A DNA stretch of 43,397 bases. Origin: a virus. The position numbers and the translations under genes are program-made. Positions 1 through 43,397 of the stretch are shown one piece after another (position 1 is the first letter of the stretch; every line of letters starts with the position of its first letter). Where the stretch lies: IMG/VR virus record IMGVR_UViG_3300028800_000162, positions 1 to 43,397 of that record; one strand, given 5' to 3'. The notes under the pieces were generated by a model. It was not told the DNA's origin, searched no databases, and saw only the letters and a program-made list of their open reading frames with translations.

Positions 1-141
1 AAAATTCCTGCTTCGGTAAGTCAATCATGGAGCTTGCAAACTGCTGCCTACAAAATACTCTTAGCTGACGAGATGAATTTGCCTATCAAACGGCGCGTAT
101 GCTTGCAATTGCCAAAGCAAGGTGGTGCTGCGAAACTGGTT
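1..141. repeat. left copy of 141-bp terminal direct repeat
   Basis: Bases 1-141 match 43257-43397 except at two positions (5 T versus 43261 C, and 125 G versus 43381 T). This shows the molecule or assembly is circular or terminally redundant, with a unit length of 43,256 bases. Both differences change the encoded exonuclease (Thr to Ile and Gly to Val), so they may be population variants or errors near contig ends. Confidence 0.9.
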
Positions 142-216
142 GAATTTCTCAATCATGAAGAAGATCAAAGACTGTATCTCGCGGCATTGTCTTTGTACCG
201 TCATTTTAACGGTTAA
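1..216 (+). CDS. RecB-like exonuclease, C-terminal part
   Basis: This is the 3' end of the gene that starts at 42900. It enters the window in frame at base 1 (Lys120 of the joined protein) and stops at 214-216. It holds the QTAAY motif (Gln132-Tyr136), the last conserved element of Cas4/RecB-type PD-(D/E)xK nucleases, followed by about 55 residues of C-terminal helix. With the N-terminal 119 codons at the right end, the complete protein is 190 residues. The residue after the catalytic Lys120 is Ile in this copy but Thr in the right-end copy. It lies upstream of the RecT-like gene on the same strand, which fits an exonuclease plus annealing-protein recombination pair. Confidence 0.8.
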   Translation, partial: KIPASVSQSWSLQTAAYKILLADEMNLPIKRRVCLQLPKQGGAAKLVEFLNHEEDQRLYLAALSLYRHFNG

Positions 217-265
217 CGTCTTGACTTATGCTTAGACGTGATCCTAACTTTTTTCATCTTCCGTC

Positions 266-294
266 TTGCATTAATAAACCACATTTGTTAATAT
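266..294 (+). promoter_or_regulatory. sigma70-type promoter of the recombination operon
   Basis: TTGCAT at 266-271 and TAATAT at 289-294 are separated by 17 bases, about 25 bases upstream of the SD of the first gene. The block at 276-297 (core TTTGTTAATATTGA) recurs upstream of the 28142 gene with only two changes over 22 bases, so both promoters may be co-regulated. Confidence 0.65.
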
Positions 295-325
295 TGAGAC
301 ATAAAAGAAACAGGAGGTAAAGATC

Positions 326-517
326 ATGTCTAACGCTTATTGGAGTCAATGGAGTCACAGCGAAATAATGTCGATGCACGGAGTGGAAATAGACGACGAA
401 AGAGATGATGACACAGATTTGGATCACGATGAAGATGACACAAATTTGGAACAAGAAGATAGCTGCCCAAGATGTTCGGGTGGTGGATGCAATTACTGTT
501 TAATGTGCGAATACTAG
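326..517 (+). CDS. small acidic protein with C-terminal cysteine cluster
   Basis: This is a 63-residue protein of unknown function. The start has a perfect SD (AGGAGGT) about six bases upstream. The middle (residues 22-45) is almost all Asp and Glu. The C-terminal end carries CPRC, then CNYC and a last Cys, which looks like a small zinc-binding knuckle. It is the first gene after the 266-294 promoter and is followed nine bases later by a small membrane protein. I do not recognise a family. An acidic DNA mimic or a zinc adaptor are guesses only. Confidence 0.7.
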   Translation: MSNAYWSQWSHSEIMSMHGVEIDDERDDDTDLDHDEDDTNLEQEDSCPRCSGGGCNYCLMCEY

Positions 518-526
518 GAGGTAAAT

Positions 527-751
527 ATGGAAGCAGGAGTAATTTTAACCGCAGCTGGGACTGTAGTAGCAATCGTGGGATCAAACATCGCTTTGATCTC
601 ATGGTTAAGATCGGACATGAAATCTTTCGAAACAAAAATCGAAGGATGGAAGGAAGAAATAAACAAGGAATCAAAGGATTTTCACGGTCGCCTTTGCAAT
701 TTGGAAGCGCGTTACCATAACCAAGATATGAAAATGAGGACTGACCCATGA
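527..751 (+). CDS. small membrane protein with coiled-coil tail
   Basis: The protein has 74 residues. Residues 4-26 form one hydrophobic segment rich in Val, Ile, Ala and Gly, followed by a charged helix (about 28-65) that should face the cytoplasm as a coiled coil. The start has SD AGGAGG seven bases upstream. The stop overlaps the next start as ATGA. Such single-span, coiled-coil proteins are common in phage early and lysis regions (i-spanin-like or holin-associated), but the position beside recombination genes does not decide the role. Confidence 0.7.
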   Translation: MEAGVILTAAGTVVAIVGSNIALISWLRSDMKSFETKIEGWKEEINKESKDFHGRLCNLEARYHNQDMKMRTDP

Positions 752-1323
752 GCTTTTTAATTGAAGGACAAGAAGAAAAACCAGTGATGCTGGCGATCCC
801 AGCAGCACCCATTGAACAGTTGAAATACGAGTTGATGAGACAATTCGATATTGACTTCATGGAAGGAGCTTCTAATGCCATTGGCGTTAGAACCGAACAG
901 GACGCAAGGAGCGCGTTGTCTATGGCTTTACAAGCAAGGAAGCTTGAAAGGACATTGGACGAAAGCAGAGCAGCCATAGTGAAGCCCCATTTCGAATATC
1001 AAAGGGCTATCAATAAACTTGTAAAAGACTTCAAAGACAAGTTGATTGCGATTGAGAATAACCTTCATGAGAAAATCAATGGATGGATGAAGGAAGAAAA
1101 TAACAACCCCTTTTCCAAATTGGAAGAGATCGAAGTTGAAGACGGCAAACTGTTCACTCGGAAGTTTTGGACTTATGACGTAGAAGACACGACCAAGGTT
1201 CCTATGGAATTCCTTTGCGTCGATAACGAAGCGGTAGATTCAGCCATTAAAAAGGGTATGCGAAACATTCCCGGCCTTACCATCTACGAAAAAGAAGAAA
1301 CCAATCTAAGAGTTAAAAACTAG
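748..1323 (+). CDS. recombination-associated coiled-coil protein
   Basis: This 191-residue protein is largely helical. A long charged helix covers about 45-120 and a C-terminal domain covers about 125-190, ending in a VP-x-E-(F/Y)-L...IKxGxRxIPG pattern that I associate with the phage proteins encoded next to RecT genes (DUF1351-like organisation). It begins by ATGA overlap with the membrane protein and ends eight bases before the RecT-like gene, so the two are surely co-translated. The role is probably as an accessory to single-strand annealing, judged from position rather than from catalytic residues, of which I see none. Confidence 0.7.
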   Translation: MSFLIEGQEEKPVMLAIPAAPIEQLKYELMRQFDIDFMEGASNAIGVRTEQDARSALSMALQARKLERTLDESRAAIVKPHFEYQRAINKLVKDFKDKLIAIENNLHEKINGWMKEENNNPFSKLEEIEVEDGKLFTRKFWTYDVEDTTKVPMEFLCVDNEAVDSAIKKGMRNIPGLTIYEKEETNLRVKN

Positions 1324-1331
1324 GAGTCACA

Positions 1332-2210
1332 ATGAAACAGCAATACTTTTCGATGCCAAACGCTCAAGAAATGCAAAGCTTAATCGAGTTTTGCAAGGTG
1401 ATGGCTACAGCCCCTTTCTATCAAAAGCTCGGACCCGGTGGCGTTATGGCCATTTACTTGACCGCAAAGGAATATGACCTTCCCTTTATGGCTTGCCTTA
1501 ACGGTGGATTGCATACGTTCGACGGTAAAGTGACATTCTCAGCCATCATGATCGACGCTTTGATTATCAAAGCAGGACATAAAGCCGATCTCCTTCATTT
1601 GGATGAGAAGAAATGCGTCATACGCTTCACAAGGGGCGATAGACGAAACGATCCTAGCTATCAGCCGCTTGTCTACGAATACACGCTAGAACAGGCTAAT
1701 AAAGCAGGATACCTCAAGAAAAACAACTGGCAAACGTCACCGAAGGACATGCTTTATAGTCGTTGCCTAACTGGCGGTGGACGCAAGCATACGCCCGAAG
1801 TATTCGTTGGTGTGTTAGTTGCTGGGGAATTAGTCGGCGATGATTCGGATTCGAACATACCGCCACTTTTACCTGCCAATGTAGCGACATCTACCAATTT
1901 GCTACCAGCACCTACCGAATCGGTAGAACCACAGAAACCATTGCAACTCACTCATGAGAAATTGCCCAATTACGATGACTTTTGCAAGCAGCACGGCATA
2001 ACGCAAGGAAGCGATAAGCATGAGTATGTGAAGGTAATCATCTCGAAAAACCCAAAGATGACCGAAACTCAAGTAGTTAACTCGGCCATCAAAAACGAGC
2101 AGAAGTTCTTGGACACATTCAATAAGTGGCTTGAGGAGAAAACGAAGCCAGAAACCAAGGAAGTTGTTCAAGAACTCCCTCGGTCGATGGATGAACTATC
2201 TCAAATGTAA
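1332..2210 (+). CDS. RecT-like single-strand annealing protein
   Basis: This 292-residue protein has the N-terminal layout of phage RecT-type annealing proteins. A helix leads into a GPGGVMAIYLTAKEYDLP segment (about 34-52), followed by FDGKVTFSAIMIDALI (about 64-79), a beta-strand stretch, and WQTSPKDMLYSRCL (about 138-151). The C-terminal third (from about 175) is Pro/Thr-rich and then helical, as in many RecT relatives. It would coat single strands made by the RecB-like exonuclease of the same operon and anneal them to complementary DNA. The SD is GGAG six bases upstream. Its stop codon lies inside one of the dispersed 17-base palindromes and is followed by a terminator. Confidence 0.7.
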   Translation: MKQQYFSMPNAQEMQSLIEFCKVMATAPFYQKLGPGGVMAIYLTAKEYDLPFMACLNGGLHTFDGKVTFSAIMIDALIIKAGHKADLLHLDEKKCVIRFTRGDRRNDPSYQPLVYEYTLEQANKAGYLKKNNWQTSPKDMLYSRCLTGGGRKHTPEVFVGVLVAGELVGDDSDSNIPPLLPANVATSTNLLPAPTESVEPQKPLQLTHEKLPNYDDFCKQHGITQGSDKHEYVKVIISKNPKMTETQVVNSAIKNEQKFLDTFNKWLEEKTKPETKEVVQELPRSMDELSQM

Positions 2211-2223
2211 AGCGGTTTTACAT
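2205..2223. repeat. dispersed palindrome, copy 1
   Basis: TGTAAAGCGGTTTTACA lies at 2206-2222 and is flanked by A and T that extend the symmetry to 19 bases, with one mismatched pair. It contains the TAA stop of the RecT-like gene. The same element occurs near 12165, 30675, 38854 and 43136. Confidence 0.85.
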
Positions 2224-2225
2224 GA

Positions 2226-2255
2226 AAGGAGGTCAGCAATCAAGCTGACCTTCTT
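2226..2255. terminator. bidirectional terminator between convergent operons
   Basis: AAGGAGGTCAGC (2226-2237) pairs with GCTGACCTTCTT (2244-2255) over 12 positions with one G-U wobble and a six-base loop. It lies exactly between the end of the plus-strand recombination operon (2210) and the end of the minus-strand late operon (2254). T-rich ends are present on both strands but short. Confidence 0.7.
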
Positions 2256-2502
2256 AGGAAAAAATCTGGGTTTTGTGATCGACCCGAACCCAGAGACGGA
2301 AGGTTTGCGAATTAAAGATTGCCACCTCTGCCACTCTAGTAGGTTTACCGTCCCCCACCAATGACTTGCGACTAAGGAAGTATGTTGGTTGCGCGCAAAC
2401 TTGCTTCCTATATTTCGAGTCTACCATCGCGATAGAAAGTAACGGAAGACCTGTCCCTTGTTCAAAGTGACTCAGTCGACTCTTTGCATTAGATTTGTAC
2501 AT
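2254..2502 (-). CDS. hypothetical protein, last gene of the late operon
   Basis: This 82-residue protein starts by TAATG overlap with the preceding small membrane protein and ends at the terminator hairpin. That placement is the main argument that it is a real gene. The sequence is basic and mixed, without a clear membrane segment, signal peptide or cysteine pattern. I recognise no family. It could be an accessory of the candidate lysis cluster just upstream. Confidence 0.5.
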   Translation of the reverse strand: MYKSNAKSRLSHFEQGTGLPLLSIAMVDSKYRKQVCAQPTYFLSRKSLVGDGKPTRVAEVAIFNSQTFRLWVRVDHKTQIFS

Positions 2503-2696
2503 TACGGCGTTAAGTCTACCTTAACACCAGTTTCAATCTCAATGACTTTTTCGACTTCTTCCTCGATGGGATTGTCTTTGCCTAAGAACATCACTGAACT
2601 ATAACCGACCAAGACTAGGGCTATAACTATTATTATTATAGACCTATACTTCGCCCAAAAGTCTTGGATCGGTTTGAGTATTTCAGGAGGAATCAT
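2502..2696 (-). CDS. small single-span membrane protein, lysis candidate
   Basis: The protein has 64 residues. Residues about 19-38 are strongly hydrophobic (Ile/Val/Leu/Ala), preceded by a short Trp- and Lys-containing amphipathic part and followed by an acidic tail rich in Glu and Val. It overlaps the upstream lipoprotein as ATGA and the downstream gene as TAATG. A membrane protein beside a lipoprotein at the end of the tail module is the usual place for holin and spanin genes. Function is inferred from size, topology and position only. Confidence 0.7.
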   Translation of the reverse strand: MIPPEILKPIQDFWAKYRSIIIIVIALVLVGYSSVMFLGKDNPIEEEVEKVIEIETGVKVDLTP

Positions 2697-2881
2697 TTTG
2701 TGATCCCGATTGATGAACCCGGTGTAAGAGGAACAGTGACTGTAGGGGAAACGTTAGGTGTATTACTGGCAGTGTCATCTATAACGTCGTCGGCTGTACC
2801 CGAAGTATGAGCCATTGAAACGTTGTAAGTGCAGCTAGTCAGACACATGCTCATTAGAAATGAGACGAGGAGATGCTTCAT
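2693..2881 (-). CDS. small lipoprotein, o-spanin-like candidate
   Basis: This 62-residue protein has a clear lipoprotein signal: MKH, a hydrophobic stretch to about residue 14, then the lipobox LTSC with the lipidated Cys at residue 17. The mature part of 46 residues is rich in Thr, Ser, Asp and Pro and has no further membrane segment. Short outer-membrane lipoproteins of this size in phages are typically o-spanins (Rz1 type). The partner could be the 64-residue membrane protein downstream. It begins 47 bases inside the end of the Cys-rich gene upstream, in the +1 phase. Confidence 0.75.
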   Translation of the reverse strand: MKHLLVSFLMSMCLTSCTYNVSMAHTSGTADDVIDDTASNTPNVSPTVTVPLTPGSSIGITK

Positions 2882-3200
2882 TTGTTAATCCTTTGGTATG
2901 GTTTTGGTCTTGTTGCATAACGACCTGTTTTCCCATTTCTACCAAAGATTTCAAATAAGTACAAAGCTGATTATATTCATTTCTTGATTGTACGAGAGCT
3001 TGAGTGGTCAGATCGAACCTAGCTTGAAGGACTTGCTGCTGTAAAACCAAACGTTTTGGCGAGCAATCTTCTAGCTTTACAGGTTGCGCGCCGTCTTCTG
3101 GCATCCACCAAGTCTCAATATAGTTCGGACATTCGCGGCATGAGCCACACATTTTGTTTTTAACGAAAGGGCAATTGTCACCGCAAGCTGTACTCTGCAT
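2835..3200 (-). CDS. cysteine-rich protein of unknown function
   Basis: The protein has 121 residues. The N-terminal 46 residues contain six Cys (6, 10, 18, 21, 24, 46), including CGSCRECP, suggesting a metal-binding or disulfide module. The rest (about 50-95) is a long Gln/Leu-rich helix likely to form a coiled coil. It starts by TAATG overlap with the tail fibre gene upstream and overlaps the lipoprotein start by 47 bases. It may be a fibre chaperone or tail-end accessory. No family recognised. Confidence 0.7.
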   Translation of the reverse strand: MQSTACGDNCPFVKNKMCGSCRECPNYIETWWMPEDGAQPVKLEDCSPKRLVLQQQVLQARFDLTTQALVQSRNEYNQLCTYLKSLVEMGKQVVMQQDQNHTKGLTNEASPRLISNEHVSD

Positions 3201-3880
3201 TAGAAATCCTTGTTTCCGATTACTCCGACGTTAGCCAACGGACGCCATGTGTTACCGTGATTGTGGCCTGAAGTACCTTGTTGAGGCACTGGGCTATTAT
3301 TGATCGTCGAACCGCCACCACCAGTATAATTGGTGTTGACTTGGTTTGAAGTGGATCTGTTAGTGCTTCCGATTTTAAATGACCGATTACCTTTTTCGTC
3401 TGAAGTGTAAACCAAAAAGCTATGAGTGTGAGCTGGGATTTGGTCGATCGTCAAGGAAGTGTCTGTTTGTTGCCATGTACCTGCTGGATTACCTGCGGTG
3501 ATATTATTGGCGTATGTTGTGGATGAATCTTGAGCAGCAAGCAAGTTACCTCCTGTATTGGGAACGATAGACCAATTCGGAGCAGGTGGCAAATTATTGT
3601 AAAACCACATTCTAGTTCCTCTTGGGAACCCTACAGAGCCGAAAGTGACTTGATAGTTTGTAGCCACACCGCCCACGATTCGATTGACCAACATTAAGTC
3701 TGTAGTCAAGGGAGTTCCGTTCGGTAGTGTCTGTAGAGCTTGCAAATTGATATTGCGAATAATGCTCACAGCTACTTGATAATCGGTTAATCCAACTCTC
3801 ATGAGTACGATTGCCGAAGGATCATTGGACAAAGCCAAGTTAGCGACTGGTAAGTCTGATAGTTCTACAGGTGATGACAT
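3200..3880 (-). CDS. tail fibre protein with collar-type tip
   Basis: This 226-residue protein has the plan of short phage fibres. The N-terminal region of about 80 residues is followed by GFPRGTRMWFYNNLPPAPNW (about 83-102), which resembles the phage tail-collar domain. Near the C-terminal end come IPAHTHSF (about 148-155) and then a Gly/Ser/Thr-rich strand part ending GHNHGNTWRPLANVGVIGNK. His-rich HTH/HNH motifs that bind metal in the fibre tip and the TWRP...VGI ending are typical of this class. It probably contacts the host receptor. A strong SD (AAGGGGG) lies before the start. Confidence 0.8.
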   Translation of the reverse strand: MSSPVELSDLPVANLALSNDPSAIVLMRVGLTDYQVAVSIIRNINLQALQTLPNGTPLTTDLMLVNRIVGGVATNYQVTFGSVGFPRGTRMWFYNNLPPAPNWSIVPNTGGNLLAAQDSSTTYANNITAGNPAGTWQQTDTSLTIDQIPAHTHSFLVYTSDEKGNRSFKIGSTNRSTSNQVNTNYTGGGGSTINNSPVPQQGTSGHNHGNTWRPLANVGVIGNKDF

Positions 3881-3892
3881 ATTGCCCCCTTC

Positions 3893-4363
3893 TTAAGGAA
3901 TAGTTTTTGTTTGCCCATAAGCGATATAAGGCCCTGTACCACCAGAGATAGTGACCGTTCCGCTTGCGCTGATTACAGGGGTAGTGATCCCCACTTTCTT
4001 AATATCCACGAAGGTAGCACCAACTGACCCAGGTGGCAAGTAAACCATGCCATGATAGACGTTTGCTGCGTTGCCTTTATCGACTACGTAAATGTAGGCA
4101 AGACCACCATTGAGAGAATCAAACATGGTTTGTCCAGTGCCAGCCGTTACGACTGATTGACCTTCTTGCTGAGCTAAATATTGCAACCAGCGGTTTGTGT
4201 AGCGAGCCAACCAGTTAAACCAGTTACGAGGAGGGAATTCTAATCTGTCCCAACCGTATTGCTGTTTTTCAGGCGGTGGAGTCAATACGTTGTTTTGCAA
4301 TGAAACTGGATCGACTTGATCTTGTTCTGCCCATATCGGGAATACGCTTGGTTTGTCTACCAT
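3893..4363 (-). CDS. baseplate-to-fibre adaptor protein
   Basis: This 156-residue protein has an N-terminal segment (about 1-70) of the type found at the start of phage fibres: aromatic- and Pro-rich, with FPPRNWFNWLARYTNRWLQ (about 43-61), which is used to attach to the baseplate. The second half is short beta strands rich in Gly, Val and Thr. It lies between the DUF2612 baseplate protein and the collar-type fibre, so it probably links the two. SD AAGGAG precedes the start. Confidence 0.65.
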   Translation of the reverse strand: MVDKPSVFPIWAEQDQVDPVSLQNNVLTPPPEKQQYGWDRLEFPPRNWFNWLARYTNRWLQYLAQQEGQSVVTAGTGQTMFDSLNGGLAYIYVVDKGNAANVYHGMVYLPPGSVGATFVDIKKVGITTPVISASGTVTISGGTGPYIAYGQTKTIP

Positions 4364-4372
4364 AAAATCTCC

Positions 4373-5149
4373 TTAAGGTGCTGGTGGTATGCTACCGTTT
4401 ATTTGAATCGCTTCGGCCAACTGGCCAGCTCCAGTCGTATCAATGGTATAAGTTGGATACGTTCCCAAAGCTTCGGCAAAAGCTCCACCGAAATTCGGGT
4501 TACTTGTTTCGCCTCTTTGAATGTATAAATCAACAGCACCAGAACCCGGATCGACTTGAAACGGATGAACCTCGGTAGGATCGGCAGGATTTGGAGCGAC
4601 GAAAAACTGCTCATTGAAAGGATCGCTTGAGAAAACAAAAGGATTGGTGTTGTATGTCGCCGTCAAAGCAGCGAATGAAACACCTGCTGGGCTAACGTTC
4701 TGTATGGCTTGATCTAAATCGCTTGGGTTTACAGGGAAAGTCAAACCATTGGTTGCCATCTGATAAGCAGCAGGATAAAGCTCGTTGTACCAAACAGTCG
4801 TTGCGTCAGTCAAATATTTCAAAATGGAAATGACTTCTTCGGGTGTTCCATTGCTTTGATTGACGAAGATTTGAAACTGCAAGTCTTCCCTATATGACTG
4901 GTCAGACTGACCAGCTACTCTGAGGAGTCCAAGAATTTGACCCAGTCCATCCAATTGAACACCTTGCGCCGTGTTCAAATAACGCATGGTAGCCAAGAGC
5001 TGTTCTTGTGTGTTCAGCACTTGAGCTTGCATAGTCAACGCTTGGACGACCTTTTGCAAGTTCGTTAGTGACCCATCGGGATTCCTGATTTGAAATTGCG
5101 AAGCCAATAAGGCGACCGCTCTTTCAAAATAATTCGGGATGTCAACCAT
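4373..5149 (-). CDS. DUF2612 baseplate protein (gpI-like)
   Basis: This 258-residue protein follows directly after the baseplate J-like gene, one base from its stop, which is where tail protein I-like DUF2612 proteins sit in small myophages. The N-terminal half (about 15-130) is helical, with LDGLGQILGLLR (about 68-79) and SYREDLQFQIFVNQSNGTPEEV (from about 86), a pattern I associate with this family. The rest is strand-rich. It probably closes the baseplate wedge and carries the fibre adaptor. Confidence 0.8.
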   Translation of the reverse strand: MVDIPNYFERAVALLASQFQIRNPDGSLTNLQKVVQALTMQAQVLNTQEQLLATMRYLNTAQGVQLDGLGQILGLLRVAGQSDQSYREDLQFQIFVNQSNGTPEEVISILKYLTDATTVWYNELYPAAYQMATNGLTFPVNPSDLDQAIQNVSPAGVSFAALTATYNTNPFVFSSDPFNEQFFVAPNPADPTEVHPFQVDPGSGAVDLYIQRGETSNPNFGGAFAEALGTYPTYTIDTTGAGQLAEAIQINGSIPPAP

Positions 5150-5150
5150 G

Positions 5151-7142
5151 TTAAACCACCGTCACTGAAATTCTGCTTAAATCCCACGTCGATATTTGGT
5201 TATCCTGAATAGGAATATCAGAAGATCCCAACGTGTTTTGAGTGATGCCTATGGTCATATTACCGCTGGCAATGCCTGGCACGGTAAAGATTTGAGCCAG
5301 CACGCGCTGGAGTAGCACATCAATACCAACACCAAGACTATTGCCATAATTCAATATGGCCAATGCCACGTCTGAAACTCCGTTATTCGGGAACGTTTCA
5401 GATGGGTAAAGAGTTAACGCGACCGAAACCCAGATTGTGACCGCACTTGGACGGCTGAAGAAGATTGTCTGAGTGTTCCCTTGGGAGTCGATGATTTCGA
5501 TCCCATTCCCGCCGTTAACATTACCAAAAGTTTCGATTCCAGCTGGCTTTGTGAGCCAGATCTGATTTGCGACTGCTTCATCGGTTCCCCCTTCTACTAC
5601 TGCTTCGAATGATTTTGGCGGTCTGCCTCCGTTTATGGCAGCCGTCAGAGTTGATACACTTGTCGTTGCTGAATCTACAGTTAATACCGTAGAGATAATT
5701 GGATTCACTGTCACGACTTGGTTTCCTGTCCCACCAAATGAAGCGGACGAAACTTGAGGTAACGCTTCAAATGCTGTCACCAAGTCGGTCATTGTCGTAG
5801 CTTGGTTGGTATTAAAATTGACCGTGAAATTGCTGACCGTGTTGTAAGTGACGGTAATAACGTCTCCAGCTACAAATTGATTGGGGAACGAAATCACGAT
5901 CGGAGTCTGTTGAAGCGAAGTGTTTTCGAATACAGTAGCACTGGTAACACCGGGAACTTTTTGAAGAAGTCCTGCTGTGATCGCTTCGACTGTCGCTGAT
6001 CCTAAAAGTTTTATGGAATTCTGTCGTCTGATTCTCAATTGGGCATCTGTCTCAACTAATGTTCCCGTGTTGCCAGCAATAAGATTGGTGATTGAATTCC
6101 ATCCAGCTATTGGAGTCACAATGAAGGTTAAAGTGCCGATCGGTAAAGGAATCGGACCGTAGCTTTGAGCGTTGAAAGTGATGGGAGACGCTTGATAAAC
6201 GATCGAAAGGTTTAGTCCAACGTTGCAAGAGAAAGGAACTGATACCACATCGGCATTGACTGTGATGCTTCCATTCATGTTGTCTACGCAAGTGAACGAA
6301 GTTGCCGTAGCGTTAATGATCGCGGTCAATGCTGCGGTCAATGCGTTGTTATTTGCTGGGGCTAAGAATGTCACTACGTTAGTGGCCTGAGTCGCTCCAC
6401 CAGTAACGTTGATTGAATTGACCACGACGTTTTTGCCAGTCAATGGAGTGATCGTCAAAATGTTAGGATTCGTAGCTACGCAAGTACAAGCAGTGCTGCT
6501 ATCGAATGCCTGAATGGCAGAAGCTATCGCTGCAAGCGTCGTATTGCTATCCGTGATGAAGTTGATCGGAGATAAAGGAACTCCGTTGAGCGTGACATTG
6601 ATAACGTTTCCTGTAACGAATATGGCTCCAGTGTTAGAAAACGTAACAACAGGCCGAGAGTAAGTAAATGCCGTATTATTCAAAAGGACGGTATACGGTT
6701 GAGTGGTCAATGTTCCCACTTCGATTCTAACGATGTCAGCGTTTGATCTGGTGATGGTTCCCCCAGTCAAAGCATAGAATGTATCGCCTGTAGTCGGAAC
6801 TCGCGCCAGTGAATTAGCAGGAATGTAAGTGCCTTCCAAACCGTCACACGTTGCGACTACGCTTGTTTGAGTCGCTGGCAATCTTGTGATACCATTTAAC
6901 TGCACAACGTTGTCTAGCGACGTTCCTGCTGCGCTGTTGGGGTATTGAGAAAAGTAGACGTCTTCCAGATTCTCCCAGAGATCGGCGTATACTTTAGCGA
7001 ATATCCCGATCAATTGACCTGCAACTGATTGAGGATCGGTATTGACATCACCAAGAGAAGCGACGAAATCATCTTCTAAGAATTGTTTTACGTTAGCCAG
7101 TCTTGGAGTATTAAAACCTTGAGGGGTTAAGCCGTATGTCAT
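5151..7142 (-). CDS. baseplate J-like wedge protein (gp6 family) with two inserted domains
   Basis: The protein has 663 residues. The conserved frame is of the baseplate J type: an N-terminal helix region, GTSLDNVVQLNGITRLPA (about 73-90), then ETDAQLRIRRQNSI (about 364-377), GSATVEAITAGLLQKVPGVTSA (381-402), PPKSFEAVVEGGTDEAVA (508-525) and the C-terminal domain. Two extra beta-rich domains interrupt it at about 163-258 and 413-506. The second sits exactly in the variable loop before PPKSFEAVV. Homologous domains occur in the sheath, connector and cement proteins. It overlaps the gp25-like gene as ATGA. Confidence 0.9.
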   Translation of the reverse strand: MTYGLTPQGFNTPRLANVKQFLEDDFVASLGDVNTDPQSVAGQLIGIFAKVYADLWENLEDVYFSQYPNSAAGTSLDNVVQLNGITRLPATQTSVVATCDGLEGTYIPANSLARVPTTGDTFYALTGGTITRSNADIVRIEVGTLTTQPYTVLLNNTAFTYSRPVVTFSNTGAIFVTGNVINVTLNGVPLSPINFITDSNTTLAAIASAIQAFDSSTACTCVATNPNILTITPLTGKNVVVNSINVTGGATQATNVVTFLAPANNNALTAALTAIINATATSFTCVDNMNGSITVNADVVSVPFSCNVGLNLSIVYQASPITFNAQSYGPIPLPIGTLTFIVTPIAGWNSITNLIAGNTGTLVETDAQLRIRRQNSIKLLGSATVEAITAGLLQKVPGVTSATVFENTSLQQTPIVISFPNQFVAGDVITVTYNTVSNFTVNFNTNQATTMTDLVTAFEALPQVSSASFGGTGNQVVTVNPIISTVLTVDSATTSVSTLTAAINGGRPPKSFEAVVEGGTDEAVANQIWLTKPAGIETFGNVNGGNGIEIIDSQGNTQTIFFSRPSAVTIWVSVALTLYPSETFPNNGVSDVALAILNYGNSLGVGIDVLLQRVLAQIFTVPGIASGNMTIGITQNTLGSSDIPIQDNQISTWDLSRISVTVV

Positions 7143-7498
7143 GGTAAAATTTGCTCCATTTCTAGGTTTCCATCTACACTTCTACAACCGAAATTTACTG
7201 TAAATTTCCTGTTAATACCATCAAAATCACTAGAAAATGAAGTAATATCTATGATTCCGGGAGTATTTGAGATCTCATTCGTCAAAAACGTCTCAACTTG
7301 AATCTGATTTGGATTCTTAATGAAGAAGTATTGATAGTATGGAATCCCTGCTAAAATATTCAAAAACCACTCGCCTTGAATAAATCGCAATCGAATGGCT
7401 AAGTTTTGAGCGATTTGATCGACACCGCCAACTAAAGCGAAGTCGAAATCCTCAAAGACTAAATCCCCTGTTTTGGGGTCTAAAGCAAAATCAATCAT
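7139..7498 (-). CDS. gp25-like baseplate wedge protein (DUF2634)
   Basis: The protein has 119 residues. The pattern DQIAQNLAIRLRFIQGEWFLN (from about 27) followed by GIPYY (about 51-55) is the usual one for the T4 gp25 / P2 gpW group and DUF2634. It initiates sheath polymerisation on the baseplate. It sits between the spike and the gp6-like gene, both joined by ATGA overlaps. Confidence 0.88.
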   Translation of the reverse strand: MIDFALDPKTGDLVFEDFDFALVGGVDQIAQNLAIRLRFIQGEWFLNILAGIPYYQYFFIKNPNQIQVETFLTNEISNTPGIIDITSFSSDFDGINRKFTVNFGCRSVDGNLEMEQILP

Positions 7499-8160
7499 GG
7501 TATCGGCCCTAGTAAAGTGTTAAATTGAGTTTGCAAAGTCGACACTAAAGCTGTAAATGTAGGGTTTAAAGGACCTCCTAAAACGGTTCCTGTAACCGCT
7601 GGGCCTTGCAAATAAGTCATTAGTGTAGACAGTGTCTGCAATAATTCAACTGTCGGATTACCTATAGCCACAGTACTTGAAGTTTGAATTACAATCTCTC
7701 CATCTGCTTTAATCCTTATTAATGAACCTGCAAAAGTTAAAACCATATCTGTATTATTATCGGCAGTCGATGTCTCATTAAAAGGAAATAAACCCATAAT
7801 AGCGACACCATCCGAAAGGTCAAACTTTCTGGGATCGTCGGGGCTAACTTGTCCCCCGACGGTCAACCAAAGATCGGTGCTTCGTTCAATAAAAAGGAGC
7901 AAGCAAGTATCGCCCTCAACAACTGGGAAAGTGAGACCTCCACCGCCTGCTCTAGGGAATACCACAGGAACGTTTTCAAGTATAGGGTAAGGCGTTGTGG
8001 TTCCATCTGCCCAAACCTTGTTTAACAAAGGCTGAACAGATGCTTTTTGAGTGGTGTAGTCATAGGTAACGATTGCGCCCGGCATAGCAGTGTGAAGATT
8101 ATTCAATCGGTAATCCACTACGGCTTTGGCTGCATCATTGAGGGTTACTGGATTTGGCAT
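7495..8160 (-). CDS. baseplate spike protein (Gp138/gpV-like)
   Basis: This 221-residue protein has an N-terminal OB-fold-like region (about 20-130) with PGAIVTYDYTTQKASVQPLL and a later VVFPRAGGGGLTFPVVEGD stretch, typical of Gp138-type membrane-piercing spikes. A strand-rich tail follows. It forms the trimeric needle below the hub. The start overlaps the hub gene stop as TAATG. Confidence 0.85.
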   Translation of the reverse strand: MPNPVTLNDAAKAVVDYRLNNLHTAMPGAIVTYDYTTQKASVQPLLNKVWADGTTTPYPILENVPVVFPRAGGGGLTFPVVEGDTCLLLFIERSTDLWLTVGGQVSPDDPRKFDLSDGVAIMGLFPFNETSTADNNTDMVLTFAGSLIRIKADGEIVIQTSSTVAIGNPTVELLQTLSTLMTYLQGPAVTGTVLGGPLNPTFTALVSTLQTQFNTLLGPIP

Positions 8161-9053
8161 TAACTGACTCCTATGGTTGCGCCTTGCAAGAGTTCAGTGC
8201 ATTCGATACTGCTAGTCCAAAGAAAGCCGAATGTGTCTCCTTCATGCCTTACCGTCTCGACCCGATAAGGCCCTCGAAAATTCAGATGGGAAGAAGCCAA
8301 GTCGATCTTTGATCCAGGCAATATGAATGGATTCAAAGCGACATTGACTTTGTACCCTGTATTTCGTTGCTGAATGGCTTTGTAAGGCTCTAATGATCGG
8401 TAAGTGTAGCGTTGGGGTATGCCCTGCATTCCATTGCCTTGATTGACTTGGATAATAGGCTCTGAAATGGTTCCATTAACAGGTATGACTTGAAGCTGAT
8501 TATTTTGGATCGACCATTGAAGACCGAGTTTATCACACACGATATCCAAAGCGTCTTTTCCCATGCCTATGTATTTGAAACCTTGACGATAGACCAAATT
8601 GTTAGAACTAGCAAACTCAACAAACTGAAGACCCATCTGCGACGCAATGCCACTGATGATCGTTCTCGCCTGTACGTCCGCCGCGTATGAGAGAGAAACA
8701 CGTAATTGATTAACATATTTTTCTCCGTCTCCGCACTCAAGGATCGTGACGATCTCGGGCAGATCGTAAATGTGGCTGACTGTGGTTGTGTCACCAATAA
8801 ATAAGACCTGCGGTCCTCCGTCTTCTCTGTATCCTGCATAAAGTGTAACCTCATCTCCATAATCTTTTATCAAATTGCGATTATCTTGACTCAGGTTCCA
8901 TATTCTTACCGAAGCCGAATTGGTGGTAGAGGAAAGCGACTTCGTAATCGAAAACGACACTCTCAAGCCTTTAATTAAAATCGTAGCAATATACCCAGTG
9001 AAATCATCGTTTCTGATTTTGACCTGTAGCATCGCTTCACGATAAAACTTCAT
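8160..9053 (-). CDS. baseplate hub protein (gp27/gpD-like)
   Basis: This 297-residue protein shows the features of phage hub proteins. It has an N-terminal strand region with SFSITKSLSSTTNSASVRIWNLS, then TLYAGYREDGGPQVLFIGDTT (from about 70), and a central helix-strand part with GMGKDALDIVCDKLGLQW (about 162-179). It forms the ring that joins tail tube and spike. It is joined by ATGA to the DUF6983-like gene and by TAATG to the spike gene. Confidence 0.85.
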   Translation of the reverse strand: MKFYREAMLQVKIRNDDFTGYIATILIKGLRVSFSITKSLSSTTNSASVRIWNLSQDNRNLIKDYGDEVTLYAGYREDGGPQVLFIGDTTTVSHIYDLPEIVTILECGDGEKYVNQLRVSLSYAADVQARTIISGIASQMGLQFVEFASSNNLVYRQGFKYIGMGKDALDIVCDKLGLQWSIQNNQLQVIPVNGTISEPIIQVNQGNGMQGIPQRYTYRSLEPYKAIQQRNTGYKVNVALNPFILPGSKIDLASSHLNFRGPYRVETVRHEGDTFGFLWTSSIECTELLQGATIGVS

Positions 9054-9385
9054 GCTGTAACCGCCTGCAATTCGCCATTGGCGTAGTAAATAATCTCCGT
9101 TGTTTGTCCCATGTCAAAGCGTTTAATCGTGTCCCATAAACCCAAAATGTTTTGGCAAAGAATGTCACCCACTGGCATTCCTGCTAACGCTTCAAATTGA
9201 GCCGTTAGATTGAAGTTTGTCACGACCTTAACACCCAATAAAATCGGTTGATCGTTTCGATCGTAAATGCTCATGACCCAATACTGATTCATGGCGTTCC
9301 ATCTGAAATAAATCAGGAATATGACACTCGATAAAGTGATTTGCTGCTGAAAGGCTGCTGGTTCTTTAAATGGTATGATCTGCAT
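9050..9385 (-). CDS. DUF6983-like baseplate plug protein
   Basis: This 111-residue protein, rich in beta strands, carries a W-N-x-x-x-x-x-W-x-x-(S)-I-x-D pattern (about 29-43, RWNAMNQYWVMSIYD) that fits the DUF6983 family of small myophage baseplates such as cyanophage Pam3. It lies between the Dit-like and hub genes, which is the expected order. It starts by TAATG overlap. Confidence 0.75.
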   Translation of the reverse strand: MQIIPFKEPAAFQQQITLSSVIFLIYFRWNAMNQYWVMSIYDRNDQPILLGVKVVTNFNLTAQFEALAGMPVGDILCQNILGLWDTIKRFDMGQTTEIIYYANGELQAVTA

Positions 9386-10053
9386 TAGGCAACTCCTGCG
9401 ATTGCGGCCAGATTGACTAGGACGTTAGGAAGAACGGCATTTGGAATACTTGCCAAACTCTGGACTCCTACGTTTGTAGCTGTCGTGGCCTGATCTTTCA
9501 AACTGAAAGGAGGATCGTTTTGAATCAAAGGAATATTGGTGTTTTCTGCCACGATTTCCCTAGGCGTTACGTCTTGAATCCCTGCGAATACGTTATTTTG
9601 ATCTCTCAATACCTGAATAGTGTCATCAAAAACAATCTTTTGCAGTTCAATATTGAAAGTCAGTGTTTGTCCTGTCTTCATGGTTCGAGGTACGTCTATG
9701 GACGTGATCGCCATATTTTTATAAACTTTGATCCCAGTCACAATATCCACTACCGCTCTTCTCTCATGAAGCTGAATCAGTGTGTTAAATGCAGCCACAG
9801 ACCGATTTGAAGGAGCAAATATGTTGAGGGGGGTATCTGAAATAAGGCCAGAGAGGACAACCACATCGGGCTGGTTAATAATGTGATCGCTAACGATGGT
9901 ACCAGATTCAACCGGGTAATAAGTAACTCTTGAGGTAAATCGGTGTTCCTCCGATACCATTGTGTCAAAAGATATGAGGTTAATCCCTGTCCTGATTTGG
10001 TTGATCTGACTTTGTGCATATTTTCTACCAAAGATTAAGCTGAGTACCATCAT
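9385..10053 (-). CDS. Dit-like baseplate protein
   Basis: The protein has 222 residues. The N-terminal half contains FTSRVTYYPVESGTIVSDHI (about 39-58) and VVLSGLISDTPL (about 65-76), the standard signature of the Dit-like N-terminal domain. The C-terminal part is low in motifs. Proteins of this type form a ring at the tail tube and baseplate junction. It follows the tape measure gene by ATGA overlap. Two ATG codons in tandem could both serve as start. Confidence 0.8.
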   Translation of the reverse strand: MMVLSLIFGRKYAQSQINQIRTGINLISFDTMVSEEHRFTSRVTYYPVESGTIVSDHIINQPDVVVLSGLISDTPLNIFAPSNRSVAAFNTLIQLHERRAVVDIVTGIKVYKNMAITSIDVPRTMKTGQTLTFNIELQKIVFDDTIQVLRDQNNVFAGIQDVTPREIVAENTNIPLIQNDPPFSLKDQATTATNVGVQSLASIPNAVLPNVLVNLAAIAGVA

Positions 10054-11132
10054 TCCACCTGCGGATTATTGTTAATCACTTCACGGACTTTCTCATCCCA
10101 AAAAGAATTAAGGGTGGTTCTGACGGATTCACTTATAGCAGTCGCCTGCTGTTCAGTGGTTCCCGGTGCTACGTTGAATTCGAATTTGTTTTGATTTGTC
10201 ACGCTTGCTTGGTTATTGACTTGCTGGGTTTTGTATTCTTCTAATCGTCTCCTGAAATCAAGATCATCCGCTTCGAGTTCACGTTTTAAAACACTGAGTT
10301 GATCTTGCCCGAATAAAGAAAGGAAAGCATCTTTAACGTGCGCTCCTATTTCAGAAAACCCAGCACCTGCGCCTTGCTCTTGAAACGTCTCAGTGAAATG
10401 ATTGATATTACCAAGGGCAGTCGTGATCTTTGGCACTGCGAAAGCTGCCACATTGCCTGCGAATTTAGACCATTCGGTATTCAATTGATTGATTTGCTGT
10501 TTGAATTCCACCGCTGCTTTTTCTTGTTGTTTCAAGAGTTCAAGCGATTGAGATTCTTTGACGATCAACTCATCGAATTCTGCCTTAGTCAAATTGGATA
10601 AGGAAACAATCGCTTGAGCCGTCGAAGCACCTACACCGAAGATATTTTCAACGATTCTGATCTTTTCTGATTCATCCGCAATGCTGCGAATGTAAGCCAT
10701 AATGTCGTCGATGGCTTGTTTTGAAGTGGTTAATTGCCCATTAACAAAGAGTCTAACGGCTCCTTGAGATTGAGTGACTAATCTTCTAAATTCATTGTCA
10801 ACGCCTCTTGAAGCTTCTTTAATGCCTAAAGTGAGGTTTTGATAGAATCCTTGAAACGTATCGGTTGGGACATCGAACTTCTTAAAAACGTTTTGCAACG
10901 CATCTAATTGCTGAGTGGTCGTCTTGGAAAAAGTGGCTAGGGCTTTAGTGTTGAGGACTTTGTTAGAGAATTCTTGAGCGTAATCTATAACTTTTTTGAA
11001 GGCAACGCCGATCGCTGCAACTGCAATAGTGGCTTTCGTTTTGAAGCCGAAAATGGATCGTTCGAATTTATCCAGATTCGTTCTATCGAATGAGAAGCCG
11101 AGTTTAGTAACTAATTCTCTTACAATCGTCAT
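10050..11132 (-). CDS. tail tape measure protein, unusually short
   Basis: This 360-residue, mainly helical protein lies directly after the tail chaperone genes, the fixed position of the tape measure. A hydrophobic stretch (about 32-48) and long coiled-coil parts (about 185-230 and 285-310) are visible, along with IFGVGASTAQAI (about 163-174). Using the rule of roughly 0.15 nm per residue, the tail would be only about 50-55 nm. It overlaps the -1 frame chaperone end as ATGA. Confidence 0.85.
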   Translation of the reverse strand: MTIVRELVTKLGFSFDRTNLDKFERSIFGFKTKATIAVAAIGVAFKKVIDYAQEFSNKVLNTKALATFSKTTTQQLDALQNVFKKFDVPTDTFQGFYQNLTLGIKEASRGVDNEFRRLVTQSQGAVRLFVNGQLTTSKQAIDDIMAYIRSIADESEKIRIVENIFGVGASTAQAIVSLSNLTKAEFDELIVKESQSLELLKQQEKAAVEFKQQINQLNTEWSKFAGNVAAFAVPKITTALGNINHFTETFQEQGAGAGFSEIGAHVKDAFLSLFGQDQLSVLKRELEADDLDFRRRLEEYKTQQVNNQASVTNQNKFEFNVAPGTTEQQATAISESVRTTLNSFWDEKVREVINNNPQVE

Positions 11133-11371
11133 TTCTTAGCCCTTCGTCTAGCATCTTCAGAAAGGTCTAAGCGCATGTCTAAAAGAGCATTAGCCCTGTA
11201 AACGTCATCAATATTCCATGTGCGCTCTAGTTCCTCTAACGATGCGATTTTTTCCATAACCAATCTCCAGAGTGGATATTCATCCCTTATTTCCCTGTGA
11301 AGGTTTTCCTCGTAACGTTGCTCGGTGTTGGTTCCTCCGAAAACGATGGGAGTCCAATACCGACCATTGAA
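11129..11371 (-). CDS. tail assembly chaperone, -1 frame extension (GT product)
   Basis: This is an 80-residue reading frame in the -1 phase relative to the chaperone gene upstream. It is entered by slipping at 11371-11380 and stops at 11129-11131. It has no good start of its own near its beginning and reads as a typical chaperone tail (W-R-L-V-M-E-K-I-A-S-L-E-E-L, then R-T-W-N-I-D-D-V-Y-R-A-N-A-L-L-D). Joined to 109 residues of the first frame it gives a 189-residue fusion, the usual G/GT arrangement of tailed phages, which binds tape measure and tube subunits. An internal ATG at 11257 exists but lacks a convincing SD. Confidence 0.8.
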   Translation of the reverse strand, partial: FNGRYWTPIVFGGTNTEQRYEENLHREIRDEYPLWRLVMEKIASLEELERTWNIDDVYRANALLDMRLDLSEDARRRAKK

Positions 11372-11697
11372 AAAAAATTTTCGTAGTTTACCTCGATCAC
11401 AAACAAAAGCAGTTTGTAAACGCCTGCCATATCCCCTGCAAATTCTAAATCGAAAGTTGCTGGAGTGAGTTCAACGCCATTCTTTCGAACGCCTTGAATC
11501 ATCTCCATACAAATGGCTTCAAATTGATTTTCGTCTAAGCTTGAGCATACTTGTTGAAAGGTGACGGAATCACCCCCCATAAACAAGGCTCCGAATGTCT
11601 TAATCAGTTTTGCTTTGAGTTTTAAAGCGCGACGAGCTGGCAATTGAGTGACAGTGTACGTGGCTCCTTCTATAATCTTTTCTCTTGTTTCAATCAT
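11287..11697 (-). CDS. tail assembly chaperone (G product)
   Basis: This 136-residue protein is encoded between tube and tape measure, the standard chaperone place. It is helical with an acidic middle. Its reading frame contains the slippery run at codons Asn-Phe-Phe (11371-11380), and after this point the frame encodes a Pro/Ser/Thr-rich tail of lower complexity. Most ribosomes should make this short form. A minority would shift to the -1 frame and make the longer GT form. Confidence 0.8.
   Translation of the reverse strand: MIETREKIIEGATYTVTQLPARRALKLKAKLIKTFGALFMGGDSVTFQQVCSSLDENQFEAICMEMIQGVRKNGVELTPATFDLEFAGDMAGVYKLLLFVIEVNYENFFSMVGIGLPSFSEEPTPSNVTRKTFTGK
11371..11380 (-). promoter_or_regulatory. 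-1 ribosomal frameshift site in tail chaperone
   Basis: In the zero frame the codons read GAA AAT TTT TTT TCA. This holds two overlapping canonical X-XXY-YYZ heptamers, A AAT TTT and T TTT TTT. The -1 frame is open from before the site for 80 more codons. This matches the conserved programmed frameshift of tail chaperone genes. Confidence 0.8.
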
Positions 11698-11719
11698 TTT
11701 TCATCCCAGTTAATTGAAT

Positions 11720-12151
11720 TTATGAAGAGGCGTTCGAACCGACAAAGATATCAGCTTCGGCCATTGTCAATACCCATTGACGATCGGTAATATTCTTATC
11801 GAAAGTCGAATTGGCGTACTGAGTCACCCATGCTTGCGCTGCGAAATAAATGGAATTACCACTCAAGTCTTTCACAAGAACAGGAAAAACCCCGGCATTC
11901 GTCGCTTCATCAACGGCCATAAAACCGCTTAGAACGTCGTTGCTTGGGCTTGATTGTTTTAGGGTAAGGGTTAGAGTCCCTGAAAAGTTATTCGTCTTTC
12001 CTCGGGTTACTAAACCGTCTGCGCCTACAACGGTATTCCATGTAGGCTCGTTTCTGTCGATTTCAAGAAAGGTTCCATCGGAAAAGCCTGACATTGGCAC
12101 GCCACCGATAGTCACTATGACTTGCTTTGGATCGTAGGTTCTTACTGACAT
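11720..12151 (-). CDS. tail tube protein (DUF3277)
   Basis: This 143-residue beta-rich protein carries the DUF3277 / KPP10 Orf10-type pattern: a first strand VIVTIGGVPMSGFSDGTFLEI (from about 12), then G-x-D-G-x-V-T-R-G-K-T-N (about 43-54) and a strand TLTLTLKQSSPSNDVLS. It lies between sheath and chaperone, which is the tube place. SD GAGGAG precedes the start. The gap before it holds palindrome copy 2. Confidence 0.88.
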   Translation of the reverse strand: MSVRTYDPKQVIVTIGGVPMSGFSDGTFLEIDRNEPTWNTVVGADGLVTRGKTNNFSGTLTLTLKQSSPSNDVLSGFMAVDEATNAGVFPVLVKDLSGNSIYFAAQAWVTQYANSTFDKNITDRQWVLTMAEADIFVGSNASS

Positions 12152-12163
12152 AATTTCTCCTCA

Positions 12164-12182
12164 ATGTAAAGCGGCTTTACAC
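12164..12182. repeat. dispersed palindrome, copy 2
   Basis: TGTAAAGCGGCTTTACA at 12165-12181 is a perfect 8-base inverted repeat around one G. It overlaps the TAA stop of the sheath gene on the minus strand and lies in the sheath-tube gap. A shorter relative, GTAAAGCTTTAC, lies inside the sheath gene at 12357-12368. Confidence 0.88.
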
Positions 12183-14375
12183 GCTTACGGTTCCTGTTAT
12201 TTGAACTGCCTGAATTGCTCCAGCTAAAGTAGCTTGGAATTTCACGTTTCTCAAGATACGATTTGCCTTGTCAACTGAAGGCACTGAAACAGCAGTTGGC
12301 ACAAAAATTTGATAAGCAGGTACTTGAGCGATGAAATTGTTATCAATTCCTTGCTGTAAAGCTTTACGTATTTGACCTTCTACGGCTGTGATTCCCGAAT
12401 CAGTGTATGGGATTTTTGGTGAATTTACCAAGATCGCATAAACCAAAGTTTGGATGGTTGATGTCAACCAGTCAACGCCTCGGATAATGTCAATGTATTC
12501 GCCCTGCGCCATCGTACCGCGCTGAGTGATGCTGACTCCACCGATAAACTCATACGTGTTAGCCGATTTAGCAAAGGCGTTGCTTTCCTGATTCGTGCTA
12601 AGTGTCGAGAATGAAATCGTAGCCAAATTCTTGAACATCCATGTTTCTGATCCTGGAGTGAACGGTAAGCAAGCTCCAAACCAAGCGCATTCAGGATAAT
12701 CTTCTGATGCTTCTTGGTGATAGAGAACAAACGTTCTGACGTACCCGGCATTATTGAATAAGGCAGCGATTGAAGTAGTATCTACCCCAGCAGGTTGATT
12801 GATAATGTTGAGGTCATCCGATGCTGTACCGAAAATCTTAATCTGAGTTTCGATCCATCCAGCCACGGCTTCAACTGTGGCTTTAGTTCTATCGGTCATC
12901 GCCAAAGCGTACCAATCGTTATTCACGGCTTGGATGGCAGTTAAGTCAGTGACCACTGAGGCTGATGGAACGTAAGGCTGGATAATCAAACCTTTTTGAA
13001 CCACCATTGCTTCGAGAGGAACCACTTGAATTAAGAATGCCGATCCGCTGTTTACTTCGAACGAACCATTTCCATTGTCAGTCGCACTGATCGAACCAGC
13101 AGGAAGATTGATTAACGCAACCAATCCAGCCGCGATTTGCTCGTTGCCAGTGACGTTATTTGGAGCCTGATAGATATATGAAGTCCCATTCAAGATAACG
13201 GTGTACGCTTGATTTGGGATAGCTTGGGTAATCAATACCCTTGCTTGAATCGGATTCGTTATGTTGGTCGATACAGCCAAGGTGTAAGGAACCCCTGCCA
13301 CGTTTGCTGTAATCGAAAGTGTTCCGTCTGGGGCTGCTGGAGTTGTCGCTGTCACGCCAAGAGGAGGACTAAACGCATTGATTGCCGTTGCCAAAGCACT
13401 TGCGATGGTATTGGCATCTGTTTCTTGGTTTGTGTTCACGATGCCAGCGGTTGCTTGAGATGCTCCTGCTGAGACTGTGAATGTTGTGACAACACCGCCT
13501 TGATTCGGATTGCTTGTGATCGTCAGAATGTTGTTGTTTACACCGCTGATTATCGCTGTTGCAATGCCTGGAGTATAACCAGTATTCAATCGAGCGATGA
13601 TTGCGTTTGCTATGGTGGTCAATGTCGCAACGCTGCTTGTAGCGTATGTGAAAGGAGAACCCGAAAGGGCTACACCGTTTACCGATACTGCGATTGAGTT
13701 GCTTGCTACCAAAGGACCGTTGTTTGTGATCGCAACTGTTGGTTGTGACCCTGTTCCTGCAACTGATACAGAATTGACTGTAGCGGTCGCTGACGCAGCA
13801 AAAACAACTGTAATGACATCACCTGAAGCTGTCGCGCTTGTCACGCCTGCTGCGCCTGCAATGACGGTGGCAACGGCTGCAATTGTGGTGGCTTGGTTTG
13901 TCGTCCAAGCGGTAGATGCTAAAGCAACACCGTTAACTGTTGGAATAATCGCTGTAGTTCCAGCATTAAAATCAGAGCTGAAAGTGATGGTATACGTCAT
14001 GATTCCAGTCAATGTGACGACTGAATCTTGAACGCTTGTATTTGAGTTGATCGTTACGGCGTTACCGTTGATCGTCGCAGTGTAGTTTTGATTTGGCATC
14101 GCTGTTTCTACGTCGATTCCTACGGTGTCAACTGTTCGACGTCCGATATAAAGGAATGGAGGCGTTACAGGTTGAGCAAAAAAATCTTGAGCTGCGATAT
14201 ATTCAGGATCGTAAGGATTGAAGTCCTCGGCGATCTCTTGCATATTGGAATATTGTCTTATTAGATCATTCCAATTTTTGTTTGTGCCGAGCACCATCAA
14301 AGTCCCAAAGCCAGCTTCGGAGACACTTTGAGTTTCCCTCGTGATCTGCACGTTTACAATATTGCTAAGTGGCAT
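12177..14375 (-). CDS. tail sheath protein (DUF3383) with large inserted domains
   Basis: This 732-residue protein is longer than usual for the family. Residues 1-85 (from PLSNIVNVQITRETQSVS) and the C-terminal half (from about 455, with FKNLATISFSTLSTNQESNAF and GGVSITQRGTM) are the DUF3383 sheath core that contracts around the tube. Between them are repeated beta-rich domains. Two belong to the family shared with other virion proteins (about 127-215 and 222-312, ending in GTGSQPT and GASQATA). Others of the YTVxLNGTxYxY type (about 98-118 and 390-415) are common in DUF3383 proteins. The insertions should be exposed on the sheath surface. Confidence 0.9.
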   Translation of the reverse strand: MPLSNIVNVQITRETQSVSEAGFGTLMVLGTNKNWNDLIRQYSNMQEIAEDFNPYDPEYIAAQDFFAQPVTPPFLYIGRRTVDTVGIDVETAMPNQNYTATINGNAVTINSNTSVQDSVVTLTGIMTYTITFSSDFNAGTTAIIPTVNGVALASTAWTTNQATTIAAVATVIAGAAGVTSATASGDVITVVFAASATATVNSVSVAGTGSQPTVAITNNGPLVASNSIAVSVNGVALSGSPFTYATSSVATLTTIANAIIARLNTGYTPGIATAIISGVNNNILTITSNPNQGGVVTTFTVSAGASQATAGIVNTNQETDANTIASALATAINAFSPPLGVTATTPAAPDGTLSITANVAGVPYTLAVSTNITNPIQARVLITQAIPNQAYTVILNGTSYIYQAPNNVTGNEQIAAGLVALINLPAGSISATDNGNGSFEVNSGSAFLIQVVPLEAMVVQKGLIIQPYVPSASVVTDLTAIQAVNNDWYALAMTDRTKATVEAVAGWIETQIKIFGTASDDLNIINQPAGVDTTSIAALFNNAGYVRTFVLYHQEASEDYPECAWFGACLPFTPGSETWMFKNLATISFSTLSTNQESNAFAKSANTYEFIGGVSITQRGTMAQGEYIDIIRGVDWLTSTIQTLVYAILVNSPKIPYTDSGITAVEGQIRKALQQGIDNNFIAQVPAYQIFVPTAVSVPSVDKANRILRNVKFQATLAGAIQAVQITGTVSV

Positions 14376-14383
14376 AGCCCCTC

Positions 14384-14923
14384 CTAAGTTGGCGGTATAA
14401 TAAATGTTTCATCGTACACGGTAGCACCAGTTGCGTTCTGGAATACTTCCTGTAGTACAACCGTGTCAATGACACCTAAATTGTCTGTCGAGACGTCCGC
14501 GATTCGGAAGAGCACATCCATTGAAGCGCGTTGCTCATATCTGGTATCTATTAATTGGGTCACATCGTTCACAGGAAACCAATTAACAAACACGATTCCA
14601 TTAACCCGTAGACTATCTAAAACAGTCTGTTTTTGCAATGAAGTTCTCAAATTTTGAATTACAGTCATGGGATCGCCACCATAACCTTGAACTTGCAGCG
14701 TGAATTCCCTATCGCCAACCATTTCGGAAATTCCAGTATTATCGAGTGGGTCTTGTGTCCAATCCCAACCGATCTGGTTAATCGAAGAAATGTAAAGCGA
14801 GACATAATCAACTGTTGGTCTGGGAGCGTTGGGATACAAATAGATCACTGGCATTCCAGACGGCAAGTTTGCAACCGCCCAATTATAGAGATTCGTTCGC
14901 ACCACTTGAAAATCAATCGCCAT
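14384..14923 (-). CDS. tail terminator/neck protein (LIC_12616 family)
   Basis: This 179-residue protein lies between the connector gene and the sheath. Its order of motifs (RPTVDYVSLYISSINQIGWDW at about 35-55, then REFTLQVQGYGGDPM, then DTRYEQRASMDVLFR) fits the LIC_12616 family of phage neck proteins that cap the tail tube. It overlaps the connector stop as TAATG. Confidence 0.8.
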   Translation of the reverse strand: MAIDFQVVRTNLYNWAVANLPSGMPVIYLYPNAPRPTVDYVSLYISSINQIGWDWTQDPLDNTGISEMVGDREFTLQVQGYGGDPMTVIQNLRTSLQKQTVLDSLRVNGIVFVNWFPVNDVTQLIDTRYEQRASMDVLFRIADVSTDNLGVIDTVVLQEVFQNATGATVYDETFIIPPT

Positions 14924-15579
14924 TATAAAACCCCCGGCAATGGATGAAGTCTTAAAGCAGCAAACTTATAATGATTAACTAAATTGAAATTAGCATTATT
15001 CTGCCAATCATTAATTTGATATACTTCGTAAACTATTCCAGTAAATGGAGCTTTAATAACAGTAACTTGATCGGGGTTTTGAGTGGTGACTCCATAAATT
15101 TGAGTCGAAGTGAAGAAGACAAAATCTGCCTTATCCCTTCGACCTTCAGGAACCAATGCCACATCTTTGCCCAACGGCTGAACGCTTGCGGTTGCTGGTA
15201 TAATAAATGGTGAGTTTAAGATTGTCGCCGTGGGTTGCGACGCACCGCTCACCACCGTAAAACTATTCATGAAGGACAAATTCGGCTGAAGAGGAACGAC
15301 TGTTAAGGTCAATAAATCTTGGCTGATATCTACTTGTTGAATGTTCGGTTGTGCGAGTAAAGCTGCTTCTATTAGACCCATCGTGACAGCTTGACTAGTG
15401 GTATAAGGAATGGCAGTTAAAGCAACACCGTTAAGAACTATATAGATCACGTTACCAGTGACAAAATTGCCAGAGAGAGTGACTTGACTCCCCTCTTGCC
15501 ATTGTCCATTCAAATAGAAGCCTTGTGTGAAGCGTCTAATCTGGATCGGTGTTCTAAAAAATTCAAATGGTGAACTCAT
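14923..15579 (-). CDS. head-tail connector protein with inserted beta domain
   Basis: The protein has 218 residues. The frame looks like a phage head-completion protein: RFTQGFYLNGQWQEG (16-30), then after the insertion IPATASVQPLGKD (127-139), LVPEGRRDKADFVFFTS (142-158) and VYEVYQINDWQNNANFNLVNHYKF (from 184). Residues about 33-122 are an extra beta domain ending FTVVSGASQPTA, closely similar to those in the cement, sheath and baseplate J proteins. Its start overlaps a newly noted 42-residue gene as ATGA. Confidence 0.75.
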   Translation of the reverse strand: MSSPFEFFRTPIQIRRFTQGFYLNGQWQEGSQVTLSGNFVTGNVIYIVLNGVALTAIPYTTSQAVTMGLIEAALLAQPNIQQVDISQDLLTLTVVPLQPNLSFMNSFTVVSGASQPTATILNSPFIIPATASVQPLGKDVALVPEGRRDKADFVFFTSTQIYGVTTQNPDQVTVIKAPFTGIVYEVYQINDWQNNANFNLVNHYKFAALRLHPLPGVL

Positions 15580-15704
15580 TTCGCCTTTTTCGCCTTAGTT
15601 GGTTTTTCTTGACGATCTTCAGTTACTTTTTTAACTGCTTTCTTCAAGTCTTTCTTAGGGATTTTACCCTTGCCTTTCGGCTCTTTTACTTCTCGATCTT
15701 TCAC
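15576..15704 (-). CDS. small lysine-rich protein
   Basis: This 42-residue gene starts with GTG at 15704 in a GTGA overlap with the stop of the gp10-like gene and ends in an ATGA overlap with the connector gene. Both couplings, plus AAAGG upstream, argue that it is translated. About half the residues are Lys or Arg, mixed with Glu, Asp and Pro, so it is an unfolded or helical polybasic peptide. It may bind DNA or RNA, or act in head-tail joining. No family recognised. Confidence 0.6.
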   Translation of the reverse strand: MKDREVKEPKGKGKIPKKDLKKAVKKVTEDRQEKPTKAKKAK

Positions 15705-16186
15705 TTTAAAACTACCTTTGAGGTTACTGCGCTTATCATTTGTCCAAAGTCGATTAACGGCTTGGAACTCTTCTTTTTCTTTATGGTACTAGGAGCGTTT
15801 GGTGGAGTGGTGATCGCTCTTATCTTTTGCTGAATAAGATCGACCATGAATAGACCAATTAGACCAAGACTTCTTTTCACAGTTGATTGACCATCTACGA
15901 TTTTGTCGTATTCTTTGGTAATCACCCGATCAATTTGAGCCTTGTTATCATCGTAGGACGTTCGCATAAACGGACGCGCTGGGATGTCATCTGTCCCAAA
16001 CTCGTTCGCTGCTGCTATTTCTGGCATGGAAAGCCCAGGTTTTTTCGTGCGTTGATCTTTGTTTTGAGCGTGCGTTACCGAACCCTCTTGAAACCCGACC
16101 AAGACATAAGAATCTTGAAGGAGAGCTAATTCTTTCGTGATTCGATCGAATGCTTTCCGATCGTCGGACACTTTCGAATTAGCCAT
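15701..16186 (-). CDS. HK97 gp10-like head-tail joining protein
   Basis: The protein has 161 residues. VLVGFQEGSVTHAQN (about 28-42), MPEIAAANEFGTDDIPARPFMRTS (about 54-77) and the following helix are the usual signature of gp10-like tail-completion proteins (NEFG...IPARPF motif). The C-terminal end is Lys-rich then hydrophobic. It lies between the DUF4054 connector and the head-completion protein. Confidence 0.85.
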   Translation of the reverse strand: MANSKVSDDRKAFDRITKELALLQDSYVLVGFQEGSVTHAQNKDQRTKKPGLSMPEIAAANEFGTDDIPARPFMRTSYDDNKAQIDRVITKEYDKIVDGQSTVKRSLGLIGLFMVDLIQQKIRAITTPPNAPSTIKKKKSSKPLIDFGQMISAVTSKVVLK

Positions 16187-16195
16187 TTATCACTC

Positions 16196-16645
16196 CTAGA
16201 CCCCACCGGGATTACCATAACCCCATCCATACCCACCACCACAACAACCGAGAGGCATATTCTGTATTACTCCACCTAAAACGACTGGAAGATTGGTCAC
16301 TGTGCTTCCCACCACTGTTCTATTAATCAGGTCAACATACGATCTACCGTATGGAGTCAGATTGAGAACGCTAATATCTGCGTTTACGTTGAATCCGATA
16401 GAGAGTTGCCCCTCTGCCATCTGCGAATAAACACCCAAATTAGGATTGGTTTGAAGCGTCAAGTAATGCGCTAAAAGAAACGCGAACACCATGACACCAC
16501 AGCAAGCCAAAATCCTCTCATTAACCTGACATCTTATCAGGTCAATGAGAGAATAATAGTTAGCCAAGATCGTTGGATCTGTGGTTTGAAACTGCGGAGC
16601 TATGAGGAACAGCGCATCTAAGATGGCACTACTGGAAATGCTCAT
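16196..16645 (-). CDS. DUF4054 head-tail adaptor
   Basis: This 149-residue protein is helical in its first 75 residues, with FLIAPQFQTTDPTILANYYSLI (from about 13) and a following ACCGVMVFAFLLAHYLTL (47-64), the pattern of DUF4054 adaptors that stack under the portal. The C-terminal end is Gly/Tyr-rich with adjacent cysteines (CCGGGYGWGYG). It overlaps the preceding gene by 17 bases. Confidence 0.8.
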   Translation of the reverse strand: MSISSSAILDALFLIAPQFQTTDPTILANYYSLIDLIRCQVNERILACCGVMVFAFLLAHYLTLQTNPNLGVYSQMAEGQLSIGFNVNADISVLNLTPYGRSYVDLINRTVVGSTVTNLPVVLGGVIQNMPLGCCGGGYGWGYGNPGGV

Positions 16646-17006
16646 TTTCTTCTTTGCCTTGTTCTGGTTTCTTAGGATTTACAATGGTGTCTAATTGGTC
16701 TTTAGCCGATTGGACAACTTGATCCCGACCATCATCTTTGATGATCTTTTTCAAAAGCTTAGTGTCAAAGATTTTTGGTATGTAGGCCAACATATCATTA
16801 ACACTACGCTTGCCATCTGAAGTTTTTTGGTCTTCAATGACAACCAATTTGCCGTCGTTAATCAAAGCTTTTACTGATGGATGAACCAACAGAAGAGCTA
16901 AGATGTCGGCACTAACTTCGTTAATGCCCGGCATTAGGATGCAAGGCTCACATTTCGCAAAATGAATTGTGAGCACATTGACTCTTGAGTAATTCAGTAA
17001 AGCCAT
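16629..17006 (-). CDS. virion-associated protein of unknown function
   Basis: This 125-residue protein is encoded directly after the major capsid gene (TAATG overlap). The N-terminal part (to about 60) reads LMPGINEVSADILALLLVHPSVKALINDGKLVV, a pattern that recurs in small phage proteins next to capsid genes. The C-terminal part is charged and helical. It may be a head-completion or capsid-stabilising factor. No catalytic residues seen. Confidence 0.65.
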   Translation of the reverse strand: MALLNYSRVNVLTIHFAKCEPCILMPGINEVSADILALLLVHPSVKALINDGKLVVIEDQKTSDGKRSVNDMLAYIPKIFDTKLLKKIIKDDGRDQVVQSAKDQLDTIVNPKKPEQGKEENEHFQ

Positions 17007-17962
17007 TAAATACCTTCCCCGATTGTGAGTGACAATGGATAGTAAACGATGATCCCACCGTATCTTGATTCACAAGGTACAACGAACTCAAGTCCGCGCT
17101 CTTGTGGAGGATACTGAGTGAATGGCATCGGGATTTCCATAGTCAGTTTATCAGGATTCTTATCGTAAACGATGAAGATATCTGCTGGCACTGTTGGGTT
17201 TGGTGCTTGTTGTACAGGGCCTGCGCCTTGTAATTCTGGCACCCAATCCACGGTTGTGACAAACGGGTTATTTTGGATGAAGTATTCCAAAATAGTCGTG
17301 TCAGAAACCGAGCTTCTTGGTGTAGAAGCAATCAGTGTGTACTGAGGAATTGGCAAGAGAAGCGTGTTCGGCATCTCAACGCCTTTAGTGATCGCTGGGA
17401 TAGAATTCGTCACTTGGTTCATATCACGCAAGATTTGGTCAGGCGTTTTATTGACCCAGAGAGTTGTTCCACCAGTACCGTCAGCAGGAACAAAGTTCGC
17501 TGGAATGTTGGTGTTATTGATAAGACCTAAAATACGATAGGTGTTATCGCCAAACCAAGCAAGACGGTTGATCTTTTGGTCGTTTGCTCTTCGTGCTGCG
17601 TTGGCTTGTCTTTGTGTCAAAGAACGTCCAACGTAAATCGCAGCGCGAATTTCCTGCACGCTGTATCCATAGGAAACCCCGATGGATTTAACAGGTGAGG
17701 TGTATTCTTTACCGCGAATATCAGCTCTTGGAAGGTCATCTGCATACGACTCGATAACACGAGCGAAGCCAGTTTCTTCAAACTGAGCGTATGTGATTGA
17801 CTGAGCACCCTCGCCAGCTTCAGTGCTGATCGGGATATGCTTAAATGCCTTCATCTCTGGAAATTCGATGTCATACGACTTCGACTTGATATACTCAAGT
17901 TCCCGAGCGAAGAAGAAAGTTTCATTGGCGTCTAACGCCACACTTTGGATTTTTGGCAACAT
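17006..17962 (-). CDS. major capsid protein (DUF2184, HK97 fold)
   Basis: This 318-residue protein follows the protease/scaffold and cement genes. Its course is typical of DUF2184 capsids: an N-terminal arm, FARELEYIKSKSYDIEFPEMKAF, then ITYAQFEETGFARVI, GVSYGYSVQEIRAA (about 95-108), LTQRQANAARRANDQKINRLAWFGD and a C-terminal strand EFVVPCESRYGGIIVYYPLSL. It polymerises into the shell. No processing site is obvious. Confidence 0.88.
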   Translation of the reverse strand: MLPKIQSVALDANETFFFARELEYIKSKSYDIEFPEMKAFKHIPISTEAGEGAQSITYAQFEETGFARVIESYADDLPRADIRGKEYTSPVKSIGVSYGYSVQEIRAAIYVGRSLTQRQANAARRANDQKINRLAWFGDNTYRILGLINNTNIPANFVPADGTGGTTLWVNKTPDQILRDMNQVTNSIPAITKGVEMPNTLLLPIPQYTLIASTPRSSVSDTTILEYFIQNNPFVTTVDWVPELQGAGPVQQAPNPTVPADIFIVYDKNPDKLTMEIPMPFTQYPPQERGLEFVVPCESRYGGIIVYYPLSLTIGEGI

Positions 17963-17979
17963 GACTTTTCTCTCCTAAA

Positions 17980-18786
17980 TTATGGTTGGTTAATATCCAG
18001 AACGGCCAAGTTACCAGCTGTAGCACCGAGTATCCAACGGATACCTGTAGTCGCAGGAAGTAAAATAGCATTTCCGCTATCTGAATCAGATCTAAAACCA
18101 CCCACTTGAGGGTTTGCCAATGTAGGAGTGATCCTCCAGTAAACTGGACTGTCAGAGGTTACTGTGTTCTCAACTGTGACCCATACACGACCGCGAGTCA
18201 TACATGGCACGGCATCGCCTGGGAAGTAAGGTGCGCCACCAGCAGAGCCTTGAGGACCGAGCAGGTTCATCTTGTTCTGAATGTATAGAGCCACGCCGTA
18301 AAATACGCTGTCGCTGCTATAAGTATCAGTCCAAGTAGGTTGACCAGCACCAGCAGTAGTCACGAACACTGCACTTACAGGGAAGCCCTGTTGAGCTGTG
18401 ATTGTGATTGTGTCAGTACCGTTAGAAACTGCTGAGGCAATGAAAGGTTGAGCTGCAATCAGAGCCGCGATGGCTGCGAGTGTAGCTGCGTTGCTTGTGG
18501 CGTATACCACTGGAGTTAACGCGATACCATTCAATGTTACGACTGTGCTGTTGCTTGCGACCAAAGCGGTTGAAGCGGCAACGGCTACGATGTCCAAATG
18601 TGGTAGGCGGACTTGCATGTCTTGCCCGATCACTTTTGCTACACCCAAGCCGATTGGAATGTTTTCTAGCGCCGATACTGGCGAAAGAACGTTGTTAAAA
18701 CCGATGTCATAAATTTGACCAGCAGCAGCAGCCTGCGCCATCAAATAATTATAACTTGTTTGTCCTGATACTGGTGGAAAGCTCAT
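17980..18786 (-). CDS. structural cement protein with inserted beta domain
   Basis: This 268-residue protein lies between scaffold and capsid genes, as expected for capsid decoration or cement proteins (DUF2190-like position). The N-terminal 75 residues and residues about 165-268 (with GDAVPCMTRGRVWVTVE and a final GIRWILGATAGNLAVLDIN) form the core. Residues about 77-152 are an insertion with V-T-L-N-G-I-A-L at the start and TTAGAGQPT at the end, homologous to insertions in tail proteins. It would display the extra domain on the head. Confidence 0.75.
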   Translation of the reverse strand: MSFPPVSGQTSYNYLMAQAAAAGQIYDIGFNNVLSPVSALENIPIGLGVAKVIGQDMQVRLPHLDIVAVAASTALVASNSTVVTLNGIALTPVVYATSNAATLAAIAALIAAQPFIASAVSNGTDTITITAQQGFPVSAVFVTTAGAGQPTWTDTYSSDSVFYGVALYIQNKMNLLGPQGSAGGAPYFPGDAVPCMTRGRVWVTVENTVTSDSPVYWRITPTLANPQVGGFRSDSDSGNAILLPATTGIRWILGATAGNLAVLDINQP

Positions 18787-18788
18787 GG

Positions 18789-19538
18789 TTATTTTCTCCC
18801 TGCTTTATAGGCTTCTTTTTGTCTAGAGATCATTGCACGTCTAGCACTGCCTGAGTCTGCCATATCTTTTTCTTGATTGGCATCCATGCGTGATGGAATT
18901 GCAATAACTTTTTGTCCAGGCAACTCTTCAAGCACGGAATCAAACCGAGCATTGATATAAGTATCGCTCTTGCCTTCGAGGTTGGCGTTCTTTTGAATGG
19001 ACATAATAAGACGTTTCTTAAGTTCCATTTCAGAGAGTCCATCCATTCTCGCAACGGTATTTTTATCAAGATACCTTTCCGATAGTTTTTCAAGACGAAC
19101 ACGTTCTTTAACGCGACGGCTAAATTCTGCATGATCGACCTTTGGAATGTGTGGCAGATCATGAGGGTAATGCTGATTTTTTGGCTCTGACACAACATGC
19201 TCCTTCATATGAGAGGGTTTTTCATAATCTTTCACGTGAGACTGCATCCCATACGTGTCGATCGGATCTTTTTCTTCTTTTCCCCGAGGACCGATTTCGT
19301 CTTCCTCGGACTTTTCTCCTGATAAAGGTTCATGAACCATCTTTGGATCATGATGATCTTTATCACGTAGACTGTCTCGCTCTGCGTGAGCTTTATCTAT
19401 CATTTCTTTACATTGGGCAAGTTCTTGCATGAGTTTTTCATGTCTTTGCATGAGACCTTCAACAGAGTTGGCGGCATCATCCTCTAACATGTATTCCTCA
19501 GCGTCAATCTTGACCTTTCTTAATTTCTTGTTTGCCAT
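18789..19538 (-). CDS. nested scaffolding protein
   Basis: An in-frame internal ATG at 19538 inside the protease gene has a perfect AGGAGG (19544-19549) five bases upstream, stronger than the SDs of most neighbours. It would yield the C-terminal 249 residues alone: an acidic and basic helical protein, rich in His, Asp and Lys in the middle (about 60-150), with a helical C-terminal capsid-binding end. This is the lambda C/Nu3 plan, where a protease gene contains its scaffold gene. Confidence 0.7.
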   Translation of the reverse strand: MANKKLRKVKIDAEEYMLEDDAANSVEGLMQRHEKLMQELAQCKEMIDKAHAERDSLRDKDHHDPKMVHEPLSGEKSEEDEIGPRGKEEKDPIDTYGMQSHVKDYEKPSHMKEHVVSEPKNQHYPHDLPHIPKVDHAEFSRRVKERVRLEKLSERYLDKNTVARMDGLSEMELKKRLIMSIQKNANLEGKSDTYINARFDSVLEELPGQKVIAIPSRMDANQEKDMADSGSARRAMISRQKEAYKAGRK

Positions 19539-20120
19539 GATGGCCTCCTCTTGATTGATTAACACTGCGTCTTCTCCGTCTAAGACAATTCTTGCCTCAG
19601 GGCCAGCTCGCGCCTCGTCGACTAAAGCTAGGTGATTGTAGCGGATATTGGATTGTCGGAAGTCATATGGCTCACCGTTATAAACGCCACCTTCTGGGAT
19701 CAGATCAACCGTGTAACCCAAGGATAGTTCATTCTTTTTTTTATCCTTAATCTTCTCGACTACGTTCTTGTCAGTAATGACCATGTTTGCTATTATATGC
19801 GGGTACTCGTCCTCGATCGTTTCTCCAGTGTAGCCAATCGCTAACTTTTTAGCGTTGTCGGCATTAACTAAACGTTCGGGTGGATGGCCATCTACAACAG
19901 GAATCATTTTCATGGACTCTAAACTTTCCGCTTCGCGCACGTCGTCTGGGTGTCTTAATTCCTTTCGTACTGTACCGTCAGCATTCTTGTAAAGAAAAAC
20001 TCCGCAGCGAGTTACGATTGCACGTCCCTTGATATAACCTTCATCCGTAATTTTAGTCTCGTTATACCCGATATTCTTATCGTATCTAGCGAGATTTATA
20101 AGCGTCATATTTTTTTGCAT
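18789..20120 (-). CDS. head maturation protease-scaffold (DUF2213)
   Basis: This 443-residue protein has an N-terminal domain (about 1-185) with the DUF2213 pattern: TDEGYIKGRAIVTRCGVFLY (25-44), then MKMIPVVDGHPP (70-81), where the His is the likely catalytic residue, NELSLGYTVDLIPEGGVY (about 130-147) and NIRYNHLALVDEARAG (about 158-173). The rest is scaffold-like helix. It would cleave itself and the scaffold during prohead maturation. It overlaps the preceding small gene by 35 bases in the +1 phase. Confidence 0.85.
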   Translation of the reverse strand: MQKNMTLINLARYDKNIGYNETKITDEGYIKGRAIVTRCGVFLYKNADGTVRKELRHPDDVREAESLESMKMIPVVDGHPPERLVNADNAKKLAIGYTGETIEDEYPHIIANMVITDKNVVEKIKDKKKNELSLGYTVDLIPEGGVYNGEPYDFRQSNIRYNHLALVDEARAGPEARIVLDGEDAVLINQEEAIMANKKLRKVKIDAEEYMLEDDAANSVEGLMQRHEKLMQELAQCKEMIDKAHAERDSLRDKDHHDPKMVHEPLSGEKSEEDEIGPRGKEEKDPIDTYGMQSHVKDYEKPSHMKEHVVSEPKNQHYPHDLPHIPKVDHAEFSRRVKERVRLEKLSERYLDKNTVARMDGLSEMELKKRLIMSIQKNANLEGKSDTYINARFDSVLEELPGQKVIAIPSRMDANQEKDMADSGSARRAMISRQKEAYKAGRK

Positions 20121-20361
20121 CTATGCCCTCGCGCGCTTTGTGTCTCTCTTTGAGTCCCGGAAATTTGTTGTAGACTTTTTCTTTGATGGCTTCTGGGTTT
20201 TTTGCGTTATGCGCTCTAGCCAACGCATTTCTAGCTCTGGCCACGTTATTGATTGGGAATGTACCATCGGGACCTGCGAAGTTTGATTTTTTGACATTGG
20301 GATATTTGCCAGCGTTAGACTCGCCCGGCCTTTCTCTTATTTTCGATATTTCCTCTGCCAT
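20086..20361 (-). CDS. small FAGPDGTFPI-type head module protein (DUF6582-like)
   Basis: The protein has 91 residues. The stretch KSNFAGPDGTFPINNVARARNAL (from about 25) followed by a helix and a KVYNKFPGLKERH segment is the familiar DUF6582-like module, often found attached to phage protease or portal proteins. Here it is a separate gene between the SPP1 gp7-like and protease genes. Its role is unknown. Confidence 0.7.
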   Translation of the reverse strand: MAEEISKIRERPGESNAGKYPNVKKSNFAGPDGTFPINNVARARNALARAHNAKNPEAIKEKVYNKFPGLKERHKAREGIDAKKYDAYKSR

Positions 20362-20364
20362 TTA

Positions 20365-21204
20365 CTACCCTAAATCTAAAAGTTTGTCTAACACTGGTCG
20401 GGCTATACATCGGCAATTTACATCATTGCCGGGATGCCCTGTAGTTTTTGGTGGCGTATCCCATCTGAACTTCTTGCCGTCGTTTGCTCTATGTGTCGGC
20501 CTTACTCGTTCATCACCAGAAGTCTGCCAAATGTACTCTTCAACCCCTAATTCTTTCTGTCGAAGCATAGTTAAAGAAGAGTTCAATTTTTTGGTTTGAT
20601 CTCTTGCTATCAACGTAGCACGTCTGCGACTAATACCAAAAGATTTTTGTAACTCTTTTGATACTTCGGTAAATCTTTTACCTTCTTGCAGTCCTCTTTC
20701 TATGATTCCGCTAACTCTTTCCAACTCCTGATCTGGGAGCGATTTAATGAGAGTGGCATTTTGTGCAGCAAACAACTTAAGTTGATCGCCAAGCCAAGGT
20801 TCGCCGATAAAAATATCAATACCAAATATTGAATTGTTAATCTTTTCGAATTGGTTCTTGTTGAATCGGTTGATTTGAACACTGACCTGCTCCGCATCAC
20901 GTATAGTATTTTCTACTTTATTCTGTATAGCTTTGCGGATATAAATTATCAATGAGTTTAATCTTGAAAGATAATCGTCGGCTCGATCATTCGGCATTTT
21001 GCCTTCAACTTCATCTAGCATCGAGGGAATTTCGGGAATCAAAACCGTCTTGATTAAATCCTTCAATTCTCGAACCAATGAATTAAGATCGCGATGGTAT
21101 TCGCGTTCGATTCCGTTAGGGTAAAGCCAATTAGGCGGTCTCTTTTTCCCTTTGGGAGTCTCAAGCTTCCGTTGCCTGATTTTGGACAACTTGACTTCAT
21201 CCAT
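20365..21204 (-). CDS. SPP1 gp7-like head morphogenesis protein (Mu F family)
   Basis: The protein has 279 residues. The C-terminal domain holds the family signature RATLIARDQTKKLNSSL (about 194-210), YIWQTSGDERVRPTHRANDG (about 224-243) and the end GHPGNDVNCRCIARP with its C-R-C motif (about 256-270). The N-terminal part is helical. The protein is a minor head component packaged near the portal. It overlaps the portal gene by TAATG. Confidence 0.88.
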   Translation of the reverse strand: MDEVKLSKIRQRKLETPKGKKRPPNWLYPNGIEREYHRDLNSLVRELKDLIKTVLIPEIPSMLDEVEGKMPNDRADDYLSRLNSLIIYIRKAIQNKVENTIRDAEQVSVQINRFNKNQFEKINNSIFGIDIFIGEPWLGDQLKLFAAQNATLIKSLPDQELERVSGIIERGLQEGKRFTEVSKELQKSFGISRRRATLIARDQTKKLNSSLTMLRQKELGVEEYIWQTSGDERVRPTHRANDGKKFRWDTPPKTTGHPGNDVNCRCIARPVLDKLLDLG

Positions 21205-22766
21205 TAATAAGACTTCCTGAATGCAGCCCCAGGCAATCCTGTACCCATGATATCCGGGCCTTCTGTTGGATTTGGACCTGTGAGTTTTTCTTTTTCTGCT
21301 TCGAGTTCTTCCAATTCTTCGGGGTGTTCGCTCATGCGTTCACGTTCTTTGAGGTCAATTTCGGTATTCATTGACCACTTGTTACCTCCGAATCTTGATA
21401 CTGCGACTTCGCTTGGATCAAGTACGCCACGATCAATGTACATAGAATCCGTTTCAGCCACGAGTTTTCTTGTAATCGCATCTTGTTCCTCCGAATTTTG
21501 CCAAAGAGGAACGAATGCAATAGACCAGTCTTCTGGCTCGATTCCGTTCAAAGGACCGTCTTTGGAAATCATTATATATCGAATAAGCTTCTCAAGTACT
21601 CCACGAAGCTTGGCTTCTTGTTCTTGCTTAACAGCATCATAGAAATTGCGGACATCGTTCTCTCCAGTAGAGTTAAGCCCTGCTGCACTTCGTCCGAACA
21701 GCAAGGATACAGGAATTCTTGTGACAGCAGAGAGAGCGACCATGAAGCGATCCAAAAGGTCAGAAATACCATTAACGTTTGTAGTAAGCTTTTCATACCT
21801 TTCATTGGCATCCAAAATGGCAGTATTGGTGTTTGACTTGGCCAAATTTAAAATGTTCAAACGCTTCATCACAGTATTGTCGCCACATGCAGAGGCCATA
21901 ATCTGTGCTAAATTCGGAATATATAAAACTGAATTTACGAAATCTTCAAAAATCGTCGCAGTGTTAGAAAAAGCCGTCGAATAATTCCGCAGTTCTTGGT
22001 AAACAGTTTGGACAAGAGGATCGCCCCATCCTTGGTTGAAGTTCTGCCATCTTGGTGGGAGGATATTCCAGTCCATACGAAGGATACGCGAATAATGGAC
22101 GAAAAAAACCGCACCAGTTCTGTTATCGTTGACTGTGTAGACGTTCGGGAAACCGTAATTCGGCGAATTAAGGTCACTTTCAAAGGTTCCGTCCCTGCTA
22201 TAAGCCTGATAACGGTCGAAGACTCTGAGCCATTGAACATCTCTAATACCTGCCTCGTCAACTGGTTGATCTAAAGGTAAACCATCTGCAATCCCCATGA
22301 TACAAATGCCACCACCGTATAGTCTAGCCCACTTGATTAAATTGGTCATAGCCTGATTACAGCTCAACTCTTCCAATTTACCTACGATTTTACCAGCAGA
22401 ATCGCCCTCGATTTCCCATCCTTGACGGATCATTTCTTGAGCAAAAAGGTCAATGATTAACCTAACAACTCCGTCCGATCGGTACATTTGATCGAGTTCC
22501 GAACGGTTAAAAATGTTGGTCATCAAGAAGGTTCCGTTTTGCTTCTTGTCCCGACCGCAAATGCCAAGCCCAGTCAATACGTTCATCCATCCATCGCCGT
22601 GGACTTCACCATCTCCACGAATCACCTTTTGGGCTTCTTCGTCGATTTTCTTGGACATATTGTATGAGTCACGGAACCTATTCGGTTCTGCGTTGTATTC
22701 TTGTTCCAATTTAACGGAATCAAGGTGCATCACTGGGGTGGCAATAACATCGGGTTTTTTTCTCAT
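21204..22766 (-). CDS. portal protein (DUF1073-like)
   Basis: This 520-residue protein lies between the terminase and the SPP1 gp7-like gene. Recognisable are MYRSDGVVRLIIDLFAQEMIRQGWEI (about 93-118), LIKWARLYGGGICIMG, VHYSRILRMDW and TRIPVSLLFGRSAAGLNSTGENDVRNFYD (about 355-383), which is the hallmark of DUF1073 portals. It forms the dodecameric ring for DNA passage. The C-terminal 60 residues are acidic and Pro-rich. Confidence 0.9.
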   Translation of the reverse strand: MRKKPDVIATPVMHLDSVKLEQEYNAEPNRFRDSYNMSKKIDEEAQKVIRGDGEVHGDGWMNVLTGLGICGRDKKQNGTFLMTNIFNRSELDQMYRSDGVVRLIIDLFAQEMIRQGWEIEGDSAGKIVGKLEELSCNQAMTNLIKWARLYGGGICIMGIADGLPLDQPVDEAGIRDVQWLRVFDRYQAYSRDGTFESDLNSPNYGFPNVYTVNDNRTGAVFFVHYSRILRMDWNILPPRWQNFNQGWGDPLVQTVYQELRNYSTAFSNTATIFEDFVNSVLYIPNLAQIMASACGDNTVMKRLNILNLAKSNTNTAILDANERYEKLTTNVNGISDLLDRFMVALSAVTRIPVSLLFGRSAAGLNSTGENDVRNFYDAVKQEQEAKLRGVLEKLIRYIMISKDGPLNGIEPEDWSIAFVPLWQNSEEQDAITRKLVAETDSMYIDRGVLDPSEVAVSRFGGNKWSMNTEIDLKERERMSEHPEELEELEAEKEKLTGPNPTEGPDIMGTGLPGAAFRKSY

Positions 22767-22773
22767 TTTTCTC

Positions 22774-24141
22774 CTAAATGGTTGTTAGAGCGTACAGATC
22801 ATAAGCATCCTCAGTCAGCATGAGGAAAGCTCCGCTCAATGAGTCCACTATATCGTCATGATGACCTTCGGGGAAATTCTCTAACTCCCTGAATAAATCT
22901 TCATTCCAAGGAGCCTTGAGCACCTTGATATTGCCAGCTTCGGCTTGCGCGCTCACTGGACTTGCTCTTGTAATTTTATCTTTCGTTGCTTTATAAGGTT
23001 TGACGTTGAAACCAGATAACATACGCAGCAAGAGATCAACTTCGGAAACTCCAGCTTGACCTGGGTCTTGCTCAATTCCTATCCTCGTCATAACGCCATC
23101 TTGTGAAGCAGTATTTTTAATTGCATTCTGCACGTGAAGAGGGCTTTCTTGCAATCGAACTATGTTGCAAATGTAAAAAACTCCTTTATCATCTTTAGCC
23201 AATTTAACTCCAACTGTATAATCGGGATCATTATTTTCAGTCTTACGAGTCGCAGCTCTGTCCCAATAACGAACAAATGTTAAATTCCTCGGCAGTACAT
23301 TAATTACTTCAAAATAAGTACGTTGGAAAAAGACTCCAGCTGTCGGTCTGATATTCCAATTACCAAATAAGAGCTGTTCCCTTTCGAAACGAGGTAATGC
23401 TTGAAGGTTCGCCAAGTAATCGGGGTTTTCTTTCAAAAGGATTTGATTGTCGTAAACAGTCGAAGCGATAAAAGACACACTCTTTGGCAACGATTCTGGA
23501 TATTTCGCCTTCAATTCAGACTTTGAATCTCCCCATATCGTTTCATCTCCGACCACGATAAACCAGCGGATTAATCCCGATCTCTCTTGGATAGCATAGC
23601 CACTATCATTGTCAATCCACCAATCAATAAACTTGCGTACCCAGCTGTCAGGGTCAGGATTAGTTGTAGCCCTGATATATGGCTTGATACCGCATAATGA
23701 ACGATTGCGAGAAAGCATATAAACGAACTGACCCCAAGAAAAGTGTGTGAGTTCATCGAATCCTATGAGTGTTATTTGAGATCCTTGCCATGAGTATTTA
23801 TCCTTCTCCATGTCCATGTGAGCAAATTTAACGATGGCTCCTGATGGGAAATCCCATTCTAAGGATGATTGTTTGGGTATGCCTTCGAATTTCATGAATA
23901 ACGGTGCTGAAGTATCCCAAAGACCACCGGGATTCCTAACTTGGTTAGCGTTTTTCCTGAATATGACACATGAAAAACCAGACGTTTCATTGTGCCAAAG
24001 GGCTTCAAGCAATAATGCGAAGGTTTTTCCCCCACCAGCTGCTCCACCGTAAATCACGATGTCGGCTTCTGATGCGAGAAAGTCCATTTGAGGCCCTTCT
24101 TGCGGTCTAATCCTCTCTTCTACCAACATATCGCCTTCCAT
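22774..24141 (-). CDS. terminase large subunit
   Basis: The protein has 455 residues. The ATPase domain has Walker A GGAAGGGKT (Gly32-Thr40) and Walker B ITLIGFDE (about 123-130, Asp129 and Glu130). The nuclease domain shows YWDRAAT (about 292-298), IEQDPGQAG and HHDDIVDSLSGAF near the C-terminal end, which supply the acidic metal ligands. It packages DNA into the prohead. It overlaps the small subunit by 35 bases in the +1 phase. Confidence 0.95.
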   Translation of the reverse strand: MEGDMLVEERIRPQEGPQMDFLASEADIVIYGGAAGGGKTFALLLEALWHNETSGFSCVIFRKNANQVRNPGGLWDTSAPLFMKFEGIPKQSSLEWDFPSGAIVKFAHMDMEKDKYSWQGSQITLIGFDELTHFSWGQFVYMLSRNRSLCGIKPYIRATTNPDPDSWVRKFIDWWIDNDSGYAIQERSGLIRWFIVVGDETIWGDSKSELKAKYPESLPKSVSFIASTVYDNQILLKENPDYLANLQALPRFEREQLLFGNWNIRPTAGVFFQRTYFEVINVLPRNLTFVRYWDRAATRKTENNDPDYTVGVKLAKDDKGVFYICNIVRLQESPLHVQNAIKNTASQDGVMTRIGIEQDPGQAGVSEVDLLLRMLSGFNVKPYKATKDKITRASPVSAQAEAGNIKVLKAPWNEDLFRELENFPEGHHDDIVDSLSGAFLMLTEDAYDLYALTTI

Positions 24142-24562
24142 TGTCAGGCAATTCGAGAATAGCCTTGTGGGTTACTTGTTGTTTCGTTTCGACTTTTTGG
24201 ACGATTTGATCGGTTTGACCCAGTAAATTCTTACCCAAAAAGATAGCCATACCTGCGTTTTTCTCTGCTAATCTGAATTGAATTCGTCGAAGGCTGGCTT
24301 TGCCATGAAGTTTGAATCCTTCATAGACTTCTTGAAATGTTTTCTTGTAAAACCGTTCACACCACTTGTTAAGGGTCTTTTGATTGGTGTTTAGAATGGC
24401 TTCGATTTCGTCTACGGTACACAAAGCACGGCATAGATTCTCAAAGATTTTAGAATCGTATTCTCGTTCTGGTCTGCCTTTAGTGCCTTTTTTTCCTTTT
24501 TTGGAATCTTTTTCAGTTCGAACCGTCGGCGTTACTTGCCTTTTTGGTTTTTCTTCTGTCAT
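24107..24562 (-). CDS. terminase small subunit
   Basis: This 151-residue protein is directly before the large subunit. A basic N-terminal tail (1-30) is followed by a helix-turn-helix (about 31-70, with ALCTVDEIEAILNTNQKTLNKWCE) and an oligomerisation part containing RRIQFRLAEKNAGMAIFLGKNLLGQTD (about 93-119), common in small terminases of this class. It recognises phage DNA for packaging. The start overlaps the GNAT frame as ATGA. Confidence 0.85.
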   Translation of the reverse strand: MTEEKPKRQVTPTVRTEKDSKKGKKGTKGRPEREYDSKIFENLCRALCTVDEIEAILNTNQKTLNKWCERFYKKTFQEVYEGFKLHGKASLRRIQFRLAEKNAGMAIFLGKNLLGQTDQIVQKVETKQQVTHKAILELPDNGRRYVGRRED

Positions 24563-25020
24563 GGTTTACCTATGAATTCCCATGAGGTTGTGAATCGGTT
24601 TTTTGAATCCCCACCGAGACCAATCCCAGTTTTTGAATTGTTTACCTGTCTTCCTTGATGGCAACATATCCAATTCTTATTCTTTTTATGTGACGCAATT
24701 CTAGCAGGATGACTGGTTGTTTCCCTGTATCGTTTGCCATTTTCTACGTACATTCTTGCTATCTCATCGGTCATGATTCTGCCAAGACCAATACCCTGAT
24801 ATTCTGGCAGTACCACCAAACGATGGGTTTTGTAAACGTTTTTTGCTTTGGGGTGAGGAAAGAAGATCACCGATATAAACGCACACGGTCTGCCATCAAT
24901 CAACCCAAGATAGCAATCTACGTTACTTGCTAAGGAATGGCTCAAATAGTGATAATCTTTGAAAGCACTCCAAACCTTCCTTTCACAGCAGCGAATCTCG
25001 AAGGATAGACTCGGCCGTCT
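24559..25020 (-). CDS. GNAT (Mom-like) domain in -1 frame of ABC ATPase gene
   Basis: This 153-residue acyltransferase domain is entered from the ATPase frame by a -1 shift at the A7 run. It starts RRPSLSFEIRCCERKVW, then YHYLSHSLA, CYLGLIDGRPCAFISVIFF and HRLVVLPEYQGIGLGRI, the acetyl-CoA binding region, and ends FTTSWEFIG. No ATG precedes the core in this frame (first Met is next to the CoA-binding loop; a TTG at 25065 exists without SD), so it depends on the ATPase start. From memory, related proteins are single ABC-GNAT chains. The YHYLS and QGIGLG parts recall Mu Mom, which modifies adenine in DNA. The substrate here is inferred, not shown. Confidence 0.75.
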   Translation of the reverse strand, partial: RRPSLSFEIRCCERKVWSAFKDYHYLSHSLASNVDCYLGLIDGRPCAFISVIFFPHPKAKNVYKTHRLVVLPEYQGIGLGRIMTDEIARMYVENGKRYRETTSHPARIASHKKNKNWICCHQGRQVNNSKTGIGLGGDSKNRFTTSWEFIGKP

Positions 25021-25637
25021 TTTTTTGAGTCTCGAAACTCCTTTAGGTCCATATCCAAGACCCAATCAGGTTCAAGCCATTCTTCTACGTCATGATGACA
25101 CGTGACAGCGACAAACTGCTTATGCTTCTTCCTATATGCCTTTGCAATCGAATGACTGACCACTTTGGCGACTTGTCTATCCACTACGGAAGTGAATTCG
25201 TCAAACACGATCGTTTCTTTATCATTCAACAAACAGAAAGCTAGGTCAGCGCGCATCTTTTGCCCAGTTGATAGGAAAGCATAGGGGGTGATCCATTCGG
25301 GCGTGCTGCCCATGCCTACGCTTGTTAGCGCGTTCACTATGTCTTGCATGTCATGCGACCCCATCGCTTCGACAAGTGGCACTGAAACGTTTGAAAGCAC
25401 TTGATCTTGATAGACCGTACCGAAGATTTCACGAGCGATAATGCTTTTCCCAGATCCCGAATTGCCTACGATCAAACCAATCTGCCATTCGTCAGGGAAT
25501 TTAAACTCAAACTTCCAGTTTTTTTCGTATAACTTCACGTCGAGATCATAACGATCTCTGACCCACTTGCTGTTAAAGTGGTTCGATTCCGGTAATCGTT
25601 TGGTTATGTCGATTTTTACAGCGTTAGAAGTCGGCAA
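24942..25637 (-). CDS. soluble ABC-type ATPase
   Basis: This 231-residue protein in the zero frame has all ABC motifs: Walker A GNSGSGKS (58-65), signature LSTGQKMRADLA (122-133), Walker B TIVFDE (142-147) and H-loop TCHHD (179-183). No membrane segment is present, so it is not a transporter subunit and is closer to SMC/Rad50-type or modification-linked ATPases. After codon 206 the zero frame runs on for only 25 residues of nondescript tail, while the -1 frame carries a GNAT domain. Slippage would give a 359-residue fusion. It overlaps the ParB-like gene end by 22 bases. Confidence 0.88.
   Translation of the reverse strand: MPTSNAVKIDITKRLPESNHFNSKWVRDRYDLDVKLYEKNWKFEFKFPDEWQIGLIVGNSGSGKSIIAREIFGTVYQDQVLSNVSVPLVEAMGSHDMQDIVNALTSVGMGSTPEWITPYAFLSTGQKMRADLAFCLLNDKETIVFDEFTSVVDRQVAKVVSHSIAKAYRKKHKQFVAVTCHHDVEEWLEPDWVLDMDLKEFRDSKKDGRVYPSRFAAVKGRFGVLSKIITI
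25020..25044 (-). promoter_or_regulatory. dnaX-like -1 frameshift signal
   Basis: On the minus strand, AAAGGAG (25044-25038) is followed after 11 bases by seven A (25026-25020). In the zero frame the codons are TCA AAA AAA, so the heptamer A AAA AAA is in the correct register. The E. coli dnaX signal has an SD-like AGGGAG 10 bases before A AAA AAG. AGACTC just before the A run can also pair with GAGTCT 14 bases after it (six pairs). Confidence 0.7.
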
Positions 25638-26191
25638 GTTAGCCCCCTTTCCTGTAATTCCTCATATAGAGTCCTTTGCTCTTGCTCAGTCGCGCAAGTC
25701 ACTTCGATTGCAAGTTTCTCTTCTGGGTCAATGCCTTCGACTTCTTCATCGTCACCGCAAAGCCCAAGTTCGTCATCTGTCCATCCAATTTCTTTAAGGA
25801 AATCATCTGAGAAATGACTGGTTAAAAGATCGTCGTCAAAATCACCTGAGACTTTATTCGAAGCAAGGCAATAATCGTCCACGTCTTGCTGATCCAGCAA
25901 TCGGTTTGGTACTCTTACCTCGATTTCCTTATCATCCCATCCAATCGCCTTCATAGTGCGAATGCGTTGATGGCCTGCAATAATCATGTTATCAGCATTG
26001 ACTACTGCAAGTTCGACGTAATTGTGCTTCTTAAACGATCTCTTGAGTTTCTCCGCCATGTGTTTGGTCAGGATTCTCGGATTGTACGGATGATCCTTCA
26101 GGTCTGATATCTTCCGTTTTTCCGTCGACCATTCCACTGCTGGGCGTTCCTCGGTCTTCGTTGCTTCCGCTTGATTCTTCTTTTTTGCCAT
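25616..26191 (-). CDS. ParB/sulfiredoxin-fold protein
   Basis: The protein has 191 residues. The ParB N-terminal motifs are visible: DLKDHPYNPRILTKHMAEKL (about 30-49), then VVNADNMIIAGHQRIRTMKAIG (about 63-84, with the GHxR box). The C-terminal half is very acidic. In phages such proteins often lie before the terminase with DNA-modification genes and may act as nucleases, CTPases or DNA-binding factors. I chose ATG 26191 rather than a TTG six bases earlier. Its first 53 codons overlap the preceding gene out of frame (+1). Confidence 0.8.
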   Translation of the reverse strand: MAKKKNQAEATKTEERPAVEWSTEKRKISDLKDHPYNPRILTKHMAEKLKRSFKKHNYVELAVVNADNMIIAGHQRIRTMKAIGWDDKEIEVRVPNRLLDQQDVDDYCLASNKVSGDFDDDLLTSHFSDDFLKEIGWTDDELGLCGDDEEVEGIDPEEKLAIEVTCATEQEQRTLYEELQERGLTCRLLTL

Positions 26192-26561
26192 CTTCAAGTG
26201 CCTTTTTTGCTTGATAATCGTCTAAACGCTTTAGATTATAGTTTTTAATTACTCTTATCATATCTGCGCTTAGTTTTTCAAAAGATTGTGGAGTCATTTT
26301 CACTTGAAAGATTGACTTGCCTCTAGAAACATACGTAAGAATGAAAAAACCAGCTTCATCGTCGAAGGATAAAGTCATGCCAAGCTCATCTTGGTCTAAC
26401 CTTTGAACGAGTGAAGTATGAACGCGGTCGACCAATTCCTTGATTCCTTCGAAATCAGTGGTGGCCTTCAATGGGTCAATCGCCTCGAATTCTTCGAGAG
26501 TGATATTGTTTCGGTGGGCTAGAATAAACTCCACTTTGGTCATGTAGTCTAGATGTTCCAT
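26031..26561 (-). CDS. protein of unknown function
   Basis: The protein has 176 residues. The first 120 residues look like a folded alpha/beta domain (LTYVSRGKSIFQVKMTPQSFEKLSADMI and similar). The last 55 are Ser/Gly/Glu/Asp-rich low-complexity sequence encoded by the same DNA as the start of the ParB-like gene. The low-complexity tail is what a chance read-through would look like. No family recognised. Confidence 0.65.
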   Translation of the reverse strand: MEHLDYMTKVEFILAHRNNITLEEFEAIDPLKATTDFEGIKELVDRVHTSLVQRLDQDELGMTLSFDDEAGFFILTYVSRGKSIFQVKMTPQSFEKLSADMIRVIKNYNLKRLDDYQAKKALEDGKKEESSGSNEDRGTPSSGMVDGKTEDIRPEGSSVQSENPDQTHGGETQEIV

Positions 26562-26750
26562 TTAATCCTCTATAATTTTGATTGTGACTGTTACTTTGGT
26601 AGGTTCGCCACCAAAATTCTTAGTTGCGTCAGCAACGAGCTTATCCACTTCGGGATCTGTATAATCAGCCGTGACAGGTGAATAAACCCTAGATTTCTTT
26701 GTCATCGACTTTAAACTGTCTTTGACTTTGACTGTGATTTCGCAAGCCAT
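26562..26750 (-). CDS. small hypothetical protein
   Basis: The protein has 62 residues. ATG 26750 is preferred because AAAAAAAGG lies six bases upstream. A start at 26786 would add 12 very basic residues and overlap the GNAT gene by 23 bases. The sequence has alternating charged and hydrophobic residues (ITVKVKD... and KVTVTIKIIE), which suggests a small beta protein. Its stop touches the next start (TAAATG). No family recognised. Confidence 0.6.
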   Translation of the reverse strand: MACEITVKVKDSLKSMTKKSRVYSPVTADYTDPEVDKLVADATKNFGGEPTKVTVTIKIIED

Positions 26751-26763
26751 TTTTAACCTTTTT

Positions 26764-27612
26764 TTAGATTTCTTTGGTTGAGCCATATTTTCTGAAATTT
26801 TTCATTTTTTCATGCAATGTTTCTGCATCAACGTTTTTATCTGCCCACTCTTGCAATTCATTTTGAAGCTGAGGATTTTCATTAATGAACTTGATGGATT
26901 TACAAGCAATTTCTACTGCTTTATCCCAGTCTAAACCTTCAGGTCTTTCGTCTGACACAGCGGAGAATATTTCCATTGCCTGTCTAACTTTCATGACTTC
27001 TTCGTCTGTCAAATTATCAACGTCAGCTCTAGGAACTCTTTTTCGAAAATATCTCCTTGAAAATTCCATTTGAATAGAGAAAAGTTTTTTATCATTAATG
27101 ATTTGATCTTGAACTTTTTTCATCATGGCAGAACAAGAATTAGAAACTGGTGGTTGAAGACATAACATATTCTCTTCTTCGGCATACCATTGAAAAAACA
27201 AAGTCATTAAGCCTTTATTTCTTAAAAAAGGATGCAACCACATAAATTGAATAACATCATCAAAAACTTCAATTAATCCAACATATTTAAAGTTTTCTGT
27301 TTTTTTAAATCCTGGGGCTAATTCAGAAGCAATGACAAAATAAATATATTGAGGATCGTCGAATTTAGTTAAATCGCCACATTCTCTTTCATAATTTGTT
27401 TTCAATGAATCGTAAATAGGTTTTATGTCATTCCCCCAAGAATGCTTAGTAAAACAAAAATCAAATGCTGGGGTTTTTCTTCCAAAAACTATTTTCTCTT
27501 CAAACTTTTGTAAGTTTGCAGCAGGTACAATTATCTCATAACTAGTCAAACAAGTTTTATGTTTGTGAGCTAGATTAGCGATATTATTAGGGTGAAGTTT
27601 TGCCTGACTCAT
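26764..27612 (-). CDS. GNAT-like N-acyltransferase
   Basis: The protein has 282 residues. The middle (about 122-160) carries YVGLIEVFDDVIQFMWLHPFLRNKGLMTLFF, in which a strand is followed by HPxLRNKGLM, a CoA-binding type GNAT motif. The N-terminal 100 residues are unlike common GNATs. The last 100 are helical. AT content is visibly higher than in the surrounding genes. It is one of two GNAT-type genes in this module, which may hint at DNA or protein modification. The substrate is unknown. Confidence 0.6.
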   Translation of the reverse strand: MSQAKLHPNNIANLAHKHKTCLTSYEIIVPAANLQKFEEKIVFGRKTPAFDFCFTKHSWGNDIKPIYDSLKTNYERECGDLTKFDDPQYIYFVIASELAPGFKKTENFKYVGLIEVFDDVIQFMWLHPFLRNKGLMTLFFQWYAEEENMLCLQPPVSNSCSAMMKKVQDQIINDKKLFSIQMEFSRRYFRKRVPRADVDNLTDEEVMKVRQAMEIFSAVSDERPEGLDWDKAVEIACKSIKFINENPQLQNELQEWADKNVDAETLHEKMKNFRKYGSTKEI

Positions 27613-27613
27613 T

Positions 27614-27943
27614 TTATGCCTTTACTATCTTGATTTCGATAGGATACAGGGCTTCAACTTGCTTTCGTTTAGAACTGCTAAGTAGAGTGTCCTTTCCTTT
27701 GGTATCTATAAATTCTATAGAGCCGTCCGCAAGGAACACAGTAAAATCAACGACGTATTTCACGCCACCCGGCAGATGAAATGGTGTTTGACGCAAGAAA
27801 AACAGCACTTCTCCTGCCTTTTCTCGCAATTTTAGCTGAGCGTAATACCTAGCTTCCAATAAGGAAGGAAACTTAATACCGTCCGATTCACATGCTCTGG
27901 CTTTGAATTTGTGGCGAGGTCTTGGGCGAGATAATCCTGTCAT
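27614..27943 (-). CDS. DUF1064 PD-(D/E)xK nuclease-like protein
   Basis: The protein has 109 residues. Features are KFKARACESDGIKFPSLLEARYY (from about 12), with the Glu of the first helix, then KYVVDFTVFLADGSIEFIDTKG, giving the D...(E)xDxK catalytic pattern (Asp in VVDF, DTK near residue 80), and a last SKRKQVEALYPIEI. This matches DUF1064, often regarded as a Holliday-junction-resolvase-like phage nuclease. ATG 27943 has AGG seven bases upstream. A TTG two codons earlier is an alternative. It is the first gene of the late block. Confidence 0.85.
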   Translation of the reverse strand: MTGLSRPRPRHKFKARACESDGIKFPSLLEARYYAQLKLREKAGEVLFFLRQTPFHLPGGVKYVVDFTVFLADGSIEFIDTKGKDTLLSSSKRKQVEALYPIEIKIVKA

Positions 27944-28024
27944 TGACAAACCTAGTTTTTTTGTGTTGGGCTGTCCTTATTCATAGCTTTTTATGATTTT
28001 ATTTGCCATGTTTTTCTTTTCTTC

Positions 28025-28053
28025 TTGTGCTTAAAAACCGCGTTTGTTAATAT
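28025..28053 (+). promoter_or_regulatory. sigma70-type promoter of the DUF932 operon
   Basis: TTGTGC at 28025-28030 and TAATAT at 28048-28053 are 17 bases apart. The block 28035-28056, with core TTTGTTAATATTGA, is the same as that in the 266-294 promoter except for two A-to-G changes. A 13 of 14 match to the core also lies at 40338-40351 in the repressor region. Confidence 0.65.
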
Positions 28054-28084
28054 TGAACCATATCAAAGACGACGTGTCGGAGAT

Positions 28085-28110
28085 AAAAAAAGGGAGACTG
28101 CGAATCTCCC
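28085..28110 (-). terminator. minus-strand terminator ahead of the late operon
   Basis: GGGAGA (28092-28097) pairs with TCTCCC (28105-28110) around a seven-base loop, and on the minus strand the stem is followed by seven T (28091-28085). It reads as a textbook intrinsic terminator for leftward RNA, although the adjacent genes to the right are on the plus strand. It may stop antisense read-through from the fibre operon. In the plus-strand leader it would be a 5' UTR hairpin. Confidence 0.65.
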
Positions 28111-28141
28111 CCCAATAAATCGAATAACTTACGAGGTTAAT

Positions 28142-28921
28142 ATGCAAAAGTTTTTAGATGAAGTCCAGTTAAACAAACTCGTTCCAAGCGTGTTTGCTAC
28201 TGGTGGGTCAGATAGAGTAAGCGACAAATACGGCTTCATTCCAACGATTGAAGTTGTACGCGGCCTTCGTTCATCTGGCTTTCATCCTGTCACGGCGTTT
28301 CAATCAAGAACACGTAACGAAGACAAAAAGAATTACGTTAAGCACGTCATGCGCTTTCGTCATGAGTCAGCCGTTGAGAAAGGCGGTGTGTTGCCTGAGA
28401 TCGTAATGGTCAATAGCCATGACGGATCAAGCAGCTATCAATTGAGAGCAGGGATTTACCGCCTTGTTTGCTCAAATGGCATGATCGTAGGTGACGAAGT
28501 ATTTTGCCGTCGCGTTAAACACCAAGGCGACGTGATCGAAAAAGTCGTAGAAGCGGCAAACGATTTAATCGAAATCGTTCCAATCAGCGTAACAAAAGCT
28601 ATTGAATGGAAAGGTATTCCCCTTTCTCAAGAACAGAAAATAGTTTATGCTGAGACGGCTGCAACGCTAAGATGGGACGAAGGAAACGAGTTAATCGCGC
28701 CTACCAAATTGCTTGAGCCAAGACGTTCAGCGGACACGAACGCTGACCTTTGGACAACATTCAACGTAATCCAAGAGAATATCATTCGTGGTGGTGTTCG
28801 ATACAGAACCGAAGAAGGTTCGAGAATGAAAACTCGTCCAGTGAATTCGGTTAATGAGAACGTCAGACTGAATACAGCACTTTGGACGTTGACGGAGAAA
28901 ATGGCTCAATTAGCTAAATAG
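28142..28921 (+). CDS. DUF932 protein
   Basis: This 259-residue protein fits the DUF932 family of plasmid- and phage-encoded proteins: GFIPTIEVVRGLRSSGFHPV (about 32-51), then PEIVMVNSHDGSSSYQLRAGIYRLVCSNGM (about 88-117) and LWTTFNVIQENIIRGG (about 202-217). The biochemical role is not established. It is usually placed in early or establishment operons. GAGG lies five bases before the ATG. An extended reading from 28025 would start inside the promoter and is rejected. A strong hairpin follows the stop. Confidence 0.85.
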   Translation: MQKFLDEVQLNKLVPSVFATGGSDRVSDKYGFIPTIEVVRGLRSSGFHPVTAFQSRTRNEDKKNYVKHVMRFRHESAVEKGGVLPEIVMVNSHDGSSSYQLRAGIYRLVCSNGMIVGDEVFCRRVKHQGDVIEKVVEAANDLIEIVPISVTKAIEWKGIPLSQEQKIVYAETAATLRWDEGNELIAPTKLLEPRRSADTNADLWTTFNVIQENIIRGGVRYRTEEGSRMKTRPVNSVNENVRLNTALWTLTEKMAQLAK

Positions 28922-28927
28922 GTAAGG

Positions 28928-28962
28928 TGTGCACTGGGTGGGTATTTTCCCACCCATGCACA
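28928..28962 (+). terminator. strong hairpin after the DUF932 gene
   Basis: TGTGCA-C-TGGGTGGG (28928-28942) pairs with CCCACCCA-TGCACA (28949-28962), 14 base pairs with one bulged C and a six-base loop. Only a short ATTTCC follows, so it may be an attenuating rather than full terminator. Confidence 0.6.
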
Positions 28963-28983
28963 TTTCCTAATTAAATGTTGTGT

Positions 28984-29027
28984 TGAACAAATAGGGTATT
29001 TGTTCACCACGGCCAAACGATTAAAGA
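28984..29027 (+). promoter_or_regulatory. inverted repeat and candidate promoter
   Basis: TGAACAAAT (28984-28992) and ATTTGTTCA (28998-29006) form a perfect 9-base inverted repeat with a five-base spacer. TTGTTC inside its right arm (29000-29005) and TAAAGA (29022-29027) with 16 bases between could be a promoter for the next gene, so the repeat may be an operator over the -35 box. Confidence 0.4.
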
Positions 29028-29042
29028 TAAGAGAGTTGCGAA

Positions 29043-29429
29043 ATGAGAATAAAATGCTCAATCAGAAAATCAACCATGTTTTACCAAATATTGAAGCGGT
29101 TGCCTGAGTTGGATTTCATGAAGGATTTTAAGAAAACTAAATTCAAAATCATGGCTTACGATAGAGAAACCAATGAGAAATTTCTTTTCATTCGGGGAAG
29201 GTATTTAGAAGGCGATGAAATAGACGCTGAAATCATCTGTACTAAACAGGAATGGTCTATTTTGAATTCGTTGTTAATTACCAATTACAATACTTCGGAT
29301 ACATACGATGATCCTAATTTCTCAAGTAAGGTATTCAATCAAAAGACAGGAAAACAATTATTGAACATACTCGGAATTTTTTGCACCGAACAGGAGGAAA
29401 ATGCAAGTAATACCTATGATCCAGAATAA
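29043..29429 (+). CDS. hypothetical protein
   Basis: This 128-residue protein has a basic N-terminal end and an alternating beta/helix course, with no cysteine pattern, membrane segment or motif I can name. GAGAG lies nine bases before the ATG. It overlaps the next gene by 29 bases. It is the first gene after the operator-like inverted repeat. Confidence 0.65.
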   Translation: MRIKCSIRKSTMFYQILKRLPELDFMKDFKKTKFKIMAYDRETNEKFLFIRGRYLEGDEIDAEIICTKQEWSILNSLLITNYNTSDTYDDPNFSSKVFNQKTGKQLLNILGIFCTEQEENASNTYDPE

Positions 29430-29826
29430 TCGAAACGTCTATGAGTTGGCTGCTGAATCAATCAATTTGGTTCACTTCAACAAAGGCAGATTCGTATTGC
29501 CCAAGATGGTTAACCTCGCTCAATTGAGAGTGGTTTTCACTGAGCCGGGAACGTTTTACATTGATGGTGGCGAACACCCCATTTGTTTGGGATCAATCGA
29601 AGAGAAACTCTGTTCGCTTGATGCTGGAGTGCCTGGGTATGATACTCAGCCTTGCTTTCTCTTTACCCCAGAGAAAAACAAGTGGTTTATCATAAGCCAA
29701 GGCAACTTCATTTTTTATACGGATGAGCAAGCCAAACAAATTGAATTCGACGAACCATTTAAAAAAGAGTGTAAATATAACACAGGCGGTATTTTGGCTT
29801 GTGATAGATTTTCACCAACGAGGTAA
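29401..29826 (+). CDS. hypothetical protein
   Basis: The protein has 141 residues. SD AGGAGG lies four bases upstream. The predicted course is beta-rich with several aromatic residues (TFYIDGGEHPICLGS, KWFIISQGNFIFYTDEQ) and two cysteines near the C-terminal end. No family recognised. It ends just before the next start. Confidence 0.7.
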   Translation: MQVIPMIQNNRNVYELAAESINLVHFNKGRFVLPKMVNLAQLRVVFTEPGTFYIDGGEHPICLGSIEEKLCSLDAGVPGYDTQPCFLFTPEKNKWFIISQGNFIFYTDEQAKQIEFDEPFKKECKYNTGGILACDRFSPTR

Positions 29827-29827
29827 C

Positions 29828-30016
29828 ATGCACCCGGTAACCCCAGGCGAAAAGAAAAGGGCTTTCTATAGGTCTCACGGTTGCGCGGAATCCCTTTTTC
29901 ATGATGGGATTATCGACCAAACGGAATTCAGATACCTTGTCAATCGTATGGTCAAAATGTTTGGTCATCCAGATGACAACACTAAATTGATGGAAAACAA
30001 TGAAAAAAAGTCTTAA
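29828..30016 (+). CDS. small helical hypothetical protein
   Basis: The protein has 62 residues. ATG 29828 has GAGG five bases upstream and lies directly after the stop of the previous gene. An in-frame reading from 29723 would lie wholly inside the neighbour and is less likely. The sequence is charged and helical (KKRAFYRSHGCAESLF, FRYLVNRMVKMFG). Unknown function. Confidence 0.65.
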   Translation: MHPVTPGEKKRAFYRSHGCAESLFHDGIIDQTEFRYLVNRMVKMFGHPDDNTKLMENNEKKS

Positions 30017-30047
30017 AAAACGGTTAGAAAAACTAGAGGAGAAATTC

Positions 30048-30515
30048 ATGGCCAAGAAAAAAGAACCTGTCACGGTTCAAATGCACAACAATTTGAACCC
30101 TGTAAAACCAAAACCAGCTAATGTAAAAACATTCCCTGAAAAGCAAAAACCAAGTAAGAAAGAATTGGATGCGATTCAAAGCGGAGTCAACAAAGCAGGA
30201 CAACAGGCGGTTAAAGAGATGCACGAAGGAGTCCCAGAGAGCGCAGTCAAAATGGCCGCTCGTTTAGACAAGTTAGATGCCTTCCTTGATGAATTAATCA
30301 AAGAAGAAGGAACAGAGGTTCTCGATCCTCCTACACTCACTGAAATGCTCATGATTAAAGCGCGCCACAATGCGTTTGTACATTGCGCGGAGACTAACCC
30401 CAATGCTGTATTGGTTTGGTTAATGAATATCGTCCTATTCAATGCTGATGCGGTTTTTGGGGCAACTAAAGCTCACCTTCTCGCTCAAGCAGAAGAAGAG
30501 AAAAATAGTAAATGA
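30048..30515 (+). CDS. hypothetical helical protein
   Basis: The protein has 155 residues. ATG 30048 has AGAGGAG seven bases upstream. A start at 30000 would add 16 very basic residues. A Lys/Pro-rich N-terminal part (1-50) is followed by an all-helical domain (about 60-155) with SAVKMAARLDKLDAFLDELI and MLMIKARHNAFVHCAE. It overlaps the next start as ATGA-type (30512). Unknown function. Confidence 0.65.
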   Translation: MAKKKEPVTVQMHNNLNPVKPKPANVKTFPEKQKPSKKELDAIQSGVNKAGQQAVKEMHEGVPESAVKMAARLDKLDAFLDELIKEEGTEVLDPPTLTEMLMIKARHNAFVHCAETNPNAVLVWLMNIVLFNADAVFGATKAHLLAQAEEEKNSK

Positions 30516-30679
30516 TCCACGGCAAACCATGTCACATTCGCGAACTAGTGAGGCGATTCATGCTCATGACGGCGTTAGACATGGAAATGGTTTATCTCAT
30601 GACCAAAGACCAGCCATGTGTCAAAGAAGCGTATGAGCAAGCGAAGCTCATACGCTTGAAACAAACACCGCAAAAGTAA
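30512..30679 (+). CDS. small hypothetical protein
   Basis: The protein has 55 residues, starting with ATGA overlap at the end of the preceding gene. It contains a helix with R-E-L-V-R-R-F-M-L-M-T-A-L-D-M-E-M-V-Y-L-M, which is amphipathic and Met-rich. Its stop TAA lies within palindrome copy 3. Coupled translation is the main support. No family recognised. Confidence 0.55.
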   Translation: MIHGKPCHIRELVRRFMLMTALDMEMVYLMTKDQPCVKEAYEQAKLIRLKQTPQK

Positions 30680-30691
30680 AGCCGCTTTACA
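30675..30691. repeat. dispersed palindrome, copy 3
   Basis: GTAAAGCCGCTTTAC at 30676-30690 is perfect over seven base pairs around a central C. It includes the stop codon of the 30512 gene and lies 12 bases before the next ATG. Confidence 0.85.
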
Positions 30692-30702
30692 TTGGAGAAA
30701 TC

Positions 30703-31152
30703 ATGTATCAAAAAGAACCTTGGGGAACAGTTAACTTGGGAGTTGATGTCCTTCAAGGACATGGAGAACAAAGCCAACCCGGTAAGGCTGACTATGAAAA
30801 AAATCATCCGGGACAAAAAAACAAACAACAGTATAATCCTGGACGAAATCAGGAGCTTAACCTCCCACCAGACATTTTTAGAATGCAGAAAAACACAGAA
30901 TGGAATCCGTATTCACCGACCTCCAAGATCAGTAAAGTCGGGATTCACGAGCGTATCAAGGAACTTCTCGGGGAAGGAGTTCCCAGAAGAGAAGCAATTA
31001 TACGTGCCCGGCAAGAGGCAGAAAAGGGAACTCATGGAGACGTCGGTACAATCACGAAGAAAGAAATCTACCAGCATAAATATCAAGCTGAGCAGCCTTC
31101 AAAAAAAGTTTCCCCATTCAGCGAGCAAGTGCAAGGATACCCTTTTATATGA
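30703..31152 (+). CDS. Gln/Gly/Asn-rich hypothetical protein
   Basis: The protein has 149 residues. GGAG lies four bases upstream of the ATG. The first 85 residues are hydrophilic and disordered (Gln, Asn, Gly, Pro). Residues about 85-120 form the helical IHERIKELLGEGVPRREAIIRARQEAEKG motif, in which GVPxxxAIxxAxxEA resembles the small DUF6496-type motif of the 31622 gene nearby. The end overlaps the next gene by 119 bases in the +1 phase. No named family. Confidence 0.6.
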   Translation: MYQKEPWGTVNLGVDVLQGHGEQSQPGKADYEKNHPGQKNKQQYNPGRNQELNLPPDIFRMQKNTEWNPYSPTSKISKVGIHERIKELLGEGVPRREAIIRARQEAEKGTHGDVGTITKKEIYQHKYQAEQPSKKVSPFSEQVQGYPFI

Positions 31153-31414
31153 ACTGTTTCTTAGTATTATCAATAGCGGTGACTTCGATGGTATTGCTGA
31201 CTTGGTTGGGCAGGAAAATCTGGAAAAATGCGAAGTAGCTTGCAAGATTCAAACTACCAATACTTATGCTGATTGCATGAAAAGAATGCTGGAAAACTAC
31301 TCGGTCGGACTACTCAACTGGATGACCAAAAATCCCCAAGCTGACTTAAAAGACTTGCAAGTCTTCGCGAAAGCTTGGGTTGATGATTATCTTAATACAT
31401 CGTCCCCTTGCTGA
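31034..31414 (+). CDS. helical hypothetical protein, start uncertain
   Basis: The protein has 126 residues from ATG 31034, which has AAAAGGGA five bases upstream. The part after about residue 35 looks like a folded helical protein (LLYELFLSIINSGDFDGIADLV, KAWVDDYL). The first 40 residues share DNA with the 30703 gene in another frame and are Ser/Lys-rich. Translation could instead reach it by a +1 shift near the end of the 30703 gene. It ends 23 bases inside the convergent minus-strand gene. Confidence 0.5.
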   Translation: METSVQSRRKKSTSINIKLSSLQKKFPHSASKCKDTLLYELFLSIINSGDFDGIADLVGQENLEKCEVACKIQTTNTYADCMKRMLENYSVGLLNWMTKNPQADLKDLQVFAKAWVDDYLNTSSPC

Positions 31415-31625
31415 ATTGCTTCATTTGGAACGGACCTTGATCGTGATTTTTACGATCTGATTGACGTTTGAAGTATTCAGGGTTTTGATGCTTAATCGAA
31501 GCGTTTTTAGTCATGGCGTGCTCAGCAGGACCGCCAGCTCTTGACCCTACAAACTTCTCGTTTTTGCCTGGGTTATTCATGCGTTTTTCTTGCATCTTAT
31601 CCGATGGGATAACAGTCTTGCTCAT
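31392..31625 (-). CDS. small basic hydrophilic protein
   Basis: This 77-residue protein is the last gene of the minus-strand fibre operon. It is rich in Lys, Asn, Gln and Met, with little hydrophobic core (NNPGKNEKFVGSRAGGPAEH and NPEYFKRQSDRKNHDQGP), so probably disordered. The start overlaps the stop of the 31622 gene. Its last 23 bases lie opposite the end of the plus-strand 31034 gene. Unknown function. Confidence 0.55.
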   Translation of the reverse strand: MSKTVIPSDKMQEKRMNNPGKNEKFVGSRAGGPAEHAMTKNASIKHQNPEYFKRQSDRKNHDQGPFQMKQFSKGTMY

Positions 31626-31828
31626 ACGAATCCTCTCATGCCGAATCTATCGGCGTTCTTTTGTTTTTTTGTTTGTTGATTATAGCTTTGTCCGCTCTCG
31701 CTGGCTGCGATTGCTTCGGCCTGTTTAGGTCCGTTAACCTGTCCACCAGATGAAGTTTTCAAAGTCCCATTGCCGTATTCAGCCATGACCTTTTTAAACT
31801 TGCCCGTCGGCAATAGATCGGTTTTCAT
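31622..31828 (-). CDS. DUF6496-like small protein
   Basis: The protein has 68 residues. ATG 31828 was chosen because AAAGGAG lies six bases upstream. KFKKVMAEYGNGTLKTSSGG (about 9-28) followed by GPKQAEAIAASESGQSY (about 32-48) fits the pattern K-V-M-x-E-(F/Y)-x-x-G-x-L...GPxxxxxQAxAIAxSExG of small DUF6496-like proteins common in phages and plasmids. The function is unknown. Confidence 0.65.
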   Translation of the reverse strand: MKTDLLPTGKFKKVMAEYGNGTLKTSSGGQVNGPKQAEAIAASESGQSYNQQTKKQKNADRFGMRGFV

Positions 31829-32063
31829 TTTGTACTCCTTTAACGATGAATTCTGGCACGTAGACCGCAAAATCTCTGGACTCCCGATCGTTTACCATGC
31901 AACTGGTTACCTGTCCCGAATGGCCTGATTTAAAGTATTCGGGGTCTTCCTGTGCCAATTTCAAAGCTTTTTCACAAGCTTGAACGGCATTGGCCGCTTC
32001 TACTTCCACCATGTGATGGGTTTGAAACGTTACTCCAATTCTCCATTTGGGCAATTTATTCAT
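31794..32063 (-). CDS. hypothetical protein
   Basis: The protein has 89 residues, starting by TAATG overlap at 32063 with the last of the fibre paralogues. A strand-helix-strand course (WRIGVTFQTHHMVEVEAANAVQACEKALKLAQEDPEYF) resembles a small ferredoxin-like or DpnD-type alpha/beta fold. It may be a fibre assembly chaperone by position. Its end overlaps the 31622 gene by 35 bases. Confidence 0.6.
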   Translation of the reverse strand: MNKLPKWRIGVTFQTHHMVEVEAANAVQACEKALKLAQEDPEYFKSGHSGQVTSCMVNDRESRDFAVYVPEFIVKGVQNENRSIADGQV

Positions 32064-32815
32064 TAAAACTCCGCTACGTTGAATAAAAGACAAGCGTTAT
32101 TAGCAGCAGTGGCATTGCAATAAATAGCATCACTTGAAGCGACTACAGGACCGCTAGATATCGAAGCTGAGGAAATACCACCAGCGTTAGCGCCTGCCAC
32201 TGCGATTGTTTCTCCAATCCTAAACGCAGTCCCCACGACTTGACCGTTAGGAAGGTAAATAGCATAGCAACTGGTTGAACTTGCGTTAGTAGTCGTATAG
32301 ACAAAAGCACCGGGAGCGCCATAGTTCAATCGTCGATCTAAAATGAATCCTTTTTTAGTTGATGGAGCGGTATAGCATAAAACGTTTGTGGCTGTCAGAT
32401 TAAGAGTTTTGACTGATTTAATTGCCGAAACGTTTGAGTATTCTATAATCTGAGGCCACACGTTCACAGACAAAGCCGATGAAAGCCAAACAGCTAATGT
32501 TTCTCCTGCTTCCAAAATCAAAGGGAAAGTCAAAGCGAGGTTGCCGGGCTTGGCTGTTGAAGTCAAAGTTTGCCCGATAGTCCCACCGTTGTAATAAGTT
32601 CCGCTGACTTTAAACATCATGGTAGCGGTAAGAGTTGAACTCTGTAACTGAGCCATGATCGAACCGACCAAAGCTCTTCTTCCAGCTGGAACGGTATAAA
32701 GATCGTTCATTCCGCTTGAGCTTATCACTTGGTTAGCATTGGGAAAGGTGGGATCAAGCATTGCTATTCCACCGTTTGCCAAAATAAAGGTGTTATTGAT
32801 GATATTTTGCGTCAT
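32063..32815 (-). CDS. fibre-type protein, PAGRRA triplet member 3
   Basis: This 250-residue protein starts at ATG 32815 in an ATGA overlap. It is the third of three tandem paralogues that share the N-terminal pattern NDLYTVPAGRRALV and, after a linker, a second strand-rich domain. Midway comes IIEYSNVSAIKSVKTLNLTATN, and then a repeat of the YTAPS-KKGFILDRR type. The C-terminal end is LLFNVAEF, as in its sisters (VNVLEF, VNVMECPA). Likely a beta-sandwich receptor-binding or decoration protein. Confidence 0.65.
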   Translation of the reverse strand: MTQNIINNTFILANGGIAMLDPTFPNANQVISSSGMNDLYTVPAGRRALVGSIMAQLQSSTLTATMMFKVSGTYYNGGTIGQTLTSTAKPGNLALTFPLILEAGETLAVWLSSALSVNVWPQIIEYSNVSAIKSVKTLNLTATNVLCYTAPSTKKGFILDRRLNYGAPGAFVYTTTNASSTSCYAIYLPNGQVVGTAFRIGETIAVAGANAGGISSASISSGPVVASSDAIYCNATAANNACLLFNVAEF

Positions 32816-33582
32816 GCTGGACACTCCATTACGTTGACCCAAGCGACTTGGCCTGCGGTGGCGACATTTGAACTAATGACTATTGTATCTCCTGCGCCCA
32901 GATTAGCGGCTGTCAAACCAGCTAAATTGCTTCCTGCTGTTGTAACTACAGCCTGACCTGAAACGTTATATGAATTACCTATTGTGCCTCCGCTATTAAG
33001 AACGTACCAATTTATTGAGGCTGTGCTTCCAGAATTATTTGTATAGAAAAGCTGACCGACTGAAGTACCGCAAGCCATTTGACCGTTAAGATCCAAAATA
33101 AAAGCCAAAGTGTTTGAAGGACACGTGTAAATCGTGTTATTGGTAGCTCCTAAAGCGTTTACCCTAGCCGTTTTTAATGGGATTGTGCTGTCAAATTCAA
33201 TGATAGAATAACCGAAGGTATTGACTGCGCTTGTTGCCACTGTAACCGATGCGCTTTCCCCAGGCTCAAGAATGAACGTTCCATTTTTATTGGCAGCACT
33301 GATAGCTGCGCCTTGACCTATAACGGCAGCCGTTGTGGACATGGCATAATAAACTCCCCCCGATTTCAATTTGGGAGACATGGTGACGTTTACAGCCGTG
33401 GTATTGCAATTCGCCCCATAGCAAGGAAATACGATCGCACGTTTCCCAGTGGGAGCCGTGTATAAATCGGTGGTTCCTATGGCGATGCCTTTCTGAAATG
33501 CCGAAATGAATTTGGCTCCAGCTAAGAACAAACCGCCATTAGGACCGAATATTTTATTATTAATTGGATTATTTGTTCCCAT
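32812..33582 (-). CDS. fibre-type protein, PAGRRA triplet member 2
   Basis: This 256-residue protein starts at ATG 33582 by TAATG overlap with its paralogue upstream. TTDLYTAPTGKRAIVFPCYG (about 38-57) and SIIEFDSTIPLKTARVNALGATNNTIYTC line up with the sister genes. It is rich in Ala, Gly, Ser, Thr and Asn, with strand periodicity. Duplication with divergence suggests a set of alternative host-contact proteins. Confidence 0.65.
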   Translation of the reverse strand: MGTNNPINNKIFGPNGGLFLAGAKFISAFQKGIAIGTTDLYTAPTGKRAIVFPCYGANCNTTAVNVTMSPKLKSGGVYYAMSTTAAVIGQGAAISAANKNGTFILEPGESASVTVATSAVNTFGYSIIEFDSTIPLKTARVNALGATNNTIYTCPSNTLAFILDLNGQMACGTSVGQLFYTNNSGSTASINWYVLNSGGTIGNSYNVSGQAVVTTAGSNLAGLTAANLGAGDTIVISSNVATAGQVAWVNVMECPA

Positions 33583-34349
33583 TAAAACTCCAGTACGTTT
33601 ACGGCAGCCAAACAAGTCGCATCTGTGATTCCAGACGTTACATTGATGAAATCTCCCGATTGTAAAACAGCTTGGCATTTGACGTTTACTGTCGCATTAG
33701 AGAAGAAAGTACCGCCATAAATTTGATTTGAAGCGGCAACTGATCCACCACTAGGAACTAAATTGATTGTACCGCCAGTTAAAGTAGTCGTGCCAACAGA
33801 CACCCAAATACCGCCGTTATTTGTTGCGGAAAAAGGCAATCCATTTCCAGAAAAGATTATCGCTTTCTTTCCTGCTGGAACCGTATAGACGGTATTATTA
33901 CCAGTGGTTAAACCAATGATTTTTACAGTTTTAAGAGTCACTGGTGCTGAATTATCAAACTCTATAATGGACGTATAGACTGAAACGTTAATTCTTTGGC
34001 AATTCCAAGCAAGCGTTTCTGCTGGTTCTAAAACAAAACCACAATCACTTGTGTCTAATAAAACCCCAACGCCTACCGCCACGTTTGAAGGAATCGTGGA
34101 AGAGTTAGCGTTCATGTTGTAATACGTTCCGCTGATTTTCCAAGCTGGATTGCAAGTGCTGGTCGAACCATTTTGATTAATCATGTTGCTAAACATGACT
34201 AAAGCTCGACGACCAGCAGGAGCCGTGTAGATATCATTATTGCCTGTAGTACCAGCGATAAAATTCACCCGAGAGTATTTGACGTTAGGAAGACAAATAC
34301 CCCCAGGAAACGAAATCAAATAATCATCTACGCCGTTTTGAGTAGCCAT
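33582..34349 (-). CDS. fibre-type protein, PAGRRA triplet member 1
   Basis: This 255-residue protein contains two copies of one beta domain. The first has NNDIYTAPAGRRALVMFSN (about 37-55), the second NNTVYTVPAGKKAIIFSGN (about 150-168), joined by TSIIEFDNSAPVTLKTVKI. It is the first of three tandem paralogues. SD AAGAGG precedes the start. It follows the GWGN/GNINYV-type fibre genes. Confidence 0.65.
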   Translation of the reverse strand: MATQNGVDDYLISFPGGICLPNVKYSRVNFIAGTTGNNDIYTAPAGRRALVMFSNMINQNGSTSTCNPAWKISGTYYNMNANSSTIPSNVAVGVGVLLDTSDCGFVLEPAETLAWNCQRINVSVYTSIIEFDNSAPVTLKTVKIIGLTTGNNTVYTVPAGKKAIIFSGNGLPFSATNNGGIWVSVGTTTLTGGTINLVPSGGSVAASNQIYGGTFFSNATVNVKCQAVLQSGDFINVTSGITDATCLAAVNVLEF

Positions 34350-34357
34350 TTTACCTC

Positions 34358-35026
34358 TTAAACTACGGTGATGTTACCCCAACCGCTCATCGCTGCCCAT
34401 GTAGTGTTTGCCACTGTGCAGATCAATTCGATCGAGTCGTTTGCATTAGTAGAAGCCAAGCTACCGCCTACTCCTGTAGTGGTTACCTGATTACCTATAT
34501 TAATGTTTTGAGAACTGTTTTGAGCGATTTTCCATCCACCAGCTCCAACGCCTTGAACTCTCATAACGGTATATTGTGCTGCTGTCGTTGGAAGAGTAAG
34601 AGTGACCAATGAAGCATTGTTTGCTCCGTAACCACTGTTTACCGCCATCGCTTGGGATGTTCCTGTCACGTTCGTCCATGAAGTGACTCCACCCACGTAA
34701 GTGGTTCCTGCTCCAGATGCCCATTGAACGCCTGTAGTTTGACCTGATGCAGCAGTTAAAACTGTTCCATCGGCTCCAACTGTCAAAGCGTTGAAGGTTC
34801 CTGCGCCTGTACCCACAAGGATCACGCCCTTTGCGCTATAATCGCCATAGCCGACTATTGTATCAGTCGCTCTATTTGGCAACGTTAGCACGATTGCTTG
34901 TTGTCCTGTGAATGTTCGGTTACCAGTTCCGTTATGGGTGACCGTGATTTTCGTAGTACCGCCACCGATCGAGAAACCGACCGATAGGTTACTGATGTCT
35001 AAGTTTACGCCTGAATTGTTTGCCAT
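34358..35026 (-). CDS. fibre-type protein, SLSVGF triplet member 3
   Basis: This 222-residue protein is closely similar to the next upstream gene. Both share VNLDISNLSVGF at the start, then QQAIVLTLPNRATDTIVGYG, YSAKGVILVGTGAGTFNALTVG, DGTVLTAASGQTTGVQW, and a C-terminal domain with W-T-N-V-T and IELICTVANTTW. It is Gly/Thr/Ser-rich with regular strands, as in phage fibre shafts. It may be a virion fibre or host-contact protein. Confidence 0.7.
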   Translation of the reverse strand: MANNSGVNLDISNLSVGFSIGGGTTKITVTHNGTGNRTFTGQQAIVLTLPNRATDTIVGYGDYSAKGVILVGTGAGTFNALTVGADGTVLTAASGQTTGVQWASGAGTTYVGGVTSWTNVTGTSQAMAVNSGYGANNASLVTLTLPTTAAQYTVMRVQGVGAGGWKIAQNSSQNINIGNQVTTTGVGGSLASTNANDSIELICTVANTTWAAMSGWGNITVV

Positions 35027-35050
35027 TTCGTCCTCGCTAAATTTTTAAAT

Positions 35051-35077
35051 GAGTCGGTGACAATTTGTAACCGACTC
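35051..35077 (-). terminator. hairpin between fibre paralogues
   Basis: GAGTCGGT (35051-35058) pairs with ACCGACTC (35070-35077), 8 base pairs with an 11-base loop. On the minus strand it is followed by the A/T-rich ATTTAAAAATTT. It lies in the 58-base gap between two fibre genes and may partly terminate or stabilise the message. Confidence 0.5.
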
Positions 35078-35084
35078 ACTGGGA

Positions 35085-35744
35085 TTAAACATAGTTGATG
35101 TTTCCAACTGCGCTCACTACTTGCCATGTGGTGTTTGCCACGATACATTGAAGTTTTATGCCATCTGTTGCGAAAGAGCTAGAAAGTGATCCACCTGCTC
35201 CCACAGTTGAAGTAATGTCACCGAAGACGATGCTTTGTCCAGACCCTTGAACTACGTTCCATGAGCCTTGGATACCTACGATTTCCATATATTCGAATTG
35301 AGCAGCCGTTGCTGGTAAAGTGAAAGCCACCGCTGAGGCGTTATTCGCGTAGTATCCTGCGTTTGAGACCATAGTTTGCGTCCCGGCAGTCACGTTAGTC
35401 CAGCTTGTTACGCCTGCTGCTGATCCTGCTGGCACTTGCCATTGCGTACCTGTTGTTTGGCCACTGGCTGCGGTTAGGACGGTTCCGTCTGCTCCGACTG
35501 TTAGGGCTGAGAAAGTGCCCGAACCAGTACCCACCAATATTACGCCTTTGGCGGAGTAGTCCCCATAACCGACGACCGTATCGGTAGCACGGTTGGGCAA
35601 AGTTAAAACGATGGATTGTTGAGAAGTTAACGTGGTGTTACCTGCTCCGTTGACGGTCAAGAAACGTTTTGTAGTTCCTCCACCAACTGTAAAACCAACT
35701 GAAAGATTGGTTATGTCTAGATTGACTGCACTATTTTTGGCCAT
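35085..35744 (-). CDS. fibre-type protein, SLSVGF triplet member 2
   Basis: This 219-residue paralogue of the 34358 gene shows a nearly identical central DNA-encoded block (TDTVVGYGDYSAKGVILVGTG and DGTVLTAASGQTTGTQW). Their C-terminal domains differ (here FEYMEIVGIQGSWNVVQGSG). SD AGGAGA precedes the start. The strongly conserved centre between diverged ends suggests recent duplication or gene conversion. Confidence 0.7.
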   Translation of the reverse strand: MAKNSAVNLDITNLSVGFTVGGGTTKRFLTVNGAGNTTLTSQQSIVLTLPNRATDTVVGYGDYSAKGVILVGTGSGTFSALTVGADGTVLTAASGQTTGTQWQVPAGSAAGVTSWTNVTAGTQTMVSNAGYYANNASAVAFTLPATAAQFEYMEIVGIQGSWNVVQGSGQSIVFGDITSTVGAGGSLSSSFATDGIKLQCIVANTTWQVVSAVGNINYV

Positions 35745-35758
35745 GAGATATTCTCCTG

Positions 35759-36184
35759 TTAATTAACGGTTAAGTCCCCCTGAGGACCATTGATAACGGT
35801 AAAGTCCGTATTCGCAACGGTACACAAAAGCTCTATTGCATCATATTGCTGGGTTGAGGCGATTGATCCGCTCACTCCAACTGTGGTATCAAGCAATCCG
35901 AAATGGATCACTTGTCCTGCGTTCTGATTTATTTGCCATCCTCCTGCGCCTTTACCTACCACGCGAAAGACTTTTCCGTAACCACAGGTAGCAGGCAGAG
36001 TAAGAACGACTAGAGCCGCGTTGTTTGCCGTATAACCGTTATTAGCAGCCATTGGTTGCGTCGTGCCAGTTACATCTGTCCAAGCGATAACACCGCCTGG
36101 GTATGGGCTTCCACCGCCCCCGCCTTGTTCGGCGTAGTCGAAATTATCTGTAAATGGATTATAAACTAGTGATGGTGAAGTCAT
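35759..36184 (-). CDS. fibre-type protein, short SLSVGF triplet member 1
   Basis: The protein has 141 residues. A short N-terminal segment with a Gly run (QGGGGGS) is followed by only the C-terminal domain of its two sisters (IAWTDVTGTTQPMAANNGYT, VGKGAGGWQINQNAGQVIHFG, IELLCTVANTDF). It is thus either a truncated copy or the ancestral single-domain form. SD AAGGAGG precedes the start. Confidence 0.7.
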   Translation of the reverse strand: MTSPSLVYNPFTDNFDYAEQGGGGGSPYPGGVIAWTDVTGTTQPMAANNGYTANNAALVVLTLPATCGYGKVFRVVGKGAGGWQINQNAGQVIHFGLLDTTVGVSGSIASTQQYDAIELLCTVANTDFTVINGPQGDLTVN

Positions 36185-36201
36185 GCAAAGCCTCCTTAAG
36201 G

Positions 36202-36477
36202 TTAGCTAAAGTAAGAGGCTCTATTATCCCACGTGTAAAGAAAACCGATGCCGTTATCTGGTAGTTGCACTCTATTCAGGAATCCATTACCATCATAGCC
36301 GAGTTTTTTAATATACCACGATGAAGCTGAAGTTGCTGCGTTCGGGGTTATATTTTTACCTACATAGAGCACTTTGCCCGATGAATCGTTTTCCGTTCTT
36401 ACCTCGTACAAGTCCTCGTCATTCAGTACCTCTGATACCGCGAGGAAATTTGTAAAGGAGTTTTGTGTGCCTGACAT
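36202..36477 (-). CDS. hypothetical virion-associated protein
   Basis: This 91-residue protein lies at the head of the fibre genes and ends 18 bases before the first of them. YEVRTENDSSGKVLYVGKNI and SSWYIKKLGYDGNGFLNRVQLPDNGIGF read as a small beta domain with repeated Gly turns, like an N-terminal fibre or baseplate attachment piece. SD GAGG lies five bases upstream. No named family. Confidence 0.6.
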   Translation of the reverse strand: MSGTQNSFTNFLAVSEVLNDEDLYEVRTENDSSGKVLYVGKNITPNAATSASSWYIKKLGYDGNGFLNRVQLPDNGIGFLYTWDNRASYFS

Positions 36478-36537
36478 AAAACCTCACTAAATTTTCTAGT
36501 TTATGTTTATCAATAATCTCATTTACTATCCACTGTT

Positions 36538-36744
36538 TTAACCTTCTCGATAGTCCTGACAAGTTGGCGCACGGCCAAGACCGTAGCGACTTTTTGAGTC
36601 GTTGACATCCGCGTCCATGCCCATGCTATCTGGATTGATAATCGGAATAGGTGAAGAAGGTGGAGGCAGTGTGGCCTCATCTAGTCTATCCTCATCGCGA
36701 ATCTCTTTCATTGGTACCTTTAAATTCAAGTTGTTCTTACACAT
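36538..36744 (-). CDS. small Pro/Asp-rich hypothetical protein
   Basis: This 68-residue protein is hydrophilic, with the centre LPPPSSPIPIINPDSMGMDADV, so probably disordered. GAGGAG lies upstream of the chosen ATG at a long distance. A second ATG at codon 12 has AAAGG nearby and could be the true start. It follows the SSB-like gene by 16 bases. Unknown function. Confidence 0.5.
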   Translation of the reverse strand: MCKNNLNLKVPMKEIRDEDRLDEATLPPPSSPIPIINPDSMGMDADVNDSKSRYGLGRAPTCQDYREG

Positions 36745-36760
36745 TTATTTTGTCAACTCC

Positions 36761-37186
36761 TCAAAATGGGGGGTTACCGAAATCAGGAGGCATGTCAGGA
36801 AATGACGGTTGATCTTGCCTGTACTGTTGCGTTTGTGCTTGATAATTCGGGTTTGGTTGCGATTGGAATGACGCAACAGGGGGAGTTTGAAACACGCTTG
36901 GCTGTTGAGCTTTTTGCCATTCGTTAAACGCGCTCATGATAAATTTAATTAGCGCGTCGTGATCGGATCGCATTTCCAGCATATAGCACTCGTCGTATTC
37001 TTCGCCGGGCATCCTGTTTGGCATCTTGTAAGAAGCAATGTTAGGGAAATAACCAGAGCCATCCTTACGAGCCACCATTTTGTATCGTACAGTTGCGATT
37101 GGGTCACCATGAATCCTCACCGTGATAATGCCTATGTGTTTTTCTCCCGGTGTCGGGACGAAATCCACGAATTGAAATCTTGCCAT
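36761..37186 (-). CDS. SSB-like protein
   Basis: The protein has 141 residues. The first 90 residues form a compact domain (IITVRIHGDPIATVRYKMVARKDGSGYF and ECYMLEMRSDHDALIKFIMSAFNEW). The rest is Pro/Gln/Asn-rich and disordered, ending PDMPPDFGNPPF. A Gln/Pro-rich linker with an acidic, Pro-Phe last residue pair is the plan of SSB tails (D-D-D-I-P-F), so a single-strand binding role in replication is likely. The fold itself is not recognised, and the tip is less acidic than usual. Confidence 0.5.
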   Translation of the reverse strand: MARFQFVDFVPTPGEKHIGIITVRIHGDPIATVRYKMVARKDGSGYFPNIASYKMPNRMPGEEYDECYMLEMRSDHDALIKFIMSAFNEWQKAQQPSVFQTPPVASFQSQPNPNYQAQTQQYRQDQPSFPDMPPDFGNPPF

Positions 37187-37291
37187 TGTTTTTTCCTTAT
37201 GTTTGGTTTTCGAGCAAAGTTCTCATTGGGCTGCTTCGACGACTAACCTTTTTATAGTCGTGCAGAAAACAGAAGTCCAGGGTTTTCTTCA

Positions 37292-38266
37292 TTAACTTTT
37301 TTTAAGTTGGCTTTCAATGTAATATTCTAAAACAGCCATACAGTCGTCTTCAGCGAGGTTTAATGGGAACCAGCTTGTATTGTATTTCAAATGAATCAAA
37401 CGGTCTGCCACGTCGAAATAATGGGTCTTAGTGAATAAATGTTCGCATTCTTTGCGGATTTTCCGCGCATTTTCCCAATTTTGTTGCGTTTTTCGCTCAA
37501 TTTCTTCTTTTTTGGACTCATCTTCCTTGATTTTGTCTTGTTTTGTGAAGTTCGGTTTCCATGCGCCTACGATCGCTTGACGTAAGCAGCCATGTGGATT
37601 GTCGAGTTGTTTATTTGCTGCGTACTGGTCGAACGCTATGCACGCCAGTTTCAAATGCTCCAGATCGAATGGAAGGTAAAAGACGATCATCTTTTCAGTA
37701 AGATCGTATTTCGCAAGCGTTTGTCTTTTTTCTTCTTCATTTGAAAAAGAACAAACAACAGAAACAGGTGCTTCGTCGGTTGCTGGGGGTTCGACTTTTT
37801 GGCTAGGTTCTGTTTGTTTGTTCTTTTTAGGTATATCTAAACAAGAAGAACAAGGTAGTGGCGGGTTAACCGTCGTCGGTTCGACCGTCGCCGGAAAACA
37901 CGGCTTCGGTTGGAACGCGCCAGATGATAACCCCTCCTCTGAAGAATTGGCATAACTTGGTTTGGTGTCAAAATGGAAGTCGTTATGGGTAAATTTTCCC
38001 TTATGACGATTTTGGATTACTTGGAGATACCCAATGTTTACGCACTCGGCGATCACGTGTTGCATTTTATCTTTGCCCCAACCTAATCGCTTTTGAAGAT
38101 CACATTGGCGAGGCGTCCAGTTTTTGCCAGACGTTGCGATGCCGTTTAGGGCGAGGATAAATATTTTAGCTGAGTCACTCATACCTCGATGGAAGATGAG
38201 CGAATTTGGACACACCTGATTTTTGTCTTCGAAATAGGCGTGCTTAGGATAAAACTTTGATGACAT
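37292..38266 (-). CDS. helix-turn-helix replication-initiator-like protein
   Basis: The protein has 324 residues. The N-terminal domain (about 1-105) is a winged helix-turn-helix (MSDSAKIFILALNGI, then NWTPRQCDLQKRLGWGKDKMQHVIAECVNIGYLQV), similar in plan to plasmid and phage replication proteins that begin with KMSSxAK...L. The middle is Pro/Thr/Ser-rich linker. Residues about 185-324 are helical, with a long Lys/Glu coiled coil (about 240-275). It likely opens the phage origin or recruits host helicase. The SD is buried in a hairpin at 38271-38292. Confidence 0.65.
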   Translation of the reverse strand: MSSKFYPKHAYFEDKNQVCPNSLIFHRGMSDSAKIFILALNGIATSGKNWTPRQCDLQKRLGWGKDKMQHVIAECVNIGYLQVIQNRHKGKFTHNDFHFDTKPSYANSSEEGLSSGAFQPKPCFPATVEPTTVNPPLPCSSCLDIPKKNKQTEPSQKVEPPATDEAPVSVVCSFSNEEEKRQTLAKYDLTEKMIVFYLPFDLEHLKLACIAFDQYAANKQLDNPHGCLRQAIVGAWKPNFTKQDKIKEDESKKEEIERKTQQNWENARKIRKECEHLFTKTHYFDVADRLIHLKYNTSWFPLNLAEDDCMAVLEYYIESQLKKS

Positions 38267-38270
38267 AGGA

Positions 38271-38292
38271 CTCCTTAAAATTTGTTAAGGAG
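38271..38292 (-). promoter_or_regulatory. SD-sequestering hairpin of the replication gene
   Basis: On the minus strand CTCCTTAA (38292-38285) pairs with TTAAGGAG (38278-38271) around a six-base loop. The second arm contains the SD AAGGAG, four bases before ATG 38266. Translation of the replication gene should thus be low unless the hairpin opens. Confidence 0.65.
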
Positions 38293-38639
38293 CATCCAAG
38301 TCCAAGACAGTGGCTACAAAGAAATTATTGCAGATGACCTAAATCATGCGTTGCGCTAAAATCTCACCGAAATCACATCGGTTTTTACTTAAGAAAGAAG
38401 TTTGACCTAAAACATCTATCTGGTAAAATGGTAGCCAAAGAGGTGGTGCTCTTTGGATGCTCAAGTTAGTTAATGTGACGCTCTGCGTCTGTGTTAGTTG
38501 GCTCTGTTTGTTACTCGCGTTAAAGGCGTTCAATAGATCGCAAAATTCAGTTGAACGTCTTATAAATTCTACAATGAAAAAGCTCAGAATACAAGGAAAA
38601 GTCCATCGTAGCAATACAGATGGACGCTTTGTTTCTGGG
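38293..38639. other. structured intergenic region, possible origin
   Basis: This roughly 350-base gap upstream of the replication gene has no strongly supported gene. It holds a direct repeat of TGACCTAAA (38336-38344 and 38403-38411, each followed by nCAT), ACCGA/TCGGT (38366-38382), a plus-strand promoter, the CCAAAGAG/CTCTTTGG hairpin, and GACGC-TCT-GCGTC (38477-38489). Repeats beside an initiator gene suggest an origin or a regulatory RNA. This is inference. Confidence 0.35.
38402..38456 (+). promoter_or_regulatory. plus-strand promoter followed by a hairpin
   Basis: TTGACC (38402-38407) and TAAAAT (38424-38429) are 16 bases apart. Transcription would begin at about 38436, just where CCAAAGAG (38435-38442) pairs perfectly with CTCTTTGG (38449-38456). 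The RNA would carry a 5' hairpin and then ATG 38457, or be a small RNA antisense to the replication and DUF3310 message. Confidence 0.5.
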
Positions 38640-38741
38640 CTACTTTTCATCATATTTCTCTTCAAAATCAATTTGCCTTTGAATATACCAGAGAGCTTTT
38701 TTCAAGTCTTCAACTTTGCTTCCCTTCTTTCCTGCTCGTAA
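38457..38741 (+). CDS. doubtful small membrane protein
   Basis: This 94-residue reading frame follows the promoter and hairpin. The first 22 residues (N-V-T-L-C-V-C-V-S-W-L-C-L-L-L-A-L) form one membrane segment and the middle is basic (MKKLRIQGKVHRSNTDGRFVSG). The last 34 codons lie opposite the DUF3310 gene, which is unusual. GAGGTGG in the hairpin loop would be the SD. It may be real, or the RNA may be non-coding. Confidence 0.3.
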   Translation: MLKLVNVTLCVCVSWLCLLLALKAFNRSQNSVERLINSTMKKLRIQGKVHRSNTDGRFVSGLLFIIFLFKINLPLNIPESFFQVFNFASLLSCS

Positions 38742-38978
38742 GGTGTACTTGATTGCGTTGCCTAAATTGAATCCTAACTCAAACGCCTCAATAACCTGAA
38801 TACATTCCAGACCGTGACCCTTGTAGTGGGACGGATGATTAACTGGATCTGAATGTAAAGCGGTTTTACATTGGGATTTTGCATCGTCACAAGCTCGGCA
38901 TAAAAAACCGCCAGCGTTTTGATAAACCATACAAGATTCGTGGTCGCGATGATTACAGTTTAAGCATTCACTAGTCAT
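38640..38978 (-). CDS. DUF3310 protein with N-terminal zinc ribbon
   Basis: The protein has 112 residues. Residues about 44-110 are the DUF3310 domain (DPVNHPSHYKGHGLECIQVIE, LGNAIKYTLRAGKKG, EDLKKALWYIQRQIDFE), which in phages is linked to nucleotide metabolism. The N-terminal part has Cys at 5, 8, 16, 27, 30 and 37, a likely zinc ribbon. The linker between them is encoded by palindrome copy 4. The start overlaps the stop of the HNH-type gene as ATGA. Confidence 0.85.
   Translation of the reverse strand: MTSECLNCNHRDHESCMVYQNAGGFLCRACDDAKSQCKTALHSDPVNHPSHYKGHGLECIQVIEAFELGFNLGNAIKYTLRAGKKGSKVEDLKKALWYIQRQIDFEEKYDEK
38853..38871. repeat. dispersed palindrome, copy 4
   Basis: TGTAAAGCGGTTTTACA at 38854-38870, within A...T, is identical over 19 bases to copy 1. 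It lies inside the coding part of the DUF3310 gene, exactly between its zinc ribbon and its main domain. Confidence 0.85.
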
Positions 38979-39475
38979 TTTGGGGCTCCGAACATATCGA
39001 ATTGCTTTGGCGCAGGGAAAGCGCGCTGCAATGCTTCTCTTATCATTTGGTTTGGTTCAATGTAAACGCCTTCTTGCATGGATCTTTGTAATGCTTGATT
39101 TTTAATAAAGTCAAGATGATCCTTTTCCAATACCAAACATATTGATTTAGGGTTTTTCATTTTAGGGTTTTTAACGCGGTTTTTCTCTTTTGCTTGAGCA
39201 GGTTTGGAATGTCGCCCGGCATGTTTAGTTACCCAGCGACAATTCCATTTAGAAAACTCTTTGGTTTTATCAATAAGCTCTAGGCCGTTGCACAATGGTG
39301 GCATTTCCCCCATATCCTCCAGGAACTTGCAGAAGTTCTCCTTCCATTCCAGACAGATTGAGATTCCTTTTCCTCCGTACATTTTGTAATACGGAAAATT
39401 CGGATTGAGACAGCATCCCTTCATTCTTCTCCAAGCCTTGTACTCTCTGCTTTCGCTTTTCTTGTGTGTGGTCAT
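38975..39475 (-). CDS. HNH-type endonuclease-like protein with RHH-like tail
   Basis: The protein has 166 residues. The first 85 residues show the pattern of short phage homing-type nucleases: YKAWRRMKGCCLNPNFPYYKMYGGKGISICLEW, then FLEDMGEMP, LELIDKTKEFSKWNCRWVT (x-D-x-x-x-x-(Y/F)-S-x-x-N-C-R-W). The C-terminal 60 residues (SICLVLEKDHLDFIKNQA, PNQMIREALQRAF) resemble a ribbon-helix-helix unit. GAGGAG lies upstream of ATG 39475. Its first 206 bases overlap the end of the next HNH gene in the +1 phase. Confidence 0.65.
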   Translation of the reverse strand: MTTHKKSESREYKAWRRMKGCCLNPNFPYYKMYGGKGISICLEWKENFCKFLEDMGEMPPLCNGLELIDKTKEFSKWNCRWVTKHAGRHSKPAQAKEKNRVKNPKMKNPKSICLVLEKDHLDFIKNQALQRSMQEGVYIEPNQMIREALQRAFPAPKQFDMFGAPK

Positions 39476-39941
39476 CCTTCTTCTCCTCAAAAGTAAATTC
39501 CAGTTTGCCCTTGTTAACTGGTAGTTCTCTCATAACGCATTGACCAGCTACCTCTGATACGGAGCGGCCTGTTTTTTCTGACAATTCGACTAAAGCCAAG
39601 TAATGAACGGCTGGCATAACGAAAGTCACGGTGACGGTATTGTATTTGTCCTTAAGGAAAGGCATCGGAGTCTGAGGATTGTTATCTGGGTTCAGAGGAT
39701 GATCTTTCTTATGGACATTTCCATGGCATGGCCTGCACAACCAAACGACTTCGAGCGGTTTGCCGTAGTCGACGTGGTGAGCATCCAATTTGGCGTCTTT
39801 GGATTTGCACAATTCGCAGCAATCAGGCTTAACTAACTCGCCCTTTTCGATCGCCTTGAATGCAACTCGCCTTGAGTGTCGCCTTCTTTTGTACAGCAAG
39901 ACATCTTCCTGCTTAATTTTCTTTTTCATTATCTTAGACAT
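39270..39941 (-). CDS. HNH endonuclease
   Basis: The protein has 223 residues. The HNH domain (about 38-78) has CCELCKSKDAKLDAHHVDYGKP, then VVWLCRPCHGNVHKK, giving two Cys pairs and the His-His-Asp/His set. A following part (about 98-135) with TVTVTFVMPAVHYLALVELSEKTGRSVSEVA looks like a ribbon-helix-helix. The last 68 residues are encoded over the start of the 38975 gene and look like read-through (RKRNLNLSGMEGELLQVPGGYGG). SD AGGAGGA lies upstream. Confidence 0.75.
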   Translation of the reverse strand: MSKIMKKKIKQEDVLLYKRRRHSRRVAFKAIEKGELVKPDCCELCKSKDAKLDAHHVDYGKPLEVVWLCRPCHGNVHKKDHPLNPDNNPQTPMPFLKDKYNTVTVTFVMPAVHYLALVELSEKTGRSVSEVAGQCVMRELPVNKGKLEFTFEEKKDDHTQEKRKQRVQGLEKNEGMLSQSEFSVLQNVRRKRNLNLSGMEGELLQVPGGYGGNATIVQRPRAY

Positions 39942-39957
39942 AATGTCCTCCTAGTGC

Positions 39958-40015
39958 AGTGTAACACATTTGTAGTCTTTATCTCAATTCCTAATATCTC
40001 AATCAAAGATTGAGA
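39958..40015 (-). promoter_or_regulatory. promoter and TCTCAAT operator-like repeats of HNH operon
   Basis: On the minus strand TTGAGA (39987-39982) and TACACT (39963-39958) are 18 bases apart and upstream of the HNH gene. The motif TCTCAAT occurs at 39982, 39997 and inverted at 40009-40015. The last two form an eight-base hairpin around AAA that may also end the repressor message. The first covers the -35 box, so it looks like an operator. Confidence 0.5.
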
Positions 40016-40071
40016 GGGGGTTGTGGATTTGTTAATAAGTCTTCGTGTATGGTGTCCCATTGACCCCATGA

Positions 40072-40290
40072 CTAACGACGGCCTCCAACGAGTTCAACTT
40101 TTGGGTTGACTTCATTGAGAGTGATTTCCATTATCCGTTTTGCATACAAAGGACAGATAGGTAATCCTTTTTTGACTTTCCATACTACGGGACGGGAACA
40201 CCCCACCAATTGGACAAACTCGTTGGTGCTCATGTGCTTTTTTCTGAGCCATAATTCCAAGTCTGAATTTTCGTAGTCATGCGCTGGCAT
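40072..40290 (-). CDS. Cro/CI-like helix-turn-helix repressor
   Basis: The protein has 72 residues. Residues about 8-55 contain ELWLRKKHMSTNEFVQLVGCSRPVVWKVKKG, a helix-turn-helix of the Cro/CI type (F-V-Q-L-V-G-C-S-R-P-V-V-W-K-V), followed by a short basic tail. It probably binds operators in the divergent region at 40316-40383 to balance the two operons. SD AAAGGAGGT is exceptionally strong. No dimerisation or cleavage domain is present. Confidence 0.8.
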   Translation of the reverse strand: MPAHDYENSDLELWLRKKHMSTNEFVQLVGCSRPVVWKVKKGLPICPLYAKRIMEITLNEVNPKVELVGGRR

Positions 40291-40315
40291 AACGTACCTC
40301 CTTTGTTTCTGCCTA

Positions 40316-40383
40316 TATCTTAACGGAAAAGATAGTTTTTGTAAATATTGATGTTGCGTTAAATTGAATAAGTCCGATATATT
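40316..40383. promoter_or_regulatory. divergent promoters and operator candidates
   Basis: Leftward for the repressor: TTTACA (complement of 40340-40345) and TAAGAT (complement of 40317-40322), 17 bases apart. Rightward for the 40402 operon: TTGCGT (40354-40359) and TATATT (40378-40383), 18 bases apart. TATCTT (40316-40321) and AAGATA (40329-40334) form an inverted repeat over the leftward -10, and TTTGTAAATATTGA (40338-40351) recalls the core of the other two phage promoters. Confidence 0.6.
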
Positions 40384-40401
40384 GATGACAGGAGGCGCAG
40401 A

Positions 40402-40767
40402 ATGACAAGTAGGAAATTCACCGCTAGGTTAAGAGAGATCACTTTTTACGACTTCGTTGTCGAGGCTCAGTCGTATAAAGAGGCAGTTTCGCTCATTAAT
40501 GAGATGATAGAAACTGACATTGCTTCTCTCCAACCCTACGCGGTAGGCGTCCGTTACGAAATTGAATCAATAACCCCTGGAGGAGAAAATGATCGTAAAC
40601 CTATCCGAACGAAGCCCAGTTGTGACCCACCAATTAACCGCACTCGATCAAAGAGAGTGGCGGTACAGAACCGAAGACTACTTAAGCAGGCCAAAGATTG
40701 CGAGTCAGGAGCCGATAAAAGTAGAGTTTCGAAAGATGCTGATACCGATGCCTTTCTTGTTTCTTAG
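40402..40767 (+). CDS. DpnD/PcfM-like small protein with read-through tail
   Basis: The protein has 121 residues. Residues 1-62 form a short alpha/beta fold (KFTARLREITFYDFVVEAQSYKEAVSLINEMIE) similar in plan to the DpnD-PcfM family. From about residue 63 the sequence is Arg/Lys/Ser-rich and shares DNA with the start of the 40589 gene in the +1 phase. It is the first gene of the rightward operon. SD AGGAGG is present. Confidence 0.6.
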   Translation: MTSRKFTARLREITFYDFVVEAQSYKEAVSLINEMIETDIASLQPYAVGVRYEIESITPGGENDRKPIRTKPSCDPPINRTRSKRVAVQNRRLLKQAKDCESGADKSRVSKDADTDAFLVS

Positions 40768-40813
40768 TGGAGTTTTTACAGGAGTCGGGATCATGTTAGC
40801 TATGGCGACCTAA
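40589..40813 (+). CDS. tail-anchored small membrane protein
   Basis: The protein has 74 residues. The N-terminal 50 residues are soluble and charged. Residues about 50-72 are a single hydrophobic span (MLIPMPFLFLSGVFTGVGIM) at the C-terminal end. SD GGAGGAG lies five bases upstream, and it reads more like a real protein than the frame it overlaps for 179 bases. It may associate with the cell membrane. Unknown role. Confidence 0.65.
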   Translation: MIVNLSERSPVVTHQLTALDQREWRYRTEDYLSRPKIASQEPIKVEFRKMLIPMPFLFLSGVFTGVGIMLAMAT

Positions 40814-40836
40814 AAAATCAAGCAAAGGATATTGAA

Positions 40837-41130
40837 ATGGGACATAAGAAACCAGATTTGTATTTCCAAGAAATACAAGACCACTCATTTGCCGAGTTCC
40901 TTCACGACTACATAAACAGAGTCGCGGAACTTGGTCGAATGATGCAGAAAGTCTATGACGTGGCGCTACAGGATGAAACCAAGGTTTCGATGAACGCTGT
41001 CTATCAGATGAGAGGGATAACAGTCGATCTTGAAAAGTTCGGGAAACAGTTTCGAAAACGGACGATCGCCATGAAAAAGGAAAGGAAAAATGGAATGGGT
41101 AAGAGTAAAAACGGCACATCTGAAAAATAA
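40837..41130 (+). CDS. helical hypothetical protein
   Basis: This 97-residue protein is almost entirely helical (SFAEFLHDYINRVAELGRMMQKVYDVAL, ITVDLEKFGKQFRKRTIAMKKERK) with a very basic C-terminal end. AAGGA lies upstream. It overlaps the next small gene by 41 bases. Position ahead of the sigma-like gene may point to transcription control. No family recognised. Confidence 0.6.
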   Translation: MGHKKPDLYFQEIQDHSFAEFLHDYINRVAELGRMMQKVYDVALQDETKVSMNAVYQMRGITVDLEKFGKQFRKRTIAMKKERKNGMGKSKNGTSEK

Positions 41131-41272
41131 GGAGCTTCGGGCTAAGTATGAGATGATGAAGCATGAACAAGAAACAATGGGACTCGTATGTAACTTACCT
41201 AGACATCATACAAAGAAAAACCAACCGTGTAAATCGAGACAGTCCTTACGAGGAGTACTATCAGTTTCCTGA
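41090..41272 (+). CDS. possible small protein overlapping the sigma gene
   Basis: The frame has 60 residues. AAGGAAAGG lies upstream of the ATG. The first 30 residues look coding ([20 protein letters not shown]). The last 35 are encoded over the start of the sigma-like gene (110 bases, +1 phase) and have no clear character. It may serve mainly to couple translation into the sigma-like gene, whose own SD is weak. Confidence 0.45.
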
Positions 41273-41906
41273 CGGAAGGGAAGATTTGAGAGACACGATT
41301 GACAAAAACATGGCTTTTGAAAAGTTATGGTCGGTTTTAGAAACTTTGACGGATCGAGAAAGGAAAATTCTAATACTCCGATTTGGTTTAGACGATGGCA
41401 TACCCAAGTCATTGGATCAAGTCGGAGAGATTTTTTGCGTTCAAAGAGAACGAGTGAGGCAAATTGAATTTAAAGCCCTTCGAAAAATGAGGCATCCTCA
41501 CCGAATAAAGTTACTAATGGAGCCAGAGCAACATGCGAAATGGCTAAAGAAAAAGGCTGAACAAGCCAAACAAGAAGAGCTTGAACTAGAAGAAAGAGAA
41601 CTGGCTAGAAAGAAAGCCCATGAAGAATGGTGGGAGAGAGAAGGGAAACAAGAGAAACTAGCCAGGCTTGAAGCTCAAAAACAAATTGAGATTGAAAGGG
41701 AAAAACGCCGTCTTGAAAACCGCGCTTTTCTTACCCAACGAACAGCTGAGCAATTAGCCCTTGCAGAAGAAAAACGATTGCAAGCTTTGAAGTGGGTTGA
41801 AGAAAGAGATAAAGCCATAGAACAAAGAAACAAAGCGCAACAGGTTCAAGACAACCGTGGCTACAGATGGGATGCTATAAGAAAAATAAGGATTTACGAT
41901 GAATGA
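41163..41906 (+). CDS. sigma-70 region 4 protein with long helical tail
   Basis: The protein has 247 residues. Residues about 52-113 match region 4 of the primary sigma family: [25 protein letters not shown], then [20 protein letters not shown] (84-102), the helix-turn-helix that reads the -35 box, and KALRKMRHP. No region 2 or 3 is present, and the N-terminal 50 residues are unlike other sigma parts. From about 115 to 235 it is one long Glu/Lys/Arg/Gln-rich helix with Trp residues. It probably binds the RNA polymerase beta flap and directs phage transcription. Read as a regulator of late genes by analogy with T4 gp55/gp33. Confidence 0.85.
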
Positions 41907-42444
41907 AACAATTTATGATGAAGAAGTAATAAAAGGTCATTTGCCCGAATTGGATGACTTGATTAAGGATATATTCAAAAACGATATGCTTGGTGGTGCT
42001 TGGCATTGTCAGGAATTTTTGTATAAGCATGGAATAGATCCTGACAGCGTGACTGCTAAGGTAATCATTGAACACCTTAAATTTAGAACGTTGATGATGC
42101 ACTTCGAAAATGTGGTTTGGTGCTGCAAGAATAAGCAAACTAGAAATGAAGCTGTGGAAGTGATTTTAAGAGTGTTTGGCAAAATGGCAAAATGTGATGC
42201 CCCTCTGTTTTACGATCAAAAACAAGACTTAGCTCCCCCTAGTGTTCGTGAAGCGGACATTTTTAACCGTGGGGTAGATGCTGTATTAATGCCATTGATG
42301 AATTTGAGTGCCGTTGCTCCAAAATATAAATTGGATGATTTGCTTGCTCAATTTGTAAAGACAGCAAAAGGATTTAAAGTCGTTGCACATCAATTTAAAT
42401 CGCCCGAAAAAAAGAAAAAGAAAAAAACAAAGGAGACAAAATGA
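41899..42444 (+). CDS. helical hypothetical protein
   Basis: This 181-residue all-alpha protein has [49 protein letters not shown] and a Lys-rich last ten residues. It has five cysteines but no metal pattern. It overlaps the sigma-like gene by eight bases (ATGAATGA) and the exported protein by four. Unknown function, perhaps a partner of the sigma-like protein. Confidence 0.65.
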
Positions 42445-42842
42445 AACGATTCATAATGGGTTTACTGGCTTGCACAATGCTAGCCACTTCGACCCTAACC
42501 GCGTTGGTTGGTTATGATGAAGACTTCTCGCCTAACGTCAGCAAAATGCTGGTAGATCTTGAGAAATACGGCGATGAAGACAAAATGTACATCGACGAAG
42601 AAGAAATGAAAAGCAACGAAGACGCTTTTCACATTCATTTGGGCGGTAACGTTTGGATACAGACGAATTCAGTCAACAAAGATAAAAAAGGGCTGTACAC
42701 TTACAGAGCCGCCATTGCAAGAAGTATGAACGGTGGGAAGATTGCTGCCTATGAGAAGAAATGGAAATGTCCTTATTGCTACAGCTATTGGCCAATCGGT
42801 CAACCATGCGGAAATAAAGACTGTCCATCGAAATATAAATAA
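42441..42842 (+). CDS. exported protein with C-terminal four-cysteine knuckle
   Basis: The protein has 133 residues. Residues 1-21 form a signal peptide (MKRF, a hydrophobic core, then about TLTALVG). The mature part is acidic to about 63, then DAFHIHLGGNVWIQTNSVNKD, a beta part, and the end KWKCPYCYSYWPIGQPCGNKDCPSK with four Cys in C-x2-C...C-x4-C. A zinc knuckle after a signal peptide is unusual. It could act in the periplasm or outside, for example in superinfection exclusion. SD AGGAGA. Confidence 0.7.
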   Translation: MKRFIMGLLACTMLATSTLTALVGYDEDFSPNVSKMLVDLEKYGDEDKMYIDEEEMKSNEDAFHIHLGGNVWIQTNSVNKDKKGLYTYRAAIARSMNGGKIAAYEKKWKCPYCYSYWPIGQPCGNKDCPSKYK

Positions 42843-42877
42843 TAATAAAAACCCCCTGAGGCGTTGCACCTCAGGGG
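42841..42877 (-). terminator. minus-strand terminator hairpin
   Basis: CCCCTGAGG (42853-42861) pairs perfectly with CCTCAGGGG (42869-42877), with a seven-base loop. On the minus strand the stem is followed by TTTTTATTATT (42851-42841), an intrinsic terminator facing left. For plus-strand RNA it has no T tail, so there it would act only as a hairpin between the exported-protein and exonuclease genes. Confidence 0.6.
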
Positions 42878-42899
42878 TAAACCTAAACTAAGGAATGCT

Positions 42900-43397
42900 A
42901 TGAAAAAACAAGAGGAAGATGAAATCCCAAGAGGCTATCTTCGAGTGACTCAAGTTCTGGAGCCCTTTTCCAAACTTGATACCATTGACCGCGACACCCT
43001 TGCTAATGCTGCTGACCGTGGCACCCGAGTACACACCTATTGCGAAATGTACGCCCTCAATCTTTTTGTAGACGAGTACGATGAAGATTGCAAGAATTAT
43101 GTTGATAGTTTTAAGGAATGGTATGACTCGATGGTTGTAAAGCTGCTTTACAATGAAAAGAGATTGAACAGTCAAAAATACCGTATTTCTGGAAAGTTCG
43201 ATATGGTCGTACAGTTGAAAGGAGACCCATCGGATTGTTTTACCCTGTTGGACATTAAAACTCCTGCTTCGGTAAGTCAATCATGGAGCTTGCAAACTGC
43301 TGCCTACAAAATACTCTTAGCTGACGAGATGAATTTGCCTATCAAACGGCGCGTATGCTTGCAATTGCCAAAGCAAGGTGTTGCTGCGAAACTGGTT
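42900..43397 (+). CDS. RecB-like exonuclease, N-terminal part
   Basis: These 166 codons run to the window end. ATG 42900 is in frame, and the nearby ATG 42895 is followed by a stop two codons on. PD-(D/E)xK motifs are visible: HTY at His45, SGKFDMV with Asp101, LLDIKTP with Asp118 and Lys120, then QTAAY. The family degrades one strand of DNA ends, which would provide single strands for the RecT-like protein. The coding sequence contains palindrome copy 5. Joined with 1-216 the protein is 190 residues. Confidence 0.85.
   Translation, partial: MKKQEEDEIPRGYLRVTQVLEPFSKLDTIDRDTLANAADRGTRVHTYCEMYALNLFVDEYDEDCKNYVDSFKEWYDSMVVKLLYNEKRLNSQKYRISGKFDMVVQLKGDPSDCFTLLDIKTPASVSQSWSLQTAAYKILLADEMNLPIKRRVCLQLPKQGVAAKLV
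43136..43152. repeat. dispersed palindrome, copy 5
   Basis: TGTAAAGCTGCTTTACA is a perfect 8-base inverted repeat around one T. It lies inside the exonuclease coding sequence, unlike copies 1-3, which are at gene ends. Confidence 0.88.
43257..43397. repeat. right copy of 141-bp terminal direct repeat
   Basis: This matches bases 1-141 with mismatches at 43261 and 43381. It marks the closing point of the circular map. Confidence 0.9.

Follow-up and report, generated by a model that had tools for sequence, protein, structure and literature searches.

The DNA analysed here, referred to below as the window, is a virus contig of 43,397 bases from IMG/VR. Its minus strand encodes a large terminase, a portal protein, a head protease, a tail sheath and baseplate proteins; since genes for tail sheath and baseplate accompany those for the terminase, the portal and the head protease, the window can be assigned to a contractile-tailed phage. 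A ParB-N-like gene and an ABC-type ATPase gene are located just upstream of the terminase genes, and a GNAT domain is encoded in the -1 frame relative to the ATPase (Table 1). This entire locus lies on the minus strand, a point not given in an earlier reading made from the letters of this DNA alone (the sequence-only reading).

Table 1. Features of the ATPase-GNAT locus in the window and their positions
Feature	Position	Strand	Remarks
ParB-N-like gene	25616..26197	-	Overlaps the ATPase start by 22 nt; PHROG 620 (ParB-like), 1.9e-24
Frame 0: ABC-type ATPase ORF, TTG start, 231 aa (predicted short product)	24942..25637	-	Walker A GNSGSGKS, signature LSTGQ and Walker B IVFDEFTS in the translation; Pfam ABC_tran, 1.4e-7
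AAAGGAG, Shine-Dalgarno-like, possible stimulator	25038..25044	-	11 nt upstream of the A-run
A_AAA_AAA slippery heptamer, in register	25020..25026	-	Read as TCA AAA AAA GAC in the ATPase frame
-1 frame GNAT domain with stop	24559..25020	-	Entry at AGA CGG CCG (R-R-P); predicted long product of 359 aa; Pfam Acetyltransf_1, 8.5e-8
Frame-0 stop TGA	24942..24944	-	Inside the GNAT motif YHYLS (TAT CAC TAT TTG AGC)

The ParB-like neighbour to which the sequence-only reading had drawn attention is real, and it is a conserved companion of the ATPase: it is found directly upstream in 93 of the 122 clusters of related loci with enough flanking DNA, often overlapping the ATPase start. The TTG start of the window ATPase yields an N-terminus (MPTS) that agrees with those of its relatives. 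The ATPase frame also matches, in part, mad3 of PADLOC (3.5e-14), one of the proteins of the MADS defence system.

The junction between the two frames falls in the last quarter of the ATPase frame. Both the in-register run of seven A and the AAAGGAG sequence ahead of it are present as previously described, and the -1 frame, which is open up to its stop, does encode a GNAT domain (Pfam PF00583; 32.9 bits, cut-off 20.7). This domain was said to lack a start of its own; the sole ATG, GTG or TTG codon in its frame ahead of the core is a TTG at 25065 that is not preceded by a Shine-Dalgarno sequence. A slip by -1 would join 206 ATPase residues to a GNAT part of 153 residues, which reproduces the two product sizes predicted earlier. 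With regard to a programmed -1 frameshift, the window has an X_XXY_YYZ heptamer in register within the overlap of the two frames and, in the -1 frame, a conserved domain (GNAT by both Pfam and PHROG) without a credible start.

PHROG 11143 (357 aa) covers both halves of the locus in order, with the ATPase matching positions 2-196 (8e-54) and the GNAT part positions 196-351 (2.5e-30); that a single profile spans both domains implies that the family is usually made as one chain. The shifted product of the window (...KEFRDSKK, followed across the junction by RRPSLSFEIRCC...YHYLS) is collinear with the fused relative L005 (...FEGQKKNRPEIKFEIFQ...HHYLS), and the frame-0 stop falls at the YHYL motif in all 42 scorable clusters that have the GNAT domain at -1. 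In a confident structure model of the fused relative L019 (mean pLDDT 89.7), the last ATPase strand (195-198) and the first GNAT strand (211-216) are connected by a loop that contains the site, an inter-domain position at which an added domain would easily be tolerated. A single-sequence model of the window GNAT domain had a pLDDT of 31.6 and was not used.

Related loci were gathered with a nine-sequence ATPase profile and with narrower ones, both from viral contigs and from genomes taken one per species; the ATPase and GNAT domains were then located by HMM in three frames, and duplicates were removed. Among the resulting 342 loci, which are the best 80 per scan and whose class proportions are not population frequencies, the domains are fused in 248, so that the earlier expectation of single-chain relatives is correct for most of the family; the GNAT domain is found at -1 in 78 loci and at +1 in eight, and no GNAT domain was found in another eight. 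Grouped at 75% ATPase identity, these loci (the best 80 per scan) form 141 clusters, 44 of them at -1 and one at +1. Four loci (L030, L054, L068 and L079) have 11 A instead of 10 at the linker between ATPase and GNAT, which places the GNAT domain at +1 behind an immediate TAG; these variants might stem from errors in assembly, from phase variation or from slippage of the polymerase.

A strong heptamer in register is present in 35 of the 44 -1 clusters, against 16.3 expected from synonymous shuffling. The slip sites are mainly A-runs (AAAAAAA or AAAAAAG in register), and T_TTT_TTT, A_AAT_TTT, G_GGA_AAG and C_CCT_TTA also occur. Approximately nine of the 44 clusters are without a strong heptamer and have weaker tetramers instead, which counts against the reading as a -1 shift. 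The four nearest relatives of the window (L002, L003, L004 and L008; 72-88% ATPase identity) keep the GNAT domain at -1 with an A-run of ten, as compared with the seven of the window; it is therefore the frame, rather than the length of the run, that is conserved. The -1 arrangement is also found in cultured phages, namely P335 of Lactococcus, unk162 of Oenococcus, MismyG and Javan523 of Streptococcus, and 9184 of Enterococcus. Its conservation in the A10 relatives, in these cultured phages and across the 78 loci at -1 argues strongly for a -1 frameshift that links the ATPase to the GNAT domain.

The AAAGGAG sequence is kept in L002, is degraded in L003 and L004 and is not a conserved feature across the -1 class, a point that counts against the -1 reading. 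Upstream of the -1 sites, Shine-Dalgarno cores show no enrichment relative to controls (cores of 4 or more in 22% versus 17%), and these numbers gave no sign of a general stimulation by such sequences. No strong or stable downstream structure was detected either in the window (z about -0.6) or in the -1 class (mean -0.69). It should be noted that A_AAA_AAA without stimulators leads to low levels of frameshifting in E. coli assays (PMC4066793), a finding that counts against the -1 reading.

Candidate shift signals are also present at the same linker in the fused genes. An A-run of at least eight is found in 75 fused loci (among the best 80 per scan), nearly always as CAA AAA AAA AAT AGA CC, and a -1 slip in such A10-TAG genes would truncate the product, since UAG would be read at once after the slip. 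A different, RF2-like signal is present in 157 deduplicated fused loci (again among the best 80 per scan), in which an SD-like AGGGGG or GGAGG is followed by a three-nucleotide spacer and an in-frame CTT (131 loci), GTT (16) or TTT (10). Codon counts at the slip codon are biased because that codon served to define the class. An unbiased test, run without selecting loci by motif, asked for in-frame (A/G)GG-N3-(C/G)TT: of the 87 fused clusters that have no A-run, 71 contain it, where the codon usage of each gene predicts 2.0, and it occurs in 0.8% of control windows inside the ATPase. None of the linkers in the 44 -1 clusters carries the RF2-like motif, and the window linker, which has the A-run, is without SD-N3-CTT; strong -1 heptamers, in turn, were found in none of the 87 fused clusters without an A-run. 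In the RF2-like fused genes, the shift codon is not directly followed by a stop; a sense codon stands there (after CTT usually CGG, CGA, CAA, TGG or AGG), and frame 0 runs on into the GNAT domain. Six further fused loci (L041, L081, L085, L092, L388 and L411) have AGG AGG or AGG GGG, a three-base spacer and then CAA or GAA followed by A, with no CTT; this variant is possibly a further +1 shift site, and the second frame is kept open in those members that were checked.

A +1 slip in the RF2-like fused genes enters the same frame, relative to the GNAT domain, that the -1 genes use as their frame 0. In the 22 codons that precede the YHYL motif, this short-product frame stays open in all 42 of the -1 clusters, where 21.6 would be expected (p about 3e-16), and in 65 of the 66 RF2-like clusters, where the expectation is 41.9 (p about 1e-16); these probabilities are too small, since they treat as independent a set of clusters that share descent. 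Even so, the contrast between the two alternative frames stands: the third frame shows no excess openness over the same 22 codons (3 versus 3.2 expected in the -1 clusters, and 22 versus 25.9 in the RF2-like ones).

A tree of the ATPase part alone requires about 11 changes between the -1 and the fused design, and its well supported branches force at least three for the -1 label; hence, one design has given way to the other on several occasions. By phylum, the RF2-like signal is found in 33 of 33 genome loci from Planctomycetota, 12 of 12 from Pseudomonadota and 4 of 4 from Actinomycetota. The Bathyarchaeota loci comprise 16 at -1 and one at +1, and those of Bacteroidota three at -1, one with an A-run and one RF2-like. 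It is tempting to read this pattern as a signal type that follows the host's use of Shine-Dalgarno sequences. The metagenome-assembled genomes of Bathyarchaeota carry several copies each, some with two per contig (L104, L106, L110, L111, L114, L118, L120, L121, L126, L133, L139, L148, L150, L153, L154, L163 and L164); nearly all of these copies have the -1 design with A_AAA_AAA, and a ParB-like gene lies upstream in the one that was checked (L120). A multi-copy archaeal family with a -1 frameshift would be unusual.

From these sequence comparisons we consider it highly probable that the window locus is one gene programmed to yield two proteins with a common ATPase part, a predicted ATPase and an ATPase-GNAT protein. 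Most ribosomes on this gene would make the 231-residue ATPase, and some, with AAA AAA in place, would slip back by one base on the A-run and continue to the 359-residue form. Three alternative signals would thus operate at the linker across the family: a -1 signal that gives access to the long form, as in the window phage; in fused genes, an A-run with UAG behind it, where a -1 slip would produce the short form; and SD-N3-CUU in other fused genes, where a +1 slip would do the same. The conserved trait would then most likely be the pair of products and their ratio, rather than the kind of slip.

The same pair of products might also be obtained if RNA polymerase, instead of the ribosome, were to slip on the A-run and generate mRNAs of altered length. 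Among the A-run members of the -1 class, 19 of 27 have 9 or 10 A; runs of nine slip efficiently in vivo, and Thermus dnaX makes use of this very route (PMC5009743). The A11 variants at +1 also fit such a process, which is possible for the A9-A10 members of the class. It is a weaker option for the window with its seven A, as it is for the six A7 clusters, and a slipping polymerase would show no preference for -1 as against +1, whereas 44 clusters were observed at -1 and one at +1. Furthermore, some of the -1 loci have mixed, non-homopolymer heptamers (AAATTTT, GGGAAAG, CCCTTTA), and the RF2-like class is without any run; in our view, slippage of the polymerase is unlikely to be the source of the two products.

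Another way to account for the split frames is a GNAT protein made separately from its own start, through translational coupling or reinitiation. The depositors of the P335 and Oenococcus phages annotated two genes, the frame-0 stop of the window overlaps a TTG (TTGA), and in the Thomasclavelia phage TR-TP1 (L013:3480-3510) GGGGGAG stands eight bases before an in-frame TTG, from which the GNAT part of this phage may be translated. The TTG at the stop overlap of the window, however, lies well within the GNAT fold, past its first strand and helix, and the -1 class often has TTA, CTA or CTG in the place of this codon; the codon is not conserved as a start, and reinitiation at this overlap was thereby ruled out. 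Upstream of the GNAT core, 26 of 42 -1 clusters have no ATG, GTG or TTG in the GNAT frame at all, and a start codon with a Shine-Dalgarno sequence was found in one of the 42 (TR-TP1). A separate start would, moreover, require neither shift signals nor an open second frame in the fused relatives, and we regard it as highly improbable. The sequence-only reading had named homologues with their own starts, along with an eighth A in the run, as the observations that would speak against it; both are largely excluded, since such starts are plausible in TR-TP1 only and the near relatives keep the -1 relation at a different run length.

It is extremely unlikely that the frame break stems from faulty sequencing or assembly or from decay of the gene, despite the metagenomic origin of the contig, the error-prone nature of homopolymers and an in-frame stop that interrupts the GNAT part in phage pT24: the identical break occurs, always at the same linker, in at least five independently sequenced cultured phages and in many metagenomes, frame 0 is always open up to the YHYL motif, and the conservation of the -1 relation in the A10 relatives and the cultured phages makes an indel error in the window itself very unlikely, so that both an indel error and a pseudogene were discarded as candidates.

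Programmed frameshifting at this linker, our preferred reading, can be compared with two known systems. The likeness to dnaX (tau/gamma) drawn by the sequence-only reading fits in several respects: one gene gives rise to two products with a common ATPase part, the longer of which has an extra C-terminal domain; the slippery heptamer is rich in A and, in the window, is preceded at about 10 nt by a Shine-Dalgarno-like sequence; and different lineages reach the product pair by different slips, as they do for dnaX (PMC5009743). It does not extend to the polarity, because a long form that needs the shift is an arrangement that the same review calls rare for dnaX. The proteins are also unrelated, the window family has no conserved downstream stem-loop, and the frame-0 tail of the window continues for about 26 codons past the site rather than stopping at once. 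The second comparison, with prfB, concerns the fused relatives and not the window. The published geometry of the prfB +1 site, an SD-like sequence, a three-nucleotide spacer and CTT in register (PMC12421855), is matched in the 157 RF2-like fused loci (AGGGGG/GGAGG, three nt, CTT); in contrast to prfB, there is no stop after CTT in these genes, and it is the short form that a +1 shift would yield. According to the authors of PRFect, all RECODE +1 entries with the CUU-stop motif are prfB (PMC10885494).

Taken together, we think it likely that, in phages, bacteria and archaea alike, the linker acts as a conserved hub for recoding, where two products are under selection and unrelated signals of opposite direction (-1 slippery runs, and a +1 element of the RF2 type that lacks a stop codon) swap with each other, apparently by host, and that this would be the first large gene family outside prfB with an RF2-type element. 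Textbooks present such an element as the signal of a single gene, and family-wide conserved programmed frameshifts are, to our knowledge, rare. As read by host, the sampled Planctomycetota, Pseudomonadota and Actinomycetota would all rely on +1, and Bathyarchaeota together with most Bacteroidota on -1 or an A-run. If this reading is true, cells and phages select for a product ratio that is reached by whichever slip is available, and the short form must matter, which would provide a handle on an uncharacterised family of phage enzymes.

The function of the two products can be outlined only in speculative terms. The ATPase and the ATPase-GNAT protein probably work with the ParB-like protein encoded upstream; mixed ATPase assemblies might form in which some subunits carry a GNAT domain to acylate a target, and the product ratio may set the make-up of such assemblies, by analogy with tau and gamma of dnaX. 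DNA as the target is a published guess: a family of ABC ATPase and GNAT proteins was noted earlier (Tenacibaculum phage pT24; QAX98348.1) and predicted to acylate a DNA base (PMC7824862), and DNA modification by the family is so far that prediction only. The locus of QAX98348.1 (L016) belongs to the same protein family as that of the window (PHROG 11143). In the pT24 locus (L427), the GNAT part is ended by an in-frame stop 63 codons past the ATPase end. The text found on that family makes no mention of a frameshift, and the open-access literature searched yielded no account of frameshifting in these proteins.

Although Mu Mom and the GNAT part of the family are both called GNAT-superfamily proteins (PMC7824862), the description of the window domain as Mom-like did not withstand profile comparison: hhalign of the family against Mu Mom gave a probability of 0.1 (E 0.61), the GNAT part does not match the Mom PHROG 1384, and Mom has no fused ABC ATPase. 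A Foldseek search with a fused relative returned ABC ATPases and nothing on the target of the GNAT domain.

In the public records of three relatives (L010, L011 and L423), the ParB-like gene is named 'DNA modification methylase', the ATPase 'ABC iron siderophore transporter' or 'ABC-transporter', and the GNAT part is split off as a hypothetical gene. These annotations are likely wrong, and entries that list two genes or an 'iron siderophore transporter' would need correction.
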